A DNA stretch of 61,212 nt, taken from a virus. The notes under the pieces are model-generated. The model did no database searches and had not been told where the DNA came from. It worked only from the letters and a program-made list of their open reading frames with translations. The stretch lies in the IMG/VR virus record IMGVR_UViG_3300008113_000047, positions 1 to 61,212 of that record; one strand, 5' to 3'. Numbering within the stretch: the first letter of the stretch is position 1; each line of letters opens with the position of its first letter. This document shows positions 1 to 61,212 of this stretch, in pieces. A program made the position numbers and the translations under genes.

Positions 1-62
1 ACTTCAACTCCTTGACTAGCAAGCCTTTTACCACTTTCAATTAACAGTTCAAATATTTTCAT
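1..62 (-). CDS. partial CDS (N-terminus only), capsid-targeting-like start
   Basis: The start codon and about 20 residues of a minus-strand gene are visible; the rest lies before the window. The peptide begins MKIFELLIESGK. It resembles the starts of the next four genes and the T4 capsid-targeting peptide (MKTYQEFIAE), with an LIE tripeptide fitting the prohead protease pattern [IL]-x-E. Its function cannot be judged from this fragment. Confidence 0.5.
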   Translation of the reverse strand, partial: MKIFELLIESGKRLASQGVE

Positions 63-74
63 TTTTAACTCTCA

Positions 75-452
75 TTACACGCCGTATTTGTTTCGTTTAG
101 GTTTTGCAACTGGACTAACAACGTTGGTTGTTTTTAATTCTTGACTAGTTAAATCTCCGTGATTTAAATCTTTCCATTTTGCTCCTACTGCCTTGTAGGC
201 TTTTTTAAGCATTTCTTGTTCTTGGGGTGTATATGGGTGAGTAGTCTTACTTTTGTCAACCCAACTTTTAGCATCCATATCAGGATCGTTTGTACCATCT
301 GTACAAGCAACTGCCATACCTAAACGATATGACACATAGTCGCTGTTTCGTCTTTCAGCATCAGTATATAAATTTATACCAGTAGTTGACATGCCTTGTC
401 GTTTAGATATTGCTCCTGCCTTAATTTCAGTTATAAATTCTTTTGCTCTCAT
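75..452 (-). CDS. hypothetical protein, possible capsid-packaged internal protein
   Basis: A 125-residue protein that I do not recognise. It starts MRAKEFITEIKAG, close to the T4 internal-protein leader, with ITE as a candidate prohead protease site. The remainder is soluble and basic near its C-terminus, with no membrane segment and no catalytic motif that I can name. Its start overlaps the stop of the preceding nucleotidyltransferase-like gene by 4 bases (ATGA), so the two are probably translated together. Packaging into the virion is inferred from the leader only. Confidence 0.7.
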   Translation of the reverse strand: MRAKEFITEIKAGAISKRQGMSTTGINLYTDAERRNSDYVSYRLGMAVACTDGTNDPDMDAKSWVDKSKTTHPYTPQEQEMLKKAYKAVGAKWKDLNHGDLTSQELKTTNVVSPVAKPKRNKYGV

Positions 453-1465
453 TGGAAATATCCTTTAACCATATCTAGACCTTTTTGGATCTTTTCTCTG
501 TCTGCATTGGCACGTGCAATAGCATCTGGGGTTTGTGCTTTGTCACGCTTTTTACCAGCAATGTCAATTTGTGCTTTTTCTTCGTAACGTTGCCAAAACT
601 TATTCATAAAATCTTGTGCAGAGTTAAAATTTTGTAAATCACCTTTACCAAACATACCACTTGCTTCTGCACTTGAGGCAAATCCCTTCATACCATTAAC
701 TAGTTTGCTTATTTTAACATCGTTAATGTCGTTGCCAGAGAACTGTTTGAGCATGGGATCAATTCTTGGATTGTTCACGCCCATACGTTTGGCCAAATAC
801 ATAAACACATCTAATATAAATGTTTTTGGATTTGTTGTCACTGTGATTATTTGTGTATCTTTTTGTTTACTAAACGGCACACGTTGGTCATCAATTACTT
901 TAAGTTGTACTCCAGCATGTTGAATACTCATGTCAAGTATTTCACCAAATACACTGTACATGTTACCTGACAGTAAACCTTTGATACCACGTTCTGGAGT
1001 TACACGAGTAGCACCCCAATCCGCCATTTTTTGCTCATGCCACATAAAGTCAATTTGAACATAGTCTTGTTTACCAACTTGGAAAATTGGATGACCAGGT
1101 TTGCTTTCAGTTGTGTCTACATACGCAGGATTTGCAGTCTTAACAAAATCATCTGCTAGTTTATTCCAATAACCACTAAACTGTCCGTAAGTTAATCCTT
1201 CAACTGGCGGTGCAATCATTTGTAAATCAATATCGCCATAAATTGTATCTGGTCTTTCAATGGCGTCTTGTTCATGGTATGCACTGCTACCTGTTGGTCT
1301 TCCACGTTTAATTTGACCAACGTTTTTATTTTTAATAAAGTTATTGAAATCAACAACAAATCGATCTACTACAGATAAGGCAACACTTACAATTTTAGGA
1401 TGTAGTACAGTGTTTTGTGTTTTGGTAGTATCCCACCCGCCTTCAAATAGATCTTTAATACGCAT
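449..1465 (-). CDS. nucleotidyltransferase-like protein with capsid-targeting-like leader
   Basis: This 338-residue protein has the layout of the DNA polymerase beta-type nucleotidyltransferase fold: a Gly-Ser pair at about residues 59-60, a GDIDL carboxylate pair at D78/D80 and a third acidic residue in QIDFMW at about D139. These would bind two metals and transfer a nucleotide to an unknown acceptor. The N-terminus MRIKDLFEGG matches the leader shared by its neighbours, with LFE as a possible protease site. The C-terminal third is Lys/Gln-rich and probably helical. It lies directly downstream of a metallopeptidase gene with the same leader. The target is unknown; an injected, host-modifying enzyme is speculation based on the leader. 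Confidence 0.6.
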   Translation of the reverse strand: MRIKDLFEGGWDTTKTQNTVLHPKIVSVALSVVDRFVVDFNNFIKNKNVGQIKRGRPTGSSAYHEQDAIERPDTIYGDIDLQMIAPPVEGLTYGQFSGYWNKLADDFVKTANPAYVDTTESKPGHPIFQVGKQDYVQIDFMWHEQKMADWGATRVTPERGIKGLLSGNMYSVFGEILDMSIQHAGVQLKVIDDQRVPFSKQKDTQIITVTTNPKTFILDVFMYLAKRMGVNNPRIDPMLKQFSGNDINDVKISKLVNGMKGFASSAEASGMFGKGDLQNFNSAQDFMNKFWQRYEEKAQIDIAGKKRDKAQTPDAIARANADREKIQKGLDMVKGYFQ

Positions 1466-1473
1466 GATGGTCC

Positions 1474-1860
1474 TTATTCAAATACTTCTGGAAACTTCTG
1501 ACCAAAGTTACGCATTATTACGCCTGCAACAGAATTAGCTTCATTTTCTTCTGGACTACCTGTGGCACCAACATCGTCCCCTTCAAGTTGTCCGTCTAAA
1601 TCTTGTTTATAGTGAGTTAGTTCATGTGCTAGTGTTCTAAACACATCAACTGGGTGTCTATCCTTAGTGGATAAAATTATTGATTTTTCGCCTGGCTGAT
1701 AACCGCCAAATGATTTGTGTGTTACTGAATATTCTTTGTTATCTATGAGATTAATTTTAGGTAACGATTCAAGACCCAATTCTTCAGAACAGTGTTTAAG
1801 AAAATGATTTAAAAGAGTAGGATCAATCCTACCTTCAAATAACAGATCTCGTATCTTCAT
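1474..1860 (-). CDS. HExxH zinc metallopeptidase-like protein with capsid-targeting-like leader
   Basis: A 128-residue protein with a clear zinc-binding HELTH motif at residues 79-83 and a downstream ENEAN segment (about residues 105-109) that could give the third, glutamate ligand of a gluzincin-like site. Small phage zincins of this layout occur in T4-like phages of aquatic bacteria. The start MKIRDLLFEGR carries the shared leader with LFE. It overlaps the upstream gene by 26 bases and sits 8 bases from the nucleotidyltransferase gene, so it belongs to one operon. Whether it cleaves proteins or only keeps the fold is not visible. Confidence 0.65.
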   Translation of the reverse strand: MKIRDLLFEGRIDPTLLNHFLKHCSEELGLESLPKINLIDNKEYSVTHKSFGGYQPGEKSIILSTKDRHPVDVFRTLAHELTHYKQDLDGQLEGDDVGATGSPEENEANSVAGVIMRNFGQKFPEVFE

Positions 1861-2203
1861 CTTTTTTATTCTTCTTTGTAGTAATATTTTCTTTATTGAT
1901 CTTAATGAGTTGTTTTATCATCTCATTTCTCATTGCTTTTGGAAAAAGTTTGTTTGGATCTGTTTTTAATTCTTTTTCTTTATAAAATTCGATGCAACAG
2001 TCGTTGATAACTTTTACGTAATCTTTACGTAAATCTTCATCTTTAACGTTCTTATTGTGCTTGTGGATCAGTGGGAGAAGTTTCTCTCGATAGATGTCAT
2101 TATCATCGAGTATAAAGGCCATGACGTCCTTACGTATTTGGTCGTCATTTTCTTTCTCTTCTGGTTCAGTTGTATTCTGACTAAAAAATTCAAATAATTT
2201 CAT
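1835..2203 (-). CDS. hypothetical protein, first gene of the leader-peptide cluster
   Basis: A 122-residue, highly charged, probably helical protein without a recognised domain. It starts MKLFEFFSQN, similar to its neighbours, but with Gln rather than Glu at the candidate cleavage site, so it may not be processed. It is the first gene after a late-type promoter about 50 bases upstream and two hairpins in the leader. Its end overlaps the peptidase gene by 26 bases. Confidence 0.65.
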   Translation of the reverse strand: MKLFEFFSQNTTEPEEKENDDQIRKDVMAFILDDNDIYREKLLPLIHKHNKNVKDEDLRKDYVKVINDCCIEFYKEKELKTDPNKLFPKAMRNEMIKQLIKINKENITTKKNKKDEDTRSVI

Positions 2204-2224
2204 GATATATGTGCCTTACTCACC

Positions 2225-2257
2225 CATGGTAAAGGTACCATGATTTTAACTATCATG
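2225..2257 (-). promoter_or_regulatory. two overlapping hairpins in the 5' leader of the 2203 gene
   Basis: Two perfect inverted repeats lie between the late-type promoter and the gene starting at 2203: CATGGTA/TACCATG at 2225-2242 with a 4-base loop, and CATGAT/ATCATG at 2239-2257 with a 7-base loop. They share bases 2239-2242, so they cannot form fully at the same time. The role is unknown; an mRNA stability or translation switch is possible. Confidence 0.45.
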
Positions 2258-2265
2258 TATTTATT
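2257..2265 (-). promoter_or_regulatory. T4-type late promoter AATAAATAC
   Basis: On the minus strand the motif AATAAATAC lies about 50 bases before the gene starting at 2203. It matches the T4 late promoter core TATAAATA, which is read by gp55-loaded RNA polymerase. Similar motifs precede most virion genes in this window. Confidence 0.5.
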
Positions 2266-2286
2266 TGAATTGAGCTAGTACCAATA

Positions 2287-2715
2287 TTAGTGATTGACTT
2301 GAATTGACGTTAAAACGCCTTGTGTTATAACAACTTTTGCACGAATCCAAACAAAATTACCTACAAAATTAAGAAATCTATTGGATTGATCTGTGCCATC
2401 AAACGTAGCATCTGTACCAACAATAGCAAACCAATCAGATTCTGCTGGATTTGTTACTAGACTTGCTTGAAGCTGTATGGCGCCTCTAAAGTTATTGTTC
2501 TCACCAGGGTTAACTAGATTAGATTCAGGCCATGGAGTGTACCCGCCGGTATGTAAGCCGTTTCCACCGTAATAACCTTCGCCCTTGATTTTGTCACTAT
2601 AATATGTTTGAGCGCCACTTACCCCAGATGGATATGTTAGACTCGATGTTTTATTTGGGTTTCCGTTTGAATCCGTACCCGATGTAAAAAGTAGTGTTTC
2701 GCTTAGTGCTGGCAT
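2287..2715 (-). CDS. small virion structural protein
   Basis: A 142-residue protein rich in Gly, Asn, Ser and Thr, with a predicted beta structure and a C-terminal segment (NFVWIRAKV) of the kind found in small virion proteins of aquatic T4-like phages. No membrane or signal segment is seen. A late-type motif GTAAATATA ends six bases before the ATG, and no good Shine-Dalgarno sequence is visible, so a very short leader is likely. The family call rests on recollection of similar proteins; the position in the virion is unknown. Confidence 0.55.
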   Translation of the reverse strand: MPALSETLLFTSGTDSNGNPNKTSSLTYPSGVSGAQTYYSDKIKGEGYYGGNGLHTGGYTPWPESNLVNPGENNNFRGAIQLQASLVTNPAESDWFAIVGTDATFDGTDQSNRFLNFVGNFVWIRAKVVITQGVLTSIQVNH

Positions 2716-2720
2716 AGTCT

Positions 2721-2729
2721 TATATTTAC
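2721..2729 (-). promoter_or_regulatory. late-type promoter GTAAATATA
   Basis: The motif ends six bases before the ATG at 2715 and overlaps the end region of the upstream gene. T4 late transcription starts a few bases after the motif, so the transcript would begin at or next to the start codon. Confidence 0.4.
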
Positions 2730-3425
2730 CTATATTAGTTCAGATTTTAATACGTATTCTTCAGTTTTATTCAAATGATCACCCATGATCATTAGGGCCA
2801 TACTAGCCATTTTTTGATCCTTGGCATAGAAGTATTGTCCGTATATGTATGGGTGTGCAAGCCCAACTAAAACTCGTCTAGTGCCTATAGGGATATGTAT
2901 TCTGTCTTTGAAATTGTCTGCCCAAGATACAAATTTTTGCAAATTTTCATAACTACGAATATCACCATTTTTAAGATATATTTTATATCTATATCCTTCT
3001 AGAGGTAGTTGTGAGCATATTACTTTATTTTTACTACCAGATAAAAACATTTCTGATTCTAACGATTCAGGCAAATGTATTTCTGTAACAAATCCATGCA
3101 ACGCTTTTTCAATATTAGATATTAGGGATTTAGAATTAGTAAAAATTGCACACGAACTCCCTTCAACTCTAACTTGATGATCAACTGACTTTAATTCTTT
3201 CTCTAATATTGATGATATCAATATCAAGTCTTTCCTGTGATTGTTTATGTCATCAATAATTGAATTTAAGTAAAAATTACCAGTCTTTTTAGTTTGAACA
3301 GTGGTTATGTATTCTAGTCCTCGTCGACGTAGTTGCCCAATTCCAGGGCAACTGACGACAACTTTGTAGAGCCATTTTTTGTAAAATAACTTTTTAGTAA
3401 AAAGATTTTTAATCTTGTGTTGCAT
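2730..3425 (-). CDS. hypothetical protein
   Basis: A 231-residue protein with a very basic N-terminal 40 residues containing several Lys-Lys pairs and a CPGIGQLRRRG stretch. The rest is mixed alpha/beta. I recognise no domain. It starts 17 bases inside the end of clpA, so it is translated with the ClpA-deformylase group. The basic head could bind nucleic acid or an acidic partner, but nothing stronger can be said. Confidence 0.65.
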   Translation of the reverse strand: MQHKIKNLFTKKLFYKKWLYKVVVSCPGIGQLRRRGLEYITTVQTKKTGNFYLNSIIDDINNHRKDLILISSILEKELKSVDHQVRVEGSSCAIFTNSKSLISNIEKALHGFVTEIHLPESLESEMFLSGSKNKVICSQLPLEGYRYKIYLKNGDIRSYENLQKFVSWADNFKDRIHIPIGTRRVLVGLAHPYIYGQYFYAKDQKMASMALMIMGDHLNKTEEYVLKSELI

Positions 3426-5691
3426 TTTCTTCTATACTTGGCTCAGTATCTTTTACGATTGGTAATGGGTCAAAGTAATCAAATACTAGCTGATCATTAA
3501 CAAAGTCTACTTTAACTAAACCACCGTTTACTAGTTTACCAAACAGTATTTGTCTGCTTAAAGGCTTCTTAATGCCTTCATCAATTACACGTTGCATTGG
3601 TCTAGCACCCATCTTGCTATCAAACCCTTTGTCAATAAGATGATTTTTAGCAGTTTCAGTTAACTGTACAAACACATTCTTATCAGTAATTAACGAATTC
3701 ATTTCTTTAATAAACTTGTCAACAACTTTTGTCATTACACTGTGTTCAAGTTTCTTAAACGTAATAATTCCATCTAAACGATTGCGGAACTCAGGAGCAA
3801 AGAATCTATTAACAGCATTGTTGATTTCGCCAAGTTTTTCTTGACTGCCAAAACCAATATTAGATTTCTCACTATCAGAAGCGCCTAAGTTAGAAGTCAT
3901 AATGATAATAACATTACGTGCATCTGCTTTCTTACCATTGCTACCAGTAACAAAACCGTTGTCCATAAGTTGCAACATCACATTACTAACGTCTGGATGC
4001 GCTTTTTCAATTTCATCCAGCAACAATATACAGTTTGGATTTTCTTGAAGCTGAGTTATTAGTTGCCCAGCATTGTCTTCAAAGCCAACATATCCTGGAG
4101 GGGCACCAATAAATTTAGCAACTGAGTGTTTCTCTTGGAACTCACTCATATCAAAACGTAGCATCTTAATGCCCATTTTATTTGCAAGTACTTTAGCAGT
4201 TTCAGTTTTGCCACAACCAGTTGGACCAACAAACAAGAAACTACCAATTGGCTTATTATGACTCTTAAGTCCAGCCTGTGCTATATAAATTTTATCAAGC
4301 AATGAGTCTACAGCAGTATCCTGACCATATACTTCAGATTTAATGTCACCTTCTAAATCATGTAACGTAGTTGTGTCTTTAGCGGCTACTTGTTCTAAAG
4401 GCAATCCAGTCATCTTGGCAACTTCAAATACAACTTCATCGTGATCTACTGTACCACCTTCTTCATCACGCACCTTAAAGCGAGCACAGGCACAGTCAAT
4501 GATATCAATTGCTTTATCAGGCAATTTTTTATCACTCATATACTTGACACTATATTTTACAGAATCAATAATTGCTTGATTAGTAATTTTGCATCCATGA
4601 TGCTTTTCGTAATACTTTTTAAGACCTTTAATAATCTTAATAGTAGTTACTTCGTCAGGCTCGCCAACCATAACACGTTGGAACCTGCGCATTAAGGCAC
4701 GATCCTTTTCAAAGTGCTTGCGGAATTCTTCCCACGTAGTTGATGCAATGACTTTTAACCCACCTTTAGCAAGTGCAGGCTTTAGCATATTAGCCATATC
4801 ATTGCTCTGACCACTGCTTGTTCCTGCACCGTTCATCATGTGTGCTTCGTCAATAAACAAAATGCACTTTTTCTTTTTTTGGATAGCTGTAAGAACATTT
4901 TTAAGACGTTCTTCAAAATCTCCACGATATTTAGAACCAGCTAACAAAGCACCAATGTCTAAAGTATAGACTGTGTGGTCTTGAATAAACTTAGGAACAT
5001 TGCCTTCAACAATCTTACGTGCAAGTCCTTCAGCAAGAGCTGTTTTACCAACCCCTGGATCACCAATTAGCATAACGTTTGACTTGTGTCTACGTGCAAG
5101 AACTAATTGCATTTCTTCTAGTTCTTTATCTCTGCCAATTACAGGATCAATTTCTTTATTCTTAACTTTAGCATTTAAATTCGTACAGAAGTTGCCAATA
5201 TATGCTTCAAGTTTATTTTCTGGCACAGTGTTTTCTTCTCCGTCTTGACTACTAGGGCCAATTTCTTTATTAACGTATTCAATAAATTTGTCTTTTTCAA
5301 TATTAGCACTACGAAGATAAAATGCCGCATGACTTTTCTTTTCGTTTAAAATGCTTAAAAAACAATCGATTGGTTCAATAGTTGTTCTTCCAGAAAACAA
5401 TGTGTGAGTAAATGCTCTGTTAAGCATACGTTCAACACTATTAGTCTTTTTTGGTCTGGAATTTGATGTTTGGTCAACGATACTAACAAGCTCGTTTTTA
5501 ATATAGTTTTCTAACTTTGTAGTCAAGTCTTGAACATCTGTGCCGTAGCCCATAAGTACGCTATTGAATGTTTCGTCAGTGACCATGCAATATAAGAAAT
5601 GTTCTAGCGTGATATATTGATGATGGTTATCTAACGATAACTGAATTGCACGTTCAAAGATCTTTTCTAGATCTTCATTTGGTTCTAGCAT
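3409..5691 (-). CDS. clpA: ClpA-type AAA+ unfoldase
   Basis: This 760-residue protein has the full ClpA order: an N-terminal Clp repeat domain (residues 1-145), a first AAA module with Walker A GDPGVGKT (210-217) and Walker B ILFIDEAH (about 277-284), and a second AAA module with Walker A GPTGCGKT (489-496) and Walker B ILLLDE (about 555-560). It lacks the long middle domain of ClpB. An IGF tripeptide at 612-614 sits where E. coli ClpA has its IGL loop, which docks onto ClpP. The phage also encodes ClpP (41943-42563), so a phage ClpAP protease is likely; it would unfold and degrade host or phage proteins. It overlaps the deformylase gene by 17 bases. Confidence 0.95.
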   Translation of the reverse strand: MLEPNEDLEKIFERAIQLSLDNHHQYITLEHFLYCMVTDETFNSVLMGYGTDVQDLTTKLENYIKNELVSIVDQTSNSRPKKTNSVERMLNRAFTHTLFSGRTTIEPIDCFLSILNEKKSHAAFYLRSANIEKDKFIEYVNKEIGPSSQDGEENTVPENKLEAYIGNFCTNLNAKVKNKEIDPVIGRDKELEEMQLVLARRHKSNVMLIGDPGVGKTALAEGLARKIVEGNVPKFIQDHTVYTLDIGALLAGSKYRGDFEERLKNVLTAIQKKKKCILFIDEAHMMNGAGTSSGQSNDMANMLKPALAKGGLKVIASTTWEEFRKHFEKDRALMRRFQRVMVGEPDEVTTIKIIKGLKKYYEKHHGCKITNQAIIDSVKYSVKYMSDKKLPDKAIDIIDCACARFKVRDEEGGTVDHDEVVFEVAKMTGLPLEQVAAKDTTTLHDLEGDIKSEVYGQDTAVDSLLDKIYIAQAGLKSHNKPIGSFLFVGPTGCGKTETAKVLANKMGIKMLRFDMSEFQEKHSVAKFIGAPPGYVGFEDNAGQLITQLQENPNCILLLDEIEKAHPDVSNVMLQLMDNGFVTGSNGKKADARNVIIIMTSNLGASDSEKSNIGFGSQEKLGEINNAVNRFFAPEFRNRLDGIITFKKLEHSVMTKVVDKFIKEMNSLITDKNVFVQLTETAKNHLIDKGFDSKMGARPMQRVIDEGIKKPLSRQILFGKLVNGGLVKVDFVNDQLVFDYFDPLPIVKDTEPSIEENATQD

Positions 5692-6187
5692 AATTTTTTA
5701 CCTTTTTTGATTTTTTAACGGCTAACGCCCATTTAAGTTGACTTAAACGATCTTTCATTACGATACCATCTAAGTGGTCCAATTCATGTAAAAAACATTT
5801 ACAGTTGTAACCTTCCATTCGTTCAGTTCGTTCTTCATTATCACTAGTATTGTATTTTACAACAATCCAAGTAGGTCTTTTAATTTTAGCAAAAATATTT
5901 GGAAAACTTAAACAGCCTTCTTCTATATCTTGAAATTCGTTACTAGCGTCAATTACTGTTGGATTAAACATAGCAAGACTTGCTTCAGGCATGAGTGAAT
6001 GTCCCATTGCAAATACTCTAGTTTTAATGCCAATTTGTGGACTCGCAAGTCCAATTCCATTATTGGCAAACATAATTGCTAGTAATTCTTTTTCTAATTC
6101 TTTTGGATCCATAATAGGATTATCAAAATCAAATGCTGGCATTTGTTCTTCTAATATTGGATCTGGATGAAATACAAGTTTTACCAT
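5675..6187 (-). CDS. def: peptide deformylase
   Basis: A 170-residue enzyme that removes the N-formyl group from new proteins. All three family motifs are present: GIGLASPQ (44-51, canonical GxGxAAxQ with Ala to Ser), EGCLS (90-94) with the metal-binding Cys92, and HELDH (134-138) with the two metal-binding histidines and catalytic Glu135. Deformylase genes are known in many aquatic phages, where they are thought to support synthesis of fast-turnover host or phage proteins. The C-terminus is Lys-rich. It sits between the DnaJ-like gene and clpA, making a protein-maturation and turnover group. Confidence 0.95.
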   Translation of the reverse strand: MVKLVFHPDPILEEQMPAFDFDNPIMDPKELEKELLAIMFANNGIGLASPQIGIKTRVFAMGHSLMPEASLAMFNPTVIDASNEFQDIEEGCLSFPNIFAKIKRPTWIVVKYNTSDNEERTERMEGYNCKCFLHELDHLDGIVMKDRLSQLKWALAVKKSKKVKNYARTK

Positions 6188-6195
6188 ATTAATAT

Positions 6196-7038
6196 TTAAT
6201 TTTTAAGTTGTTTGATTAAAGATAATTTAATAGGATCAGTAATTTTAGGAACGCTAACATTAACTCTTACATATAGTTTTCCAACATTGCCCTGTTGGTC
6301 ACGCATTCCTTCATTCTTCAATCCCAGTGTAGTTCCTGGTTGTGTTCCAGCAGGAACTACTACTTGCAACCTTCTACCATCTAATGTGTCAATTTCAGCA
6401 CTTGTGCCTAGTATAGAATCAAAACAGTCAATAGTAACATCAGTTAATAAATTTAGTCCTTCTCTAGCATACACTGGGTGAGGAGCGATATTAATTATAA
6501 TTGTTAAATCACCTGCAGGTAATCCACCAATACTGTCATCTCCCATGCCAGCATAACGTATAGCCATGCCATTGTCAATGCCAGGTGGAATATTAATTCC
6601 TACATTTTTACCAACACCGCCAGGATGCGTGATTGTGATATTTTTATTGATCCCAGTAAACGCTTCTTCTAATGTCAATGTCATTTGAACATTAAAGGAT
6701 TTATTTTTTGTAGGGGGTTGTGGTCTAAAACCGCGTGGAGTAAATCCAAAATCAAAACCAAAGTTTTGAAAGATATCTTCCATATTATTGAAGCCTTGAT
6801 TAAAATTCTGACTTCTATAAGTTCTTTGATTTGGATTTAGTGGATCAATGCCTTGATCTAACTGCATACGTTTTTCTCTGTCTGAGAGAATTTCGTGTGC
6901 TTCGTTAATTTCTTTGAATCGTTGTTGATCGCCACCCCGGTCAGGATGGTGCTTCATTGCGGCTTTTCTAAATGCTTTTTTGATTTCCTCAGCACTTGCG
7001 GTTTTTGGAACACCAAGGATTGCATAATAATCTTTCAT
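6196..7038 (-). CDS. DnaJ/CbpA-like co-chaperone
   Basis: A J-domain protein of 280 residues. The J domain has the essential HPD at 31-33, followed by a Gly/Phe-rich linker (about 70-110) and two C-terminal substrate-binding beta domains. The cysteine-rich zinc domain of true DnaJ is missing, so it is CbpA-like (type II). It would stimulate ATP hydrolysis by the host DnaK, since no Hsp70 gene is visible here. The ATG at 7038 is preferred over a start six codons upstream because it begins the J domain and lies exactly six bases after a perfect -10 hexamer; it has no Shine-Dalgarno, suggesting a leaderless message. Confidence 0.9.
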
Positions 7039-7044
7039 AACACT

Positions 7045-7073
7045 ATTATATAACAAAGAAAGGCAACTGTCAA
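7045..7073 (-). promoter_or_regulatory. sigma70 promoter, leaderless arrangement, before dnaJ-like gene
   Basis: Minus-strand TTGACA (7068-7073), 17-base spacer and TATAAT (7045-7050) form a perfect consensus host promoter. Six bases separate the -10 from the ATG at 7038, so the expected start of transcription is the A of the start codon. Confidence 0.85.
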
Positions 7074-7100
7074 GCTGCCTTTTGAAAGTTGTTTAACCTG

Positions 7101-7331
7101 TTATGCCAGTTGTGCAACAGCGTATACTGCGGTCACAAACATAGTCTTATATTCAATTGAAGTGGCATTATCAGTTACTTCATCAAGACGTGTTAGGTCT
7201 AGCATGAGTTCTTGAAATTCACTATCAGTAATATCGCCTTTGTTGTGTTGCTCAGTTAGCATAAGAGCCATTTGAGCACGTTCACCAATTGGTCCGCCAG
7301 TTTGTGCCAATTTATACAAATTATCAATCAT
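7101..7331 (-). CDS. hypothetical protein of the lysis region
   Basis: A 76-residue, mostly helical protein without signal peptide or clear membrane segment. Its start overlaps the stop of the upstream lipoprotein gene by one base. No recognised domain. Position at the 3' end of the lipoprotein and holin cluster suggests co-expression with lysis genes, but no function is visible. Confidence 0.6.
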   Translation of the reverse strand: MIDNLYKLAQTGGPIGERAQMALMLTEQHNKGDITDSEFQELMLDLTRLDEVTDNATSIEYKTMFVTAVYAVAQLA

Positions 7332-7723
7332 TAAAATCTCCCTAATATAGCACTGGCAGCTTTTTCAGTCTGTGTGGTCATAATTTTTTTCTTAATTTCA
7401 CAATAACTTTCTGTGCCTTGCTTGTCTATACTACGCTTATAAAAATCATCAACTGTATCTTGAATTGGTTTGACTAGCTTGATAACATCATTTTGACGCC
7501 AGCCCTTGCTTTCACTATACATAACAAACCATTGTAAATTATCTTTAATAACTTTAACTTGTGGCGCATGTGCTTCTTTACAATTCAACTGCGCCACACT
7601 TTGTCTAACATCGATAATTTTTGATGATTGATTAACATCGGAAAAACTTGGAACCATTTCCTTAATACTAGCACAGCCAGTTAAGGAAATAACCACCATA
7701 CCAGTAAAAAGTAATTTTCTCAT
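7331..7723 (-). CDS. lipoprotein
   Basis: A 130-residue protein with a lipoprotein signal peptide: basic start MRK, hydrophobic core and lipobox LTGC with Cys17 as the expected lipid-bearing residue. The mature part is soluble, Lys/Gln-rich and contains two further cysteines. It should sit on the inner or outer membrane facing the periplasm. It overlaps the next upstream gene by 4 bases (ATGA). Function unknown; a role in lysis or envelope modification fits the location. Confidence 0.75.
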   Translation of the reverse strand: MRKLLFTGMVVISLTGCASIKEMVPSFSDVNQSSKIIDVRQSVAQLNCKEAHAPQVKVIKDNLQWFVMYSESKGWRQNDVIKLVKPIQDTVDDFYKRSIDKQGTESYCEIKKKIMTTQTEKAASAILGRF

Positions 7724-8010
7724 TTCTTGCCAGATTCCTTAGTTGCGCCTTCAACTTTTGTACCTTCATGCTTTTCGTGAATTTTAACCACTTTGCACTT
7801 TTCAACTTCTTTACCTGTTTTGGCGTCTGTAGTTTTGATACATGCTTTTTTAGTTTTTGGAGCTTCGTCTTTTTTAGCATCTGCTGGAGCTGATGCAGGA
7901 GCAGAAGTTTTCTTAATTTCTGCTACTTCTTTTTTTGGTTCTTCTTTAGCACAGGCTACTGTACCAAATGCTAACATACTTGTAAAAATTGCTGTTGCTA
8001 ATAGTTTCAT
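7720..8010 (-). CDS. Lys/Ala-rich exported protein, probable lipoprotein
   Basis: A 96-residue protein with an N-terminal signal peptide and a TVAC lipobox-like site (Cys20). The mature chain is a low-complexity stretch of Lys, Glu, Ala, Pro and Ser with two more Cys residues. Such a charged, disordered chain could reach across the periplasm or bind peptidoglycan, but no domain supports either. It overlaps the following lipoprotein gene by 4 bases. Confidence 0.65.
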   Translation of the reverse strand: MKLLATAIFTSMLAFGTVACAKEEPKKEVAEIKKTSAPASAPADAKKDEAPKTKKACIKTTDAKTGKEVEKCKVVKIHEKHEGTKVEGATKESGKK

Positions 8011-8020
8011 TTTATTTTCC

Positions 8021-8134
8021 TTATTTTTTAAACATGGCTAAAACTCTAGCCTGTATTGTTTTTGCAAATTCTGGTTGAGGGAAATTCCAACCAACAAATG
8101 CACCTAATGCTAACCAAAATAATGTTTCTAACAT
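8021..8134 (-). CDS. 37-residue membrane miniprotein
   Basis: A short gene reading MLETLFWLALGAFVGWNFPQ and then a charged tail ending AMFKK. It has a single N-terminal membrane helix and a good ribosome binding site (AAAGGAAAAATT before the ATG). It lies between two membrane-protein genes with tight spacing. It could be a small lysis or anti-holin peptide; that is inference from place and size only. Confidence 0.6.
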   Translation of the reverse strand: MLETLFWLALGAFVGWNFPQPEFAKTIQARVLAMFKK

Positions 8135-8144
8135 AATTTTTCCT

Positions 8145-8552
8145 TTAAAGTTCTGGTTGTACAGCTTGTGCCGGCATTGGCTTTCCTGTACTTGAAGTCA
8201 ATGGCTGTTGAGAAAACCCGCCACTGAAAGTTGTTGTCGTACTAGGAATTGTAGTAGGTGCTGTAGGTTGTGTACCAACATTGTTTACACCATTTAACTT
8301 TTCTTGTGTACGACCATAAACTGCAATACCCAATATAGCACCCATGGCCATATGAAACAATCCTGCACCATTAAGTGTAATTGGGCTCCATTGTGTTTCT
8401 ACTCTGCCACCATGTAGAGCTTGTACTAAACTCCATAGTACTGGAAAGATAACAAAGTCAGCAATACATACTACCATGTACATCCAACCCATCATTGGAC
8501 GCCATTTAGTATTCATCCAATCTTCTTTCTTTTGTTCGCTCACCGATGACAT
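8145..8552 (-). CDS. putative holin, 3TM/GTA-holin-like
   Basis: A 135-residue membrane protein. The segment WRPMMGWMYMVVCIADFVIFPV and a second hydrophobic stretch around residues 62-78 resemble the three-helix holin type seen in gene transfer agents and phages, in which the conserved 'RP..GW' precedes the first helix. The C-terminal 50 residues are Thr/Ser/Pro-rich and disordered. The last residues (GKPMPAQAVQPEL) closely resemble the end of the next gene upstream. It would form membrane holes to release the endolysin. The family call is moderately supported; the neighbouring spanins and endolysin strengthen it. Confidence 0.6.
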   Translation of the reverse strand: MSSVSEQKKEDWMNTKWRPMMGWMYMVVCIADFVIFPVLWSLVQALHGGRVETQWSPITLNGAGLFHMAMGAILGIAVYGRTQEKLNGVNNVGTQPTAPTTIPSTTTTFSGGFSQQPLTSSTGKPMPAQAVQPEL

Positions 8553-8558
8553 GGTATA

Positions 8559-9167
8559 TTATAGCTCAGGTTGTGGTTCTTCTGGAACAATCTTTTTACC
8601 ACTTGCTGTGGTTGCAATTGGAGTTGTACCCCAACTTGGCTCAGCATTGAATGGTGTACTCATTGTGTTTCCACCTAGTGGTGCTCCGCCAAATCCTGTT
8701 GGTGCAGTAGTTCCAAAACTACTAGGAGCAGTTGCTCCAAATGCAGGAGCTGCCTTAAAACCGCCTGGAGCAGGAGTTGTTGGTGCTGGACTTACTGTTG
8801 GCGCCTTGTTAGCCGCATCTAATGCTTTTGCTCTTAAATCTTTATCACCACCAGCTAACATAATACCGCTTAGTGTACCTGTTAAGAATGTAGCAATTGG
8901 GATAATCAATTCAAAGAACTTTTGATCAATTGGACTGATAGCGTTTAAAGGTTGTGTTACAAAAATTAATGAGTAAAGCACAACAAATACAATACCAAAC
9001 AATGTCAATGATAGACAAATGCCGATAAAGAATTTTAGTCGAGCCATTAACTGCTCTTCAGTATAGATGTGTGTTGGGGTTGTGTTATTTTCCACAGTTT
9101 GCTCCTTGCGTAGTAGGTCCGAAACTCGCTGACGGAGTCGGTGTAGTAGTTGTTTTATTTGGTTCAT
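8559..9167 (-). CDS. two-helix membrane protein of the lysis cassette
   Basis: A 202-residue protein with a basic N-terminal helix, two membrane helices (about residues 43-70 and 85-107) and a long Ala/Pro/Thr/Gly-rich C-terminal region of about 90 residues that should be disordered. It ends GKKIVPEEPQPEL, similar to the putative holin encoded next to it. It could be a second holin or an antiholin. Its first 83 bases overlap the end of the upstream gene in another frame, an unusually long overlap. Confidence 0.6.
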   Translation of the reverse strand: MNQIKQLLHRLRQRVSDLLRKEQTVENNTTPTHIYTEEQLMARLKFFIGICLSLTLFGIVFVVLYSLIFVTQPLNAISPIDQKFFELIIPIATFLTGTLSGIMLAGGDKDLRAKALDAANKAPTVSPAPTTPAPGGFKAAPAFGATAPSSFGTTAPTGFGGAPLGGNTMSTPFNAEPSWGTTPIATTASGKKIVPEEPQPEL

Positions 9168-9390
9168 CTTTTGGGGGTCCTAGTCTTGGGTCTCGTTGAC
9201 CTTTAAAAATATGCTCTGGACATGTGCGGGTTACATCACATGTTGGCATTTTACACATTTCTTTATCCCAGTTTGCTGGATTTTGGCAAGGGTATCGGAA
9301 ACTTTCTCCGCCATTGCTAAAGTATGCTAACACAAGCGGTGCCAACAACATAATGAACACCCACTTGAGTAATTTTTTATCTTCCATCAC
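9085..9390 (-). CDS. membrane-anchored Cys-rich protein
   Basis: A 101-residue protein with one N-terminal membrane helix (about residues 8-24) followed by a periplasm-facing region with six cysteines in roughly 60 residues and a Thr/Pro-rich tail. The tail is encoded in the 83-base overlap with the following gene. The cysteine pattern suggests disulfide bonds in the periplasm. I do not recognise a family. It lies between the spanins and the holin candidates. Confidence 0.55.
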   Translation of the reverse strand: MMEDKKLLKWVFIMLLAPLVLAYFSNGGESFRYPCQNPANWDKEMCKMPTCDVTRTCPEHIFKGQRDPRLGPPKDEPNKTTTTPTPSASFGPTTQGANCGK

Positions 9391-9408
9391 TCGCTCCTTA
9401 ATATACTA

Positions 9409-9678
9409 CTATTTAAGTGTTTCCCACAATTTTTGTTGCCCGTTATACCAAGTGATCCAATCCTCGACCTTGTCCTTGCACTCATAATATTCTTTATAAT
9501 TATCAGCAACAGTTTCTATTAGTGTGCTAATTTTATTATTTGTAGGTTCTACAGTTTTTAAATTAGGACATTCTACTAATAGCTCCTTGGGAACATCAGG
9601 CCATTTAGGAACAACTGGAGCCGTTGCTAAACACCCTGTTAATAAAATTGTTGGAAGTAGCAGTACTAATCTTTTCAT
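9409..9678 (-). CDS. outer-membrane spanin lipoprotein (Rz1-like)
   Basis: An 89-residue lipoprotein with lipobox LTGC (Cys16) and a short Pro-rich linker, followed by a helix containing two cysteines, as in many o-spanins of myophages. It would be anchored in the outer membrane and pair with the i-spanin to fuse the membranes in the last step of lysis. Its ATG overlaps the stop of the i-spanin gene (ATGA), the usual arrangement for separate-gene spanins. Confidence 0.75.
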   Translation of the reverse strand: MKRLVLLLPTILLTGCLATAPVVPKWPDVPKELLVECPNLKTVEPTNNKISTLIETVADNYKEYYECKDKVEDWITWYNGQQKLWETLK

Positions 9679-10139
9679 TTTGCTTTCTCCGGATTAGTTG
9701 CCGCTTTATTATGCAGATCGTTTACGTTAGGATCCACTTCACATTTGGCATTGATAACTTTTTCAACTTCTTTAATTTCAGTTTTTACAGTATTGTAGTA
9801 CTCTACTTTGACCTGTTGTTTTTTCTTGCGTTCTTGTTCTAGCTGTGTATTGAGCAATTGACTTTGTTGTTCAACAACAGCAACTTTGGCTTCTGCTTCT
9901 TTTACTCGCTCACGCCACATCATTTCAGTGCTATATCCGCCTTTGAAATAAATGCCTGATACTAATAATACTACGCTGACGATTTGTATTATCAAGTGAT
10001 ATGGTGCTAGAGCAGGAAATTTATTTAGAATTTTGTGTAGAACAAAAAAACTTAAAAAGAAACTTACAGCTCCAGTGACCAATATGCCGTTAATGATATA
10101 CATTAACAAGCTATCAGGCAAGAATGTCAATAGCCACAT
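9675..10139 (-). CDS. inner-membrane spanin (Rz-like)
   Basis: A 154-residue protein with N-terminal hydrophobic segments (residues 8-33 and 47-64) followed by a coiled coil of about 60 residues rich in Gln, Glu and Lys, and a C-terminal CEVDPNV motif typical of Rz-like proteins. The coiled coil would cross the periplasm to meet the o-spanin encoded by the overlapping downstream gene. The two-helix start is longer than that of lambda Rz, which has only one. Confidence 0.7.
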   Translation of the reverse strand: MWLLTFLPDSLLMYIINGILVTGAVSFFLSFFVLHKILNKFPALAPYHLIIQIVSVVLLVSGIYFKGGYSTEMMWRERVKEAEAKVAVVEQQSQLLNTQLEQERKKKQQVKVEYYNTVKTEIKEVEKVINAKCEVDPNVNDLHNKAATNPEKAK

Positions 10140-10140
10140 A

Positions 10141-10776
10141 TTAGTGTCCTAATACATGAACAGCGTGATTAAAATGTTTGATACGATCTTCTAAGCCAAT
10201 TGTGCCACCGTTAATACGTTTGGTCAATGTTAGAATGTCGCCCTTGTCTGCCCATTGGTTTAAGTTATTTGTTTCCCAGAACCAGCAAGCTGATTGGACA
10301 GCACCTTCAAATGTGCCTAGATATTCTGGAACATCTTCAACTGGCATTTCTAAACTGGCTGCGAACCATGAATAGTTTTCCTTACCAGTCAATTGAATAA
10401 GTCCACGACCGCAGTAGCGATAGCCGTCACCAGTTTCTGGACCGCCGTTGCCCATACGATTAGCATAGACCAAATTGGCAATTGCTTCTTGCTTGTTTGG
10501 CATTGCGGCATATTTTGCAGCCAATTCATCTGTAGGGAAATACTTAGGGAAAATTTTACGCAGTGTCGCTGCCTTGTAATTTAAATTTTCTTTTAGTGCT
10601 TTGAATCCACCTGACTCGTGTGCGCATTGTGCAATAAATGCCGCTACTCGTTGTGGAGTATTAATTTCATATTCAGGCAAAATAGCAGAAAGTGCTTCGT
10701 ACCAATGAGTTAGGTAAGCATTACCTGGAATCATTTGTTCTAATTGCTGTTTTGTAAAATTAAATGTAAAACTCAT
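10141..10776 (-). CDS. endolysin, glycoside hydrolase family 19
   Basis: A 211-residue chitinase-class (GH19) lysozyme that cuts the glycan chains of peptidoglycan. The catalytic glutamate lies in AHESGGF (Glu54) and the conserved substrate-cleft segment YCGRGLIQLTG follows at about residues 121-132. The protein has no signal peptide, so it needs a holin to cross the inner membrane; two holin candidates lie nearby. It is directly upstream of the spanin pair (one-base gap), completing a lysis cassette. Confidence 0.9.
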   Translation of the reverse strand: MSFTFNFTKQQLEQMIPGNAYLTHWYEALSAILPEYEINTPQRVAAFIAQCAHESGGFKALKENLNYKAATLRKIFPKYFPTDELAAKYAAMPNKQEAIANLVYANRMGNGGPETGDGYRYCGRGLIQLTGKENYSWFAASLEMPVEDVPEYLGTFEGAVQSACWFWETNNLNQWADKGDILTLTKRINGGTIGLEDRIKHFNHAVHVLGH

Positions 10777-10786
10777 TTTTTATCCT

Positions 10787-12873
<2,087 letters not shown>

Positions 12874-12896
12874 AAAAGGGGCCTTGTGCCCCTTTT
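12874..12896. terminator. bidirectional terminator between phoH and the DUF2452 gene
   Basis: A 9-bp perfect stem (AAAAGGGGC / GCCCCTTTT) with a 5-base loop. A-runs on one side become T-runs on the other, so it can stop transcription in both directions. It overlaps the stop codon of the minus-strand gene and follows the phoH stop directly. Confidence 0.9.
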
Positions 12897-13359
12897 ATTC
12901 TATTTCCATCCAAGTATGGTCGCCCATGTACTTTACCTTGGTTTGATATTCATAGTCTTCTGGCGGCCCTGAAGACCAGTCATTAGGACCATTCTGAGTT
13001 AACAACATGTGTTGTTTTCTTTTATCCCACGCTAACCAATAGCAATTTCCCATTACAGGCTGAAACTGATATACTGCCGCATGAACAGCATCAGTAACAT
13101 CTAACCTACGTTTAATTTCTTGAGCTTGTTTTTCTAATACTGCTACTAACTCCATAATGCGATCATATTCTTGCTGGGCATACATCCTAGCATGATTAAT
13201 CATTATGTCTTTTTGTTTAGTAACTGGAATTAAATCAAACTTAGGTCCGCCCGCTTCTGTAGCATACGGGGTCACATTGCGATTAAAAAAGGGGATAACA
13301 CTACCCCCTATCTCAGCATCATAACTATCACGTCCTTTAGCTGAATTTTTTCTAACCAT
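12895..13359 (-). CDS. DUF2452-type conserved protein
   Basis: A 154-residue protein that matches my memory of the DUF2452 family: PVTKQKDIMIN, a helical stretch with several Gln/Glu, then a C-terminal beta part with GPNDWSSG and MGDHTW. The family occurs in bacteria and aquatic phages, and its function is unknown. Its start touches the stop of the gp44 gene. Confidence 0.75.
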   Translation of the reverse strand: MVRKNSAKGRDSYDAEIGGSVIPFFNRNVTPYATEAGGPKFDLIPVTKQKDIMINHARMYAQQEYDRIMELVAVLEKQAQEIKRRLDVTDAVHAAVYQFQPVMGNCYWLAWDKRKQHMLLTQNGPNDWSSGPPEDYEYQTKVKYMGDHTWMEIE

Positions 13360-14282
13360 TACTTTCCTAATTTGGCTAATTTAATTAATGTTGCTGATAG
13401 ATTAATTTCTGGATCAGCAATCAATGTATGATCAACTAGACCTTGTTTAATTATAATCACTGCTTGGTCTTGCAGTTCTTCATCTTTACTAAACACATCT
13501 AAATTATCATACATCCATCTGTACACACTGTCAAGATCTTCTGGTCTAGCACTTGCACAGATAGTTTTTCTTGCATCACTGATCTTGCCAGCTTTAAACT
13601 GCTCAACCATTTTAATCTTCCAATCTTGCATTCCTGAATCAGATTTAGAAGGTGCTAGCAAATTACCATCACGACAGTTTTGTTGTACCATGTTGATGCA
13701 TTTGCGCAAGTCTGGATATGTTGCCTTAACAAATGTGTCTAAGTTATCTAGATCAAAGTCGATACCTTCTTCAACTAGGATGGTTGCCGCACGAGCAGTA
13801 AATTCAGTTTGATCAATTTTTTCAAAGTGAAACTGCTGACAACGACTGTGTATAGCTGGAATAATTTGATTAGGATGATTACAAGTTAAAATAAATCTAC
13901 TGGTCCCAGAATATTCTTCCATAACACCTCGCATAGCTGCCTGTGCTTCTGGAGTTAGATAATCTGCCTCGTCAAGTAGTACAACTTTAAATGGACCAAA
14001 CGGCATCATTTGAATAAAGTTAGTAATCCTTTCACGGACTTCACCAATACCTCGTTCACGACTTGCGTTAATTTCTAAGATATCATACTGTGGGATTTCT
14101 AATTCATTAAGTAGTAGTTTAGCTAGGGTAGTTTTGCCAATTCCAGGACTGCCGCTTAACAATAGATGCGGAATACTGCCTTGCTTAATCCATGCTTCAA
14201 CTTGTTTACGTTGATTCTCATCTCTAAACACGTATCCGTCTACGTTTTTAGGCCGATATTTTTCTACCCATAATTGATTCAT
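13359..14282 (-). CDS. 44: sliding-clamp loader subunit (T4 gp44-like)
   Basis: A 307-residue AAA+ protein of the RFC small-subunit type. Walker A GSPGIGKTT is at 44-52 and Walker B VVLLDEAD at about 100-107; the SRC motif (HSRCQQ, about 147) supplies the arginine finger. In T4, gp44 with gp62 opens the gp45 clamp and loads it on DNA. No gp45 or gp62 gene is visible in this window. The ATG overlaps the stop of the preceding 56-residue gene. Confidence 0.9.
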   Translation of the reverse strand: MNQLWVEKYRPKNVDGYVFRDENQRKQVEAWIKQGSIPHLLLSGSPGIGKTTLAKLLLNELEIPQYDILEINASRERGIGEVRERITNFIQMMPFGPFKVVLLDEADYLTPEAQAAMRGVMEEYSGTSRFILTCNHPNQIIPAIHSRCQQFHFEKIDQTEFTARAATILVEEGIDFDLDNLDTFVKATYPDLRKCINMVQQNCRDGNLLAPSKSDSGMQDWKIKMVEQFKAGKISDARKTICASARPEDLDSVYRWMYDNLDVFSKDEELQDQAVIIIKQGLVDHTLIADPEINLSATLIKLAKLGK

Positions 14283-14449
14283 TCTTTTGCCTTTTGCTGG
14301 TTACCTAATTCATTTGTTAATGTGTGCAGTCTATCAGCAACGTTTCGAACATCGTTGCTTAACTGTCCAATGCCTATTTGTTGTTCTATAATCCTAGCAA
14401 TATCGTGTAATTGTATCACAAGATCATTTAATAATTGATTATGCTTCAT
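14279..14449 (-). CDS. small helical protein before gp44
   Basis: A 56-residue, wholly helical protein beginning MKHNQLLNDLVIQLHDIA, with a heptad-like pattern of Leu, Ile and Val that suggests a coiled coil. It overlaps the gp44 start by 4 bases (ATGA) and the upstream gene by 11 bases. The tight coupling suggests a real, co-translated gene. Function unknown. Confidence 0.65.
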   Translation of the reverse strand: MKHNQLLNDLVIQLHDIARIIEQQIGIGQLSNDVRNVADRLHTLTNELGNQQKAKE

Positions 14450-14711
14450 TGCCTTTTATATCTTCTCGATTGGTCATGTATTCTTCTAATTTGACCTGAT
14501 ACTGTTCTTCAGTTAGACCATGCCAACCGCAACAGTCACCAGTAGGACTTCTGCCACAACCACAAGTTCCTTTTTTCATATCTTCAATTTTTGGACTCAT
14601 TTTATTTTCCTTTTTACCAAAAGCCAGTTCCCAATTACTTTCAAATGTTTGTTGGGTCACGCTATAAGGACGTGGGCTACTTCCTTTACCACCATGCCAT
14701 TTTCCACTCAT
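14439..14711 (-). CDS. small Cys/His-motif protein, CDGSH-like metal site
   Basis: A 90-residue protein with a compact metal-binding motif C-x-C-x7-C-x3-H (CGCGRSPTGDCCGWH). This is one residue shorter than the CDGSH iron-sulfur motif C-x-C-x8-C-x3-H and keeps the Ser, Gly and His positions. It may hold zinc or a [2Fe-2S] cluster. The N-terminal 30 residues (GGKGSSPRPYS) are basic and flexible. It overlaps both neighbours by a few bases. The cofactor identity is inference. Confidence 0.65.
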   Translation of the reverse strand: MSGKWHGGKGSSPRPYSVTQQTFESNWELAFGKKENKMSPKIEDMKKGTCGCGRSPTGDCCGWHGLTEEQYQVKLEEYMTNREDIKGNEA

Positions 14712-14899
14712 ACTAATTCCTCAACTATGCCTAATACTTCTGCCATTATAAAGCAAACACCTGCCATTAGCAAATTGCCTGTAATCAAACAGACGCCTGC
14801 TACAATACGAATAGCACTTTTAGCAAGACTGACATAAAAATGTCCCTTACTTGGATCTTTTGGTTGGACTTGCAACTTGTTTCTTCCCTTCACTAACAT
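14708..14899 (-). CDS. two-helix membrane protein
   Basis: A protein of 63 residues (from ATG 14899) with two membrane helices separated by a short turn. The start is uncertain: a TTG at 14875 follows a Shine-Dalgarno-like AAGGGAAG and would give 55 residues. It overlaps the end of the upstream membrane-protein gene by about 50 bases. Function unknown. Confidence 0.5.
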   Translation of the reverse strand: MLVKGRNKLQVQPKDPSKGHFYVSLAKSAIRIVAGVCLITGNLLMAGVCFIMAEVLGIVEELV

Positions 14900-15254
14900 T
14901 ATATTTAGGCAGATTAACTTGTGCCCCTTGATTATCTTGCATAGACATATCATACATCATCTGATTTTTAACAGACACTGTGTGAAAATACAATCCAAAG
15001 ATTGCCCTAATTGGCCAAGATACTAATACAAGTAAGAATGCCAATAAAATACCTACGCCCAAACAAATATGGATATAGGTGTTGAAAGTTAATTCAAGTA
15101 GCATACGCCAGAAACCGTATACACTGACATCACTTAATTTTTCTTCTAAATTAGTTTCATCAAAACGTCGAATATGCTCAGTTAAGTTTTTTCGAAGCTG
15201 ACTATAATGATTGTGAAGAATGTCTAAGATTCCACGATAAATGTGTGCTAACAT
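14847..15254 (-). CDS. membrane protein
   Basis: A 135-residue protein with an amphipathic N-terminal half, one or two membrane helices at about residues 58-92 and a basic tail ending in Lys-Arg-Ser-Lys. A ribosome site (AAAGG) precedes the ATG. It starts the short membrane-protein operon behind the 15287-15315 promoter. Function unknown. Confidence 0.6.
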   Translation of the reverse strand: MLAHIYRGILDILHNHYSQLRKNLTEHIRRFDETNLEEKLSDVSVYGFWRMLLELTFNTYIHICLGVGILLAFLLVLVSWPIRAIFGLYFHTVSVKNQMMYDMSMQDNQGAQVNLPKYNVSEGKKQVASPTKRSK

Positions 15255-15286
15255 ACTGACCTTTCATATTAAAAGTATACACTATA

Positions 15287-15315
15287 ATATTAAATGATAT
15301 TGCAAGTTATGTCAA
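15287..15315 (-). promoter_or_regulatory. probable sigma70 promoter before the 15254 gene
   Basis: Perfect TTGACA (15310-15315), 17-base spacer, and a poorer -10 TAATAT (15287-15292). A better -10 (TATTAT) is present at an unfavourable 20-base spacing, so the exact start is unclear. Confidence 0.5.
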
Positions 15316-15327
15316 CACACAATTTTA

Positions 15328-15762
15328 TCAAAGGTCTCCGTCTTTTCTATTTTCGGAATAGTATGCGTCAAACTTACCGCCTGGATAGCGTGATTCCAAT
15401 TTTCGAACGTTTTCGGCAATAACTTCATTAGGATCAAGATTTAATGCTCGGCAAGCATTGATCCAGTACCACATGACGTCACCTAGTTCACGTTTCATAT
15501 GAAATACTTCATCATCGCCAAGTGGTTTACCTTGAAAGACAATTTTCTTAGGAACTTCAATAAATTCTCCAGCTTCAGCTGCCAGTCCAAAACATGCAGT
15601 AATTAACAACGGCACATTAATATCAGGACCGTGTGTATCTGTTTTAGAATCAAAATTGCCGTCTAGCTCATCACATCGATTCATAAATGTGGTCAAATCA
15701 TTACTGGCTGTGCTAGTAACTGCTTCTACGAATTGTTTATATTTGTTTAGATCTATATTCAT
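15328..15762 (-). CDS. mazG: MazG-like nucleoside triphosphate pyrophosphohydrolase
   Basis: A 144-residue protein of the all-alpha NTP pyrophosphatase superfamily. The metal-binding pattern is present: EAGE (63-66) and ELGD (92-95), then NVRKLESRYPGGKF typical of phage MazG proteins. It would hydrolyse NTPs or dNTPs to the monophosphate; phage versions have been linked to nucleotide recycling. It begins one base after the GroES-like gene. Confidence 0.85.
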   Translation of the reverse strand: MNIDLNKYKQFVEAVTSTASNDLTTFMNRCDELDGNFDSKTDTHGPDINVPLLITACFGLAAEAGEFIEVPKKIVFQGKPLGDDEVFHMKRELGDVMWYWINACRALNLDPNEVIAENVRKLESRYPGGKFDAYYSENRKDGDL

Positions 15763-15763
15763 A

Positions 15764-16126
15764 TTATGTTTGGAAATTCATTGCCCCAACTTTGACTCTA
15801 TAATCATCAGTCTCAGGTTCTTCATTGCTCACTACTAAGACGCCTTCCGTGTCTATCATATGTAGAGTTATCTCAGTGCCATCTTCTTCTTCATATTTTA
15901 TACCGCGTGTCCAACGACCATGTTGCATCAATAGCCACTGACCTACTTTGATATCTTTTTGTTCTTCCCCTACAAACTTGACTTGACACCATCTTGGATG
16001 TAGACCACTGCTCTTACCATCATCAGAAGTTAAAACAATACCAGTTTTAGTCTTACCCTCACCAAAATTCATATTGGTGACCATTACCTTGTTATGCAAA
16101 GGACGCAATTTACCTTTAACAGTCAT
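15764..16126 (-). CDS. GroES/gp31-like co-chaperonin
   Basis: A 120-residue beta-barrel protein with a GroES-like order: LRPLHNKVMV strand, a flexible Gly/Lys/Thr-rich loop (FGEGKTKTGIVLTS, where GroES has its mobile loop) and a second barrel half with the KVGQWLLMQHG strand. T4 gp31 replaces GroES on host GroEL to fold the capsid protein; this protein may do the same. No GroEL gene is visible. The family call is moderate because sequence identity in this family is low. Confidence 0.65.
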   Translation of the reverse strand: MTVKGKLRPLHNKVMVTNMNFGEGKTKTGIVLTSDDGKSSGLHPRWCQVKFVGEEQKDIKVGQWLLMQHGRWTRGIKYEEEDGTEITLHMIDTEGVLVVSNEEPETDDYRVKVGAMNFQT

Positions 16127-16429
16127 TTACTGCTCCTGAGGTTTATTTTTTTTATTTTTGGACAATATTTTTTGTGCTTCTTCAGGAGTAATTTCTGGTT
16201 CAGGACCAAAGTCTTCAGTAAATTCCTCAATATGAGCATTTTCTTTAATGGTTCGTTCTTGAACAATGTCGTCCCTTGTTCTAACAATGGTACCATTAGG
16301 GTCAATTTGATCCCCACGTGCATTGACTTTCATATTGCCTATAGCTGGGGTCAATTCATTTGCTAAACGTAATGCATCAAAATCAATCATTTTTCCCTGC
16401 ATAGTTTTATAAATTTTTCGTTCACTCAT
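16127..16429 (-). CDS. conserved phage protein of unknown function
   Basis: A 100-residue polar protein with an N-terminal RKIYKTMQGKMIDF stretch and a conserved-looking NMKVNARGDQ segment; the C-terminal third is acidic then Lys-rich and likely disordered. I recall related proteins in aquatic T4-like phages with the same NARGD feature. Function unknown. It is immediately upstream of the GroES-like gene. Confidence 0.6.
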   Translation of the reverse strand: MSERKIYKTMQGKMIDFDALRLANELTPAIGNMKVNARGDQIDPNGTIVRTRDDIVQERTIKENAHIEEFTEDFGPEPEITPEEAQKILSKNKKNKPQEQ

Positions 16430-16450
16430 AAAAGTGTCTCCTTTTTAATT

Positions 16451-16966
16451 TTATTTTAGAAATTCATTAATATCTAAATTATATTTAATGCTGTCAACCT
16501 TATGAACACCTATCAAATATAGTATATAACTTGCTACACTAGAACCTCTACCAACACCCCAAACTACATTATTAGACCTTAATGTATCTACTAGGTATTT
16601 CATGAAATGTAGCAGTTCTACCATGCCATGCTTAATATATAGTTCAAGCTCTTTATCTACCCTTGCTCTTTTCTCATCGTTATCACACTTGGCAAACAGC
16701 ATTTCAAAAAGATTTGGACAGTATTCTTCTGGCATAAACCACTCAGTTTGATTTTGTTTATCAAACTCGATTAAATCAATAGTAATCTCTTTTCCAGCCT
16801 GTATGTTTACATTTATGCCACAGCGATTTGCAGACTCGTTAAACAGATTAACGACATCGAGGCTTTCAAAGTTTATTTTGGAAATATCTAAATTAGGATT
16901 TTGTAGCATTAAGTCTAGAACTTCCTGCTCATTCCTAAAAACTTGTCCATATTGATTACTGTGCAT
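16451..16966 (-). CDS. DNA polymerase III alpha-subunit-like fragment
   Basis: A 171-residue protein whose C-terminal part (VGRGSSVASYILYLIG, about residues 139-154) matches the GRGSAAGS segment of bacterial DnaE, followed by a Tyr-x-Leu-x-x-x-x-Phe-Leu end. The PHP domain, catalytic aspartates and clamp-binding parts of a full DnaE (over 1000 residues) are absent. Short DnaE-like pieces like this occur in aquatic T4-like phages; whether they bind DNA or partners is unknown. The ATG has no Shine-Dalgarno and lies six bases after a -10 hexamer, so the mRNA is probably leaderless. Confidence 0.75.
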   Translation of the reverse strand: MHSNQYGQVFRNEQEVLDLMLQNPNLDISKINFESLDVVNLFNESANRCGINVNIQAGKEITIDLIEFDKQNQTEWFMPEEYCPNLFEMLFAKCDNDEKRARVDKELELYIKHGMVELLHFMKYLVDTLRSNNVVWGVGRGSSVASYILYLIGVHKVDSIKYNLDINEFLK

Positions 16967-16972
16967 TACAGT

Positions 16973-17000
16973 ATTATATATGAATTTACAAAAATGTCAA
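16973..17000 (-). promoter_or_regulatory. sigma70 promoter, leaderless arrangement, before DnaE-like gene
   Basis: TTGACA (16995-17000), 16-base spacer and TATAAT (16973-16978), then six bases and the ATG at 16966. The -35 overlaps the last codons of the upstream 77-residue gene. Confidence 0.8.
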
Positions 17001-17230
17001 CCAATATTGATCAAACCATCAAATTCATCACCTAGGTCTGTTTTGTGGTTTTGTCGTTTGTGTTCTCTTGCTGATTGTTCGCTTTTGTAATCTTCTAACA
17101 GCATCAATACTTGCGTTGACGCTGAAGGGCTAACCTGTAGTACCACAAAGTACTTTTTGGTTAGCTCTTTTATTTTATCTTCAATCTCACTGTCAGTAAG
17201 ATTTTCAAGGTTTACTTGTAAAGGATGCAT
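16997..17230 (-). CDS. small conserved phage protein
   Basis: A 77-residue protein, helical with a Leu-rich N-terminal half (MHPLQVNLENLTDSEIEDKI) and a polar tail. I recall similar small proteins in the same place before fibre genes of aquatic T4-like phages. The start overlaps the stop of the structural gene by one base. Function unknown. Confidence 0.6.
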   Translation of the reverse strand: MHPLQVNLENLTDSEIEDKIKELTKKYFVVLQVSPSASTQVLMLLEDYKSEQSAREHKRQNHKTDLGDEFDGLINIG

Positions 17231-17847
17231 TAAGCCTGCTGTTTGAACATGTCAACTAGTGATACGTAAGTGTTTACACCGCCATCAGGTGTTGCAACTT
17301 TGAATAGATATGTTTGTAATCTATTTGAACCGTCTAATCTAGTACAATCTACATACTCGTTATTCCCAAATCCTGCACCTAAATGCATGATCTTAGTTGG
17401 AGTTCCTAAACTGTTATTAATAACACCTGTTTGGAATCTAATTTGTTTGGTACCGCTTGAAGAAACAACTTCAATAAACATTTCAGAATAGCAACCTACG
17501 GGCCAGTTGTCAATTTGGAAAATGTTTGTGTTATTACCTAAGCTGTATCGTCTGTATTGAAACTCACTAAAAGAAATAACACTGGTTGCGGCAGCAGACG
17601 TTAGTGCTGTGTTGCTTACGATACCAGAATTTTTTAAAATCACATTGCTTAGGGTGTTATTACCCATGTCATTATTCTGTGTTTTATCAACAGCATTATT
17701 GTTTAGATAAGTGATTTCACTTTGTGCTGTACCTAATGCAGTTTTGACTCTGGCAAAGTTATCTCTAAAACCTTGTGAATCATTATCCTGCCCTGCGGCT
17801 GGAAAGTTTTCGTTAATTGTTGTGTAAACAATGGCGCTTGAGCTCAT
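17230..17847 (-). CDS. virion fibre-type structural protein
   Basis: A 205-residue beta-rich protein. Its first 40 residues carry a degenerate copy of the motif N-x-G/Q-N-D-x-x-G-x-R-D/x-N-F-x-K/R-V that also starts the next two large fibre genes. The rest looks like a receptor-binding or coat-like beta domain and ends with a helix. It has a late promoter and a ribosome site (CAGGGAAAT). It overlaps the 1413-residue gene by 4 bases. Likely a short tail fibre or fibre accessory protein. Confidence 0.65.
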   Translation of the reverse strand: MSSSAIVYTTINENFPAAGQDNDSQGFRDNFARVKTALGTAQSEITYLNNNAVDKTQNNDMGNNTLSNVILKNSGIVSNTALTSAAATSVISFSEFQYRRYSLGNNTNIFQIDNWPVGCYSEMFIEVVSSSGTKQIRFQTGVINNSLGTPTKIMHLGAGFGNNEYVDCTRLDGSNRLQTYLFKVATPDGGVNTYVSLVDMFKQQA

Positions 17848-20800
17848 ATAATTTCCCTGTTAATAAACTTTATATATTTATCCCCAGTTTCACCTAGAGG
17901 ATTTTGAATTACTATCCTGTCAATTTTGAAGTTCAACGTTTTAAAATCAAACTTACTTCTTTCAATTAGTCGCAGTATTTTTGCACTTTCTCCAGGTTTG
18001 ACATAGCAAATTGGTATTGCTTTGACAAATCCAACTGGATTTCCTGTACCATCTTGACTAGTATTCATCCATAGTGGACGATATTTAACGTCAAATCCTA
18101 TTTTATTTCTAGCAAGTAAGAAATCATCAACTAATGAAACTCTTTCAGCAACTAATCCCCAATCTTCAAGATCAGAACTTGAACCTATGATACCACCCCA
18201 ATCTTCATAAGTTGGAGTTACTAAAACACTGTCAGATTTTTCAAGCATGACATTTTTCAACGCATCTTGCATGAGCGTAATACTACTTGGGTATATAGTA
18301 TCCAATCCTGTATCAGTTGCAACTATACCAGTATCGTCAACTCTAATTTTGCTGTAATCAACAGTAAGCGGATCATAATCAAATGACAGTTTAATTTTGT
18401 CAGACACACTTACATTATTGATTTCATATGGATCGTTGATTTCTACGTATATAACTTCATACTCTAAATTGTCTTCGTTTTTTGCAATGGCAACTTTTAT
18501 GTCACCAAAGTATAACGGTCTGTCATAATAGTTTCTTTGAACAGCACTGACGTAATTATCAGATTTAGTATTTTCAATACCGCCAAGAAGAAGCATTTTA
18601 GGAACACGTTGAATTCCAAAGTTTGGATCTTCTGATCTATATAAACTATCAGATAAGAAAATGTCAGTATTGGTGATAAAATTAAAATATCTATCTCTAC
18701 TTTCTTTTCCTAAAAATGGTTGTAGGTATATGTTAGTTAATGATGTTGTAGTACTGCTTTCATAATTAATAGTAAAATCTTTTTCTAAAGAACTAACATT
18801 TTGTGTATCTCTAGCTCTAATTCTAAATCTTAGAAGTTTGTCTATAGAAGTACCATCATCATTTATACCATGAATACTAAATTTTGCCACACCATAACTG
18901 TTAACGTCAATAGTTGTAGCAACACGTTTGCTATAAGCAAAACTGTTCCAATTAGTTAATTCTTGATACCAATTGCCAGTAGATCTGTATTGATTTATAC
19001 AAATATATAAAGAATTATTAAAAGTGACTACATCGTTAGCCACGTACAACACATTAGGACTGTAATAACCTTTAAATGTGTTTCCAGTAGTTGGAGTAAT
19101 CTTACCAATAATATCACCACTAAGACCAATTGAAATATCTGTAGGAAGATTATCTAATGTTTTTAAATTAACTGTGATCTTTTGATCTAACCCATTATAT
19201 AATGCATTATATTTGAACCAAACATCATACTGTAAATTTGTAACTGGTACAATAGCAGTGGCTGGTTTAAAGAAAACATTTGGATCAAACGCAGTTTTAA
19301 CATCAATAGATAATCTTTGTACTATTTTCCAAACGCCATTAATTTTTCTAAGCACTTTATAAGTACCAACATCGTTAAGTACTTTATAATTTCCGTTGAC
19401 ACCTTCACTGTTATTTGGCATTGTGGTAACAACAGACATAACAACTGGTACCCAACGACCCTGTAGACCAAAGTATCTAAATTCTAAAACACCAAAACTA
19501 CTTTCAGAAAGATCTAGCCAGTATGAACTACCTGTAGGATTACTTGGTTTTACGGTTGTGATATTTACAAGGTCCCAAGTTAGTGTGCCAGCATTGTATT
19601 TTTCAATACCAAACTGAATTTTAGTATAGTCTAAAATTACAGCAAATGCATCCTGTCCAGCATTAATTTGTCTAGTCAAATTTGTGTAAGCATCATATTC
19701 TGTAAAATAAGAGTTTATGATTTGACGATCCCATTCCTTTGTGTCAGCATTAAATTTTTTTAATGCTAAGAATAAGCCATCTTTTTTAGTGTTAGTATAA
19801 ACTAACTCAATTTTACTAGTTTCATTAAATGGAGGAATAAAAATATAATATCCATTAGATTTTTCTTGTGCCGCCTGTCCTACGACACCTGTGCTGTGTC
19901 GAAGACCACTATTATAATATGTACCGTCAATGTTTTTAAAACCTACTGTAAAATTATCTAGGTCTACGTTAATCTTATAGCTTTGACCTTTTTCTAAAAT
20001 TAATATAGGATTGATACCGTAATTTTCAATTAGGATATTTCCACGATATTCGCTGATGTTTAACTCAGTGTAATTTACTCTAGACGTTTTACCATAGCCA
20101 GGAACAAGATCGTATACTACAGATGCAGACGGTAGTGTAGACTCAGCTTCAATTTTTAATAAACTTTGCTCGTTTGGTCGTAAGTTGCCAACAAGTGTTG
20201 GAGTAATAAAATTAATGTCACCTTGTATATTTCCTTCTACAGTCAATTGAAATTGTTTGAACGCATTTGCTACTTCAACATCGTCTAAAATTCTTTGTAT
20301 TTGTACAGTAAAAGTATAAGTTTTTGTTACACTTGGTTGGTATGGAATAAATCCGTTGATTTCTCCACCAACAGGATCTAATTTTAAATAGTTCTCTTCT
20401 GGGTTAATTGTTCCACCACTTGTATACGCATTAAAAAATGTTCCCACAATTGGGTTTACTAATACTACATCAGAATATAACGCAACTTGTGTTTCATTAA
20501 TTACTTTAACATAATATACGTCATCGTTAAGCTCAGTAGTTCCACCAACATTTGATATTCTAACTCGGTCACTGTCGTTAAAAGTATGTCGTTGCGCTAC
20601 TGTTAATAAAACAGGGGAATCTAAATCAATATTAGTTATACTGTGAGCAATCTGATTGCGCTCATTATTTCTTGGACCAAACTCGCTTGGAGTTCCGTCA
20701 AAATTAAAATCCAGTAATCCAAAATATAATTTTCCTACAGTAGGAGTTGGATCAAATATTTCTAAATCATATATGTAATTGTTATTGCCTTTTACAATAG

Positions 20801-22085
20801 GCAGTGTATTTGGAGTAATCCAAATTGGCGGCTGAATGTATGTTCTACTTGTGTCAAAATCAACTGTGTCTGAAAATATAAATGTAGTATCAACACGTAG
20901 AGAGTTTTCACTTTTTACAAAAATAGTATAAATTTTAGTATCTGTCAACTCACCATTAGCAACTGTTAAAGAAAACTTATAAGTCTTAGATATGATTCTA
21001 GATCCTGCTGTTGGAGCACCAAAACTTATTGCAGGAGCTGTTTGATATCCACTACCAGGATTAGCAATGTCAATGTCAACAACCGTTCCGTTAGTAACTC
21101 TTGAAATAAGAGCACCATCTAAACCTAACTGTAACTGACATGTTGCACTGGCTCCACTACCTGTATTTTGATCTTTGAATATAATTGTTGGAGCAACATC
21201 ATATCCAGTTCCTGGATTTGTTATAACAATGTTAGTAACAGCACCGTTTGATATTTCAGCATATCCTGTTGCAGTGATACCGCCAATAGTTAAACTATTA
21301 CTAAACACTACAGTTGGCGCACTAGTATAACCACTACCTCCATCAGTAATAACAATAGAGCTAAAATCTACACTGCCGCCAACAATAATTTTTGGATCTA
21401 GCAAATAGCCATTTCCGCCATAGGTCACCGATACGGATTGTATTTTTCCATTTGCAACTGTTGTTGTGCCTCTAGCTGGTTCAATTGGAGTACCATAGTC
21501 ATACGGATTGATGTCATAAAAATCTCTATCATATGTTCCTTGAACAACTTTAAAATCTAGTTCTAGATCATCATCAATTGTTCCGTATAATAGACCTTCT
21601 TCTGATAATTTAAGTCCAGGAGGAAGTTCGCCTTTATTTTCTTCTAAATAAAATTTTAATTTTTGTCCAGGGGGTACACTACTTGCTACTGCATCAAATT
21701 GAAAATTAACAATAGATTTATTTAAAACAAAATTTTCTCTATTCAATCCAACGGATATAGTTCCAGGAAGAGTCAACAGTCTTGGCTGTGCATTACTAAT
21801 AATCGTAATGTTAAAAGTTCTATCTTGTATATAGACTTTGCCATCAACATCTACAATGCTTGCTCTAACAACAAAATCATAAGTTTTTGTAATTCCGCTG
21901 TCAAGTGGAACTCCTGTAATAGTTTTAGTTATTGAATCAAGTTTTAATCCATTAGGCAAAGTTTTAGAAATAATTTTTACTTCGTTGGCATTTGCCACTT
22001 CCAACACAATTGGAGTGATAGATTGACTTTGTTCAAAACTTCCTAAACTTCCAGAAGATGTAATCCAAATAGGTTTTACGGTCAT
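17844..22085 (-). CDS. large tail/fibre structural protein with Ig-like and GxGYxxAP repeats
   Basis: A 1413-residue virion protein. The N-terminal 200 residues hold two putative Ig-like (He_PIG/cadherin-like) domains with the PPGLKL and LPNGLKL strands typical of that fold. Residues about 222-356 hold three copies of a G-x-G-Y-x-x-A-P-x-I/V-x-F repeat. Several further Ig-like modules follow, then a C-terminal domain with an RPLWMN segment. It is likely a baseplate-attached fibre or tail protein. Late expression is likely with its neighbours. It ends 4 bases inside the next structural gene and lies 3 bases from the upstream one. Confidence 0.75.
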   Translation of the reverse strand: MTVKPIWITSSGSLGSFEQSQSITPIVLEVANANEVKIISKTLPNGLKLDSITKTITGVPLDSGITKTYDFVVRASIVDVDGKVYIQDRTFNITIISNAQPRLLTLPGTISVGLNRENFVLNKSIVNFQFDAVASSVPPGQKLKFYLEENKGELPPGLKLSEEGLLYGTIDDDLELDFKVVQGTYDRDFYDINPYDYGTPIEPARGTTTVANGKIQSVSVTYGGNGYLLDPKIIVGGSVDFSSIVITDGGSGYTSAPTVVFSNSLTIGGITATGYAEISNGAVTNIVITNPGTGYDVAPTIIFKDQNTGSGASATCQLQLGLDGALISRVTNGTVVDIDIANPGSGYQTAPAISFGAPTAGSRIISKTYKFSLTVANGELTDTKIYTIFVKSENSLRVDTTFIFSDTVDFDTSRTYIQPPIWITPNTLPIVKGNNNYIYDLEIFDPTPTVGKLYFGLLDFNFDGTPSEFGPRNNERNQIAHSITNIDLDSPVLLTVAQRHTFNDSDRVRISNVGGTTELNDDVYYVKVINETQVALYSDVVLVNPIVGTFFNAYTSGGTINPEENYLKLDPVGGEINGFIPYQPSVTKTYTFTVQIQRILDDVEVANAFKQFQLTVEGNIQGDINFITPTLVGNLRPNEQSLLKIEAESTLPSASVVYDLVPGYGKTSRVNYTELNISEYRGNILIENYGINPILILEKGQSYKINVDLDNFTVGFKNIDGTYYNSGLRHSTGVVGQAAQEKSNGYYIFIPPFNETSKIELVYTNTKKDGLFLALKKFNADTKEWDRQIINSYFTEYDAYTNLTRQINAGQDAFAVILDYTKIQFGIEKYNAGTLTWDLVNITTVKPSNPTGSSYWLDLSESSFGVLEFRYFGLQGRWVPVVMSVVTTMPNNSEGVNGNYKVLNDVGTYKVLRKINGVWKIVQRLSIDVKTAFDPNVFFKPATAIVPVTNLQYDVWFKYNALYNGLDQKITVNLKTLDNLPTDISIGLSGDIIGKITPTTGNTFKGYYSPNVLYVANDVVTFNNSLYICINQYRSTGNWYQELTNWNSFAYSKRVATTIDVNSYGVAKFSIHGINDDGTSIDKLLRFRIRARDTQNVSSLEKDFTINYESSTTTSLTNIYLQPFLGKESRDRYFNFITNTDIFLSDSLYRSEDPNFGIQRVPKMLLLGGIENTKSDNYVSAVQRNYYDRPLYFGDIKVAIAKNEDNLEYEVIYVEINDPYEINNVSVSDKIKLSFDYDPLTVDYSKIRVDDTGIVATDTGLDTIYPSSITLMQDALKNVMLEKSDSVLVTPTYEDWGGIIGSSSDLEDWGLVAERVSLVDDFLLARNKIGFDVKYRPLWMNTSQDGTGNPVGFVKAIPICYVKPGESAKILRLIERSKFDFKTLNFKIDRIVIQNPLGETGDKYIKFINREII
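17873..17882 (-). promoter_or_regulatory. late promoter GATAAATATA before the 17847 gene
   Basis: The motif lies within the last codons of the 1413-residue gene, 25 bases before the start at 17847, and is followed by a Shine-Dalgarno sequence. It closely matches the T4 late core. Confidence 0.55.
21018..21422 (-). repeat. GxGYxxAP(T/A)IxF repeats inside the 1413-residue protein
   Basis: Three units of about 40-45 residues each contain G-x-G-Y, two variable residues, A-P and a hydrophobic strand. A fourth, weaker unit (GGNGYLLDPKI) starts the block. The same unit recurs in the 2843-residue protein at 27340-27740, about 6 kb away. Confidence 0.75.
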
Positions 22086-22088
22086 AGT

Positions 22089-25000
22089 TTACGCCACATG
22101 AGCAATTCGCCACCAACTGTTGTTCAAGAACAAGAACGTTGTTGAACCGTTAGGATCAGAAGCGGCAATGTTTACTGTTCTAGTGGATCCATTAATGTTA
22201 CCACTTAATAACAAGTATCTAGGTCTTGTATCTAAGGCATTACCGTATGTACCACGGCTAGCCATAATAATTGTTTTTATCTGTCCTGGACTACCATTAG
22301 CCAAAGATGCATAAGCTAGTCCTGCTGAATCGTCAACCCAGTTAGCAGTTCTAATAAAAGTTGTTGCTGTTACTAACGTAATATCTTGTTCTAATGTATT
22401 AGGAGGAAACTCCATTGTATCAGAACCGTTAAGGAATAGTCTACTATTAACTAGTTTTAAATCGCTCCCACTTACTACAACTGACCCACCTAAATCTCCA
22501 GGAACTAGATTTAAATCACTACCATTTACAGTTTGTGTAACAGCATTTCCGTCTATCTTAACATTACCACCTTTTATAAATCCACCCGAACTTGTTACGT
22601 TTCCTGTAACTGGTAAGTTTCCACTAATGCTAATTCCAGAAATTGTACTTTTTAAATTGATCTGAACACCAGTACCAGTTGTTGCCGTAGCAATATTTGA
22701 ACTACCAGCGACTGTGAAAATTGCACTACGTTGTACATTTAATGTTCCACCAGTATCTCCAGACACTGGTAATTCTTGAAACGTCTCATTAAATAGACCT
22801 GTAATTTCATCGTCAACATATTTTTTAGTTGAAGCATCACTGTCTGCGGTTGGAGCCGCAATTGAAAGATTCGTTATCTTTTTGCCACTTACATCAACAC
22901 TTGTTCCTGGTTGTAAAATAATGCTAGTACCAGCACTAGATGCTATGGTTTGATTTCCTACTCCATTTAAGGTTATAAATCCAGCAACAACAGTTCCTGT
23001 TGTGGTAATGTTTGCTGTTGAGTTTATCTCAGAATTAGTAGAAACTGGGCTTGTTACAGTTATTACACTATCAGCACTATTCTTTGTTAGTGTAGTAACA
23101 TAGGCAGTTTTAAGAAATACTTCACCAGTGCTATTTCTTCTTACCAATGTGTCATTAACACTTGACACTGCATCTGACAATGTAAATAAACCTAATGTTT
23201 CGTTATATGAAAGAGCACTGCCAGGACTAACACTAATGGTTTCACGAACTTTTGTATCATTAAACCATTGATTTGTAACTTCGCCAGTGATACTAAGACC
23301 AGTTTGTGCATTCACTACTTGGCTGTCAAATGTTATTGTTAGAGTTACTGTTCTGTCGTTATTAGGAACAGGGGTTGAACCACCAGTTAAGGCAATATTA
23401 GTAATAACAGCATTGAGGATATCTATTCCTTTAACTATCATTCCTACACGGAATTTACGAGCACCTTGGTTAGTAGAGGGCTCACCAGCATTAATGGTTA
23501 GATTAGATTCTGCAATAGTAATAGTAGTTGTTGTTACTACAGAACCACTGCTGCCTACTAGACTGGCATTTGATGCCAGTTGTTTTAATTCTTCAATTTG
23601 TCTAGTATCAATAGTAATATTTTGAGTACCGTCAAACGTAAACCCGTTAATTGTTCTAGCAGTTTCTAATGCAGTTGCAGTGTCAGCATTACCAATTAAA
23701 CTACCAGTTACTGTGGCATCAAAACTGTTTGTAAATTCAATACCATCACTTGTTGATTTTACTCGTAAAAGTTTACCAGCATGGGTAGCGTAGCTGTCTG
23801 GAACGTCAGTTAAATTTAATAAAGTTGTACCACCTCCACCTCCACCGCCACCTGGGGTGGCCCATGTCAGTAGGTTGGTTCCTAATTGAACAGTCAGTAC
23901 CTCACCAGGAGCACCAATCACCTTTGGAAAACTATAACCAGTAAAACCAGGACCAGTTGCGGCGCCTTCAGCTAAGAGAGGATCATAATCACCATAAAAG
24001 TTGATATAGTTTCCTGAAGATTCATTAGTAATAATTAAATCATAAGGTCTTGGGCCAGTGACCCCAGGACTAATTTCTATAATTCTTGTACCAATTTTAG
24101 CAATATCAATGTCAATACCAGTAATACTTACTCTATCATTACCACGTGCAATAATTACATCTCGCATCTCACCTACAGCATCGCCATGTCTAACTCTAGC
24201 AACAAATGAACTATGTTCAGGATTTGGTCCCTCAACACCGTCACTATAAGATAGCACACCAATATGTCCATGTAGTACATATTCTGGCTGTGTTGGTGGA
24301 TTTAAAGGATCGTATGTTAACGGATCTGTTACATCTATTTCATTAATTGATTCAAATCTAATACCTGGACCTAGCGGTAACGAATTACTTCCATTTTTAC
24401 TGTACGACTGTAAACGAATTGGTTCAGAAAACCCATTTGGTTGTTGCTCCATTGAAAAAGTTGCGCCAACGGGACCATCGCTTAATACAGGTGCAACTCC
24501 ATCAGCTTGATCGCCACCATGGAATCTACCAATCACTTTAAACGGCATAGTGCTAGTAGGAATTAGTGATCCTGTTATTTCTATTCTACCTTGACCAGTA
24601 ATAGCATTACCATCCAATGCTAGCCCACCAGTAATTAGTGACCCAGTCATTCCCCCACTGAATGTACCAAAATGCGTACCAGTTATTGTTTGTGTGTCAG
24701 AATCAACTATGACTATTTCAGGATAATTAGGATCTAATGGATCAACAACTTTCAAAGCCACATTGCCGTAATGTGTGCCAGTACTATTACCAGTAAGGTT
24801 ACCAGTGAAAGCTCCACTTGTTGCTGTAAATCCTGGAGCAGTTATAATATTGTTAGTAAGAATAGTAGTTGCAGTAACTGCCTGTAAACTTGAAGATCCA
24901 CGTACGGTTAATGAACCATTAACAGTAGCAGATGCTGGAAATACTCCAGGAGTTACTATTCTTCCAACAGTTAAGTAATCAGAGGTAATATCACCAATAA

Positions 25001-25508
25001 TACTAATGTTACCTAAACCAACAACATTGCTTCCGTTCAAATCTAAATTACCACCTAATAAAGGTAGTGTATCTTGTACCAGAGTAAATTGACCATCAAT
25101 AGTTAATATATTAGCATTCAAACTGGTAGTCACACCGCCAGTTCCATTGAATCTAAACGTTGCTCCAGGACTGGTAGTAGTAAATTGTCCACTGTTGTCG
25201 TCGGATATTAATGTAGTAATAGATGCAGGAACACTAAAATTACTAGCGATTGTAATAACATTGCCAGATTGATTTACAGTTATACCTGAACTGACATCAC
25301 CAGCAATTGTTCTAAAGTTAAGAGTCTCATTAGTTTTGCCAGCGTAAACCTGCCCACTGCCACCACCTAAATTAGCGCCTACGTTAGTCTCTCCACCTAT
25401 AGTTGCAAGTAATTGAAAATTATCATTTACTTTTAAAAACGCAGTGCGTAAATCATCGCCAGTACCATCATTTGCGTTAGAACCAATGTTTATGTATTGA
25501 ATGCTCAT
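22089..25508 (-). CDS. long fibre protein
   Basis: A 1139-residue virion protein. Its N-terminus carries the motif NIGSNANDGTGDDLRTAF..KVN.NF that also starts the 2843-residue protein. The body consists of short Gly/Thr/Val/Ile/Asn-rich beta repeats typical of trimeric fibre shafts, with a GGGGGGGT flexible hinge near residue 560 and several ...TKKYVDDE segments that mark shaft units in phage fibres. It ends with a compact beta domain. It has a late promoter and a Shine-Dalgarno (CAGGAACG). Confidence 0.75.
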   Translation of the reverse strand: MSIQYINIGSNANDGTGDDLRTAFLKVNDNFQLLATIGGETNVGANLGGGSGQVYAGKTNETLNFRTIAGDVSSGITVNQSGNVITIASNFSVPASITTLISDDNSGQFTTTSPGATFRFNGTGGVTTSLNANILTIDGQFTLVQDTLPLLGGNLDLNGSNVVGLGNISIIGDITSDYLTVGRIVTPGVFPASATVNGSLTVRGSSSLQAVTATTILTNNIITAPGFTATSGAFTGNLTGNSTGTHYGNVALKVVDPLDPNYPEIVIVDSDTQTITGTHFGTFSGGMTGSLITGGLALDGNAITGQGRIEITGSLIPTSTMPFKVIGRFHGGDQADGVAPVLSDGPVGATFSMEQQPNGFSEPIRLQSYSKNGSNSLPLGPGIRFESINEIDVTDPLTYDPLNPPTQPEYVLHGHIGVLSYSDGVEGPNPEHSSFVARVRHGDAVGEMRDVIIARGNDRVSITGIDIDIAKIGTRIIEISPGVTGPRPYDLIITNESSGNYINFYGDYDPLLAEGAATGPGFTGYSFPKVIGAPGEVLTVQLGTNLLTWATPGGGGGGGGTTLLNLTDVPDSYATHAGKLLRVKSTSDGIEFTNSFDATVTGSLIGNADTATALETARTINGFTFDGTQNITIDTRQIEELKQLASNASLVGSSGSVVTTTTITIAESNLTINAGEPSTNQGARKFRVGMIVKGIDILNAVITNIALTGGSTPVPNNDRTVTLTITFDSQVVNAQTGLSITGEVTNQWFNDTKVRETISVSPGSALSYNETLGLFTLSDAVSSVNDTLVRRNSTGEVFLKTAYVTTLTKNSADSVITVTSPVSTNSEINSTANITTTGTVVAGFITLNGVGNQTIASSAGTSIILQPGTSVDVSGKKITNLSIAAPTADSDASTKKYVDDEITGLFNETFQELPVSGDTGGTLNVQRSAIFTVAGSSNIATATTGTGVQINLKSTISGISISGNLPVTGNVTSSGGFIKGGNVKIDGNAVTQTVNGSDLNLVPGDLGGSVVVSGSDLKLVNSRLFLNGSDTMEFPPNTLEQDITLVTATTFIRTANWVDDSAGLAYASLANGSPGQIKTIIMASRGTYGNALDTRPRYLLLSGNINGSTRTVNIAASDPNGSTTFLFLNNSWWRIAHVA

Positions 25509-25525
25509 TTTTCGTTCCTGTTTAT

Positions 25526-25535
25526 CTTATTTATT
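25526..25535 (-). promoter_or_regulatory. late promoter AATAAATAAG before the 25508 gene
   Basis: The motif sits 18 bases before the start codon, in the 37-base gap between two fibre genes, with the ribosome site between it and the ATG. Confidence 0.5.
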
Positions 25536-25545
25536 TTAGGATATC

Positions 25546-28500
25546 TTACAATCTTCCAACAACCACTTCAATGACACCTTCAACACCATCAAAGTCTTCT
25601 AACGCTTTTCCAATAATTGTTCCAATTTTTGGATCGTGTGTTGGACGAGCATAACCACCTCCGGCACTAACCATTAGGTCGCCTTTACTAATCTTACCAC
25701 GTACTTTACATGGAACACGCCCTTGTAGTGCAAGTGCTACAACATTTTCACCTTGTAGTTCAGTATTCATTAAATGTGCTGGTCTTGTTGATACAACCCC
25801 TGCTACCTTTCTAGTTTCATCTTGTGCAACAGTAACTTCGTGAGCGCCACCAAATTCAAGTACAGTACCAGGCTCATATGCAAAGTCAGCTTGATAATTT
25901 TCAGCTAAGTCAGCATAGTTGGCACTGGTTGCTTTACCTTCAAAAGTAGTAGCCTTTATTACTCCGTTAATACGTAACGGAACTGAAGTGCTACTTGCAC
26001 TGTCACTTGCTGGATAATCAGTAGTTCCTAAACGCAAGTTAGTTGCATTTGTAGCCAACCCATTTAACGGACCATTAAACTGACTTGCATTAATTTGACC
26101 ATCACTAGTTCTTCTTACAAGACTGTTGTTTACAGTACCACTTTCTGCTAGCACACTGACAGTAACTTGTTGACTTCCATTAAAGTTTACATTATTTGCG
26201 CCATTTCTAAGAGCAATATCTCCACCTGCAACCAACGCAAATTGTAATGCTCCAGAACTTCCAGCAAATGTAGCAGTTCCATTAAATGTTGCTCCACTAC
26301 CTTGTGTTGTCGGGGCACTAGCACTACCAAATGTTGCACCTTCAAATACGTCACCATAGTGATTCTTAGAGAATACGTTTCTAAATCTTAATGAGCTTGT
26401 ACCAATGTCTAACTTGTCAGTGAGGCCGGCGCCAACACCAATAATTGGAGTAATATTTGCATCACCTGCTGGCAATCCCCCAGCATCAGTCATGACTATT
26501 TTACCAATCATTGATCCGCCACGTCTTAATAGCGCACCAAACGATGCACTACCATTCCAGTTGGTAGCAAGTAATGGATTTAGTGGATTGCCACTATCAA
26601 CTTGTTTACCACCTAAAATGTCATCACTAATAAGAACTTGAACAGTTGCGGCACTCAATCCTAGTAATTGTTTTAAATCTGTTACCGGGACTTCAGTAAT
26701 AGGGCCAACTGAAGTTTCACCTTCAGTAACATTGTATCTTCCTAGTATTCGATAATTAGTGATCTGTTGCATTCTATCTAAACGAACACCAGTATTTTTA
26801 CTTTCTGACTGACGTAGTTTAATTAAACCATTATCACTGATAAATTCAGTAGCATTAAATGACGATATACCAAAATCACCAACACCAGGTACAGCGCCTT
26901 CAGTAACTGAATTTGCTCGACTCAACAATAATTTAGTTTGTTGAATTGCGGCATTAGGAGCAATGTTGCTATCAATAATAGCATTGTCTTTAATATTAAC
27001 AGCAATTGTATTAGCACTTCTTACAAACGAAATATCACTACTTGAATCAACTGCCACGTTGACCATAGCACCTTTACTTCCTGCTGGTACAGTACCTGTG
27101 AATACTAATAAATCACCACTTGCAGGAACATTGGTTATAGTTACGTCAGCAATTTCGCCAATAAAGTTTTTAGTATTAAAATAATTTAAAGTTACTAAAT
27201 CTGTATTTTGTGTTGGATCAGCAGAGCCAGTTACCTTGTTACCATTTAAATCAATATTTCTTAGAGTAGCAGTAATACCTGCGGTAGCTGTTGCGCCTGA
27301 TCCTGGTTGTAAAACAGCAGTAATAATTGCAGTCACAGTAGGTGAACCACCGCCAGATTGCGCAATAGTTGGTGCAAGTGTATAGCCCGCACCTGCATTA
27401 GTAATTACAATGCTACTAATAATTTGATTTGATCCGCTTCCTTGCATAACAGCATAACCAGTAGCTCTAATACCACCAGTTGGAGGAGCACTAAAGGTCA
27501 ATGTTGGGGCACTGCTATACCCTGATCCAGAACTGTTTACGTTTACATTTGACACACTGCCGCCAATAATAATCATTGGGGCTTCAGTGTAACCATACCC
27601 GCCACTGTCAACAATAATGTTGTTAACACTTCTTGCACCACTTCCAGCAGTAAGAACTGCTCTTGCGGCAGCACCAGTACCACTAGTAGAGTAAATTACA
27701 ACCACTGGTGGAACAAGATAACCGCCACCGTTGTTTACCATACTGATACTAGATACAGTATTTCTTATAGTAGTATTAGAAAGTGTGAATCCAGTCCAAC
27801 CTGTTCTTACACCGCCTGTGGCAATGGTCTGATCAACATAAGCTCTATTGGCAGCATCTGTCAACTCAGTTGGAGCTTTCAGACTTACTATCTTATTATT
27901 GTTAAGATCAATTCCGCCCTTATTATTTGGAACACCGCCAACTGAAGTGTTGTCGGTTATCATAGTAAATGCTAATACATTTGTTCTACTGCCAGTTGTT
28001 TCAATTTCATAAGAACCATCATAATTAATAGTTCCGCCTGCAAATACATTATCTACATATTTTCTATTGACAGCACCGTCATTGTTTGGACTGTTTACTA
28101 TACGTTCAACACTGTTTAAACCAATGTCTAAATCGCCAACCATAATGCTCTCACCGTCAAGTCTTAATAGACCTCGTTGTGGAGTATCAGTGTTATCAAT
28201 TGTAAAGCGACCATCAATCAAGTTATTGATGTAGGTCTTCATTGCTTTCTGTGTTGAAACAATGTTATCACTGTTGTCGTCTAATTTAGAATCAGTTGAG
28301 AATTGGTTAACAGTTGCACCAGTTAAGAAACTTAAACTTGTAACAGCACTTAGACCAATCTTAGCACTAATACTAACAGAGCCGTCGCCTTGGTTAACGT
28401 TAAAGAAACTACCTACTCTAAAGTTACCATTTTGATCAGTGGACACGTGGAACACACGACCTGTTCCAACTTCTGTGGCAATTGCACTATCAGATGGTGT

Positions 28501-31500
28501 ATTAACTGGTTGACCATAAACGTTGTTAGGATAGTTAGAATCATCATAACCACCTGCACCAACGTTTAAGAAATCATGTCCAGTTGCACGTACTGTTGAG
28601 AATGTAGTAGTAATACCAATTACATCTCCAGCTAAGTGTCTAAGGTCTAGTGGGGTGTTTAGGTCAAATAAGAAGTCACTGCCTGGACCAGTAATAGTAA
28701 TCTCTGTACCAGCAGGAATCGCTTGTGTGACTGGAGCACTAATTCTAGCTCTATAGCCAATTGTATTTTGATTTTCGTCAAACAACTGCGTTACAGTTCT
28801 AATAAATGTATCTTCAGTTACGCCACCTACTCCTGCTCTAGGAATTCCTATACCAGTTAATACTGCACCATATTGTAGTGATGTTGCAGTTGGTGGGAAG
28901 TCAATTGCTTGTAGTGTGTCCAACACTTGTGGTTGAACAATAACATGAGGGCCAGTAGCACCAAATTGAATTATTGCTACAATTTGATCCATTAAGGCTT
29001 GTAAAGCAGTTGCCGCTCCAGCTTCAGCTACAATGCCACTGTCAATATCTTGTGCAACGTAATCTATACTTAAAGGATCTTGGTAACTTCTTCTAATACC
29101 TAAATTTCTAACAGGAGCAACTGAAGTACCGTTCTGTAGAACATTGGTTATAATGTTCATTAATTCTTGAACTCGTACGTTGTCGACCCCAGCAACTCCA
29201 GGAGTTCCAGCAGTGTTTTGCGTTGATGTATTTCCAGCTGTTGCAGTCACAGTTGTTTCTAAAACAATCTGTTGAACAACAGTTGATGCTCTATTAACGG
29301 CAGCAATGGTTTGTGTTTTTTGATTAGACAACACATATTGTGAACTTGTTGAACCGTCATAATATGCTAGAGCAGCCGTTCTAGTTGCTACGTTACCACC
29401 ATATTCTAAGTCATAGGCAACAGCATCAAGAATTAAACCAACGTCTCTACGGCAAGTAGTTTGATTAAATTGTAAAGATGGGTATGTTTGTGCTAAAAAT
29501 GCAATAACTTCATCTTGTACAAATAATTTATTTGCTTGTATTTGTGCAACACCATTTAAATTGCTTCCACGATATGGTAGTTGTAGTTGTGGTATAGTTG
29601 CACCACTGTATTGATTCAGTGCAGTAATTGCCGCAGTGGTGGCAAAATTAATTGCATCAATAGTTTCTATTTTTTGCTGACTCAATACAAGAGCCGCACT
29701 TGGATTACCTTGCTGATAATAACTAATACCAGCGGCACGACTTCTTACGTTACCACCATAGGTCAAGTCATAAAGAACGGCATCAATAATGTACCCAACG
29801 TCACGGAAGCATGTGTTGATGTTATATTGGAAGTTAGGATAAATTGTGGCCAAATAATCAATAACTTCAGATTGTATCCAAATTTTGTTATCTGATACTT
29901 TTTGTACAGCATTGGTGTTGAGACCACTTAATGGATTTATTGTTGTAGTAACAGCGTATTTGTCTTGAGTAATGCCGCCATCAGATGTCTTACCTAAAAT
30001 ACGGTATATACTTGGATCATAATTTGAAGCTGAAAATCTTAAGGCGGAACTGTTAATAATAGCAGGTCTGTTTAAAATTTGACTTACACTAATTGTCTTT
30101 TGTTGATACAAGTTTATTTTACGAGCACGAGTCCTATTATATGCATCAGTGACTGTAGGTATTGGGTTAGTCAGCGATGGATCAATACTTGTAACCCAAT
30201 ATGAATCAACAAATGTAAATGACACAGGAGTCACACTATTAACGATACTCACTTCTAAATCATAATTTAAAGTAACGTCCCATATGCCATCAACGATGGT
30301 AGTCTGACCAGTTGCCTCTTGATTTTGCATGTTAACTGTTAGAGGAGTATCTAATGTCACAGCCCATCTGTTTGACACTGCATCATAAACTGGGGTATCA
30401 GTAATTGTATATCTTGTATAAGTTAACTGTAGACCCATGTTGGTGTCTAAATGTTGGAAACTCCAACCTATCTTAGGCACCCAACTTAATTCTAAAGTTC
30501 TATTAGTAACACTTTGACTAATTGAAACTGTTGCAGTTGTTGGACTGGTAACTTCAATAATATAAGTGTTGGCAGCTACAGTGTCGCCTGTGACCAATTG
30601 ACCAACATTATTTTGATCTAGATTAGTAGCAGTAAGAGTAGTACCACTAATAGCACCTGTTGTAATGTCTGTAGTGGTATAGATATAAATGGTCTGTGCG
30701 CCAATTTTATTATCATTATCACCAGTAGGAGTTGGTCTTGGAGAAGGTTTGAATGTGACCGTTTTTTCAGTAACACCAGTTACAGTGTAGGTCAGTACAC
30801 CGCCAGGTATAGTTGTTTTCATTCCAACAACAGCTGGACGTTGTAGACGTTGAAGTTTTAGTACGTTTTGACCAGCTTGGTTTTCACCAGGAATTCCATC
30901 AAACCTTGCTCTACCTGTAATATTAGATGGGCTTGGATCACCTTTAATTGAGAATACAACGTCTTGTGCCCCAATTACTAAATTGGATATAGCGCGAGCC
31001 GGCAAGTCAGCAAAATTATAAGTTCCTAAATCATTGATATAGTTAGTACTCTCAGAACCATCTAACGTAAAGGTATGGTCACTGATAGAGGTAATTGTGT
31101 AAACTCTGCCGTCAACATCAGTTGTTCTAGGAGTAGTACTTGGAGGAATTGCAGGCAATTGCAATCCTCGAACACTGGTCATTTGTACACTTTCTCCAGT
31201 TGAGAAAGGGTGAGGATAATATGTAGTTACTACTAGAGGACCATTAGTTAATGTCCCACCTGGCAATCTTGCTCTAGCAATATTTTTAATAATAACTTCA
31301 TGTTTGGTCAGTTTGAATGTGGCATTTCTTATAGGCTTGCTAGCCAAGCCGCCCATTACTAAATTTACAGCACCTTGGTTACCATCTGCATCTGGATCAT
31401 CAATATACACTTGCATGATGTTACCAATGTCAGTTTTAACTCTACCAATTTGAATAGCTTCGTTAGGATCGCTACCTTCAGATTGTAAACCAACAATACC

Positions 31501-34077
31501 ATAACAACTTGAGCCTGTTACAGAACGAATTTGACCGCCTGATCTAGACAAATAGCTGGCACGGCAATAGTATGTAAATTGACTAACTGCTTCTGCAACA
31601 CCGTTGTTTTCACAAACTAGACCATAACCTAAATCGTTGATCATGGTAAAGTCATTAGACAACATAGATCTATTACCAGCAGTTTCAATTAAAATCTGAG
31701 AACCGTTTGGAATAAATCCTGCTGGCAAATAAGTATCATCAAGTTCAATTGGAGTAGTAGTACTCAATGTTAATGTAGCAGTTCCATTAGCATCTGGAGT
31801 TGTTGAATCAATAATGACATACTTTTTCTTAGCTAAGAAAAATGTGTTTGGAGTTTCAGGAGTACGCACAAGACCAGTAACAGTCATTTTGAGACCACTA
31901 GAACCTTGTGTACCAGTGAACGGATCTGTATAGCTAGTGTCTTGAACGTAGCAAACTTGGTTACCAGACATACCGTCAACCAATTGACCACCACCGCCTT
32001 CCCCAGCAAATACAGCGCCAACTTGTGCATATGGAGAACGTGTTTTGATTTGTCTATTTGGATCAAAAGACATAGCAAAGCCTTTGAATCCAATAAGTGT
32101 TAGGTTACGCAATTGGAATGCATCAGCAACCAATAATGCATCGCAGTGCTCGTTGTCTAACAAGAATTCAATTGTTGATGAATCTGGGATACCAGTTGCT
32201 AGTGGTTTTGGATCACCGTTGTCGTCAACAATGTCCATAATATATGTTCCTGGAGCAATGTTTAAATCTGGATTTGGGTCTTTGTAAACAATATTAACTT
32301 CACGCCCAACTCTGTAGACATTAGGTATTCCACCAACGGTACCTACAATAAACCTCATACCACTCTTTGGTCTATAAGGACTATTTTTAATTTCTAATTT
32401 TGTACTACCAACTACGTTAGTAGTTCCAACTGATCTAGCAAGTTGGTGGTAGTAGTGAGTGTTATACCAAAAGGTAGCACTTTGGCTTCGGTCGCCTCGA
32501 ACAAACTTGAGCTGTTGAGATTTAACAGGGTCAACTGGACCTGGTTTTGGTTTAACTAATGTACGTCTAAATTCGTCACCCTTAATAGCACAGTTAGGTG
32601 GGACAAAAATTGGAGCTTCTTCAAAATATACACCTGACTCAACCATAATAGTAATTTCAGGTTTTGGTACAAAGAATCCTCTAAATCCAAAATCGACTTT
32701 AGAAGTTATACTGTAAGGACCATCCTTTTTGTTAGCTAATGAAATGCTAATAGTTCCGCCAGGAGCAACTTCTGGATTTGGCCATGTTACTAATGATTTT
32801 AAATTTAATTCAAAGTTATTAACATCTAAAGCATTAACTCTATGGATACCATTTAAATTTCTTGTGTCCAGTGATCCTAAGATAGCTCCACTAACTAAAA
32901 CGTAATCTCCATCTTGAAATCCATGATTTTGTAAACTTACACGCACACGAGTTCTTGGGCTTGTAATTGGAGTTGTAAATGGCGGAGCCCAACGAGTAAT
33001 TTGTTGTGGCGTAACTTGGTATGGTGTATTTTGTAATTCAACAGTGTCTATAATTCGAGTTGCATAGCGACATGCGGCATTCAATGATTTAAATGCTTTA
33101 CTCCAACTGCGACCAATTTCTTCTTCTGGATAACCATAGATTGGATTTGGACGATCGTTGTCAAAATCCCAAATATCATCATTACCTTTTGTACTAACAT
33201 ACAAATTACCACTACTAGAATATGACTTAGAATCTACATATCCTTTAGTAACTGCTCTGTAATCTTCTTGTACAAATAGTGTTCCGTCTGGAAGACGATT
33301 GATACCAACATAGTCACCAGGGTGGTCATTTAATATTAATGGACCAGTCATCACGCCCATGCCCTTGTTTACAAAGCCAGTTGCTGGATCTAGTGTGTTA
33401 GTTCCCTGTAAAGAAAGTTTAGTATCTACATATTCTTTACGTGTTGCATGAGCAGGGTGCGTTGCTTGGAATTTTAAGAAAACATCATTCTTTGGAGTAA
33501 CACCGTCAGATCCAACAACGCTAATAATTTTTGTACCAGCATTAACGTTGCCGTTATCTGGAGTAGGACTAATTTTGAAGTTCTGACGCATGACACTGCC
33601 GGCAGCAAGATCAAAGGTGCCCAACTTGTCAATATTGTCTCTGTTTAAGAAATTCTGATAAACCCATTTTCTAGTAACAGCATCTTGGTCATTTTCAGGA
33701 TCACCAATAAAACTTAATTTAAAACCACTTCCGTCTAATACGTTTGACAGCGTAGGAGTTGGGTCTTGTCGAATTTGAACGTTAGCAATACTAAAGATTA
33801 TTTTAGATGGATCAGTAGCTGTATCAATACTGATACCAATAGCCGCTTCTAAATCTCTACTAACAATCGTTTTTCCTAAACTGTCTAAGCCTAAAACTGT
33901 GTTAGGTCTTAGTGGTTTGATAACGTCAACTAAGTTATCAAATGTTAGTCCGGCCTCTAGACCTTGACTAGCGTAAAGTTCTTGGAAATTTGCATTAACT
34001 TTGGAAAACGCATCACGTATGCTGTCACCTGTTCCATCGTTACCTGTTAAACCAATATTAACGTCTTTTCTTGCCAT
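25546..34077 (-). CDS. giant tail fibre/spike-like virion protein (about 2843 residues)
   Basis: The largest gene here. Start 34077 (MARKDVNIGL) has a GGAG ribosome site. The N-terminus holds the NDGTGDSIRDAF..VN.NF..LY motif shared with the next fibre gene. Residues from about 290 to 560 look like a pectate-lyase-type beta helix (ESGVYFEEAPIFVPPNC). Two tandem domains of about 110 residues follow near the middle (29290-29915), then shaft units (NRKYVDN) and a block of GxGYxxAP repeats (27340-27740). The last 130 residues (SANYADLAENYQADF, then VAGVVST and KISKGDLMVSA) resemble C-terminal chaperone/peptidase domains of some phage fibres; whether it self-cleaves is unknown. It should form a long host-recognition structure. 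Confidence 0.8.
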   Translation of the reverse strand: MARKDVNIGLTGNDGTGDSIRDAFSKVNANFQELYASQGLEAGLTFDNLVDVIKPLRPNTVLGLDSLGKTIVSRDLEAAIGISIDTATDPSKIIFSIANVQIRQDPTPTLSNVLDGSGFKLSFIGDPENDQDAVTRKWVYQNFLNRDNIDKLGTFDLAAGSVMRQNFKISPTPDNGNVNAGTKIISVVGSDGVTPKNDVFLKFQATHPAHATRKEYVDTKLSLQGTNTLDPATGFVNKGMGVMTGPLILNDHPGDYVGINRLPDGTLFVQEDYRAVTKGYVDSKSYSSSGNLYVSTKGNDDIWDFDNDRPNPIYGYPEEEIGRSWSKAFKSLNAACRYATRIIDTVELQNTPYQVTPQQITRWAPPFTTPITSPRTRVRVSLQNHGFQDGDYVLVSGAILGSLDTRNLNGIHRVNALDVNNFELNLKSLVTWPNPEVAPGGTISISLANKKDGPYSITSKVDFGFRGFFVPKPEITIMVESGVYFEEAPIFVPPNCAIKGDEFRRTLVKPKPGPVDPVKSQQLKFVRGDRSQSATFWYNTHYYHQLARSVGTTNVVGSTKLEIKNSPYRPKSGMRFIVGTVGGIPNVYRVGREVNIVYKDPNPDLNIAPGTYIMDIVDDNGDPKPLATGIPDSSTIEFLLDNEHCDALLVADAFQLRNLTLIGFKGFAMSFDPNRQIKTRSPYAQVGAVFAGEGGGGQLVDGMSGNQVCYVQDTSYTDPFTGTQGSSGLKMTVTGLVRTPETPNTFFLAKKKYVIIDSTTPDANGTATLTLSTTTPIELDDTYLPAGFIPNGSQILIETAGNRSMLSNDFTMINDLGYGLVCENNGVAEAVSQFTYYCRASYLSRSGGQIRSVTGSSCYGIVGLQSEGSDPNEAIQIGRVKTDIGNIMQVYIDDPDADGNQGAVNLVMGGLASKPIRNATFKLTKHEVIIKNIARARLPGGTLTNGPLVVTTYYPHPFSTGESVQMTSVRGLQLPAIPPSTTPRTTDVDGRVYTITSISDHTFTLDGSESTNYINDLGTYNFADLPARAISNLVIGAQDVVFSIKGDPSPSNITGRARFDGIPGENQAGQNVLKLQRLQRPAVVGMKTTIPGGVLTYTVTGVTEKTVTFKPSPRPTPTGDNDNKIGAQTIYIYTTTDITTGAISGTTLTATNLDQNNVGQLVTGDTVAANTYIIEVTSPTTATVSISQSVTNRTLELSWVPKIGWSFQHLDTNMGLQLTYTRYTITDTPVYDAVSNRWAVTLDTPLTVNMQNQEATGQTTIVDGIWDVTLNYDLEVSIVNSVTPVSFTFVDSYWVTSIDPSLTNPIPTVTDAYNRTRARKINLYQQKTISVSQILNRPAIINSSALRFSASNYDPSIYRILGKTSDGGITQDKYAVTTTINPLSGLNTNAVQKVSDNKIWIQSEVIDYLATIYPNFQYNINTCFRDVGYIIDAVLYDLTYGGNVRSRAAGISYYQQGNPSAALVLSQQKIETIDAINFATTAAITALNQYSGATIPQLQLPYRGSNLNGVAQIQANKLFVQDEVIAFLAQTYPSLQFNQTTCRRDVGLILDAVAYDLEYGGNVATRTAALAYYDGSTSSQYVLSNQKTQTIAAVNRASTVVQQIVLETTVTATAGNTSTQNTAGTPGVAGVDNVRVQELMNIITNVLQNGTSVAPVRNLGIRRSYQDPLSIDYVAQDIDSGIVAEAGAATALQALMDQIVAIIQFGATGPHVIVQPQVLDTLQAIDFPPTATSLQYGAVLTGIGIPRAGVGGVTEDTFIRTVTQLFDENQNTIGYRARISAPVTQAIPAGTEITITGPGSDFLFDLNTPLDLRHLAGDVIGITTTFSTVRATGHDFLNVGAGGYDDSNYPNNVYGQPVNTPSDSAIATEVGTGRVFHVSTDQNGNFRVGSFFNVNQGDGSVSISAKIGLSAVTSLSFLTGATVNQFSTDSKLDDNSDNIVSTQKAMKTYINNLIDGRFTIDNTDTPQRGLLRLDGESIMVGDLDIGLNSVERIVNSPNNDGAVNRKYVDNVFAGGTINYDGSYEIETTGSRTNVLAFTMITDNTSVGGVPNNKGGIDLNNNKIVSLKAPTELTDAANRAYVDQTIATGGVRTGWTGFTLSNTTIRNTVSSISMVNNGGGYLVPPVVVIYSTSGTGAAARAVLTAGSGARSVNNIIVDSGGYGYTEAPMIIIGGSVSNVNVNSSGSGYSSAPTLTFSAPPTGGIRATGYAVMQGSGSNQIISSIVITNAGAGYTLAPTIAQSGGGSPTVTAIITAVLQPGSGATATAGITATLRNIDLNGNKVTGSADPTQNTDLVTLNYFNTKNFIGEIADVTITNVPASGDLLVFTGTVPAGSKGAMVNVAVDSSSDISFVRSANTIAVNIKDNAIIDSNIAPNAAIQQTKLLLSRANSVTEGAVPGVGDFGISSFNATEFISDNGLIKLRQSESKNTGVRLDRMQQITNYRILGRYNVTEGETSVGPITEVPVTDLKQLLGLSAATVQVLISDDILGGKQVDSGNPLNPLLATNWNGSASFGALLRRGGSMIGKIVMTDAGGLPAGDANITPIIGVGAGLTDKLDIGTSSLRFRNVFSKNHYGDVFEGATFGSASAPTTQGSGATFNGTATFAGSSGALQFALVAGGDIALRNGANNVNFNGSQQVTVSVLAESGTVNNSLVRRTSDGQINASQFNGPLNGLATNATNLRLGTTDYPASDSASSTSVPLRINGVIKATTFEGKATSANYADLAENYQADFAYEPGTVLEFGGAHEVTVAQDETRKVAGVVSTRPAHLMNTELQGENVVALALQGRVPCKVRGKISKGDLMVSAGGGYARPTHDPKIGTIIGKALEDFDGVEGVIEVVVGRL
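27340..27740 (-). repeat. GxGYxxAP repeats inside the 2843-residue protein
   Basis: Four related units (GGGYLVPP, GGYGYTEAP, GSGYSSAP, GAGYTLAP) lie in tandem. The order and spacing match the repeats of the 1413-residue gene, implying module exchange or duplication between fibre genes. Confidence 0.75.
29290..29915 (-). repeat. tandem duplication of a ~110-residue domain in the giant fibre
   Basis: Two copies share the skeleton Q-x-E-V-I-x-x-L-A, YP-x-x-Q-x-N, T-C-x-R-D-V-G-x-I-x-D-A-V-x-Y-D-L-x-Y-G-G-N, a YY near the end and V-L-S-x-Q-K-x-x-T-I. They differ at many codons, so the duplication is old. The conserved Cys-Arg-Asp-Val-Gly and Tyr-Gly-Gly-Asn parts are also found in other aquatic T4-like virion proteins as I recall. 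Confidence 0.8.
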
Positions 34078-34115
34078 TATTAACTCCAAATTTGGGTGAT
34101 ATACCAACTGTCCAC

Positions 34116-34125
34116 TTTATTTACC
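34116..34125 (-). promoter_or_regulatory. late-type promoter GGTAAATAAA before the giant fibre gene
   Basis: The motif lies about 40 bases before the start at 34077 in the divergent gap with the plus-strand zinc-motif gene. Confidence 0.45.
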
Positions 34126-34145
34126 TTATAGTTTTATAAACTTAA

Positions 34146-34154
34146 TGTAAATAA
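34146..34154 (+). promoter_or_regulatory. late-type promoter TGTAAATAA before the 34159 gene
   Basis: The plus-strand motif ends four bases before the ATG at 34159, and no Shine-Dalgarno is present, so the transcript would start close to the start codon. Confidence 0.35.
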
Positions 34155-34158
34155 TGGC

Positions 34159-34446
34159 ATGTTCATACGATCCTTTAAAGAAATTTCTAATTATGTTCGA
34201 AGCAGTAAATTAGGCAAAGAACATCATTATACTAGAACAAAAACAATTAATGTTTTTCGATGTGACAATTGTGACAGGGATTTTACAAGGGATCATGCTA
34301 AGATAGACCCCAAAAGACTCAGCAACAAATATTTTCATGTTTGCGGAGAATGTGACGTCAAAAAATTTGCCCAACGAATGGGCATTACTAAAAGAAAAAT
34401 TTGGGATATGCCAGTTAGCAGTACATTGCCAATTGGTAAGATTTAA
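34159..34446 (+). CDS. zinc-ribbon protein conserved in T4-like phages
   Basis: A 95-residue basic protein with two CxxC pairs (CDNC and CGEC) separated by about 30 residues, fitting a treble-clef or zinc-ribbon fold. The segments YTRTKT before the first pair and KIWDMPVSSTL at the end match proteins I recall from aquatic T4-like phages. It may bind DNA or RNA. It is on the opposite strand to its neighbours and ends 4 bases inside the iscA-like gene (convergent). Confidence 0.7.
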   Translation: MFIRSFKEISNYVRSSKLGKEHHYTRTKTINVFRCDNCDRDFTRDHAKIDPKRLSNKYFHVCGECDVKKFAQRMGITKRKIWDMPVSSTLPIGKI

Positions 34447-34769
34447 ACTCTAAAACTTTCACCACATCCACAGCGGTCACGCTCATTGGGATTAATAAAA
34501 TCAAATCCTTCATTAAGTCCGTTGCGAACCCAATCCATTGTTAAACCATTTAGATAAGCCAAACTCTTGGCATCGACCAGCACAATAAATTCTGGTTGAC
34601 CAAAATTAGTGACTCCAGGTTCAGCAGTGTATTCATCCACATATTCGATAGTATAGGCCAATCCACTACAGCCTGTGGTTTTTACACCTATGCGAATACC
34701 CACGCCTTTGCCGCGTTTTTCTAAATTCTGTTTAATTCTCTTACGTGCTGTGTCGGTTACGGTAATCAT
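34443..34769 (-). CDS. A-type Fe-S carrier (IscA/ErpA-like)
   Basis: A 108-residue protein of the HesB/IscA family. It keeps the three conserved cysteines: Cys34 in TTGCSGLAY, and Cys100 and Cys102 in the C-terminal CGCG. Such proteins carry Fe-S clusters to target enzymes. It overlaps the iscU-like gene by 29 bases in another frame and ends the Fe-S operon. IscA-like genes alone are common in aquatic phages; a complete operon is not. Confidence 0.9.
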   Translation of the reverse strand: MITVTDTARKRIKQNLEKRGKGVGIRIGVKTTGCSGLAYTIEYVDEYTAEPGVTNFGQPEFIVLVDAKSLAYLNGLTMDWVRNGLNEGFDFINPNERDRCGCGESFRV

Positions 34770-35127
34770 TTACAGCCGCCTTAATAGCATCTTCTGCTAG
34801 AATACTACAGTGTATCTTTACTGGGGGTAATGCTAGTTCTGTGGCGATTTCGGAGTTTTTGATTGTTCCTGCTTCGTCGAGAGTTTTTCCTTTGAGCCAT
34901 TCTGTAACGAGACTCGAGCTCGCGATAGCCGATCCGCAGCCATACGTTTTAAATTTTGCATCTGTAATAATACCTGTATCATTGTCTACCTTTATCTGTA
35001 GTTTCATTACATCACCGCAAGCAGGTGCACCAACCATGCCAGTGCCAACATCGGTATCGTTCTTGTCAAAGCTACCAACGTTGCGAGGATTCTCGTAATG
35101 ATCGATTACTTTGTCTGAATATGCCAT
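34741..35127 (-). CDS. IscU-type Fe-S scaffold
   Basis: A 128-residue scaffold with the three cluster cysteines (Cys37 in APACGD, Cys64 in TYGCGSA, Cys107 in KIHCS) and Asp39. It carries LPPVK (100-104), the motif that the host chaperone HscA recognises in true IscU, so it should be able to use the host Isc chaperone system rather than SufU partners. It has a late-type promoter and a Shine-Dalgarno (AAAGGACAT). It sits in an otherwise Suf-type operon, so the cluster is a hybrid. Confidence 0.92.
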   Translation of the reverse strand: MAYSDKVIDHYENPRNVGSFDKNDTDVGTGMVGAPACGDVMKLQIKVDNDTGIITDAKFKTYGCGSAIASSSLVTEWLKGKTLDEAGTIKNSEIATELALPPVKIHCSILAEDAIKAAVNDYRNRHST

Positions 35128-35130
35128 ATT

Positions 35131-36279
35131 TTATGTCCTTTTAGAATTGTATTTATCGTAGAATTTTACAAGACCCTGTTTTAAATGTTCAACATCATCT
35201 TTAGTATTGTAGCAAGCCCAACTCAATCTAAGTATTCCATTTGGGAATTTTTCTTCTACAATTGGTCTTGCATTTAAATGACCATATTTTAATACAATTC
35301 CTTCGTTAAGTAAAAATTCTCCTACATAAGCAGGATGGTGGCCATGTACGTTGAAGCCAATTAAGCCACCTTTATAGTAACCTGGGTGGAATATTTCTAT
35401 GAAGTCAAGGTCATTCAACATCATTTGAAAGTTTGCATTCATAAGTTTGTCATGAACTTTAAAACTTTCTAAATCATATGAAGTGAACCAGTCAATTGCT
35501 GAACCTAACATTACTACCCCTGCAATGTTGGGTTTGCCAATTTCTAATTTCCAAGGGAGTAGTGTACTATTGCTATCACCTAATATAGTAGGTTCTAACT
35601 TGTCTAAATACTTTTGTTTCCCGTATAACATGCCAACACCCGTTGGACCATAAAATTTATGTCCAGTAAATGTTAAAAAATCAATATTGAAATCTTGCAC
35701 GTCTATTGTTTCTCTGCCAATGCTTAAACTTGCATCTAGCAAAGTTATCCCGTCATATTCTTTGACTTTATCAAATATACTTTTAACAGGTTGTACATAA
35801 CCAATACTGTTAGAGATATGGCTCATACTGAACAATATCTTACCATCACAGCCATTGAGTAAATCTTCAAGATGACCAAGATCCATACTGCCATCTTTGA
35901 TAACATTTACGGTTTCAAATCTAAAACCATATTCAATGGACATGTATTGCCAAATGAGAAAATTAGCATGGTGTTCACTTTCAGGAACAATTACACAATC
36001 ATTTGAATGCCATTTGTGACAAATGCTCTTGGCAATCATGTTTATGCCATGATTGTTTCCTTGAGTAAAAATTATTTCGTTGTCTTTTTTAGAATTAATT
36101 AATAATTTTACTTTTTGTCTAATAAACTCATACTCATCCCTTGCATCAATTTTATTACAAATATCAAGGTAGGAATCCTTTACCTGATTAGGAATTATAG
36201 TTTGTGATGCACTGTTTAAGTATGTTTTGTCTGGTAAAGTAAAATCGCTTTTAACTTTGGAAAAAATCTTTGAGTTCAT
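35131..36279 (-). CDS. SufS-like PLP protein lacking the desulfurase cysteine
   Basis: A 382-residue class V aminotransferase fold protein, start 36279 inside the end of the sufB/D-like gene. The PLP lysine is present (Lys208 in TGHKFYGPTG) as are His104 (SEHHAN) and Asp182. The loop that in SufS carries the catalytic cysteine (GHHCAMP in E. coli) reads GHLNARP here: Asn336 replaces Cys. The PLP-contacting Gln (DGAQ) is also changed (DASL). The rest aligns well, including RLSWACYNT. It probably binds PLP but cannot form the usual persulfide. It may be a decoy, a partner-binding subunit or a different PLP enzyme. Confidence 0.85.
   Translation of the reverse strand: MNSKIFSKVKSDFTLPDKTYLNSASQTIIPNQVKDSYLDICNKIDARDEYEFIRQKVKLLINSKKDNEIIFTQGNNHGINMIAKSICHKWHSNDCVIVPESEHHANFLIWQYMSIEYGFRFETVNVIKDGSMDLGHLEDLLNGCDGKILFSMSHISNSIGYVQPVKSIFDKVKEYDGITLLDASLSIGRETIDVQDFNIDFLTFTGHKFYGPTGVGMLYGKQKYLDKLEPTILGDSNSTLLPWKLEIGKPNIAGVVMLGSAIDWFTSYDLESFKVHDKLMNANFQMMLNDLDFIEIFHPGYYKGGLIGFNVHGHHPAYVGEFLLNEGIVLKYGHLNARPIVEEKFPNGILRLSWACYNTKDDVEHLKQGLVKFYDKYNSKRT
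35149..35157 (-). promoter_or_regulatory. late promoter GATAAATAC inside the Fe-S operon
   Basis: The motif lies 22 bases before the iscU-like start, within the last codons of the sufS-like gene. It would let iscU and iscA be expressed late without the suf genes. Confidence 0.5.
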
Positions 36280-37075
36280 CTTTAATGTCTTGATATTCAA
36301 TAAGTTCCAACACACTATCTTGATGCAGGGTTTTTAACAAGTTCTCAGCACTGACTTTATCAATGCCCTTGCTTTCTAAATACCATAGACTATGTTCGTC
36401 AATTGTAGTAACTTCACAACTATGATACGCCCGTACTTGTCCACAGTCAATAACCATTTGTGGAGTACTAAATGCTTGTGAAGTTTCGTCACAGACAATA
36501 CTGGTATTAGTTACACTGGACACGCTGTCTATCATGTCTTCTTCAATTTTAACAATACCCTGAAAGACAGTTCGACTATTTTTTCCAGCAATACTGTTTA
36601 CAAACGTGTTGCTCTCTGCACAAGGACCAGCGTGATAAACTTTGCTTATAATCTCACTGCTACCGCCAACCCCATTTTCTGCTAGACCAAAGATATTAAT
36701 AACAGAGTTTTCGTATAGCTCACATTCAAATATATGCTTATTAAGTTTCCCGTCTTTAACAAAAATCCCAATATTAATAATTGAATTTGGTTCAGCAGTT
36801 ACATTGTAAATAAAAACCTGTTGAGTATTTTTAGATCCATCGCATAGAATGAATAAGTCTAGCCTACTACTGTCTCTTCCAAGCACTTGTAAATTTTTGC
36901 ATAACAAATCTGATTCAGTTGGATTCATACGTAGAACCATCAAGTCATCAGTATTTTCTTTTATCATTAAGCAATTTGCATCAATGACCTTAAATTTTTT
37001 ACCAAAGTACTGTGTAGGACTGTTTGACCAATCTGGGTCTTGTGAATCAACTTTAAGAAAACTCTCGATAGCCAT
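36251..37075 (-). CDS. SufB/SufD-family scaffold protein (short, SufD-like)
   Basis: A 274-residue beta-helix protein of the SufBD family; E. coli SufB and SufD are over 420 residues, so the N-terminal part is shortened. The conserved core is clear: KNSRTVFQGIV, NTSIVCDETSQAFSTP, then VRAYHSCEVTTIDEHSLWYLESKGI. The His of AYHSC matches the cluster-site His of SufD. Only one such gene is present, where bacteria need SufB plus SufD; it could be a homodimer or join host SufB. It overlaps sufC by 23 bases and the sufS-like gene by 29. Confidence 0.85.
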   Translation of the reverse strand: MAIESFLKVDSQDPDWSNSPTQYFGKKFKVIDANCLMIKENTDDLMVLRMNPTESDLLCKNLQVLGRDSSRLDLFILCDGSKNTQQVFIYNVTAEPNSIINIGIFVKDGKLNKHIFECELYENSVINIFGLAENGVGGSSEIISKVYHAGPCAESNTFVNSIAGKNSRTVFQGIVKIEEDMIDSVSSVTNTSIVCDETSQAFSTPQMVIDCGQVRAYHSCEVTTIDEHSLWYLESKGIDKVSAENLLKTLHQDSVLELIEYQDIKDELKDFFQS

Positions 37076-37778
37076 TTGAAATGATCCTTTTAATTATTTT
37101 CTTATCACCTGACTCCACGATTCTTCCATCTATGATAACATGCACATGTGTGGGCTCTATTGCTTCAAGGATCGTTGGTTGATGTGTGATAATGATAGCT
37201 GCCTTTCCTTTTTGTGAGAGGAAAGATTTTAAACTTTTAAATACTTCAGTTAGTGTGTCTAAGTCTAAGCCACTGTCAATATCGTCTAAAATTGTAAGAG
37301 ATGGATTGAGCATGTATAACTGTACAATTTCATTTTTCTTTTTTTCGCCTGCGCTTGCTCCTACGTTGTAATCTCGATTAGACCATTCGCTTCCTAGATC
37401 AAATTGTTTTATTAAATTTTTATAATCATTAATAACGTCAGTTGATGATCTTTTATCATTTCGAGCATTCAAAATTTGTCTAGTTAAATTTAAATTTGTA
37501 ATGCCATTAATTTCAGGTGGCTCCTGAAATGTTGTAAAAATTCCTAATTTACTTCTTTCATTTGGATCTAAACTGTTTAAAGATTTTCTCTTAAAGTTTA
37601 TTTTACCTTTGACAACGCTAAGATCTGATTTGCCAGCAATAACACTGACTAAGGAACTTTTGCCTGAACCTGTTGGTCCTAAAATGGCGTGAATTTCGCC
37701 TTCATTGATTTCTAAATTGATATCTTCCAAAATTGGAATAACGTCGTAATTGACGGAGAGATTTGTAATTTTTAACAT
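37053..37778 (-). CDS. SufC-like ABC ATPase with altered catalytic motifs
   Basis: A 241-residue ATPase of the SufC type: Walker A GPTGSGKS (34-41), Q-loop FTTFQEPPEI and a THQP switch. Two motifs differ from SufC. The signature is SAGEKKKNE instead of SGGEKKRN (Gly to Ala at 143), and Walker B reads LTILDDIDSGLD, with Asp166 where the catalytic Glu stands in SufC (LDESDSGLD). ATP binding is likely intact but hydrolysis may be slow. It is the first gene of the operon, behind a strong host-type promoter. Confidence 0.88.
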   Translation of the reverse strand: MLKITNLSVNYDVIPILEDINLEINEGEIHAILGPTGSGKSSLVSVIAGKSDLSVVKGKINFKRKSLNSLDPNERSKLGIFTTFQEPPEINGITNLNLTRQILNARNDKRSSTDVINDYKNLIKQFDLGSEWSNRDYNVGASAGEKKKNEIVQLYMLNPSLTILDDIDSGLDLDTLTEVFKSLKSFLSQKGKAAIIITHQPTILEAIEPTHVHVIIDGRIVESGDKKIIKRIISNGYREFS

Positions 37779-37821
37779 AATTGAACCTTATTGTTTTTGT
37801 AGTTTTTGGCCCACAGTAAAC

Positions 37822-37850
37822 ATTGTAGCACCAATATCTCTTTAAGTCAA
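37822..37850 (-). promoter_or_regulatory. sigma70 promoter of the Fe-S operon
   Basis: TTGACT (37845-37850), 17-base spacer and TACAAT (37822-37827). The transcript would start about 35 bases before the sufC-like gene. A host-type promoter suggests early expression. Confidence 0.75.
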
Positions 37851-37871
37851 CTTTTTAATACTTTCACAATT

Positions 37872-37880
37872 TTATTTATC
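37872..37880 (-). promoter_or_regulatory. late-type motif GATAAATAA upstream of the Fe-S operon
   Basis: On the minus strand this core lies about 95 bases before the sufC-like start, behind the sigma70 promoter. It may give late expression too. It sits in the divergent gap with the Lys/Ala/Pro-rich gene. Confidence 0.4.
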
Positions 37881-37922
37881 GAACAATCTACAGGCATAAT
37901 TAAAAGACAAGGAGATTAAATT

Positions 37923-38213
37923 ATGATTAAATTTCTAAAATCATTATTTGGTTCAGAGAAGCCGGTAACAGCAGAAGTTCCATATAAAGTGGAAGCACCT
38001 GCGACAACACCAGTTGTTGAGCAAGCTAGTCAAGCAGTTGTTGAATCAATTGCACCAGCTAAGAAAAAGCCAGCAACTAAAAAGGCACCTGCAAAGGCAC
38101 CTGCAAAGGCACCTGCAAAAGCTAAGGCAGCTCCAAAACCAAAAGCCCCAGCAAAGACACCAGCTGTAAAGAAAGTTGGTACTAAGCCTAGGGCGCCTAA
38201 GAAGACTGCGTAA
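37923..38213 (+). CDS. Lys/Ala/Pro-rich histone H1-tail-like protein
   Basis: A 96-residue protein with a short N-terminal amphipathic helix (MIKFLKSLFG) and a C-terminal half built from KAPA/PAK repeats, like the tails of histone H1 and some bacterial nucleoid proteins. It could coat nucleic acid or the inside of the capsid. The N-terminal helix may attach to a membrane or protein. A strong ribosome site (AAGGAGAT) precedes the ATG and a terminator follows. Similar proteins are seen in other aquatic phages as I recall. Confidence 0.75.
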   Translation: MIKFLKSLFGSEKPVTAEVPYKVEAPATTPVVEQASQAVVESIAPAKKKPATKKAPAKAPAKAPAKAKAAPKPKAPAKTPAVKKVGTKPRAPKKTA

Positions 38214-38240
38214 CTATAAGTTATAATCTTCTTGGCAACA

Positions 38241-38265
38241 AAAAACCCGCCTAGTGCGGGTTTTT
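38241..38265. terminator. bidirectional terminator between the Lys-rich gene and uvdE
   Basis: A 10-bp perfect stem AAAAACCCGC / GCGGGTTTTT with a 5-base loop. Flanking A and T runs make it work for both convergent genes. Confidence 0.92.
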
Positions 38266-38283
38266 ATTTGGGTGTTTACTTAC

Positions 38284-39300
38284 TCAAGTATTGCTGTAGT
38301 CAAACAATGCCTTGCTGGCTAGGTTCTTAGCCTTGCTTTCGCACATAATATCAAATTGGTCATTAAAAGTCAAAGCCCAATCATTAACTTCTTTATTCCA
38401 ATAAAAATTACTGTGTGCTCTAAGTTTTTGTTTTTTATGTCCAGACTCTAACAGAGTCTTGTGATCAGGTTTAGTCAGTGTGCAATGACCAACCAACACG
38501 TCTTCCCTGCTAACGCTATAGTGCATAGTAGGGCGAAGACCACGCCAACTGTCAAGTACTTGCTGTACTTTTGGGTCATTAGGCATGATGTATTCACCTT
38601 CTTTAATCCAATGATGATGGATATCAAGTACAATAGGAAGAAGGTCACCAAGAGACAAGCAAGTAGATAAACCATGGCTCATTTCCTCATTTTCAATGGT
38701 GATGCAATTTCTTGCTTCGGGGGTAAGTTTTTTGTAGGCAGCTCGAATACCTTCGGGACCGGCTCTACCCGAGATGTGGACGTTGATCTTAAAGTCCTGA
38801 AATTGTTTACCGTAGCCCATGTACCTGACCATATCTGCATGATATTCAAACTCCTCTATGCTTCGCCGAACAATGTCCGGATTATCACTAGCAAGAACAG
38901 TAAACTGACCAGGATGCATAGAAACACGGGTATTGCTTGCACGAGCACTATCCCCAATAAGGATAAAATTGCGTTCAAGATACTGGACAACGTCAGGCTT
39001 GCTCCAAAAGTAACTCCAATCAGACTGGGTATAAGCAGGAAGAATGTCGCTACTAAGGCGAACCATGCGGAGTCTTTCATGTTGTTTACCTACCCTTTCA
39101 ACAAGCAAACGAGTCGCTTCTAAGTTCTGGACCATTAGATCCCATAGCTTTTGTTCAGCAACTTCTTTTGTTTGTTTATTTAACCAAGTTATGGTGGTAG
39201 CACCAGTGTTGTATTGCTTACAATCATCAGTAGCCCTGATACCATCTACTTGATCAGGAGTGTCGATCCACTTACATGCAAAGCCTATGCGCTTAATCAT
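38284..39300 (-). CDS. UV-damage endonuclease (UvdE/UvsE-like)
   Basis: A 338-residue TIM-barrel repair nuclease. Family features include the start GFACKW, the segment LRMVRLSSDILP, the metal-site stretches MHPGQF, NVHISG, TIENEE and DIHHHW, and a C-terminal SHKKQKLRAHSNFYW-type region. The enzyme nicks DNA 5' to UV photoproducts. A phage exposed to sunlight would gain from this. It overlaps the cytidylyltransferase gene by 4 bases. Confidence 0.88.
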   Translation of the reverse strand: MIKRIGFACKWIDTPDQVDGIRATDDCKQYNTGATTITWLNKQTKEVAEQKLWDLMVQNLEATRLLVERVGKQHERLRMVRLSSDILPAYTQSDWSYFWSKPDVVQYLERNFILIGDSARASNTRVSMHPGQFTVLASDNPDIVRRSIEEFEYHADMVRYMGYGKQFQDFKINVHISGRAGPEGIRAAYKKLTPEARNCITIENEEMSHGLSTCLSLGDLLPIVLDIHHHWIKEGEYIMPNDPKVQQVLDSWRGLRPTMHYSVSREDVLVGHCTLTKPDHKTLLESGHKKQKLRAHSNFYWNKEVNDWALTFNDQFDIMCESKAKNLASKALFDYSNT

Positions 39301-39704
39301 TTTTTACTTTCTGCGTCTACTACACGCTGTCTTAGTTCGGTTGTTGAAAAACTGTGCTCTCGTCGATTGAAATAAAAGTCCATATCAATATCATCGCCAG
39401 TAAATTCTTTACCAGCATATTCTTCTCCCAGTATTCTAATACTAATAGGATAAGAAAGCAATATGTCTCGAAGTTCTTTTTCAGTAGCATACACTACAAC
39501 TTCGTCAACATACTTACAAGCCTTTAATTGTATAAAACGTTCAAATACTGTTTGGATAGGCTTGTTTTTGTGTGGTCTATCTATGGTTGGATCTGTTTGT
39601 AGCCCAACAAGAAGATAATCACAATGCTCTTTGGCTTCTTTGAGCATCATTACGTGACCTGCGTGAAACAAATCAAATGTTGAACATGTAAATCCAGTAG
39701 TCAT
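39297..39704 (-). CDS. cytidylyltransferase-like nucleotidyltransferase (TagD-like)
   Basis: A 135-residue HxGH-type nucleotidyltransferase. The CTP-binding motif is HAGH (about 15-18) after TGFTCSTFDLF, and the end TTELRQR fits the glycerol-3-phosphate cytidylyltransferase family (ISTT.I..RI). The start ATG at 39704 overlaps the stop of the preceding gene (TAATG). It would make a CDP-activated alcohol or sugar; the substrate cannot be read from the sequence. A longer upstream reading frame is not used. Confidence 0.8.
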   Translation of the reverse strand: MTTGFTCSTFDLFHAGHVMMLKEAKEHCDYLLVGLQTDPTIDRPHKNKPIQTVFERFIQLKACKYVDEVVVYATEKELRDILLSYPISIRILGEEYAGKEFTGDDIDMDFYFNRREHSFSTTELRQRVVDAESKK

Positions 39705-39889
39705 TACCAATGCCTTATAACGCCTGCTACAATAAAAAAGTTTGTTATAATATATGTTAACACAATTGCAGTCCGAATGCAAGCGATTTTATCTGCTTCT
39801 TCATCCGAACTGCCGGATTTTTCACCCAAAGCCTTAGCCCAAAGACGCCAAAGTTTCTTAACCTTCGTAAACTGCTGAATTGCCCGCAT
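39704..39889 (-). CDS. small conserved membrane protein
   Basis: A 61-residue protein with a basic, amphipathic N-terminal half (KKLWRLWAKALGEK), an acidic turn (SDEEADKIA) and a C-terminal membrane helix. I recall close relatives in aquatic T4-like phages. It overlaps the queD-like gene by 32 bases and the cytidylyltransferase gene by one. Function unknown. Confidence 0.65.
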   Translation of the reverse strand: MRAIQQFTKVKKLWRLWAKALGEKSGSSDEEADKIACIRTAIVLTYIITNFFIVAGVIRHW

Positions 39890-40397
39890 GTTCAAAAACT
39901 TCTACTGACCGTAATTTAACATCAGAACCAACTGGGTATCGAGCACCAAACAGTTTTACTGTTTTGCCTGTTTGGTCTTTTAATTCCCAACCTTCGCCTC
40001 TTTGGAAAGTTTCCAAAATTTCTTGCATGGTTTTAAAAGCTAATTCGCTGAATTTTTCACATCCTACACCTTCTACGATACGGACGTCACACACTCCACC
40101 TTTATCTTGTAAGCCCAAACTAGCCATCTTTTCAAACATGGCACGATGGGGATCATCTTCAGCAATTACCAAAGTATGATCAAACATGTGGTCAGCCCAC
40201 TCTTTAAATGCTTTGAGTCCGCCAAAGTCCATGACCCAATTTCGAGTATCCAGTGTTTCAGATTCAAAAACTAGTTTAATACCAATTGAATATCCGTGCA
40301 GTAATGAGCAGTGACTATGTGTACTACGCCACTGTCTAAAACAGCATGATAAGCCGCGGTCGTTACCGTATGTTTTTGTTGAAAGATATTTTGCCAT
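39858..40397 (-). CDS. queD: 6-carboxytetrahydropterin synthase-like (QueD)
   Basis: A 179-residue member of the PTPS/QueD family, of the branch with CCFRQWRS..SHC..LHGYS in place of the FSAAH...HGH motif, as also found in some alphaproteobacteria and aquatic phages. The conserved MDFGGLK and FDHTLV segments are present. QueD makes the precursor of 7-deazaguanine bases (queuosine in tRNA, or modified phage DNA). No queC, queE or folE is in this window, so host or distant phage genes must supply the rest. Confidence 0.85.
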   Translation of the reverse strand: MAKYLSTKTYGNDRGLSCCFRQWRSTHSHCSLLHGYSIGIKLVFESETLDTRNWVMDFGGLKAFKEWADHMFDHTLVIAEDDPHRAMFEKMASLGLQDKGGVCDVRIVEGVGCEKFSELAFKTMQEILETFQRGEGWELKDQTGKTVKLFGARYPVGSDVKLRSVEVFEHAGNSAVYEG

Positions 40398-40470
40398 TGT
40401 TGTTTTCCTTTATGAACAATGACATGCAGAATTTATATTGCGGGATGAATGCCTAAGGCCGCATATAGTA

Positions 40471-40498
40471 ATTATACATTATTATTTAGGATTGTCAA
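40471..40498 (-). promoter_or_regulatory. sigma70 promoter before queD
   Basis: TTGACA (40493-40498), 16-base spacer, TATAAT (40471-40476). The leader is about 65 bases and the ribosome site AAAGGAAAAC precedes the ATG at 40397. The -35 overlaps the end of the upstream gene. Confidence 0.8.
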
Positions 40499-40829
40499 TC
40501 TTTTTGTTTATGTTTGACTCTAAATCTTTCAAAATTGTTATACTCTGTTGAACTTCAATTATATTGTCTTTTATGTCTTCAACAGAGTGACTGACTTCTT
40601 GAAAAAATTTAATAAATTCTAAAATAGTCCTAAGAACCCAAGCCCACCAAATTAAAGATATTGTAACAAAAATTATCCAACTGGAATAGAAAATGAATGG
40701 TATTTGTGTATTGAAAATTTCAAATAACGAAAAAGATCCAATAAGGAATAGTAGTGGACTTACCCTACCAAACCAAAGCCAATAAGTAGTTTGTTTTTTA
40801 ATTTTGTCTGTTTTAATATGCCTATTCAT
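40482..40829 (-). CDS. two-helix membrane protein
   Basis: A 115-residue protein: basic start, two membrane helices (about residues 15-35 and 41-62) and a C-terminal coiled-coil tail rich in Ile, Glu, Lys and Asp. The layout resembles small phage membrane proteins that anchor a cytoplasmic coiled coil. The start overlaps the stop of the virion gene by 8 bases. Function unknown. Confidence 0.6.
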   Translation of the reverse strand: MNRHIKTDKIKKQTTYWLWFGRVSPLLFLIGSFSLFEIFNTQIPFIFYSSWIIFVTISLIWWAWVLRTILEFIKFFQEVSHSVEDIKDNIIEVQQSITILKDLESNINKKIDNPK

Positions 40830-41901
40830 GAATGTCCCCAAATGATGCCCATTTACCAGGCGAACCTGATACAATACATACCCAGCCTAAAGGTGAATTA
40901 ATAGCAGGGGATTCGTTCCAAACTATGTCCCCTCTCTTGTAATTACCTTTTTCTGGAGGAGAATTATATACCATGAAAAGTTTATTACCAAATCTTATAC
41001 CGCCCTTAACATCTAAATCTGCTTCAGGATGCTTAACATTAATTCCTACTTTGCCGTACAAACGAATTTCAGTGTCTGTTTTATATTCATGACCAACACT
41101 AACTATTCCTTTTGGATCTAATGTTACTAGCGTTTGATCACCAGCAGTTAGATCAAAAGGTCTATTATTATAGGTTCCAATTTTAGCACGACCATTGTCA
41201 ACATCAATGTTCATGATTACGTCTTGCATAACATCGCCTATGGTAATAGTGCCCACAGGTTGTTCAACGTTAATTGATATTCTTTGTTGGTCACTGCTAA
41301 ATGTTACAAAGTCAGCTAAACTTACATCGCCACTTACTGTTAAATGATGTAGTGTTCCAATTTCTCTAAGACTACTTTTTCTTATAGTTGAACCTAAAGA
41401 ATTTTTTGTTAGTACATCAACATTGTCAATTTTGAAACTTTTATCAGCATGTAAATCAATATGTTCGCTACTAAAAAACTTGTCTGTTTTAAGAACAAAT
41501 AATTTGGTATAGTCAGTACCTTTCCAAATGAGTCCACTACCGTTTGGATTTTTTGCTGTATCTACAGGTTGAAACTCTAGATACATTTTATCATATGTTC
41601 TATCTGAAGTTAATTCTCGAACATGTATTCGGTCAGCAGTTATTTGACCAGATACTTGTAAATTACCTTCAACTAGTATATTTCCTGTTAATTGCTTGGT
41701 AGTAATGTTGTCAACAATTATTTCATTATCTTTGACAATGAGAGAAGTTTGACTTGCTTCATCTTTAATACCAGTAGAAGCAAACGTAGAAATGGAACCA
41801 CCTGAAATCAAATCTCCAGATAGTTCCCCTTTACGTATGTCCAGTTGATCTGGACGTATGTTTTTGATTAGCTGATTGCTGTTAAATGCAGGTCCTGCCA
41901 T
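40822..41901 (-). CDS. virion structural protein (fibre-like)
   Basis: A 359-residue beta-rich protein. Short beta repeats make up the middle, and the C-terminal 60 residues (YKRGDIVWNE, GWVCIVSGSPGKWASFG) match the end of virion proteins I recall from aquatic T4-like phages. A late promoter and a good ribosome site (GAGGGAAC) precede it. Its position away from the main fibre block is unusual. Likely a tail or baseplate fibre component. Confidence 0.65.
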   Translation of the reverse strand: MAGPAFNSNQLIKNIRPDQLDIRKGELSGDLISGGSISTFASTGIKDEASQTSLIVKDNEIIVDNITTKQLTGNILVEGNLQVSGQITADRIHVRELTSDRTYDKMYLEFQPVDTAKNPNGSGLIWKGTDYTKLFVLKTDKFFSSEHIDLHADKSFKIDNVDVLTKNSLGSTIRKSSLREIGTLHHLTVSGDVSLADFVTFSSDQQRISINVEQPVGTITIGDVMQDVIMNIDVDNGRAKIGTYNNRPFDLTAGDQTLVTLDPKGIVSVGHEYKTDTEIRLYGKVGINVKHPEADLDVKGGIRFGNKLFMVYNSPPEKGNYKRGDIVWNESPAINSPLGWVCIVSGSPGKWASFGDIHE

Positions 41902-41919
41902 AGTTCCCTCGAGTACGCA

Positions 41920-41927
41920 TATTTATT
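41920..41927 (-). promoter_or_regulatory. late promoter AATAAATA before the 41901 virion gene
   Basis: The T4-type core lies 18 bases before the start codon with a ribosome site between. It lies in the short gap after clpP. Confidence 0.55.
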
Positions 41928-41942
41928 AGCGTACTAGATGGA

Positions 41943-42563
41943 TCAAGGACGTTTTGCAATCACTTGGTCAGCAAGACCATTAGATACTGCTTCGGAGGCA
42001 CTCAAGAACGTATCAAACTTCATAGTCTCAAACAGCTCTTCATAAGTTTTGCCTACAGTATTGTGACGTACATACAGTTCAGTCAAACGTTTGTTAATAC
42101 GCTGTGCTTCTTCAAAGCTACGTTTAGCATCTTCAAATTGCAAGTCTTGTACGTGAATACTACCGCTTGTACCACGAGTACCTGAACTCACACGATGAAT
42201 CATTGTGCGTGATTCTGGTAGTACTACTCGTTTACCAGGAGCCCCTGCTTGTGCAAGGAAACTGCCCATACTACACGCTTGTCCCATTACATAGGTACAT
42301 ACATCAGGTTTAATGAACTGCATAGTGTCGTAAATTGCAAGACCGGCACTCACGCTACCGCCTGGACTATTAATGTACAAGTGAATATCCAACTCGCTAT
42401 TCTCACTTTCTAAAAATAGTAGTTGCGCAATAATTACATTGGCCATATAGTCTTCCACTTCACCGTTCAAAAAGATCACACGATCTTTGAGCAATCGACT
42501 ATAAATGTCATAGGCACGTTCGCCTTGATTGCTTTTCTCAACCACCATTGGCACTAAACTCAT
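41943..42563 (-). CDS. clpP: ClpP protease subunit
   Basis: A 206-residue serine protease of the ClpP type. The triad is complete: Ser98 in GQACSMGS, His123 in RTMIH and Asp184 in [11 protein letters not shown], with the conserved INSPGGSV segment. Start 42563 is preferred over a codon 27 bases upstream because AAAGGAAAC precedes it. ClpP forms two stacked seven-subunit rings that degrade proteins fed by ClpA or ClpX. With the phage ClpA it could make a complete phage protease, or the subunits could mix with host Clp. Confidence 0.94.
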
Positions 42564-42573
42564 TTTGTTTCCT

Positions 42574-43020
42574 TTATTGATATTTGTCATCTAATTCTAC
42601 ATTTGTTAATCCAGCAATCATCTGGAATCTATTCCAAGCGGCTTTGGCTGCTGGGTTTTTGTCCAACTCGCTGTTTGGTAATACTGCTTCTAGCCAAATT
42701 TCAGGACGTCGTTTTGGATGAGCTCCAAACTTACGAGGCTGATGCAATTTACCTTGATCATACAGTTCAGTACTAATCAAACGAAATTTGGCTTCTTCTT
42801 CAGGAGGATATCCAGCCCACTCAGGATTACTGTGACTAAAGAATCCACGTGTGTACGCATTTTCAGTTCCGCCCCCGTACCCCAACCAAATGCTTGCCCA
42901 TTGTTCGTCATTGTGTGGATCAAAGTCTGTGCGTGTAATTAATACTAGCACATCGTCTAGGTCTACCACACCGTCAACGATATCTCTAACACAGCGACTA
43001 TAACTAAGTCCAATTTTCAT
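42574..43020 (-). CDS. conserved phage protein of unknown function
   Basis: A 148-residue protein with a [16 protein letters not shown] segment and an aromatic-rich centre ([16 protein letters not shown]). The start [19 protein letters not shown] lacks a signal peptide. I recall related proteins in aquatic T4-like phages but no function. It shares one base with its upstream neighbour. Confidence 0.65.
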
Positions 43021-43634
43021 TATACACCTTTAATAAATTTAAGCAGGGCACGTGCCACTACTCTATCTTTCTCTTTCTCAACTTCAGGAAGTTGAGCATA
43101 CGACTGCCGAGCAAGTGCGGCTCTCTTTTCTTTTTTCTCTTGTGGAGTAGGCGTGTCTAATTTTAGTTCACCATTATAATCTTTCATTGCAGTAATATTC
43201 CAACCATCGTGGATTGCGTCTGCAATTACTTCAATATTTGTTTCACCACTATTAATAAGATTTGATGCTGCCTTGGCACTTTCAATATTGGCAAGCCATC
43301 CAAAGTTAGCACCTGGAGTACTGCGCCCATAATGGTATGCATTATCCAATGCCTCGTCACTGACAGCTGCCAGCTCTTCAATATTTTCAAACAATTCTTT
43401 TGCTTTCATTTCTGAACCTTTAAGTAAAAATTTATGTAGGTCATCCATACGTTCTTGGAAAACATCCGGAGAACCTTCTGCCGCACGTTGCATATCCCAA
43501 TTGCTAGGATAATGACGCAAACAATATCTAGCTTCATCTTTAACAGCTTTTGGAACTCTAGGTGTAGTTAAGATTCTCAATAAAAATCTCTGAGTCTGTA
43601 CTACGGCTCGATATCGTTCATCGGGTAATGTCAT
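43020..43634 (-). CDS. BPSL0761-like protein with RyR-like C-terminal region
   Basis: A 204-residue protein. The first 60 residues (TLPDERYRAVVQTQRFL..PRVPKAVKDEARYCLRHYPS) match my memory of the BPSL0761 family of proteobacteria. The C-terminal half (ADAIHDGWN, then YAQLPEVEKEKDRVVARALL) looks like the helical RyR domain. The ATG at 43634 with a GAGG ribosome site is used. It overlaps the upstream gene by 17 bases. Function unknown; the fusion of these two parts is noteworthy. Confidence 0.6.
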   Translation of the reverse strand: MTLPDERYRAVVQTQRFLLRILTTPRVPKAVKDEARYCLRHYPSNWDMQRAAEGSPDVFQERMDDLHKFLLKGSEMKAKELFENIEELAAVSDEALDNAYHYGRSTPGANFGWLANIESAKAASNLINSGETNIEVIADAIHDGWNITAMKDYNGELKLDTPTPQEKKEKRAALARQSYAQLPEVEKEKDRVVARALLKFIKGV

Positions 43635-43875
43635 CAGGAACCTCAATAAAATCATTGATGATCAAATTCAACGCTTCAATTCGAAGAATGTTGCCGCTTA
43701 CATCTTCTGGATGTAACCAAAAGCCTTTTGGATTATCCTCTGTTTTAGGATTCTTTTTCCATTGTGCTAGTTCCTTTTTAAGGTAAGAACGGTAGTCTCG
43801 AAGATTGAGTGCGGTAATACGATCCGCTGTTTCAGCATCAATCCATTGATGAGGTTTGTGTTTTGCCTTGCTCAT
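43618..43875 (-). CDS. hypothetical protein
   Basis: An 85-residue basic-then-acidic protein with no recognised domain (contains KPHQWIDAETADRI and FWLHPEDVSGN). Its ATG overlaps the stop of the 404-residue gene (ATGA). It appears to belong to the operon that starts at the 45118-45146 promoter. Confidence 0.6.
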   Translation of the reverse strand: MSKAKHKPHQWIDAETADRITALNLRDYRSYLKKELAQWKKNPKTEDNPKGFWLHPEDVSGNILRIEALNLIINDFIEVPDDITR

Positions 43876-45086
43876 TTGTACACTTTCAAAATTACTGTAT
43901 CTTCATTGAAGCGACCATTAAGTTTAACTTCAGTGGTCTTAACATCTTTTTCAAACCAAGTTTGGCAACGTTTTTGCGTGTTCAAATCTTTGAATGCTTT
44001 AAGTTGCTCTGCAGGTTTACGCACAGTCTTTTGTGTACTCTTGTCAGTAAAGTTAGTAATTGTTGTACCTTTAACACCAAATCCTTCACTATTACCAGCA
44101 ATATACATACCAATCTTACGAGCTTTGGCATTGTATATAAACATATATTGTGCGCCAATAATAGTAGTTGGTGAGACTGAACTAATGCCCAAGCTGTCAT
44201 CAGCTTTCAAATATTTTAGTTTAGCAACAATTTTCTCAGCAGGGACGATTTTCTTAGCACGTGGCTTTTTAAGAGCCTTTGCTTCCACTGCCAATTGATC
44301 ACATGCAGTCATAATTGCTTCGTAGAACTCAATAAGTTTTTTAACGTTCTTACGTGGCAAATGGCTGTAGCCTTCTTTCAATTGCTCGTCAGCTTGACCA
44401 CTTGCAAGTTCCAACAACTCAGTATGAGCTGGAATATAGTATTGCTTAATCAAACGTGCATGTGCGGCTTTCGCACCTTTACCACGCAACAAGTTTGGAA
44501 TCTTAAATGCCTTAGGATCAAACGCATCTGGATCTCTGCTAAAGTCATCAATTGCAATATCAAGTTCTTCGCTCATTGCACCAGCAGTATCACGCAACCG
44601 CTCTTGAATAGTTGGAACGTATACTTCTACTTTTGGAGCAAGTTTAGCTTCTAAAGCCTCAGCTTCAGTCTTATCAAGTCCGCCTTCTTCAATCGCGTTC
44701 TTTATAGAAGCTCTCAGCCAATCAGCACTGTTTCGGCCACTGTTCCAGTCTGCACGAACTTCTGGCATGCCACGCAACAGACAAGCAGCCAAGCCACCCA
44801 TTGTACTATTGCAACGGTGATCTTTAGTTTCTTTAAATGCCTTAATAGTATCTTTGTCGTAACCAGTCTTACTCATCCAGTCAATGACTTTGGGTTTAAG
44901 ATCCTTACCACTAAATTCCAAACGATAGTATTCCATACTACGTCTAAAATGTAAATTGAATTGATCCGCAGTCATAGTTTCGAAACCATCCCAAATTGGG
45001 CTGTGATCTTTTTTGGCATTCTGACGGTGTGCGATTACTTGCTTTTTAGTAACACGGGATTTTTTAACTGGTGCTTTAGTGGCCAT
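43872..45086 (-). CDS. large conserved phage protein of unknown function
   Basis: A 404-residue protein with a very basic N-terminus (about 30 residues), a helical middle and a beta-rich C-terminal part. The centre carries a Lys/Ala segment (KALKKPRAKKIVPAEK). No signal or membrane segment and no catalytic motif I can name. A perfect host-type promoter and a strong ribosome site (GAGGAGCG) precede it, so early, abundant synthesis is expected; a nucleic-acid-binding or regulatory role is only a guess. Confidence 0.7.
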   Translation of the reverse strand: MATKAPVKKSRVTKKQVIAHRQNAKKDHSPIWDGFETMTADQFNLHFRRSMEYYRLEFSGKDLKPKVIDWMSKTGYDKDTIKAFKETKDHRCNSTMGGLAACLLRGMPEVRADWNSGRNSADWLRASIKNAIEEGGLDKTEAEALEAKLAPKVEVYVPTIQERLRDTAGAMSEELDIAIDDFSRDPDAFDPKAFKIPNLLRGKGAKAAHARLIKQYYIPAHTELLELASGQADEQLKEGYSHLPRKNVKKLIEFYEAIMTACDQLAVEAKALKKPRAKKIVPAEKIVAKLKYLKADDSLGISSVSPTTIIGAQYMFIYNAKARKIGMYIAGNSEGFGVKGTTITNFTDKSTQKTVRKPAEQLKAFKDLNTQKRCQTWFEKDVKTTEVKLNGRFNEDTVILKVYK

Positions 45087-45117
45087 TTGGCGCTCCTCTA
45101 ATTAACAATATGTATAT

Positions 45118-45146
45118 ATTATACATTCAGAATTGTTGGTTGTCAA
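45118..45146 (-). promoter_or_regulatory. perfect sigma70 promoter before the 45086 gene
   Basis: TTGACA (45141-45146), 17-base spacer, TATAAT (45118-45123), then about 25 bases of leader and the ribosome site GAGGAG. Confidence 0.9.
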
Positions 45147-45162
45147 CAACTGATTTTACCGA

Positions 45163-45708
45163 TTATTCGTCTGGCCATTCACTTGGCACCCATCCTAACT
45201 TTTGGAAATCTATTCGAATTTCTTCAGTGACAACGCCTTCTGGAACGTACTTAGTACGGGTTTGCCATTGTTCAAAAGTTTCACTATCCTTATCCCAATC
45301 TCCAGTTAGTCCGCCCATTCCGGAACAGTACCAATCAATATAGTCACCTTGTTGTAGCATATCTGCAACAATGCCACCAGCACTGCGCCAACTGCATGAC
45401 CAAAACTCGTCTTTTAGTATTGGGAAGACATCTAGTCGTTGCCAGCGCATATTGCACATGGCGGCATAGATGTTTTGAGCATACTCATCTCGAGTCCGAG
45501 CTTTTTCCAAAATCCATTCAGTGGAACGCAAGTCGTACTCCAAATTGTTCTTTTGCCATTCTGGATCAACCATGTTTTCATCGTCTTGTTCACGAAAGGT
45601 TTTAAACAAATTTAGGTAATCTTCTCGTGGTTCTTCACCTTTTTCTTCGCAACGTTTGACGTATCCTTCTGCTTGGAAGGTATGGTGCTTGGGGCTTTTG
45701 CTGATCAT
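45163..45708 (-). CDS. conserved phage protein of unknown function
   Basis: A 181-residue acidic protein with many aromatic residues (WRSAGGIVADMLQQGDYIDWYCSG). The C-terminus (VPEGVVTEEIRIDFQKLGW) fits a protein family I recall in aquatic phages without function. It overlaps the preceding membrane-protein gene by 4 bases. Confidence 0.65.
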   Translation of the reverse strand: MISKSPKHHTFQAEGYVKRCEEKGEEPREDYLNLFKTFREQDDENMVDPEWQKNNLEYDLRSTEWILEKARTRDEYAQNIYAAMCNMRWQRLDVFPILKDEFWSCSWRSAGGIVADMLQQGDYIDWYCSGMGGLTGDWDKDSETFEQWQTRTKYVPEGVVTEEIRIDFQKLGWVPSEWPDE

Positions 45709-45902
45709 ATTATTAATTGGGGTATAGGTTTCTTTAAAGAATTACATTCTTTTTTAACTTCGCTAGGAACATTATGATAATATTCTATATGTTCGCAATC
45801 ATAAATGACTATATTAGAATAATCAATGAAATTATAGAAAAGTACCATATATAAAAAACTAACTAGTATGGTAGCTGTTATCAGCCTCTCTAATGTGGAC
45901 AT
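45705..45902 (-). CDS. small membrane protein
   Basis: A 65-residue protein with one N-terminal membrane helix (about residues 8-26) and a C-terminal part with two cysteines (YDCEHIEYYH, KKECNS) that would face the periplasm. The ribosome site is weak. It overlaps the next gene by 4 bases, which supports it being real. Function unknown. Confidence 0.5.
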   Translation of the reverse strand: MSTLERLITATILVSFLYMVLFYNFIDYSNIVIYDCEHIEYYHNVPSEVKKECNSLKKPIPQLII

Positions 45903-45910
45903 TGAAACAT

Positions 45911-46348
45911 TTAACTTTCTTTTGAAATTTTTGTTCTTTGTAATTCGAAATCTTCAACATCTTTAATAGACAACTTTAGTGTTTCAGAAAAATTAAGAGC
46001 TTGCTGTTTACTCATAAGCGTGGTAGTTTCGCATTGAACATACCCTTTAAACCAAATATCTCGAGTGAGTCGTAATCTAGCAACAAGTCCATTTACTAGA
46101 TCTTTCCAAAACCAATCCCACTCCTGCAACCAAGGATTGTCGATATCGTAACGCTTTTTAACTGTTTCATTCCAGTAGTCAGTTTTAACTGTGGCGTAGG
46201 TGTTTACGCTAACTCCTGTTTCGTCTGCTTCCACTTCTACAGTCAGAGCATGATCTGGTTGCCCACACCCGCATACTACCTGATACCATTTTGAGTTACC
46301 ATAGTCGTTTGTTTTTAAAATTCCTTCTGCGGGTTTTTCTGCTTTCAT
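45911..46348 (-). CDS. hypothetical protein
   Basis: A 145-residue protein, beta-rich in the first 60 residues (KWYQVVCGCGQPDHALTVEVEA) and helical after. The CGCG pair plus nearby His could bind metal, but the spacing fits no motif I know. It contains WNETVKKRYDIDNPWLQEWDWFWKDL. It overlaps the upstream gene by 4 bases (ATGA). Confidence 0.65.
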   Translation of the reverse strand: MKAEKPAEGILKTNDYGNSKWYQVVCGCGQPDHALTVEVEADETGVSVNTYATVKTDYWNETVKKRYDIDNPWLQEWDWFWKDLVNGLVARLRLTRDIWFKGYVQCETTTLMSKQQALNFSETLKLSIKDVEDFELQRTKISKES

Positions 46349-46566
46349 TGTATAATAGGTCCTTGAAATTTTTCTATTTTATCTCTACTATTAGAAATAT
46401 TATCCATCATTTGATCAAATTCTTTTTCTGACAAAAGTGTTTTGTAAATTCTAAGAGCTTGGGCAAGCATAACCCCTGCTACTTCCATAGGACGATTGTC
46501 CTCTAACATGACGCTGGTCACAGACCATTGCTTTTGGTACAGTTCGTCTAGTCTGTCATTTTTCAT
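46345..46566 (-). CDS. small conserved phage protein
   Basis: A 73-residue helical protein (MKNDRLDELYQKQWSV start) without recognised domain. It overlaps both neighbours by 4 bases, forming a translationally coupled string of small genes. Confidence 0.6.
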   Translation of the reverse strand: MKNDRLDELYQKQWSVTSVMLEDNRPMEVAGVMLAQALRIYKTLLSEKEFDQMMDNISNSRDKIEKFQGPIIQ

Positions 46567-46829
46567 TGTAATTTTCTATTATTGGTATTTTCTTCAAATG
46601 CTTCAAGTTTTTCAATTAATTCAAGGTCTTCCTCATCAAGCTCTTCAAAATCAATTGGGCGTGATTTCTTCTGTGCTTCACCAGAAGCAAACATATCTTT
46701 GATTGAAGAAATCAATTCATCCAATTCTTCTTGTGTGCCTTCGAAATTGTCAAAGCATCCAGGAGCAAACTCAACTTTCAAATTTTTAAATTCATCTTCG
46801 TTAAGTTCTTCAAATTTCTTATCTGTCAT
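46563..46829 (-). CDS. small acidic protein
   Basis: An 88-residue protein with about one third Glu/Asp. The start at 46829 (MTDKKFEELNE) has AAAGG before it and overlaps the preceding gene by 11 bases. Such strongly acidic small phage proteins can mimic DNA or bind host regulators; this is only a possibility. Confidence 0.6.
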   Translation of the reverse strand: MTDKKFEELNEDEFKNLKVEFAPGCFDNFEGTQEELDELISSIKDMFASGEAQKKSRPIDFEELDEEDLELIEKLEAFEENTNNRKLQ

Positions 46830-46989
46830 TTTTTGCCTTTTGATATTTAAATTCACGTTTAAGCCACCACTTGTATCTATCCCAATACTGCTTTATTGTA
46901 TAAGGATCTTCAGAATATGTCAAGTGTTCTTCACAATTTTCCATCCATGTTTCTCGAACCCAATTTCTAAATGGTGAAAATTTAAGCAT
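46819..46989 (-). CDS. small basic aromatic protein
   Basis: A 56-residue protein (MLKFSPFRNWVRETWMENC start) rich in Trp, Tyr, Lys and Arg, with a ribosome site AGGGGAG. It overlaps the acidic protein gene by 11 bases, and a sigma70 promoter for that gene lies inside its coding region. The pairing of a basic and an acidic small protein is notable. Function unknown. Confidence 0.6.
   Translation of the reverse strand: MLKFSPFRNWVRETWMENCEEHLTYSEDPYTIKQYWDRYKWWLKREFKYQKAKNDR
46895..46923 (-). promoter_or_regulatory. sigma70 promoter inside the 46989 gene
   Basis: TTGACA (46918-46923), 17-base spacer, TACAAT (46895-46900). The transcript would begin about 60 bases before the acidic-protein gene at 46829. 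Confidence 0.7.
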
Positions 46990-47000
46990 GATTTACTCCC

Positions 47001-47273
47001 CTAATCATATACTTCCCAAGTATCTTTTTCGCTATCCCAATGTCTTGTATCATAAAAGTGAACTTCCACTTCGTACCCAAACAAGCCCAGCATCAATCTA
47101 AGACCTGCGTGATCAGTTTGAAAACTGAGATCAAAATTCACAGTGATCAATGAATTTGTTTTATAGCCATTAAACTCTACAACTTTGTTTGTGTACAATA
47201 GTCGATGTTTAGTCCAAAGAGTTTTCCATCGATTACTCCAAGGATTTGAAAGAGAAAAATTAAAATTTATCAT
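47001..47273 (-). CDS. hypothetical protein
   Basis: A 90-residue, beta-rich protein with several Trp residues and an acidic end (WDSEKDTWEVYD). Similar small proteins occur in aquatic T4-like phages as I recall. It has its own promoter, whose -35 is part of the terminator of the upstream gene. Confidence 0.6.
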   Translation of the reverse strand: MINFNFSLSNPWSNRWKTLWTKHRLLYTNKVVEFNGYKTNSLITVNFDLSFQTDHAGLRLMLGLFGYEVEVHFYDTRHWDSEKDTWEVYD

Positions 47274-47287
47274 TTTATATTATGCTC

Positions 47288-47316
47288 AGTATAACATAAA
47301 AGAAAAGGGCCGTCAA
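47288..47316 (-). promoter_or_regulatory. sigma70 promoter nested in a terminator
   Basis: TTGACG (47311-47316), 17-base spacer, TATACT (47288-47293). The start of transcription would be only about 8 bases before the ATG at 47273. Confidence 0.65.
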
Positions 47317-47323
47317 GGCCCTT
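47305..47323 (-). terminator. terminator after the SPFH gene
   Basis: Minus-strand stem AAGGGCC / GGCCCTT (7 bp) with loop TTGAC, followed by TTCTTTT. The loop supplies the -35 core of the next promoter. Confidence 0.8.
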
Positions 47324-47341
47324 GTTCTTCTTTTTATCTAA

Positions 47342-48151
47342 TTACTTGCCAACGTTAACATTTGCACCTGCACCAATTACAAGGGTATTACCCTTAAAAC
47401 TAGATACTGCTTCTGCCATCTTAAGTGCCGCATCAGCTTGCTTCATACGAGCTTGTGCATCCATGTACTGGATAGCGCCAGCATTTGTATTAAGTGCCGC
47501 AATACGACGAGCTTCTGCTTCAGCAGTCTTAACTTCAACTTCCTTTTGCTTGAGCTCATTCTTAGCCTTGACCAACTCGTTAGCACTTGCCACAACTGAG
47601 TCAGCAGGTACAATATTACGAATCAACACTTGACCAATAACCAAACTGCCGTCAAGTTTTTCTTCAGCAAGTGATTTTTGGATTTGTTCTTTAATTGCCT
47701 GTTCCATTGACTGACGTGCATCTGCCATGTCCAATGCTTCGTACTTACGTGCTTCTTTGTAGATAGCATTACGAGTAGTTTGAACAATATAATTGTACAT
47801 CAAGTAAATGTCGCCGTTATGTCGAGCGTGGAATGCTTGACTCTTTTGGCTGTAAAGTTCAGCTACTTGTGCTTGATTGATGTTATAGATAACCACAGCA
47901 TCAAAGTCTTTCATTGTGCTATTATCTTTAGCCACAGGAGTCATGTCATCTAACTTAACATTAACGTCCTTAATTGGGAATGTAAGCACATCGCCAATCA
48001 ACACTTGATTGAACGAGCCGGGAAGTAGTTCGCCTTGCTGGACTTGTTTGTCAAAGCCAACTCGAACACCAACTTCACCAGTTTCGATACGAGTGCAACC
48101 TGTAGCAAGAACTGCCGCGGCAAGAATAGAGAGAGTAAAAATACGTGTCAT
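47342..48151 (-). CDS. SPFH/prohibitin-like lipoprotein
   Basis: A 269-residue protein with a lipoprotein signal (lipobox LATGC, Cys19), then a band-7/SPFH domain (TGEVGVRVGFDKQVQQGELLPG start; ANELVKAKNELKQKEVEVKTAEAEA coiled coil near the end). Prohibitin-like proteins form membrane rings or scaffolds. The placement beside rIIA and rIIB suggests an envelope or exclusion function during infection. A promoter at 48212-48240 precedes it and a terminator follows. Confidence 0.82.
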   Translation of the reverse strand: MTRIFTLSILAAAVLATGCTRIETGEVGVRVGFDKQVQQGELLPGSFNQVLIGDVLTFPIKDVNVKLDDMTPVAKDNSTMKDFDAVVIYNINQAQVAELYSQKSQAFHARHNGDIYLMYNYIVQTTRNAIYKEARKYEALDMADARQSMEQAIKEQIQKSLAEEKLDGSLVIGQVLIRNIVPADSVVASANELVKAKNELKQKEVEVKTAEAEARRIAALNTNAGAIQYMDAQARMKQADAALKMAEAVSSFKGNTLVIGAGANVNVGK

Positions 48152-48159
48152 TTGATACC

Positions 48160-48336
48160 TTAAAAAAGAATTACAATCACAGTCATTACCAGCAACGCTA
48201 GTAATGCGACAATTATACTATACGTTACGGACTTAGTCAAGGTCCAACGCTCCTTGCCTTCCATCTTTCTCCAGGTAGTGATACCCAGATGAATTAGGAA
48301 GGCAAGGATAGCAAATGCTAACCAAAGTCTAATCAT
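48160..48336 (-). CDS. small two-helix membrane protein
   Basis: A 58-residue protein with two membrane helices (residues 4-20 and 37-58) around a basic loop (TWRKMEGKERW). Its ATG overlaps the stop of rIIB by 4 bases (ATGA). The promoter for the SPFH gene lies inside it. Function unknown; the location suggests membrane work with rIIAB and the SPFH protein. Confidence 0.65.
   Translation of the reverse strand: MIRLWLAFAILAFLIHLGITTWRKMEGKERWTLTKSVTYSIIVALLALLVMTVIVILF
48212..48240 (-). promoter_or_regulatory. sigma70 promoter before the SPFH gene
   Basis: TTGACT (48235-48240), 17-base spacer, TATAAT (48212-48217), giving a leader of about 50 bases before the ATG at 48151. Confidence 0.8.
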
Positions 48337-49133
48337 TGTGTGACCTTGAGTGCGGCTTCAACAGCAGCCTTAACTGCGGCATCCAACTGCTCTTGAGTGT
48401 ATGCTTCGTCTTGAACTGTTTCCTTGAATGCGTCATCTGGATGTACACCCAACTCACCAATGACTTCATAACGGCAAGCACGACCCTTACTGAAGTCATA
48501 GTCTGTAGGAATACTAACGACATCACGAGGATTGATTTTGACAATCACTGTACGTTCGCCACTAAAGTGACTCAAGTAGTTTTGGCTACAGAAGTGCAAG
48601 CCAGTACTGCAAGTACGGTTTTGGTCATCGTCAACTTCGTTGCGGACCATCTCAACCACTTGACCAATGCCGTTATCCATTGTACCAGTATGACAATCTT
48701 TAAAGTCTTTACGAACTTTCTTGTAGGCCAAGAAGTGACCGTCGCTGGTAATTGGCAAGTTGTTCTTTTCCAAGAAACCGTACAGTTCTGTAACAGAACG
48801 CATTGATGGATTTGCCATCAAGTTTTCCATAAACAGGATAAGCGGTTCAACTGGTAAGCCTTCTTGCAACATGCCAATCATACGACTTGACAGAGCATTG
48901 TGGAATTCTTTACCTTTCCAGAACAACTTGTCGCCCTGTACTTCAACATTGCCCTTACCGTAATTGATAACGACTTTCTTAGGATCAATAGTATCCTTAA
49001 CAGTTTCCCAATCACCCGCTTTAATTGCTTCCAATACCTTTTCATAGGTAATGTGAGTCTTAGAAATAGTATGCGGTTTGTTGTCAATTACTACAACAAT
49101 GTTTGAACCTTGGACCAAAAATGGATATGACAT
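48333..49133 (-). CDS. rIIB: rIIB-like protein
   Basis: A 266-residue protein with the rIIB core: ITSDGHFLAYKKVR, then TGTMDN, RNEVDDD, TCSTGLHFCS and NPRDVVSIPTDYD. T4 rIIB is a membrane-associated protein needed to grow in lambda lysogens and is linked to DNA and membrane stability. Start 49133 has AAGGTG before it and lies one base after the rIIA stop. The N-terminal 100 residues resemble a small DNA-binding-like region but without a clear motif. Confidence 0.85.
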   Translation of the reverse strand: MSYPFLVQGSNIVVVIDNKPHTISKTHITYEKVLEAIKAGDWETVKDTIDPKKVVINYGKGNVEVQGDKLFWKGKEFHNALSSRMIGMLQEGLPVEPLILFMENLMANPSMRSVTELYGFLEKNNLPITSDGHFLAYKKVRKDFKDCHTGTMDNGIGQVVEMVRNEVDDDQNRTCSTGLHFCSQNYLSHFSGERTVIVKINPRDVVSIPTDYDFSKGRACRYEVIGELGVHPDDAFKETVQDEAYTQEQLDAAVKAAVEAALKVTQ

Positions 49134-49134
49134 C

Positions 49135-51306
49135 TTAAACACCTTTCTTTGTGTCGATCAAATTAATATATTCAGCTACCGCAAGATTATTCATACGGTA
49201 AGTTTCAAGGCCGCTCAACAGTGGGTAACGGTTAAGAACTGCGGCACATTCGTTCTCAATCGTTTGTTCAAGTTTGGAAAATTCAAGCTCTGTAGCATAG
49301 CGTCGGCAAAGACGTTGTAACGAAGCTTGACTATAACCATCAACTTTAGTTACGCCTTTAAACATTGTAGCCACCTTCAAATAGGGACTAGCTTTGTTTT
49401 CGACGTTGTCTGCAATAGTGTTATGATACTGCAAAATTGCCTTTTTGTCAAGAGCGGAAACTACCAAACGTTTCAAATCATCTTCTTTAACATTGGACAA
49501 GTATTGTTTCAAATGTTGTTCAATATTAACCCAGTTCTTTTGAGTTTTGATAAATTCGATATCTGTTTTACGTACACCGTAAACTTCAACATTCAACATA
49601 CCAAAACCACAACGCTTCAAGTCTTCTGCAAACTCTTTAGTGCTGTTCAATCCAAAATCACTAACAATAGCAAAGCCACTCAACGGCAAGTAATAGTAAG
49701 TGTCCTTGCTGTCAAAACTATCAGCCTTGCCAGCATCACGCCAAACCATTTCTTTACTAGCATAGTATCCACCACGACCACGTTCTTCCAAACGCATAAT
49801 GGTCACGTTCTTGCCAGTTGCAGAGTTAGATGCACGTTCCTTCACCATCAAGTCACTTGCGTTCACTACAGTTGGAGGATTAGACAATGCTTTCAAAAAT
49901 GCATCAAAACGAGCAGGCTTAGCCTTATCAGCGGCACTCATCACATACACAGTTTGATAGTGGTGAGTACCTTTAGGAAACTGCGTGTTATTGAAGTGGA
50001 ACTTAGCACGAGACAACGCACCAATTTTGGTATCGTTCTTGATAAAGTTCACGCCTTCGCTAACACGAATTTGCCAAGCCTTGTAAGCAACATCAGTTGA
50101 GTTCTTTGGATGAACAGTATAGCTATTCAAATTGCTAGTACCCTTTGAACCAACATTCTTTTGGAATGCCAAAATTTCAATGTTGTACTTTTTAGCCAAC
50201 TGCATGACAGGGAATTCAAATTCCTTACCACGCATGTAGTAATAACTAGAGTTAGTTGCATCAACCAAATCAAACTTAGAGTCAATAACGTACTTGCGAA
50301 CAGCCGCTTGCCACAATGTATTTTCTTTCTTCTTCAACAGAAAGAAAGCACGTTCCCACAAGTTTTTAATCTTGTTAGCTTCTTCAGTAATGTGTATAGC
50401 CAATTGCGCATTCACAGCTTCCAACTTACGCTTAATGCTGTCAATTGTTTGCGGAATGTATGACAAGCCTTCACGTGATGCTTGGAAGTCCAATTCACCA
50501 ATAGCAAAGTGCATTTCCAAACCACAGTTCAACAATACTGCAACATCGCCCAAGTCCTTTTGGTTAGCTTCTGGAACTTGCACAGGGTAGGCAATATTAC
50601 CCATGATAGCAACACTATGGCGATTTGTTGTTGAATGTACACCAGGAATGATGTTTTCAGTTTCGTATTCAACATCACGAAACTTAAAATCACTCACACC
50701 GCCAATAACAGGACGAAGTTTAAAGTAAGTAAAAACTTGACGTGCTTCGTCGTGGAACTTTGAAAAGTCCCAACGGTCATTAACACTAAATTTAACTTCA
50801 ACACCTGAAGGTTCTGTAGTTTCTTCCTCGCCCATCTTAGCAATAGAAGGAACACCTTCAGCATTAATGAAAGCACTGTAGATACCTTTAATGCCATCTT
50901 TGATAGCAGTTACGGTAAAGTTATCAGTGTAGCTGAATGGGCTCTTAGAACCCAAACCCAACGCACCAATAAAGTCGTTACTATTAGTTTTAGTAGACTC
51001 AAAGTAAGTGGTGTAGATGTTAGTCACTTGATCATGTGACAAGCCAGTACCGTAGTCGCGAATAGCAAACCAAGGCTCTAATTGATTTGGAAGATGGATA
51101 TCAAAAGGAGTTTCACTACGACCTGCCGCTACATGACTATCCACTGCGTTACATGACAGCTCACGTACAATAGCACGGATCTTGTTAGCATACAAGCCTG
51201 AGCTCAAAATGTTAAATGCTTTAGCACTGTTGCGAATACGGAATTCGCCAATTTGGCCAACATTGCTCAAAATAGCTTCGTTGTTAGGAGCAAGATTAAG
51301 AAGCAT
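49135..51306 (-). CDS. rIIA: rIIA-like GHKL ATPase
   Basis: A 723-residue protein. The N-terminal GHKL (Hsp90-like) ATPase domain has the N-box ELSCNAVDSH (about 49-58), the G1 box RDYGTGLS (about 83-90) and a Gly-rich GALGLGSKSPF lid. The rest is as long as in T4 rIIA (725 residues). Together with rIIB it acts at the membrane in T4. It has a strong host-type promoter and an AAAGG ribosome site. The order rIIA-rIIB is conserved. Confidence 0.88.
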   Translation of the reverse strand: MLLNLAPNNEAILSNVGQIGEFRIRNSAKAFNILSSGLYANKIRAIVRELSCNAVDSHVAAGRSETPFDIHLPNQLEPWFAIRDYGTGLSHDQVTNIYTTYFESTKTNSNDFIGALGLGSKSPFSYTDNFTVTAIKDGIKGIYSAFINAEGVPSIAKMGEEETTEPSGVEVKFSVNDRWDFSKFHDEARQVFTYFKLRPVIGGVSDFKFRDVEYETENIIPGVHSTTNRHSVAIMGNIAYPVQVPEANQKDLGDVAVLLNCGLEMHFAIGELDFQASREGLSYIPQTIDSIKRKLEAVNAQLAIHITEEANKIKNLWERAFFLLKKKENTLWQAAVRKYVIDSKFDLVDATNSSYYYMRGKEFEFPVMQLAKKYNIEILAFQKNVGSKGTSNLNSYTVHPKNSTDVAYKAWQIRVSEGVNFIKNDTKIGALSRAKFHFNNTQFPKGTHHYQTVYVMSAADKAKPARFDAFLKALSNPPTVVNASDLMVKERASNSATGKNVTIMRLEERGRGGYYASKEMVWRDAGKADSFDSKDTYYYLPLSGFAIVSDFGLNSTKEFAEDLKRCGFGMLNVEVYGVRKTDIEFIKTQKNWVNIEQHLKQYLSNVKEDDLKRLVVSALDKKAILQYHNTIADNVENKASPYLKVATMFKGVTKVDGYSQASLQRLCRRYATELEFSKLEQTIENECAAVLNRYPLLSGLETYRMNNLAVAEYINLIDTKKGV

Positions 51307-51341
51307 AGAAAACCTTTCTGTGTTTGTTAGTGTATGTGTAA

Positions 51342-51370
51342 ATTATATAGGAAAAACCAGTGGCAGTCAA
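51342..51370 (-). promoter_or_regulatory. sigma70 promoter before rIIA
   Basis: TTGACT (51365-51370), 17-base spacer, TATAAT (51342-51347). The leader is about 30 bases. The -35 overlaps the last codons of the upstream gene. Confidence 0.85.
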
Positions 51371-51558
51371 CCACTGATTTTACCAATTTGAAGGCGTTCA
51401 ATCTCGTCAGCCGCCTCTTCTAAGAGATCTGCAATACGATCTGGCGCACCTTCTTGAACACTCTTTCGGTCTTTGATTTGTCGCCGAATCTCTGCCCGCT
51501 TACGTAAACGATATACTAGACTTTGCGCAGACACTGGTAGTTGACTTTCGTCTTTCAT
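51367..51558 (-). CDS. small charged protein
   Basis: A 63-residue helical protein, Arg/Lys-rich in the middle (YRLRKRAEIRRQIKDRK) and ending with a coiled-coil-like acidic segment. Its ATG overlaps the stop of the upstream gene (TAATG). It could bind nucleic acid; no domain is recognised. Confidence 0.55.
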   Translation of the reverse strand: MKDESQLPVSAQSLVYRLRKRAEIRRQIKDRKSVQEGAPDRIADLLEEAADEIERLQIGKISG

Positions 51559-51998
51559 TATGACCTGTCCTTATATCTCTCTTGTCGTTCTGCTTCATGT
51601 TCGTCACACAATGTTTTAATCCAAAACCCATGTCTTGTTTGTCCAGGATTCCCACATATTTCACAGGTAGTGCTTGCCCAATTTTCTGCCATACGGACCA
51701 TGCCGTGAATATGATCATCACCGCCTTCGTAATAAAAACGAAGTCCACCAAACTTTTCTTTAATCTGTACAGCTACTACCTGTTTGATCTCTTTGTAGTT
51801 TCCATATCCGTTATCTACGTTTTTATTATTCCAATCAATTCGAGATTGTATTTCACTACAAAGAGTATTAATGATAGGATACCAACCATCACCACATTCA
51901 AAACCCCAACACATTAATGTTTCTTTAGGATCACCATTACGATTAGCAAATATCTTAGGATATTTTTCTACTAGATTTTTATCAAATTCTTCTTTCAT
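51558..51998 (-). CDS. Cys/His zinc-motif phage protein
   Basis: A 146-residue protein. The C-terminal part has CEICGNPG and, 18 residues later, C-x2-H (LCDEHEA), a typical zinc-binding arrangement. The centre (VVAVQIKEKFGGLRFYYEGG) matches phage and bacterial proteins I recall without function. Start 51998 overlaps the kinase stop by 4 bases (ATGA). Confidence 0.65.
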   Translation of the reverse strand: MKEEFDKNLVEKYPKIFANRNGDPKETLMCWGFECGDGWYPIINTLCSEIQSRIDWNNKNVDNGYGNYKEIKQVVAVQIKEKFGGLRFYYEGGDDHIHGMVRMAENWASTTCEICGNPGQTRHGFWIKTLCDEHEAERQERYKDRS

Positions 51999-52459
51999 GA
52001 TACTCTCCAAATTTCTTTAAAGCCTTCTTCCTCAGTAGGCATTTCAAAATTCCAAACCATGTCAAACAATACTGCTTCTGGAATAACTTTTCCTGGACGT
52101 GTTTTTAACCGACGTAGATGTTCTTCTTCATCAGGAGTTTGAAACACTACAGCAATATGTTCATAGTCAGGCAACATATTAAATTTACGTCGACGACTGG
52201 TCCACGATGTACTAGTTTGGTCCCAAATAATATCTTTGCCTGCTTCTCGAGCACGAATAACTTTCTCAGCCATCAAATCAACAGCAGTTGGCATGTAGTC
52301 GTCAAATACTTCACTATAAGTTAAGCCACACTCTTTGGCATAATCTTCAACAAATTCATCTGTAGAAACTACTACACAGTCAACTGCCCAATCTTGATTT
52401 TTAACCCAGGTACTTTTTCCTGAAGCTGGAACACCAATTAATTGATAACACTTAGGCAT
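51995..52459 (-). CDS. P-loop kinase (polynucleotide-kinase-like, AAA_33)
   Basis: A 154-residue kinase with Walker A GVPASGKST (9-17) and the acidic VVSTDEF segment at about residue 31, as in the kinase part of T4 polynucleotide kinase. A WDQTSTSW strand and a lid arginine region (RRLKTRPGK) follow. It lacks the phosphatase domain of T4 Pnk. It may phosphorylate RNA/DNA ends or a small molecule. It overlaps the phosphoesterase gene by 8 bases, so the two may act in the same pathway. Confidence 0.75.
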   Translation of the reverse strand: MPKCYQLIGVPASGKSTWVKNQDWAVDCVVVSTDEFVEDYAKECGLTYSEVFDDYMPTAVDLMAEKVIRAREAGKDIIWDQTSTSWTSRRRKFNMLPDYEHIAVVFQTPDEEEHLRRLKTRPGKVIPEAVLFDMVWNFEMPTEEEGFKEIWRVS

Positions 52460-53018
52460 TTTCTTCCTTCTTATGATGACCTTTAACTTCGCCCTTCAAG
52501 GCTCTTTGAATAGCGTCTTCCATTTCAATTACTATCCAACCAGTAGCGTCCATGCCTACATCAATACAACGATATTTTTCCATACCGCTTGTGTTTCCGT
52601 GCAAATGTCCGTGAAAGTGTACACTGCCTCTATGCATCTGATCCCACTCTGCAATAGGATAGTGAAACATAATTACCTGTGTGCCCTTATAGTCAATCCA
52701 AAGGTACTTGTGTACTTCTGCAAAACAACTACGAAATACTGGATCGTGCAATGCCTTACGGTCATGATTGCCTTCAATCAAAATCTTTGTGCCATTCAAA
52801 CGGCGCATAATTTTAACTGCTTTGTCAGTGGGCAAGAATGCAACATCACCCAAAATATAAACTGTATCTTCAGGTTCGACTATTTCGTTCCATTCTTTTA
52901 CCATAGCTTCGTTCATGTAATCTACATCGCCGTTATATCGTGCTCGGCTAACTGGACAGAAATTCATAATGTTTCTATGTCCAAAATGCAAATCTGATGT
53001 TATATATGTTTTTGTCAT
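52452..53018 (-). CDS. metallophosphoesterase (calcineurin-like)
   Basis: A 188-residue phosphoesterase. Its metal-binding motifs are in order: SDLHFGH (8-14), GDVAF (about 56-60), EGNHD (about 81-85), FHYP and GHLHG near residue 135. The substrate is unknown; nucleic acid or nucleotide ends are likely given the overlapping kinase gene. The ATG at 53018 lies exactly six bases after a perfect -10 hexamer and lacks a ribosome site, so leaderless translation is expected. Confidence 0.88.
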   Translation of the reverse strand: MTKTYITSDLHFGHRNIMNFCPVSRARYNGDVDYMNEAMVKEWNEIVEPEDTVYILGDVAFLPTDKAVKIMRRLNGTKILIEGNHDRKALHDPVFRSCFAEVHKYLWIDYKGTQVIMFHYPIAEWDQMHRGSVHFHGHLHGNTSGMEKYRCIDVGMDATGWIVIEMEDAIQRALKGEVKGHHKKEENA

Positions 53019-53024
53019 GTTCAA

Positions 53025-53053
53025 ATTATAACAGGACTAGATGGTTTTGTCAA
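53025..53053 (-). promoter_or_regulatory. sigma70 promoter, leaderless arrangement, before phosphoesterase
   Basis: TTGACA (53048-53053), 17-base spacer, TATAAT (53025-53030), six bases, ATG. All hexamer positions are consensus. Confidence 0.9.
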
Positions 53054-53096
53054 CTAGTCCTGTTACTGTAAAGTGTTGTATTTCTACAACAGTTAT

Positions 53097-54185
53097 TTAA
53101 AATGCATCGTAATAGTTGTAACTCTTTTCCTTGATTTTATTCAAGGTTAAAACAGCGCCACCTTTGACGAAAACAAATTTTCCAGTTTGACTATCAATCT
53201 TCTTCAAGTCAACTGCTTCAAACCGCAAACGTTCCCAGTCCCAATCCAAATCTCCTTCATCACCTTGCTGTTCAGCAAAGTTTTTGTAGTGTATTTGAAC
53301 TTGACTTTGCAGTGGATTACCCTTCCATTGTTGGCTTTCCAAATCAGTATCCTGCAAATCTTCGCCATTAATTTGAAGTTTAATCTCAAAGTTATTACCA
53401 CTGTCAAATTCTGGCTTGACGTTCAGCATACGCAGAGCATCTTCAGGACCTTCATTATAACGATTCATTTCTTCAACAGTTGCTTTCAACATGTCAAAGT
53501 TAAACTGAGCAAACAATGATGCAATTTGGCACAACTTTTCAGTGTGCTCCAACAAGGCCGGCTTTAAGTTATCGTTACAGTATTCAACAATAAAATTGGC
53601 ATCCAAACCTTTGTAGTCCAACATGTAGTACAAACGTCCTGGACGATTCCGCATGTGTTGGTCAATACGCCACTTGTCGTTGCAAGTCAAGACAAACAAC
53701 TTCTTGCTAGGGAACACACCATCCAACAGAGTCAATGCTTTCTCTTGATCATCGCTATCGTAGACCTTTTCAAACTCATCAAACAGAACCATACATGGTT
53801 GTTCAATCATTTGCATGAACGCATTGAACTTGTCACCAACCCATGGGGCATTGATAACAATACATGGAATCTCCATACGTTTGGCAGCTTCAATTGCCAA
53901 GTTTTTAGCCAGCAATGATTTACCAGAACCTTTTTCGCCAGCCAACATTACGCCAGTTGACGAACTACGATCCATAAACGTATTCAAGATACGGTCTGTA
54001 TTTTTATCAAGGTCTCCATAACGCTTACCTTTAATTTCAAACGACTCAATGTGTTCAAGGTACAAAGGCCCGTCCATAGGCATCTCTTTGACCACGTAGT
54101 TGCCTGCTGGCAACATTTCATGTAGATCCATTGCTTCTTTGGTAGAAACTCGGAACGTGTTACCAGATTTTAAAAAGTAAGACAT
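53097..54185 (-). CDS. AAA ATPase
   Basis: A 362-residue AAA protein: Walker A GEKGSGKSLL (about 83-92), Walker B CMVLFDEFEK (about 131-140), sensor LTCND and an arginine-finger region RNRPGR. Such single-domain AAA proteins in phages act on DNA or protein complexes. The C-terminal third is beta-rich and specific. It has a host-type promoter and a ribosome site (AAAGGATTT), suggesting early use. The substrate is unknown. Confidence 0.85.
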   Translation of the reverse strand: MSYFLKSGNTFRVSTKEAMDLHEMLPAGNYVVKEMPMDGPLYLEHIESFEIKGKRYGDLDKNTDRILNTFMDRSSSTGVMLAGEKGSGKSLLAKNLAIEAAKRMEIPCIVINAPWVGDKFNAFMQMIEQPCMVLFDEFEKVYDSDDQEKALTLLDGVFPSKKLFVLTCNDKWRIDQHMRNRPGRLYYMLDYKGLDANFIVEYCNDNLKPALLEHTEKLCQIASLFAQFNFDMLKATVEEMNRYNEGPEDALRMLNVKPEFDSGNNFEIKLQINGEDLQDTDLESQQWKGNPLQSQVQIHYKNFAEQQGDEGDLDWDWERLRFEAVDLKKIDSQTGKFVFVKGGAVLTLNKIKEKSYNYYDAF

Positions 54186-54222
54186 GTAAATCCTTTAGTG
54201 TGTCTTTGTTTAACTATACTTG

Positions 54223-54251
54223 ATTGTAACAACTACGCTGGGCAGTGTCAA
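54223..54251 (-). promoter_or_regulatory. sigma70 promoter before the AAA ATPase
   Basis: TTGACA (54246-54251), 17-base spacer, TACAAT (54223-54228). Confidence 0.8.
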
Positions 54252-54255
54252 CTGA

Positions 54256-54459
54256 TTAATAGCCACGAATTTTACGAAGCCGCTCAATCTTCTCATAATC
54301 TTCACGACATTCTTTTGAACAAAAAGATCCTTCAGTAGGTTCACCACAATCTGCGACTAAACAAAAACCAGTTTTCTCAGGAACGGCTGCTCTTTTGGCT
54401 AGCCCTTCTTGCAAGAACAAATTGGTGAATCTTTCTGCTTCGTCTAACGGATCACTCAT
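54256..54459 (-). CDS. small DksA/TraR-like zinc-finger protein
   Basis: A 67-residue protein with the start DPLDEAERF and a four-cysteine finger CLVADC ... CSKEC at residues about 33-50, similar in size and layout to the TraR/DksA family that binds RNA polymerase in the secondary channel. The spacing of the first pair (C-x4-C) is unusual for that family, so the call is moderate. It overlaps the upstream gene by one base (TAATG). Confidence 0.55.
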   Translation of the reverse strand: MSDPLDEAERFTNLFLQEGLAKRAAVPEKTGFCLVADCGEPTEGSFCSKECREDYEKIERLRKIRGY

Positions 54460-54638
54460 TAGTAACATTCCTTATAAATGGTATATTGAGGTTTTGGATA
54501 TTTTTCTAAAAACTTTTCTTCTTTAATGTACTTGTTCATATCACCAGCATTGAAGAACATTTTGTTAAACACTGTGACATGTTTACCGTCAATTACTTCT
54601 GTCACTGTGAGATAATTACTTTTCGCTACACCTGCCAT
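54459..54638 (-). CDS. small hypothetical protein
   Basis: A 59-residue protein (MAGVAKSNYLTVTEVIDG start) with a short beta part and a Lys-rich helix. It has a good ribosome site (CTAGGAGAAC) and a one-base stop/start overlap with the DksA-like gene. No function recognised. Confidence 0.6.
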   Translation of the reverse strand: MAGVAKSNYLTVTEVIDGKHVTVFNKMFFNAGDMNKYIKEEKFLEKYPKPQYTIYKECY

Positions 54639-54656
54639 TTTAGTTCTCCTAGTTTA

Positions 54657-55490
54657 TTACGTCCAAAGTCCATCTCTAACTTTAATGAGACGAATCATCA
54701 TTTGTTCATCTTCCTTCTCATAGTCTGCTTCAATCTTTTGAAGTAGCTTATGCGCTTTATCACTTTGTTTTTTGAGCACAGGATCTTTAGGAGTTTTCCA
54801 ACTTAGTTTACCACCGTTAGCAATACGCTGTGCTTCACATGCCGCTGTCCAACCACTTGCTTCGTAAGGGTCCGGACGATTGCGATATGTTTGCGTCCAC
54901 CAAGTATACAAGTCCAAAATCTCTTGTGCCTTAACGGCTTGCGGAGTAAGTTCGCCTAGACCTTTAAAGTCTGCACCAACTTCTTCTTCTTTCCAACGAA
55001 GTTGACGTTGCCACTCTAAGTTAGCAAGTCCACACTCTGCATTACGCCATGTACGCCAACGGAACCATCCTGTAGCATACCATGGACTCTTAAATTGTTT
55101 ACGTGCTTCTTCGTCCCATACAATATGCCACCATGCTAGTTCTACTTCCACAAAATCCACAAGCTCATTAAACAAACAAGGAAGAAAGCGGTTACCAACA
55201 TCGCACCACTGACCAGGCTTAATGTCTCTGGGATGAGCAGTAAGACTGTGAGTGCGAGTGACAAACCGATTGTTGATGTAGTATTTGATTTCATAAAGTT
55301 TATCAGTGGGCCAGTAGACAATACGTTGCAAAATGTCCAGACCTTCTTCAGCCAACCAGTAACGAAAATTGTGTTTCATTTGTGCTGTGGTAGTCCATTC
55401 ATCCCATTGTTCGGCTGTACCGGCTTCTAGTTTCTTAGTACCGCGAACCCAGTCTGCAAATTTGCTACATGTCCAATAGTGATTTCTCAT
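54657..55490 (-). CDS. conserved Trp-rich phage protein
   Basis: A 277-residue protein with an unusually high number of tryptophans (over 20). It contains FADWVRGTKKL near the start, WRTWRNAECGLANLEWQRQL in the centre and a charged helical end. I recall similar proteins in aquatic T4-like phages without function. It precedes no visible promoter in its short gap with the tRNA cluster, so it may be processed from the tRNA transcript. Confidence 0.65.
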   Translation of the reverse strand: MRNHYWTCSKFADWVRGTKKLEAGTAEQWDEWTTTAQMKHNFRYWLAEEGLDILQRIVYWPTDKLYEIKYYINNRFVTRTHSLTAHPRDIKPGQWCDVGNRFLPCLFNELVDFVEVELAWWHIVWDEEARKQFKSPWYATGWFRWRTWRNAECGLANLEWQRQLRWKEEEVGADFKGLGELTPQAVKAQEILDLYTWWTQTYRNRPDPYEASGWTAACEAQRIANGGKLSWKTPKDPVLKKQSDKAHKLLQKIEADYEKEDEQMMIRLIKVRDGLWT

Positions 55491-55496
55491 AATGTT

Positions 55497-55581
55497 TGGT
55501 GCGACTGCCCGGAATCGAACCGGGATGCCTGTGGGCGAGAGATTTTAAGTCTCTTGTGTCTACCTATTTCACCACAGTCGC
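55497..55581 (-). tRNA. tRNA-Leu (UAA), copy 1
   Basis: Class II tRNA with a 7-bp acceptor stem (GCGACTG / CAGTCGC), a D arm, an anticodon stem AGAGA/TCTCT with loop CTTAAAA (anticodon TAA), a long variable arm, T arm CCCGG-TTCGATT-CCGGG and an encoded ACCA end. It reads UUA and, by wobble, UUG leucine codons, which fit an AT-rich phage. Confidence 0.93.
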
Positions 55582-55643
55582 AATGTCCTTGTAAAGTGTT
55601 CTATATTATATATGTGTTTGTTATTTTTGTCAACTATGTATTT

Positions 55644-55728
55644 TGGTGCCTGCACCCAGAATCGAACTGGGAAGGATTTCTCCGGCAGATTTTAAGTCTG
55701 CTGTGTTTACCGATTTCACCATGCAGGC
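55644..55728 (-). tRNA. tRNA-Leu (UAA), copy 2
   Basis: Acceptor stem GCCTGCA / TGCAGGC, anticodon stem GCAGA/TCTGC with loop CTTAAAA (anticodon TAA), a long variable arm, T arm CCCAG-TTCGATT-CTGGG and encoded ACCA. Its body differs from copy 1, so the two are not a recent duplication. Confidence 0.93.
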
Positions 55729-55734
55729 AATTTT

Positions 55735-55835
55735 TGGTAGGAGTGGCGGGAATCGAACCCACATTCGCCGCCTTATCTAGACGGTGCTTACAGAGGTATA
55801 AGCTCTGCCCTTAGGCCAATATTAGCAACACTCCC
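55735..55835 (-). tRNA. unusual tRNA-like element with CCA end, anticodon uncertain
   Basis: The ends are tRNA-like: acceptor GGGAGTG / CACTCCT, T arm GTGGG-TTCGATT-CCCGC and encoded ACCA. The interior is odd and the total length (101 bases) is too long for class I. Two anticodon arms are possible: CAGAG-CTTATAC-CTCTG (anticodon TAT) with a very long variable arm, or CCGTC-TAGATAA-GGCGG (reading GAT but without the conserved U33). Both would mean Ile. It may be a tRNA with an insertion, a decayed tRNA or a tRNA mimic. Confidence 0.55.
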
Positions 55836-55855
55836 TTAACTTTTTAAGAGTGTTG
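55826..55855. repeat. inverted repeat between tRNA-like 5' end and its leader
   Basis: CAACACTC at 55826-55833 and GAGTGTTG at 55848-55855 are perfect inverse complements separated by 14 bases. On the minus-strand transcript the leader can pair with the 5' acceptor strand of the tRNA-like element, competing with its normal fold, or act as a weak terminator. Confidence 0.6.
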
Positions 55856-55942
55856 TAATCGTATTCGTGGGATTAAAGACAAGTAGACAACTGAAGAAGG
55901 AATCTTCTTACTGGATGCAAATTGATATGCTGTTGTCTTCAT
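55844..55942 (-). CDS. possible 32-residue peptide gene
   Basis: A short frame (MKTTAYQFASSKKIPSSVVY start) directly after a late-type GATAAATAG motif, without a ribosome site. It ends just before the tRNA-like element. It may simply be part of the tRNA leader transcript; the coding case is weak. Confidence 0.25.
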   Translation of the reverse strand: MKTTAYQFASSKKIPSSVVYLSLIPRIRLQHS

Positions 55943-55948
55943 AGTACT

Positions 55949-55957
55949 CTATTTATC
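55949..55957 (-). promoter_or_regulatory. late-type promoter GATAAATAG before the tRNA cluster
   Basis: The motif overlaps the stop codon of the upstream HExxH gene and lies about 115 bases before the first tRNA-like element, so it could drive late tRNA expression. Confidence 0.4.
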
Positions 55958-56579
55958 TTTGTAAAACTACCTTAGGTAGTATTTTTGTAACTTTTTTTAG
56001 TAATCTTTTGATTACTGGATGATTTGTATCGTTGTTAAATGTCTGCATGTAAACCCAAAGGTTTACGCTGTGTTCAATCTTTATTTTACTTGGATATTGT
56101 ATTAATGTCAATACCTGATTTAGGTCTGCAAAGTCCAAAAGTTCGTTAGCAATGTTGTGACTATAAGCATCAATCTCATCTTTGTTAGCCAAATATGCTT
56201 CATCATCATCTGGATCATCATAGTCTACATCTTCCCAAAATCTTGCTCTGTGCTGTTGTTGATGAATTTGCTCATGTGATAGAGCATCACAAAGTCTTTT
56301 GGTTATTGTGGAAAATAATTCTTGATCAAAAATTAAAAAATTATCGTAAGGATTATAAACTAGTACAATTTCAATACAAGGACGATCCATACTATCCAAT
56401 TCTGGATCATAACAAGCACTTACATTTAAATCGCCAATGTCTACTTGACTTGCTTCAGCTTGTATAATATCTGCTCTAAATTTACTACTAATCAATTCAC
56501 CAATTATAGAACTAATTTCTCCTTTATACAAAGGAAAACCAATTAGTTTACTCTTCAGAGGCTCCATCAGTTGGAACAT
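55953..56579 (-). CDS. HExxH zincin-like phage protein
   Basis: A protein of about 208 residues with an HEQIH motif (LSHEQIHQQQHRAR) near the middle, a very acidic stretch DVDYDDPDDDEAY after it and an ANKDEIDAYSHNIANEL helix that could give a third metal ligand. The fold resembles small metallopeptidases I recall in aquatic T4-like phages. The start is uncertain: ATG 56579 is used; an ATG 12 bases downstream is as good, and both overlap the AbrB-like gene. Confidence 0.6.
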   Translation of the reverse strand: MFQLMEPLKSKLIGFPLYKGEISSIIGELISSKFRADIIQAEASQVDIGDLNVSACYDPELDSMDRPCIEIVLVYNPYDNFLIFDQELFSTITKRLCDALSHEQIHQQQHRARFWEDVDYDDPDDDEAYLANKDEIDAYSHNIANELLDFADLNQVLTLIQYPSKIKIEHSVNLWVYMQTFNNDTNHPVIKRLLKKVTKILPKVVLQR

Positions 56580-56766
56580 TTGAAGTCTGGTCACTGGGGT
56601 GGTTATCCACTTTTTTCGTAAGCGTGAATGACCCATCATTATTATCCTTCCAAATTATGGTATCGCCAAAGTCCCAACCCATTTGAGATAGAACTTCTGG
56701 ATCAAATTGCAAGTAGTGTTCGTCTGTCTCTTTGTCGTATTTAACTTCTGCTGTATAACGAGTCAT
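56548..56766 (-). CDS. AbrB/MazE-like small protein
   Basis: A 72-residue protein with a beta-hairpin pattern and the segment LSQMGWDFGDTIIWKDNNDGSFTLTK, which fits the SpoVT/AbrB swapped-hairpin fold (usually DNA-binding, often an antitoxin or regulator). The C-terminal part is disordered. No toxin gene is seen next to it. The related GW-x2-GD pattern is seen in the plus-strand gene at 59314. Confidence 0.5.
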   Translation of the reverse strand: MTRYTAEVKYDKETDEHYLQFDPEVLSQMGWDFGDTIIWKDNNDGSFTLTKKVDNHPSDQTSNVPTDGASEE

Positions 56767-56774
56767 AATATAGT

Positions 56775-57158
56775 CTATTTTTGTTTATGAAGATTGAACC
56801 AAGATAAAACCTCTGGACCAGAGTATGTTGCCATCTTTTGTGTATGAGGTTTTAGCATTTTTACCAAAAGATTGTAATGATCTTGTCCGTTGTTTAGTTT
56901 AGAAATAATGCCGTCCCACTCTCTGTGACCAAATGCATTACTAAAATATGCAGTAATAAACTCTTGATAACTACGATTTTTCATCGTTGGGGTGGGCCAA
57001 ATTGACAAATACTTTTCACAAGCAATCAGCAGAGCTTGTTTTTTGGTCATGTAAATGCCATTCCATACGCACAATTCAGTATGTGTCTTTTCGTCTAGAT
57101 AAAATACTGGACGTGGATCTAGCAAACTCCAACTGTGGTAATTAGAATGCGTTTTCAT
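56775..57158 (-). CDS. hypothetical protein
   Basis: A 127-residue helical protein (MKTHSNYHSWSLLDPRP start) with no recognised domain. It overlaps the end of the nucleotidyltransferase-like gene by about 17 bases. A start three codons upstream is also possible. Confidence 0.6.
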   Translation of the reverse strand: MKTHSNYHSWSLLDPRPVFYLDEKTHTELCVWNGIYMTKKQALLIACEKYLSIWPTPTMKNRSYQEFITAYFSNAFGHREWDGIISKLNNGQDHYNLLVKMLKPHTQKMATYSGPEVLSWFNLHKQK

Positions 57159-57771
57159 AATTTTCATCTATGTTATTAAATGACCAATCATACTCTTCAG
57201 GATTGTCGAGAATTGATTGCATTAAATCACAATCAACAGTGTATCCATAACTAACATATTTGACAATTCTTTTTACAATAGATCGTTTGGCAGGTCCAAC
57301 AGATACAATTCGTTTTTCTTTTATATGTTCAAATGTGTGGTCAGCACCAACTATTTGGTAGCCATCAGTTACCAGTTGACAAATAGTAAAGTCAAAATGA
57401 TCAATTACATCTTTTGCAGAATCAAAATAATTTTTTCGAATCAATTGGATTCGTTTGAGATCGTCATCAATAACAAGATGCAAGGTCAATGCGTTTTCAC
57501 TGGTGTAGATGATACTAGCATGGTTGCGCATGAGTCTGCCAAACACTTCATCAAACTGTCGCAAATCTTTGAAAAATATATCAAAGTCACTGTCGCCAAC
57601 TGGGTTACCACTAAGCCAAGTAAGTACAGCACCGCCAGCAAGCCAAGGCCCGCTAGCGATATCAAGATCAAGTATTTCAACTAAAGACTTGTCCTTGTCA
57701 TGAACAACAGACAGTTTTTTGTCAATACGTCCAAATATTTTAGATAAATCTCCGTCAGTAACAAATCCCAT
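57142..57771 (-). CDS. nucleotidyltransferase-like protein
   Basis: A 209-residue protein of the polymerase-beta/tRNA nucleotidyltransferase-like fold: GG at 46-47 in WLAGGAVLTWLSG, the carboxylates SDFDIFF at about 62-64 and a third acidic site in the VIDDDL strand near residue 103. The segment DHFDFTICQ is typical of phage members that I recall. The acceptor (RNA end, protein or small molecule) is unknown. It is the second such enzyme in the window. Confidence 0.7.
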   Translation of the reverse strand: MGFVTDGDLSKIFGRIDKKLSVVHDKDKSLVEILDLDIASGPWLAGGAVLTWLSGNPVGDSDFDIFFKDLRQFDEVFGRLMRNHASIIYTSENALTLHLVIDDDLKRIQLIRKNYFDSAKDVIDHFDFTICQLVTDGYQIVGADHTFEHIKEKRIVSVGPAKRSIVKRIVKYVSYGYTVDCDLMQSILDNPEEYDWSFNNIDENYENAF

Positions 57772-57782
57772 GTCTGTTGCCT

Positions 57783-58616
57783 TTATACGTCAAAACTAAA
57801 ATTAGGATCAAACACTTCAGCTTGGTGTTCATATCCTTTGTAACCACGTGGGTTACTCAGTACACGAGTAGTTCCAATAGTGTAGTCAACTGGATCGTGC
57901 ATGTGACCATGACACCATACCTTAATGTTGGGATGGTCTAAAATAAAATCACCTAGTCTGCTGTGATATCCACCATTCATATGAAATTCATTTTTGTAAT
58001 ATTCATTAACACTCAACTCAGTTGGTGCGTGATGACTTACTACAACAACTTTTTCATCAGGATGAGCTTCTAAAAAAGTTTTTAATTTTTCCATTGTTTC
58101 GTGAAACACGCCTTTAGCATAAGCAGGAGTGAACTTACTAGTGTAATAACTGTCTCCCCAAGCGGTATCAACTTTGATACTGTTACCAAATTTAATTGAA
58201 CCACTAAAATCAGCCATGCGTTGTTTAAGCACACTGGCAGTGATAGGATCGCCTTTGTTCATATCAGTCCAAAATGTGCCACCAAAGAACCACACGTCAT
58301 CAATCTTGATTGATTCTGCTTCTAAGAAGTGTACGTTGTCTGGCAGTTCACGACCTATTCGAATATGTGTGTCGTCATAGCTGTTGCTATAGTGCTCATG
58401 ATTGCCTGCAATATAAATCACATGACGATACTTGCACAATTCTTCATTGATGAATCTACGATATCTATCAGCAATAAATGTATTTTGTTTAGCATTGTCA
58501 GCCAAACGTAGGTGACCAGCTTCCATGATATCCCCAGCCATAATGAGTACATCACCGCCTGGCAAATTAATGTCCTGGAAGTTGATGTGCATGTCGCTGA
58601 CTAGATTGATTTTCAT
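57783..58616 (-). CDS. metallophosphoesterase (calcineurin-like), second copy
   Basis: A 277-residue phosphoesterase with motifs SDMHINF (7-13), GDIME (about 28-32), GNHEHY (about 71-76), SHHAP (about 194-198) and GHMHD (about 237-241). It is larger than the 53018 enzyme and of a different subgroup. The tRNA-Arg gene lies just upstream. Substrate unknown; nucleotide or nucleic acid ends are likely. Confidence 0.88.
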   Translation of the reverse strand: MKINLVSDMHINFQDINLPGGDVLIMAGDIMEAGHLRLADNAKQNTFIADRYRRFINEELCKYRHVIYIAGNHEHYSNSYDDTHIRIGRELPDNVHFLEAESIKIDDVWFFGGTFWTDMNKGDPITASVLKQRMADFSGSIKFGNSIKVDTAWGDSYYTSKFTPAYAKGVFHETMEKLKTFLEAHPDEKVVVVSHHAPTELSVNEYYKNEFHMNGGYHSRLGDFILDHPNIKVWCHGHMHDPVDYTIGTTRVLSNPRGYKGYEHQAEVFDPNFSFDV

Positions 58617-58633
58617 TTCAAACTTTCTAAAAG

Positions 58634-58708
58634 TGGTCCGGCGACCAGGAATCGAACCTGGATTAATAGCTTAGAAGGCTACTGTTCTATCCGTTGAACT
58701 ATCGCCAG
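58634..58708 (-). tRNA. tRNA-Arg (UCU)
   Basis: A complete 75-base class I tRNA: acceptor CTGGCGA / TCGCCGG, D arm GTTC-AACGGATA-GAAC, anticodon stem GTAGC/GCTAT with loop CTTCTAA (anticodon TCT), T arm CCAGG-TTCGATT-CCTGG and encoded ACCA. It reads AGA/AGG arginine codons, which are common in AT-rich phages and rare in many hosts. Confidence 0.95.
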
Positions 58709-58717
58709 TTATGATAT

Positions 58718-58957
58718 TTAATGAAACATAGACGAGCGAATTCGACGTTTCGCCTGCTCTATATCATCAAGTGTCTTACTGTTCAATTCAATAGTGTCAT
58801 TGGGATTAAGCCCTGTTAGATTGGTATCTTCATCCATACCCAATTCTTCAAGCAGTTCTTGTACAGGAATTTCGGTTTTTCCTTGAAGTCGTTTAACAAA
58901 CAAAATGTCCAAGATTTGGCATTTCAGCTCAATTAGTGCTTTATCAATAGTGTTCAT
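58718..58957 (-). CDS. small acidic protein with leaderless promoter
   Basis: A 79-residue helical protein without recognised domain (MNTIDKALIELKCQILDIL start). The ATG lies six bases after a perfect -10 hexamer and has no ribosome site. It reads toward the tRNA-Arg gene and may share its transcript. Confidence 0.65.
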   Translation of the reverse strand: MNTIDKALIELKCQILDILFVKRLQGKTEIPVQELLEELGMDEDTNLTGLNPNDTIELNSKTLDDIEQAKRRIRSSMFH

Positions 58958-58963
58958 ACATGT

Positions 58964-58992
58964 ATTATATGCTCTAACGATATATTTGTCAA
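58964..58992 (-). promoter_or_regulatory. sigma70 promoter, leaderless arrangement, before the 58957 gene
   Basis: TTGACA (58987-58992), 17-base spacer, TATAAT (58964-58969), six bases, ATG. A plus-strand late motif lies directly behind it. Confidence 0.9.
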
Positions 58993-58995
58993 CAC

Positions 58996-59005
58996 CATAA
59001 ATATG
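58996..59005 (+). promoter_or_regulatory. late promoter CATAAATATG before the small membrane-protein operon
   Basis: The plus-strand motif lies 24 bases before the ATG at 59030, with the ribosome site TGGAGCG between them. It is back to back with the early-type minus-strand promoter. Confidence 0.55.
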
Positions 59006-59029
59006 GATATAGTAAAAAATGGAGCGATT

Positions 59030-59311
59030 ATGAACGAAATTTTTAAATTAATTGGTGATTTAGGGTTCCCTATAGCTGTTGCGTTTGCGGGCGGGTACTT
59101 TGTATATTTGACTATCAAACTTCTGTTACAGGGAGTTTTGGGCAGTATCAAAGGTATGGCAGGTATTATCGTAGCATTAGATAATCGTGTTAAAACAATG
59201 AATCACGACGTTATTCGTATTGATACTATCGTATCTAATGCGCTAGGTCTACGTCCGGATGCTGATCGTATTGCTCGAGCAGACGGAAAGAATGATGCAA
59301 GAAGGGATTGA
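59030..59311 (+). CDS. small membrane protein, paralogue 1
   Basis: A 93-residue protein with an N-terminal membrane helix (GFPIAVAFAGGYFVYLTIKLLL) and a charged helical tail (DNRVKTMNHDVIRIDTIV). It resembles the gene at 59784 across its length. The start at 59030 is chosen because of the ribosome site GGAGCG; an upstream ATG at 59003 lies inside the promoter. Holin-like or membrane-anchor function is possible. Confidence 0.7.
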   Translation: MNEIFKLIGDLGFPIAVAFAGGYFVYLTIKLLLQGVLGSIKGMAGIIVALDNRVKTMNHDVIRIDTIVSNALGLRPDADRIARADGKNDARRD

Positions 59312-59313
59312 TA

Positions 59314-59511
59314 ATGCTACACTTTGATTATAATTGGGATTGTTCACCTAACGGTATTATATTAGATGAAGAATTTAATTCTGATAAATTGGGTTGGCGA
59401 GCAGGGGATCTATTTAAGTTTACCAATGTTAACGGTAAACAAATATTACAGAAAATAGAACCAATAGAAGCTTTTGTTAGGGGATATAAACCAAATGTTC
59501 AAGAAAAATAA
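59314..59511 (+). CDS. small AbrB-like or beta protein
   Basis: A 65-residue protein (MLHFDYNWDC start) with an LGWRAGDLFKF segment reminiscent of the AbrB-type hairpin. The ribosome site GAAGGGA supports ATG 59314. It lies 2 bases after the previous gene and overlaps the next by 17 bases. Confidence 0.6.
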   Translation: MLHFDYNWDCSPNGIILDEEFNSDKLGWRAGDLFKFTNVNGKQILQKIEPIEAFVRGYKPNVQEK

Positions 59512-59653
59512 ATGGGAAGCGTGGTATGATGCACAACCGCAACATATCAAAGACTGGATGGATCAACCTCAGGCTATATGGTATGATAGTGACATGTGGC
59601 GAGCGGGATTGTTTGGTGTATTTTTAGGAACATTAATTGGGCTTGCTCTTTGA
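59495..59653 (+). CDS. small C-tail membrane protein
   Basis: A 52-residue protein with a Trp/Lys-rich start (MFKKNKWEAWYDAQPQ) and a C-terminal membrane helix (GLFGVFLGTLIGLAL). It overlaps both neighbours. A GGGGAT ribosome-like site lies 9 bases before the ATG. Function unknown. Confidence 0.55.
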   Translation: MFKKNKWEAWYDAQPQHIKDWMDQPQAIWYDSDMWRAGLFGVFLGTLIGLAL

Positions 59654-59780
59654 ATCATTTCTAGTATTTTATCTTTTAGAGATACTAATGTTAGTAGCAG
59701 TAGCTTTTTGGTATCATTATGAACCAAAAAAACAAGTAAAGAAAATATATAACCCTTGGGGATTTTGGAATAAGGAGTAA
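59643..59780 (+). CDS. small membrane protein (TTG start likely)
   Basis: A 45-residue protein from TTG 59643, with one hydrophobic helix then HYEPKKQVKKIYNPWGFW. An in-frame ATG at 59688 would give 30 residues. The TTG start overlaps the previous gene by 11 bases and has AGGAA 12 bases before it. The exact start is uncertain. Confidence 0.45.
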   Translation: MLFESFLVFYLLEILMLVAVAFWYHYEPKKQVKKIYNPWGFWNKE

Positions 59781-59783
59781 TAA

Positions 59784-60185
59784 ATGACTGAAATAGTAGA
59801 GTTAGTAAACAAATATGGATTTCCCATTGTCATGGCAGTGGGAATGGGTTATATTATCAAATATGTATGGGAATGGTCAACCAAAGAAGTTAAACCAGTC
59901 ATCTCAGAAGCCAATACAGTTCTTATCGCTCTAATAGATCGTATCCGTATGTTGGACAACGATTTGATTCGTTTAAACCAAAAAGTTAATACTGTGTTAC
60001 ACCTACGTGGTAAGATGATTGAAAGTGATCGTGTTATGGAAGGTGTTAAAGTTGAGCGTGAAGCTTCTGAAAAATTTCAAGAAGCAGTTGCACATGACGG
60101 TAAAAAAGAACAACCTAAAACTATCAAACGCAGAGATGACATTGATCCTGATGATGTAAAAACTGCGGCTGCAGGCGAAGGTTAA
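59784..60185 (+). CDS. small membrane protein, paralogue 2
   Basis: A 133-residue protein with an N-terminal membrane helix (GFPIVMAVGMGYIIKYVWEW), a helical segment with LIDRIRMLDNDLIRLNQKVNTVLHLRG, and a charged, disordered tail. It shares GFPI, GY, ND-x-IR and LxLR with the 59030 protein. An AAGGAG ribosome site precedes it. Similar proteins occur in aquatic T4-like phages as I recall. Confidence 0.7.
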   Translation: MTEIVELVNKYGFPIVMAVGMGYIIKYVWEWSTKEVKPVISEANTVLIALIDRIRMLDNDLIRLNQKVNTVLHLRGKMIESDRVMEGVKVEREASEKFQEAVAHDGKKEQPKTIKRRDDIDPDDVKTAAAGEG

Positions 60186-61212
60186 TTATTTAGAAGTTGC
60201 TATAAACACGCCGTTCCAATCCTCAGGCAATGTTTGTGTTAATTGGAACTCGCAACGTTCTATCCACATGTCATAGTAACCAGTCAATCTACTGTCAAAC
60301 TGATCTCTAAGTTGTTTGCACATACTGATAGCCATGTTAAATTTTTGTGATCTATATGCATTATGCATAGCATCATGTATCTTTTTACTCACATGATACT
60401 CAGCAGTAACATCATCTAATACTGTATAGATAGCAACTCCCACACTCTTACCCTTAACAGCCAGGTCATCTACTTTTAAGAAGAAGAAATCATCACCACA
60501 TTGTTCCACAGTTGCACCGCCAACTAATAATACGCATCCATATTCTTTACACTTGCTTTCAATACGTGCGGCTGTTGACACTGCATCACCTAGTACATCA
60601 TATGAATGACGACGAGTTGATCCCATCTCGCCAATATAACCTAAACCAGTATTGATACCAGCACCCATCTTGACTCCTGGACGTCCTTTAGCCTCTAATT
60701 CAATGCTGAACTTTTTAACAGCTTTCAACATTTTAAGTCCAGTAGCTACTGCTGTCTTAGCATGGTCAGGATCATCAATAGGTGCATTATGAATATGCAT
60801 ACTTGCATCACCAATGTACTTGATAATCATACCATCTGCATCTAGTACAGGTTGTGTAATAGCATCCATGTAGCCGTTCATAACTTCAGTTAGACCTTTA
60901 ACGTCATCACCAAAACTTTCACCTAATGGAGTAAATCCACGTAGGTCTGAAAACACTATAGATACTTCACGTTTAGTTCCGTTCTTGATGATGTCTGGAT
61001 TTTCTTGTAGTAGTTTAACTACTGTAGGACTTGCATATCCCTCAAATTGTTTCTTAATTGCCTGCTTCTGTAAGAACTCGCTTACAAACTTAACGCCATA
61101 AGTATGAAGAGCAACGATAATAAGCCCAAACGTGATTGCAGTCGCGTCTGATAGGATGAGCCAATTAGTGAAAGCGTACATAGTACCAGGAACGACGGCA
61201 CCAACAATAACC
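60186..61212 (-). CDS. class III adenylate cyclase (partial, N-terminus beyond the window)
   Basis: The reading frame stays open to the window end; the visible part starts with two hydrophobic helices, as in CHASE2-type cyclases whose sensor would lie upstream. The cyclase domain has the metal-binding Asp in VFSDLRGFT, KYIGDASM with the second metal Asp and the adenine-selecting Lys, and YDVLGDAVSTAARIES with the adenine-selecting Asp and the Arg. The catalytic Asn of the family (VNxAAR) is Ser here. A C-terminal helical tail follows. It would make cAMP at the membrane. A nucleotide cyclase in a phage is unusual. Confidence 0.85.
   Translation of the reverse strand, partial: VIVGAVVPGTMYAFTNWLILSDATAITFGLIIVALHTYGVKFVSEFLQKQAIKKQFEGYASPTVVKLLQENPDIIKNGTKREVSIVFSDLRGFTPLGESFGDDVKGLTEVMNGYMDAITQPVLDADGMIIKYIGDASMHIHNAPIDDPDHAKTAVATGLKMLKAVKKFSIELEAKGRPGVKMGAGINTGLGYIGEMGSTRRHSYDVLGDAVSTAARIESKCKEYGCVLLVGGATVEQCGDDFFFLKVDDLAVKGKSVGVAIYTVLDDVTAEYHVSKKIHDAMHNAYRSQKFNMAISMCKQLRDQFDSRLTGYYDMWIERCEFQLTQTLPEDWNGVFIATSK

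Follow-up and report, generated by a model that had tools for sequence, protein, structure and literature searches.

A SufB-less sufC-sufD-sufS operon with altered catalytic residues beside intact iscU and iscA genes in a phage

What does a phage gain from an operon that reads as Fe-S cluster machinery, when the proteins resembling its cysteine desulfurase and its ATPase have altered catalytic residues? The question arises in the window, by which we mean the whole stretch of 61,212 nucleotides analysed, an IMG/VR virus contig of 61 kb. Its Fe-S genes are read on the minus strand in the order given in the preliminary description (sufC, sufB/D, sufS, iscU, iscA), the second gene being SufD-like:

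37053 to 37778, minus strand: sufC-like gene, 241 aa, SufC-family ABC ATPase with altered catalytic motifs
36251 to 37075, minus strand: sufD-like gene, 274 aa, overlapping sufC by 23 bp and sufS by 29 bp
35131 to 36279, minus strand: sufS-like gene, 382 aa, class-V PLP fold, desulfurase residues lost, K208 kept
34741 to 35127, minus strand: iscU, 128 aa, intact
34443 to 34769, minus strand: gene of an IscA-type carrier, 108 aa, cysteines intact
37822 to 37850, minus strand: sigma-70-like promoter upstream of sufC, TTGACT-17-TACAAT, with TG preceding the -10 box

The sufS start is the ATG at 36279, common to the relatives; the GTG at 36315 is an unlikely start, since the relatives use the ATG. 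The iscU gene begins 3 bp past sufS and overlaps iscA. The operon is flanked by a UV endonuclease/QueD block and by a gene encoding a 2853-aa tail-fibre-like protein. Divergent from it, at 37923-38213 on the plus strand, a small Lys/Ala/Pro-rich histone-H1-like protein is encoded, for which Pfam gives no match; similar proteins occur at this position in the related loci L005, L007, L008 and L009. A 95-aa ORF on the opposite strand (34159-34446, plus) borders the locus, has CxxC pairs and appears zinc-ribbon-like with no family match; it adjoins most of the related loci, SUF, ISC and reduced alike. Elsewhere in the window we observed a tandem pair of tRNA-Leu genes with identical anticodon (taa; 55497-55728, minus strand), and a 338-aa protein (449-1465, minus strand) matching neither PHROG nor, by tblastn, any of 50,697 phage records.

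A promoter scan taken alone performs at chance (16 found, 16.5 expected), and the -35/-10 pair upstream of sufC recurs in four lineages (the window, L005, L014 and L007, the last with a perfect consensus). This conservation supports the host-type promoter proposed earlier; on its promoter sequence, the operon is transcribed in host fashion and probably early, as was also proposed.

The changes in the SufS-like protein map to the following codons:

35272 to 35274, minus strand: Asn336 (AAT), site of the catalytic Cys (C364 of E. coli SufS)
35725 to 35727, minus strand: Leu185, site of the PLP-contacting Gln (Q203)
35656 to 35658, minus strand: Lys208, the PLP Schiff-base lysine (K226), kept here and lost only in L014/L015
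35533 to 35535, minus strand: Lys249, at Thr278 (PLP phosphate, neighbouring subunit)
35554 to 35586, minus strand: deletion site of the type II beta-hairpin (about E. coli 256-266), residues 232-242

Both substitutions that had been noticed from the letters alone, Cys to Asn336 and Gln to Leu185, hold in the alignments: Asn336 aligns to the Cys of solved SufS structures in an ungapped stretch. Asn is the state of the window, L002-L006 and L009, and Asp that of L014. A sequencing error was rejected: turning Cys into AAT takes two nucleotide changes, and L002-L006 have the same state, as does L009, which is 67% identical. Cys356 (WACYN) was likewise rejected as a substitute catalytic Cys, being present also in the Cys-bearing relatives and lost in L009 (SHYN). 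Further changes (E. coli numbering) are T94N/T95N, S223T, T278K and R359K, and the HRG segment is missing. The hairpin is removed by a 10-column deletion relative to L007, L008, L013 and L018, and model confidence is low at residues 232-242. This hairpin is a defining feature of type II desulfurases that shields the persulfide and positions SufE (PMC10011822). Lys208, Asp182, His104, His207, Asn157 and Arg351 are retained. The protein matches PF00266 with 258 bits, while on TIGR01979 it reaches 267 bits against a cut-off of 475, below which the Cys-bearing phage relatives also fall (417-435). Its AlphaFold model (pLDDT 86.9) has E. coli SufS as best Foldseek match, with a TM of 0.90-0.92. The fold and the PLP lysine of a type II cysteine desulfurase are present, and the Cys, the hairpin, a score above the TIGR01979 cut-off and a SufE/SufU partner are absent.

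The SufC-like protein passes the curated sufC model (TIGR01978, 253 bits, cut-off 212.8), with intact Walker A, Q-loop and H-loop. The two alterations reported for it were also recovered, the SGGE signature being SAGE, and the Walker B Glu, in the motif DDIDS, being replaced as follows:

37281 to 37283, minus strand: Asp166, at the Walker B catalytic Glu position (E171 of E. coli SufC)

Asp166 is common to L005, L009 and L014, and every SufC from a SufB-containing operon has Glu. The SufC of L009 and of L014 additionally lose the signature and the H-loop His. In an ABC ATPase of this kind, Glu to Asp may merely slow hydrolysis. The SufD-like protein belongs to PF01458 (94.9 bits) and stays below the cut-offs of both specific models, with 99.8 bits for sufD (TIGR01981, cut-off 222) and 57 bits for sufB. 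When aligned to E. coli SufD, its His218 corresponds to H360; two Cys lie nearby, and the L009 SufD has Gln at this His. Where SufB has C405, the scaffold residue (PMC5571166), it has Asn. Among sufC, sufD and sufS, sufD is the best conserved between reduced and full operons.

The other end of the operon is intact. As stated earlier, scaffold and carrier keep their cysteines (IscU C37/D39/C64/C107; IscA C34/C100/C102), and IscU has the LPPVK motif. IscU passes TIGR01999 (224.8 bits, cut-off 192.4) and fails the SufU model (67 bits, cut-off 92.5), so it is not SufU; the carrier passes TIGR00049 (100.6 bits, cut-off 58.8) and is below the IscA model TIGR02011 (132.9 against 150.6). With these cysteines and LPPVK kept, a partnership with host IscS and HscA/HscB is plausible from the protein sequence, and the earlier suggestion that sulfur is taken from a host desulfurase fits the intact IscU/IscA.

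Relatives were sought by scans of viral contigs plus an ORF survey, and the same locus was found in many related phages with alternative contents. Four of them (L007, L008, L013 and L018) carry a complete operon, sufB-C-D-S-E-T-A. Most have only the ISC form, an Fe/Mn superoxide dismutase (SOD) gene followed by iscU and iscA, the SOD identity being confirmed for the L008 copy. We noted a superoxide-dismutase-like gene just before iscU-iscA in L139, L144, L147 and about 30 further loci; such a cassette might serve the phage in oxidative stress. The reduced form is known from three lineages, namely the window with L002-L006, L009 (a single scaffold with a gap inside sufC), and L014-L016, arranged SufC-SufD-SufS-SOD-SufA-IscU-IscA. 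All lack sufB, sufE and sufT. The catalytic motifs follow the gene content throughout the survey: SufS Cys/Gln/Lys and SufC SGGE/Glu/His are intact in all SufB-containing operons, and the SufS and SufC motifs are altered in all reduced ones. In two reduced-type contigs of 214 and 245 kb (G001 and G002, perhaps incomplete), we found a single SufBD gene, which is SufD-like, and no SufB, no SufE (PF02657) and no second class-V (PF00266) desulfurase, either SufS or IscS; the last result argues that there is no phage IscS.

The window, L009 and L014 share SufC E166D, the derived SufS T249K and the loss of the hairpin, which suggests one origin of the disarming, probably in a single event. In the SufS tree, the window and L009 form a clade (support 96/100) inside Cys-bearing SufS of freshwater phages, while L014 is a long branch (1.76 for SufS, 0.87 for SufC) whose exact placement is unsure. 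Judged by tree and alignments, the disarmed SufS/SufC at this one fixed locus is a derived state. A bacterial source of the Cys-less SufS was also considered and rejected: in the sampled class, the six best bacterial hits inspected all keep the Cys, and the phage tree puts the change within the phage clade.

This comparison does not support the idea of a mixed, working Fe-S operon, as the window lacks SufE, SufT and SufB, the last with its essential C405, all three of which the complete relatives have. Since the SUF half has no SufB C405, no persulfide Cys and no SufE, de novo assembly by it, and with that canonical Fe-S assembly, is excluded on composition, as read from the predicted proteins.

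The ISC half has had its own history. Between the window and L005, IscU-IscA are far more diverged than both flanks (IscA 65% identical; IscU synonymous sites saturated). The window IscU is up to 96% identical to that of ISC-type phages, against up to 88% to any bacterium found. In L009, the locus has no IscU/IscA, SufC-SufD-SufS being followed directly by the next conserved ORF. From these comparisons, the IscU-IscA cassette is swapped independently while SufCDS stays. Such exchange, together with the L009 locus, makes a dedicated SufCDS-IscU machine unlikely and weakens the coupling of SufCDS to IscU that had been considered.

We then asked whether the three SUF genes are still maintained. 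Between the window and L005 (SufS identity 93%), dN/dS is 0.058 for SufC, 0.048 for SufD and 0.049 for SufS, with 0.046 for UvsE and 0.032 for a tail protein as controls. At the level of sequence, the three genes are constrained in the window clade like ordinary functional genes and are not decaying. Alignment with related phages had been set beforehand as the check on whether the substitutions are selected; they recur, under strong purifying selection. The SufS pocket, whose positions we chose from what is known of E. coli SufS, is identical at 25/25 positions between the window and L009, against 250/375 (67%) overall (P 2.6e-5). With the fairer control of columns that do not vary in the Cys forms, P is 0.002; for a strict pocket set of 14 it is 0.035. 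Of the changes in the pocket, 9/9 are shared by both lineages, against 16/41 elsewhere (P 0.0016). Conservation of the pocket positions may reflect no more than the needs of folding. In these two lineages, the alignments indicate a SufS pocket that is first remodelled and then kept. The L014 lineage is different: L014/L015 have lost the whole pocket, PLP lysine included, with the predicted fold retained (L014 pLDDT 86.4; TM 0.83-0.89 to SufS among the best hits). In L016 (1049-2028), a 25 bp deletion frameshifts the L014-type sufS, from either real decay or an assembly error. The pocket loss and this frameshift indicate that PLP binding is not needed in every reduced lineage, and probably that one of these lineages is decaying; as far as the sequences tell, the pocket is important to two lineages and gone from the third.

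Starting from the observed series of operon states, lost residues, missing partners and purifying selection, we suggest, as a reading with about an even chance of being right, that SufC-SufD-SufS is a complex without SufB and without desulfurase activity, whose pocket has been remodelled and whose role is new, and that Fe-S assembly has passed to IscU/IscA and the host ISC system. The SUF operon would have been complete in an ancestral phage, and one lineage would have dropped sufB, sufE and sufT and come to differ at the catalytic residues of its SufC and SufS. In the lineages of the window and L014, the IscU-IscA cassette of the phage family would have been placed beside the SUF remnant. New clusters in the window phage would be built on the phage IscU, for which the host would provide IscS as sulfur source and HscA/HscB, and IscA would hand them on to phage radical-SAM and other Fe-S proteins. 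These phages have use for Fe-S clusters, given their radical-SAM proteins: there are 4-5 radical-SAM matches in the reduced-type genomes and 17 and 19 in two relatives. The latter numbers, from G008 (235,561 bp, L046) and G007 (281,658 bp, L170) respectively, are unusually high for phages.

The SufC-like and SufD-like proteins would form a SufB-less complex of the SufC2D2 type, which may bind ATP with slow or no hydrolysis. The SufS-like protein would hold PLP in a more open, remodelled pocket, forming no persulfide and desulfurating no cysteine. Made from overlapping genes, the three would have a role independent of IscU/IscA, most likely with a client or small amine bound in the SufS pocket and SufC-SufD as a nucleotide-gated platform. 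That the trio is neofunctionalised in this way, as a PLP-containing, nucleotide-gated complex that makes no Fe-S clusters, and so gives the SufB-less SufCD core a real biological role, is a tentative proposal, somewhat short of an even chance.

One alternative is new PLP chemistry, in which the SufS-like protein is active on a non-cysteine substrate, for instance as a selenocysteine or sulfinate lyase, a decarboxylase, or an aminotransferase whose substrate is larger. Selenocysteine lyase activity is reported to persist in E. coli SufS that lacks C364. The retained Lys208, Asp182, His104, His207 and Arg351 would suit such an enzyme, the phosphate-side Thr replaced by Asn/Lys could still hold the phosphate, and loss of the hairpin opens a pocket that was frozen afterwards. 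However, Arg359 and Gln203 are gone, L014 keeps the gene though its whole pocket is lost, and no nearby metabolic genes point to a substrate. We consider it unlikely.

The three genes could also be a decaying remnant, with ISC having replaced SUF and sufC, sufD and sufS persisting as outgoing pseudogenes because translation of iscU-iscA is coupled to them by overlap. The loss of sufB/E/T, the progressive loss of motifs in L009 and L014, the long L014 branches with the frameshifted L016 SufS, and the fact that most relatives have SOD-IscU-IscA alone at this locus would all be expected from such decay. Yet dN/dS near 0.05 in all three genes of the window clade equals that of functional neighbours, the remodelled pocket is frozen between the window and L009, the ORFs are intact in several lineages, and L009 retains SufCDS with no IscU/IscA to couple to, so that decay appears quite improbable.

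Just as hard to sustain is a downstream use of the SUF proteins, by which SufC-SufD would carry or insert IscU-built clusters and SufS would be a structural subunit. The shared operon and the His218 (H360) of SufD with its two nearby Cys are in agreement with it; on the other hand, without SufB there is no C405 ligand, L009 has Gln at the His, and the exchanged cassette and L009 both show that SufCDS does not depend on IscU/IscA.

Finally, a decoy that blocks host SUF components (dominant negative) or diverts the host desulfurase is very unlikely, since, although fold-keeping inactive subunits are typical of dominant negatives and the host-type promoter suggests expression early in infection, such a decoy would not need a conserved pocket, the phage itself needs Fe-S proteins, and SufB/SufD are absent in 18/20 genomes carrying the closest IscU among the matches listed. 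Under strict patterns, the nearest bacterial IscU among these matches are from Burkholderiales (82-88%); if the host is of this kind, the locking of host SUF suggested earlier, or a decoy for it, is weakened and competition with host SUF is less likely.

Compared with known systems, the nearest are the E. coli SUF (SufBC2D with SufSE) and the complete phage operons of L007, L008, L013 and L018, with which the window shares a SufC that passes the sufC model and the SufS fold. Its sufC, sufD and sufS are orthologous to the phage ones in order, overlaps and locus, but SufB, SufE and SufT, the SufS Cys/Gln/hairpin and the SufC Walker B Glu are lacking. The SufCDSUB operons of Firmicutes (B. subtilis, S. 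mutans) also have the order C-D-S followed by an IscU-family protein. In the window, however, the fourth gene encodes a true IscU with LPPVK, there is no SufB, and SufS lacks the Cys that SufU needs. The minimal SMS/SmsCB systems and SufB2C2 of methanogens likewise combine a SufC-type ATPase with a single SufBD-type partner and no desulfurase, but the partner in the window is SufD-like rather than SufB/SmsB, and its SufC is catalytically altered. E. coli SufC2D2 (PDB 2zu0) has the composition expected in the window if SufD pairs with itself. This sub-complex is known in vitro and is thought to have no physiological role (PMC6006206), whereas in the window SufB is altogether absent.

Among phages, iscU, sufA, sufE and paaD have already been described (PMC5332604, PMC8940887). 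The iscU and iscA genes that close the operon, both intact, resemble the auxiliary genes for IscU and an A-type carrier in marine T4-like phages (PMC5332604), for which the relevant passages describe no SufC, SufD or Cys-less SufS. Within the literature covered, which is incomplete, we found no Cys-less SufS and no SufB-less SUF operon in phages, and tblastn against 50,697 phage records for an isolate with this operon gave only distant SufD-like hits. What is new is the combination and state of the parts, whose families are known.

Within one virus family and at one locus, the machine is found in several stages: intact, disarmed yet under selection, in collapse, and displaced by ISC. Where SufB/SufE are lost, so are the SufS cysteine, the hairpin that positions SufE and the SufC catalytic Glu. 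The locus also offers a natural SufB-less SufC-SufD pair and a cysteine-desulfurase relative that is conserved although it lacks the cysteine. In annotation pipelines and surveys of auxiliary genes, sufS and sufC would pass as working here, and a cluster synthesis would be inferred that is probably absent. In this lineage of freshwater giant phages, sufC, sufD and sufS have been kept under tight selection and probably do a new, undescribed job.

What the first reader, a model, noticed from the sequence alone, without database searches (positions are those of the whole stretch)
60186..61212. Membrane-linked class III nucleotide cyclase with Ser for the catalytic Asn
The visible sequence holds all metal and base-selecting residues for adenylate cyclase but VSTAAR in place of VNxAAR. 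The protein seems to continue into a membrane and probably CHASE2 sensor part. A phage that makes or senses cAMP could change host metabolism or counter cyclic-nucleotide signalling defence.
Basis: partly seen in the sequence, partly recalled or inferred. Interest (0 to 1): 0.75.

Follow-up and report, generated by a model that had tools for sequence, protein, structure and literature searches.

The report
Phage sensor cyclase with remodelled active site
The end of this fragment of a large aquatic phage genome carries the second half of a membrane sensor enzyme that probably makes the signal molecule cAMP; it belongs to a known phage curli/FecR gene module, but in this phage lineage the catalytic asparagine and its surroundings were exchanged once and then kept, which has apparently not been described.

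Summary
Window 60186-61211 (-) is the C-terminal 341 codons of a 680-aa protein whose full length is seen in a 100%-identical virus contig. It has a periplasmic CHASE2 sensor, transmembrane helices and a class III cyclase domain. Both metal Asp, substrate Lys and Asp, and catalytic Arg are present; Ser551 replaces the catalytic Asn.

The Ser is not a sporadic mutation. All 147 scorable viral homologues of this clade carry Asp544+Ser551; all 83 other viral and 58 scorable cellular relatives carry Asn, usually with Ser/Thr at 544. The clade has one origin (100/99 support), nested among Asn-type phage cyclases. Ser is kept through at least 28 TCN/AGY codon switches, and cyclase dN/dS is about 0.05. 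Nine other positions also distinguish the clade.

The gene belongs to a phage module: CsgF-CsgG-curlin-FecR-(curlin)-CHASE2 cyclase. FecR lies near the gene in 83 of 84 long loci, and precedes 9 of 12 cellular relatives examined. A phage curli/FecR/adenylate-cyclase module was published in 2022 (PMC9599517); I found no description of the Ser clade. The most likely role is a FecR-coupled envelope sensor making cAMP for a host receptor. Catalysis and product are untested.

The parts
60186..61212 (-). C-terminal half (full-length residues 340-680) of a CHASE2-transmembrane-class III nucleotide cyclase; the gene runs off the right edge of the window
   Evidence: 100% identical full-length homologue L012 4984-7026
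61044..61211 (-). end of the second transmembrane helix and third helix leading into the cytoplasm (residues 340-395)
   Evidence: helices 331-356 and 362-395 in the full-length model
60444..60977 (-). class III cyclase homology domain
   Evidence: PF00211 E 1.2e-20; domain model pLDDT 90.5; CyaB 3r5g Z 26.1, rmsd 1.9 over 189 residues
60945..60947 (-). metal-binding Asp428
   Evidence: invariant in all viral sequences scored
60807..60821 (-). substrate Lys470 to metal-binding Asp474
   Evidence: invariant in all viral sequences scored
60789..60797 (-). His478 and His480, clade-specific; mostly Ala and Trp/Phe in other relatives
   Evidence: 76/76 in the clade, other residues in the rest
60597..60599 (-). 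Asp544, second substrate-selecting position; Ser or Thr in most relatives outside the clade
60576..60578 (-). Ser551 (TCA) in place of the catalytic Asn
60564..60566 (-). catalytic Arg555
60189..60413 (-). C-terminal tail (residues 606-680) ending DWNGVFIATSK; a similar ending is seen in many cellular CHASE2 cyclases
59784..60185 (+). small membrane protein (phrog_18771, weak holin-like N-terminus), convergent with the cyclase; constant neighbour of the clade, role in the module not shown
59003..59311 (+). second phrog_18771 protein (weak YvrJ-like hit), constant neighbour, role not shown

Best explanation
A phage-encoded envelope-sensing receptor cyclase. Shown: a periplasmic-type CHASE2 domain, transmembrane helices and a cytoplasmic class III cyclase domain in one protein, encoded downstream of phage curli genes (CsgF, CsgG, curlin) and a FecR-domain gene. 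Inferred: the secreted FecR-domain protein, perhaps with the curli pore or fibre, is the input to CHASE2; the signal crosses the membrane and switches a cyclase dimer that turns ATP into cAMP; the cAMP acts on a host receptor, because the phage records hold no recognisable one. The Asn-to-Ser change is inferred to be a maintained re-tuning of the active site rather than a loss.
For: CHASE2 and cyclase domains in one frame. Both metal Asp, Lys, Asp and Arg kept. High-confidence domain model matches cyclases with solved structures at Z 21-26. Ser kept in all 147 clade members scored although its codon switched class at least 28 times. Cyclase dN/dS 0.049, lower than CHASE2 (0.099) or tail (0.145). 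FecR in 83/84, CsgG in 61/84 and CsgF in 43/84 long clade loci. A FecR protein precedes 9 of 12 cellular CHASE2 cyclases examined, so the pairing is older than the phage module. Precedent: Mycobacterium avium Ma1120 has Lys, Asp and Arg but Ala for the Asn, is active, and loses activity when Ala is changed to Asn (PMC4215837). No cNMP-binding domain in 21 phage records, while the control genomes ring.
Against: No activity data exist. About eleven clade-specific positions cluster at the active site, so product or rate may differ from canonical enzymes. Asn and Arg are described as essential in the mammalian enzyme (title of Yan et al. 1997, cited in PMC4215837). The CHASE2 ligand is unknown and the FecR link is by gene order only. 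The phage's host, and whether it has a cAMP receptor, is unknown.
Confidence: 0.55

Rival explanations
1. A pseudo-cyclase: it binds a nucleotide or only dimerises, and signals as a scaffold or sink without making a cyclic nucleotide.
For: The catalytic Asn is gone and several normally conserved active-site neighbours differ too (Asp469 to Ile, Ala478 to His, Trp480 to His, Ser436 to Gly).
Against: Both metal Asp, Lys470, Asp544 and Arg555 are invariant in the clade, the cyclase domain is the most constrained part, and Ma1120 is active without the Asn.
Confidence: 0.22
2. An active cyclase with another product or mixed specificity, such as cGMP or a cyclic pyrimidine nucleotide.
For: The remodelled active site and the coupled difference at selectivity position 544 together with 551, without intermediates in the sample. 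The closest PADLOC profile is the Pycsar cyclase PycC, E 3.3e-15 over the cyclase domain, though this is expected for any class III domain.
Against: Lys470 and Asp544 are the ATP-type pair (as in Ma1120). No Pycsar effector is seen among the immediate neighbours; none was searched for further away.
Confidence: 0.13
3. Counter-defence: the enzyme floods or confuses host cyclic-nucleotide defence signalling.
For: It is a phage cyclase; only the general idea supports it.
Against: Constant neighbours are curli and FecR genes, not defence or anti-defence genes; a regulated membrane receptor is an odd tool for the task.
Confidence: 0.04
4. A bacterial gene in a misassembled or mis-sorted contig, or a decaying passenger gene.
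For: The window is an unverified metagenomic record, and the gene is cut by its edge.
Against: Same gene and neighbours in well over 100 virus contigs, up to 349 kb, and in sequenced cultured phages Melnitz and HTVC008M; strong purifying selection; the only 3 hits of the clade in cellular genomes are in MAG contigs.
Confidence: 0.01

Closest known systems
Phage curli (T8SS) module with FecR and adenylate cyclase (PMC9599517, 2022; curli operon also in PMC7029224 and PMC9004378)
   Same: Same gene set and order: CsgF, CsgG, curlin, FecR, often a second curlin, then the cyclase.
   Different: Those papers do not mention CHASE2 in the passages searched, nor the Ser clade. HTVC008M has the Asn-type enzyme; Melnitz has the Ser type. 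The window's relatives extend to contigs of 200-350 kb.
Cellular CHASE2 class III adenylyl cyclases next to FecR proteins (Pseudomonadota)
   Same: CHASE2, transmembrane helices, cyclase, often the same C-terminal ending; FecR gene upstream in 9 of 12 examined.
   Different: Only about 27-35% identical over the full length; all scored ones have Asn, and usually Ser/Thr at 544.
Ma1120 of Mycobacterium avium (PMC4215837)
   Same: Lys and Asp substrate residues and Arg, with the catalytic Asn replaced; an active adenylyl cyclase. Structure match Z 21.
   Different: Ala instead of Ser, and only 22% identical to the domain model.
CyaB of Pseudomonas aeruginosa (3r5g)
   Same: Best structural match of the cyclase domain, Z 26.1, rmsd 1.9, 31% identity.
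   Different: Has the Asn (alignment).

Membership tests
Class III nucleotide cyclase (cyclase homology domain, PF00211) | Sequence family and fold | tested here: met
   PF00211 over its cut-off; model matches solved class III domains at Z 21-26
Class III nucleotide cyclase (cyclase homology domain, PF00211) | Two metal-binding Asp | tested here: met
   Asp428 and Asp474 invariant
Adenylyl cyclase type of class III | Lys plus Asp (or Thr/Ser) at the substrate-selecting positions | tested here: met
   Lys470 and Asp544
Canonical class III catalytic site with complete Asn-Arg pair | Asn followed by Arg four residues on | tested here: not met
   Ser551 and Arg555. So it is not a canonical-site member; Ma1120 shows that the Asn does not define the class
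Adenylyl cyclase (enzyme activity) | Makes cAMP from ATP | not testable with these tools
   needs an assay
CHASE2 receptor proteins | CHASE2 domain followed by transmembrane helices and a cytoplasmic output domain | tested here: met
   PF05226 E 3.4e-39, residues 15-323 of L012; helices 309-395; outside the window
Phage curli/FecR/adenylate cyclase module of PMC9599517 | CsgF, CsgG, curlin and FecR genes next to the cyclase | tested here: met
   L191 (same virus or a very near one): CsgF E 7e-7, CsgG 2.7e-46, Curlin_rpt 8.9e-7, FecR 3.7e-10; 83/84 long clade loci have FecR
Pycsar | PycC cyclase for a cyclic pyrimidine nucleotide with a linked effector | tested here: inconclusive
   partial PycC profile matches to the cyclase domain only, ATP-type residues, curli/FecR neighbours; product not testable

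The most novel reading that the evidence does not exclude
The Asp544/Ser551 clade is a distinct phage-born branch of class III cyclases whose active site was rebuilt as a package (Gly436, Ile469, Ser476, His478, His480, Asp544, Ser551, Thr552 and others), giving altered chemistry: another cyclic product, a different metal or rate regime, or a switch-like enzyme active only when the phage FecR/curli partners signal.
Probability: 0.3. Interest if true: 0.72.

Novelty: new variant of a known kind. Interest (0 to 1): 0.47.

Why it matters
The function of phage curli modules is an open question in three papers (PMC7029224, PMC9004378, PMC9599517). A conserved membrane cyclase joined to FecR suggests the phage monitors the envelope it has modified and reports by a second messenger. 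The Ser clade is also a natural test of how dispensable the class III catalytic Asn is: one replacement, then long maintenance under strong selection, with matched Asn-type phage sisters available for comparison.

Tried and rejected
Random mutation or decay: rejected by single origin, codon switching and low dN/dS. Contamination: rejected by many virus contigs and cultured phages. Phage-encoded receptor: no cNMP_binding domain in 22 records including one MAG, no PilZ domain in 8; the records may be fragments. The first full-length structure job gave a poor cyclase domain (pLDDT mostly 40-65 in residues 396-480 and 520-560), so only its CHASE2 and helices were used, and the domain was modelled again. 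The genome-contig scan found only 3 loci, all of the Ser type and so probably phage contigs binned into MAGs; this suggests, but does not prove, that the clade is viral. PHROG 35576 matches the whole protein but has no function assigned; NCBIfam gave no match. One tree (FastTree) needed 2 S/N changes, while the careful IQ-TREE needed 1; the latter is used. Host assignment was not achieved.

Full report
1. Observation. On the - strand the frame from the stop at 60186-60188 to the window edge is open for 341 codons. PF00211 matches 60444-60977 with E 1.2e-20. The window record is an IMG/VR virus fragment of 61,212 bases. A virus contig of 214,617 bases (L012, handle G001) encodes the identical 341 residues and continues upstream to a 680-aa protein without any frameshift. 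Its flank carries the same neighbouring genes as the window, so it is the same or a very near virus. CHASE2 covers residues 15-323 (E 3.4e-39) and the cyclase residues 418-595. The full-length model has confident helices at 309-329, 331-356 and 362-395 between them.

2. Active site. In L012 numbering: metal Asp428 and Asp474, Lys470, Asp544, Arg555, and Ser551 in the place of the catalytic Asn. The register is fixed by profile alignments to solved cyclases such as CyaB, Cya2 and CyaC, which show Asn there. A domain model made from 72 viral sequences has pLDDT 90.5 and matches CyaB at Z 26.1, rmsd 1.9 over 189 residues, with many other class III cyclases at Z above 21.

3. The Ser is a clade character. 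Among 147 scorable viral members of the clade, all have Asp544 and Ser551; 83 other viral relatives have Ser/Thr544 and Asn551; 55 cellular rows have Ser/Thr544 and Asn551, and 3 have Arg544 and Asn551 (some viral contigs and cellular genes appear twice because two searches fetched the same place). No Asp-Asn or Thr-Ser intermediate was seen. In a tree built with both positions left out, the Asp/Ser group is one side of a branch (100/99). It groups with viral Thr/Asn sequences (100/99 for the group that joins it to six of seven), then with viral Ser/Asn sequences (94/93); cellular ones lie outside. The Asn-to-Ser state needs one change. The direction, Asn first, is inferred from this nesting under midpoint rooting.

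4. It is maintained. Ser551 is written TCA, TCT, TCC, AGT or AGC. On a tree of 108 representatives the codon class switched between TCN and AGY at least 28 times by parsimony, with no other residue at this place inside the clade (quick tree, so the number is approximate). TCN and AGY differ at two bases, so this shows sustained selection for Ser. Median pairwise dN/dS over about 90 pairs is 0.049 for the cyclase, 0.099 for CHASE2 and 0.145 for the tail. Eleven positions distinguish the clade: Leu429, Gly436, Ile457, Pro460, Ile469, Ser476, His478, His480, Asp544, Ser551 and Thr552. Most lie in the two metal/substrate segments and the Asn-Arg segment. So the site was rebuilt as a whole; whether all the changes came together is not resolved.

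5. Does Ser mean inactive? Not by itself. Ma1120 of Mycobacterium avium has Lys101, Asp157 and Arg168 but Ala164 for the Asn; it is active, and changing Ala to Asn drastically lowers activity (PMC4215837). The Lys-Asp-(not Asn)-Arg pattern is the same as here. The mammalian enzyme, by contrast, needs both residues (Yan et al. 1997, as cited there). Activity is therefore likely but unproven.

6. Surroundings. In the window's virus (L191) the upstream genes are CsgF (E 7e-7), CsgG (2.7e-46), a curlin-repeat protein (8.9e-7), a FecR-domain protein (3.7e-10), a protein without family, a TerC-like gene on the other strand (identified from sequence by eye, not tested), two small proteins and the cyclase. 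Melnitz and HTVC008M have the same order. Of 84 clade loci long enough to judge, 83 have FecR, 61 CsgG and 43 CsgF within the stretch held (flanks of 6 kb cut some off). The two small membrane proteins of the window (59003-59311 and 59784-60185, both phrog_18771) accompany 83 of 84 of these loci and 7 of 7 Thr/Asn loci, but 1 of 25 Ser/Asn loci, whose flanks were only 3 kb. In cellular genomes, 9 of 12 CHASE2 cyclases close to the phage ones have a large FecR-domain protein just upstream on the same strand. FecR-CHASE2 pairing thus predates the phage module and is the best clue to the input. FecR next to a CHASE2 histidine kinase is also described in the Burkholderia biofilm operon (PMC5192318).

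7. Output. No cNMP_binding domain was found in 21 phage records and one MAG, and no PilZ domain in 8 records. If cAMP is made, a host protein must read it. The host is unknown here; Melnitz infects Methylophilales H5P1.

8. What is known. A phage curli/T8SS module with FecR and adenylate cyclase was described in 2022 (PMC9599517), which proposed cAMP in T8SS regulation; the curli genes themselves in 2020 and 2022 (PMC7029224, PMC9004378). Searches for CHASE2 with phage adenylate cyclase, and for phage-encoded adenylate cyclase, found no description of this protein's architecture or of the Ser clade in the open-access library; subscription papers were not searched. Verdict: a new variant of a known kind.

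9. Limits. Counts come from loci ranked by similarity to the window protein or to HTVC008M-type proteins, so frequencies are not unbiased. Cellular sequences come from about 300 genomes of one phylum. Catalysis, product, ligand and host response are inferred.

Noticed in passing
window 34443-37778 (-): A SUF-like iron-sulphur assembly cluster in a phage: Fe-S_biosyn (SufA-like), NifU_N scaffold, class V aminotransferase (SufS-like), SUFBD core protein and a SufC-like ABC ATPase, all matched in Pfam.
   Followed up: partly
L191 1563-5534: In the near-identical virus, HSP70, HSP20, heme oxygenase and a ferredoxin-dependent bilin reductase lie just upstream of the curli module.
   Followed up: partly
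window 59003-59311 and 59784-60185 (+): Two related small membrane proteins (phrog_18771, weak holin/YvrJ-like hits) that stay beside the Ser-type cyclase in 83 of 84 long loci.
   Followed up: partly
window 55497-55581 and 55644-55728 (-): Two tRNA-Leu genes with the same anticodon (taa) close together, and tRNA-Arg(tct) at 58634-58708.
   Followed up: no
window 57783-58616 (-): A calcineurin-like phosphoesterase (PF00149, phrog_1649) lies near the cyclase, also in L012 and L002; whether it acts on cyclic nucleotides is unknown.
   Followed up: no
window 38284-39300, 39858-40397 and 47342-48151 (-): UvdE UV endonuclease, a 6-pyruvoyl-tetrahydropterin synthase family protein and an SPFH/Band 7 protein.
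   Followed up: no
L085, L086, L087: The only cellular-genome hits of the Ser clade are on contigs of MAGs (Rhodobacteraceae Water_Bin34, Pirellulales BS30m-G48); probably phage contigs binned with the MAG.
   Followed up: partly
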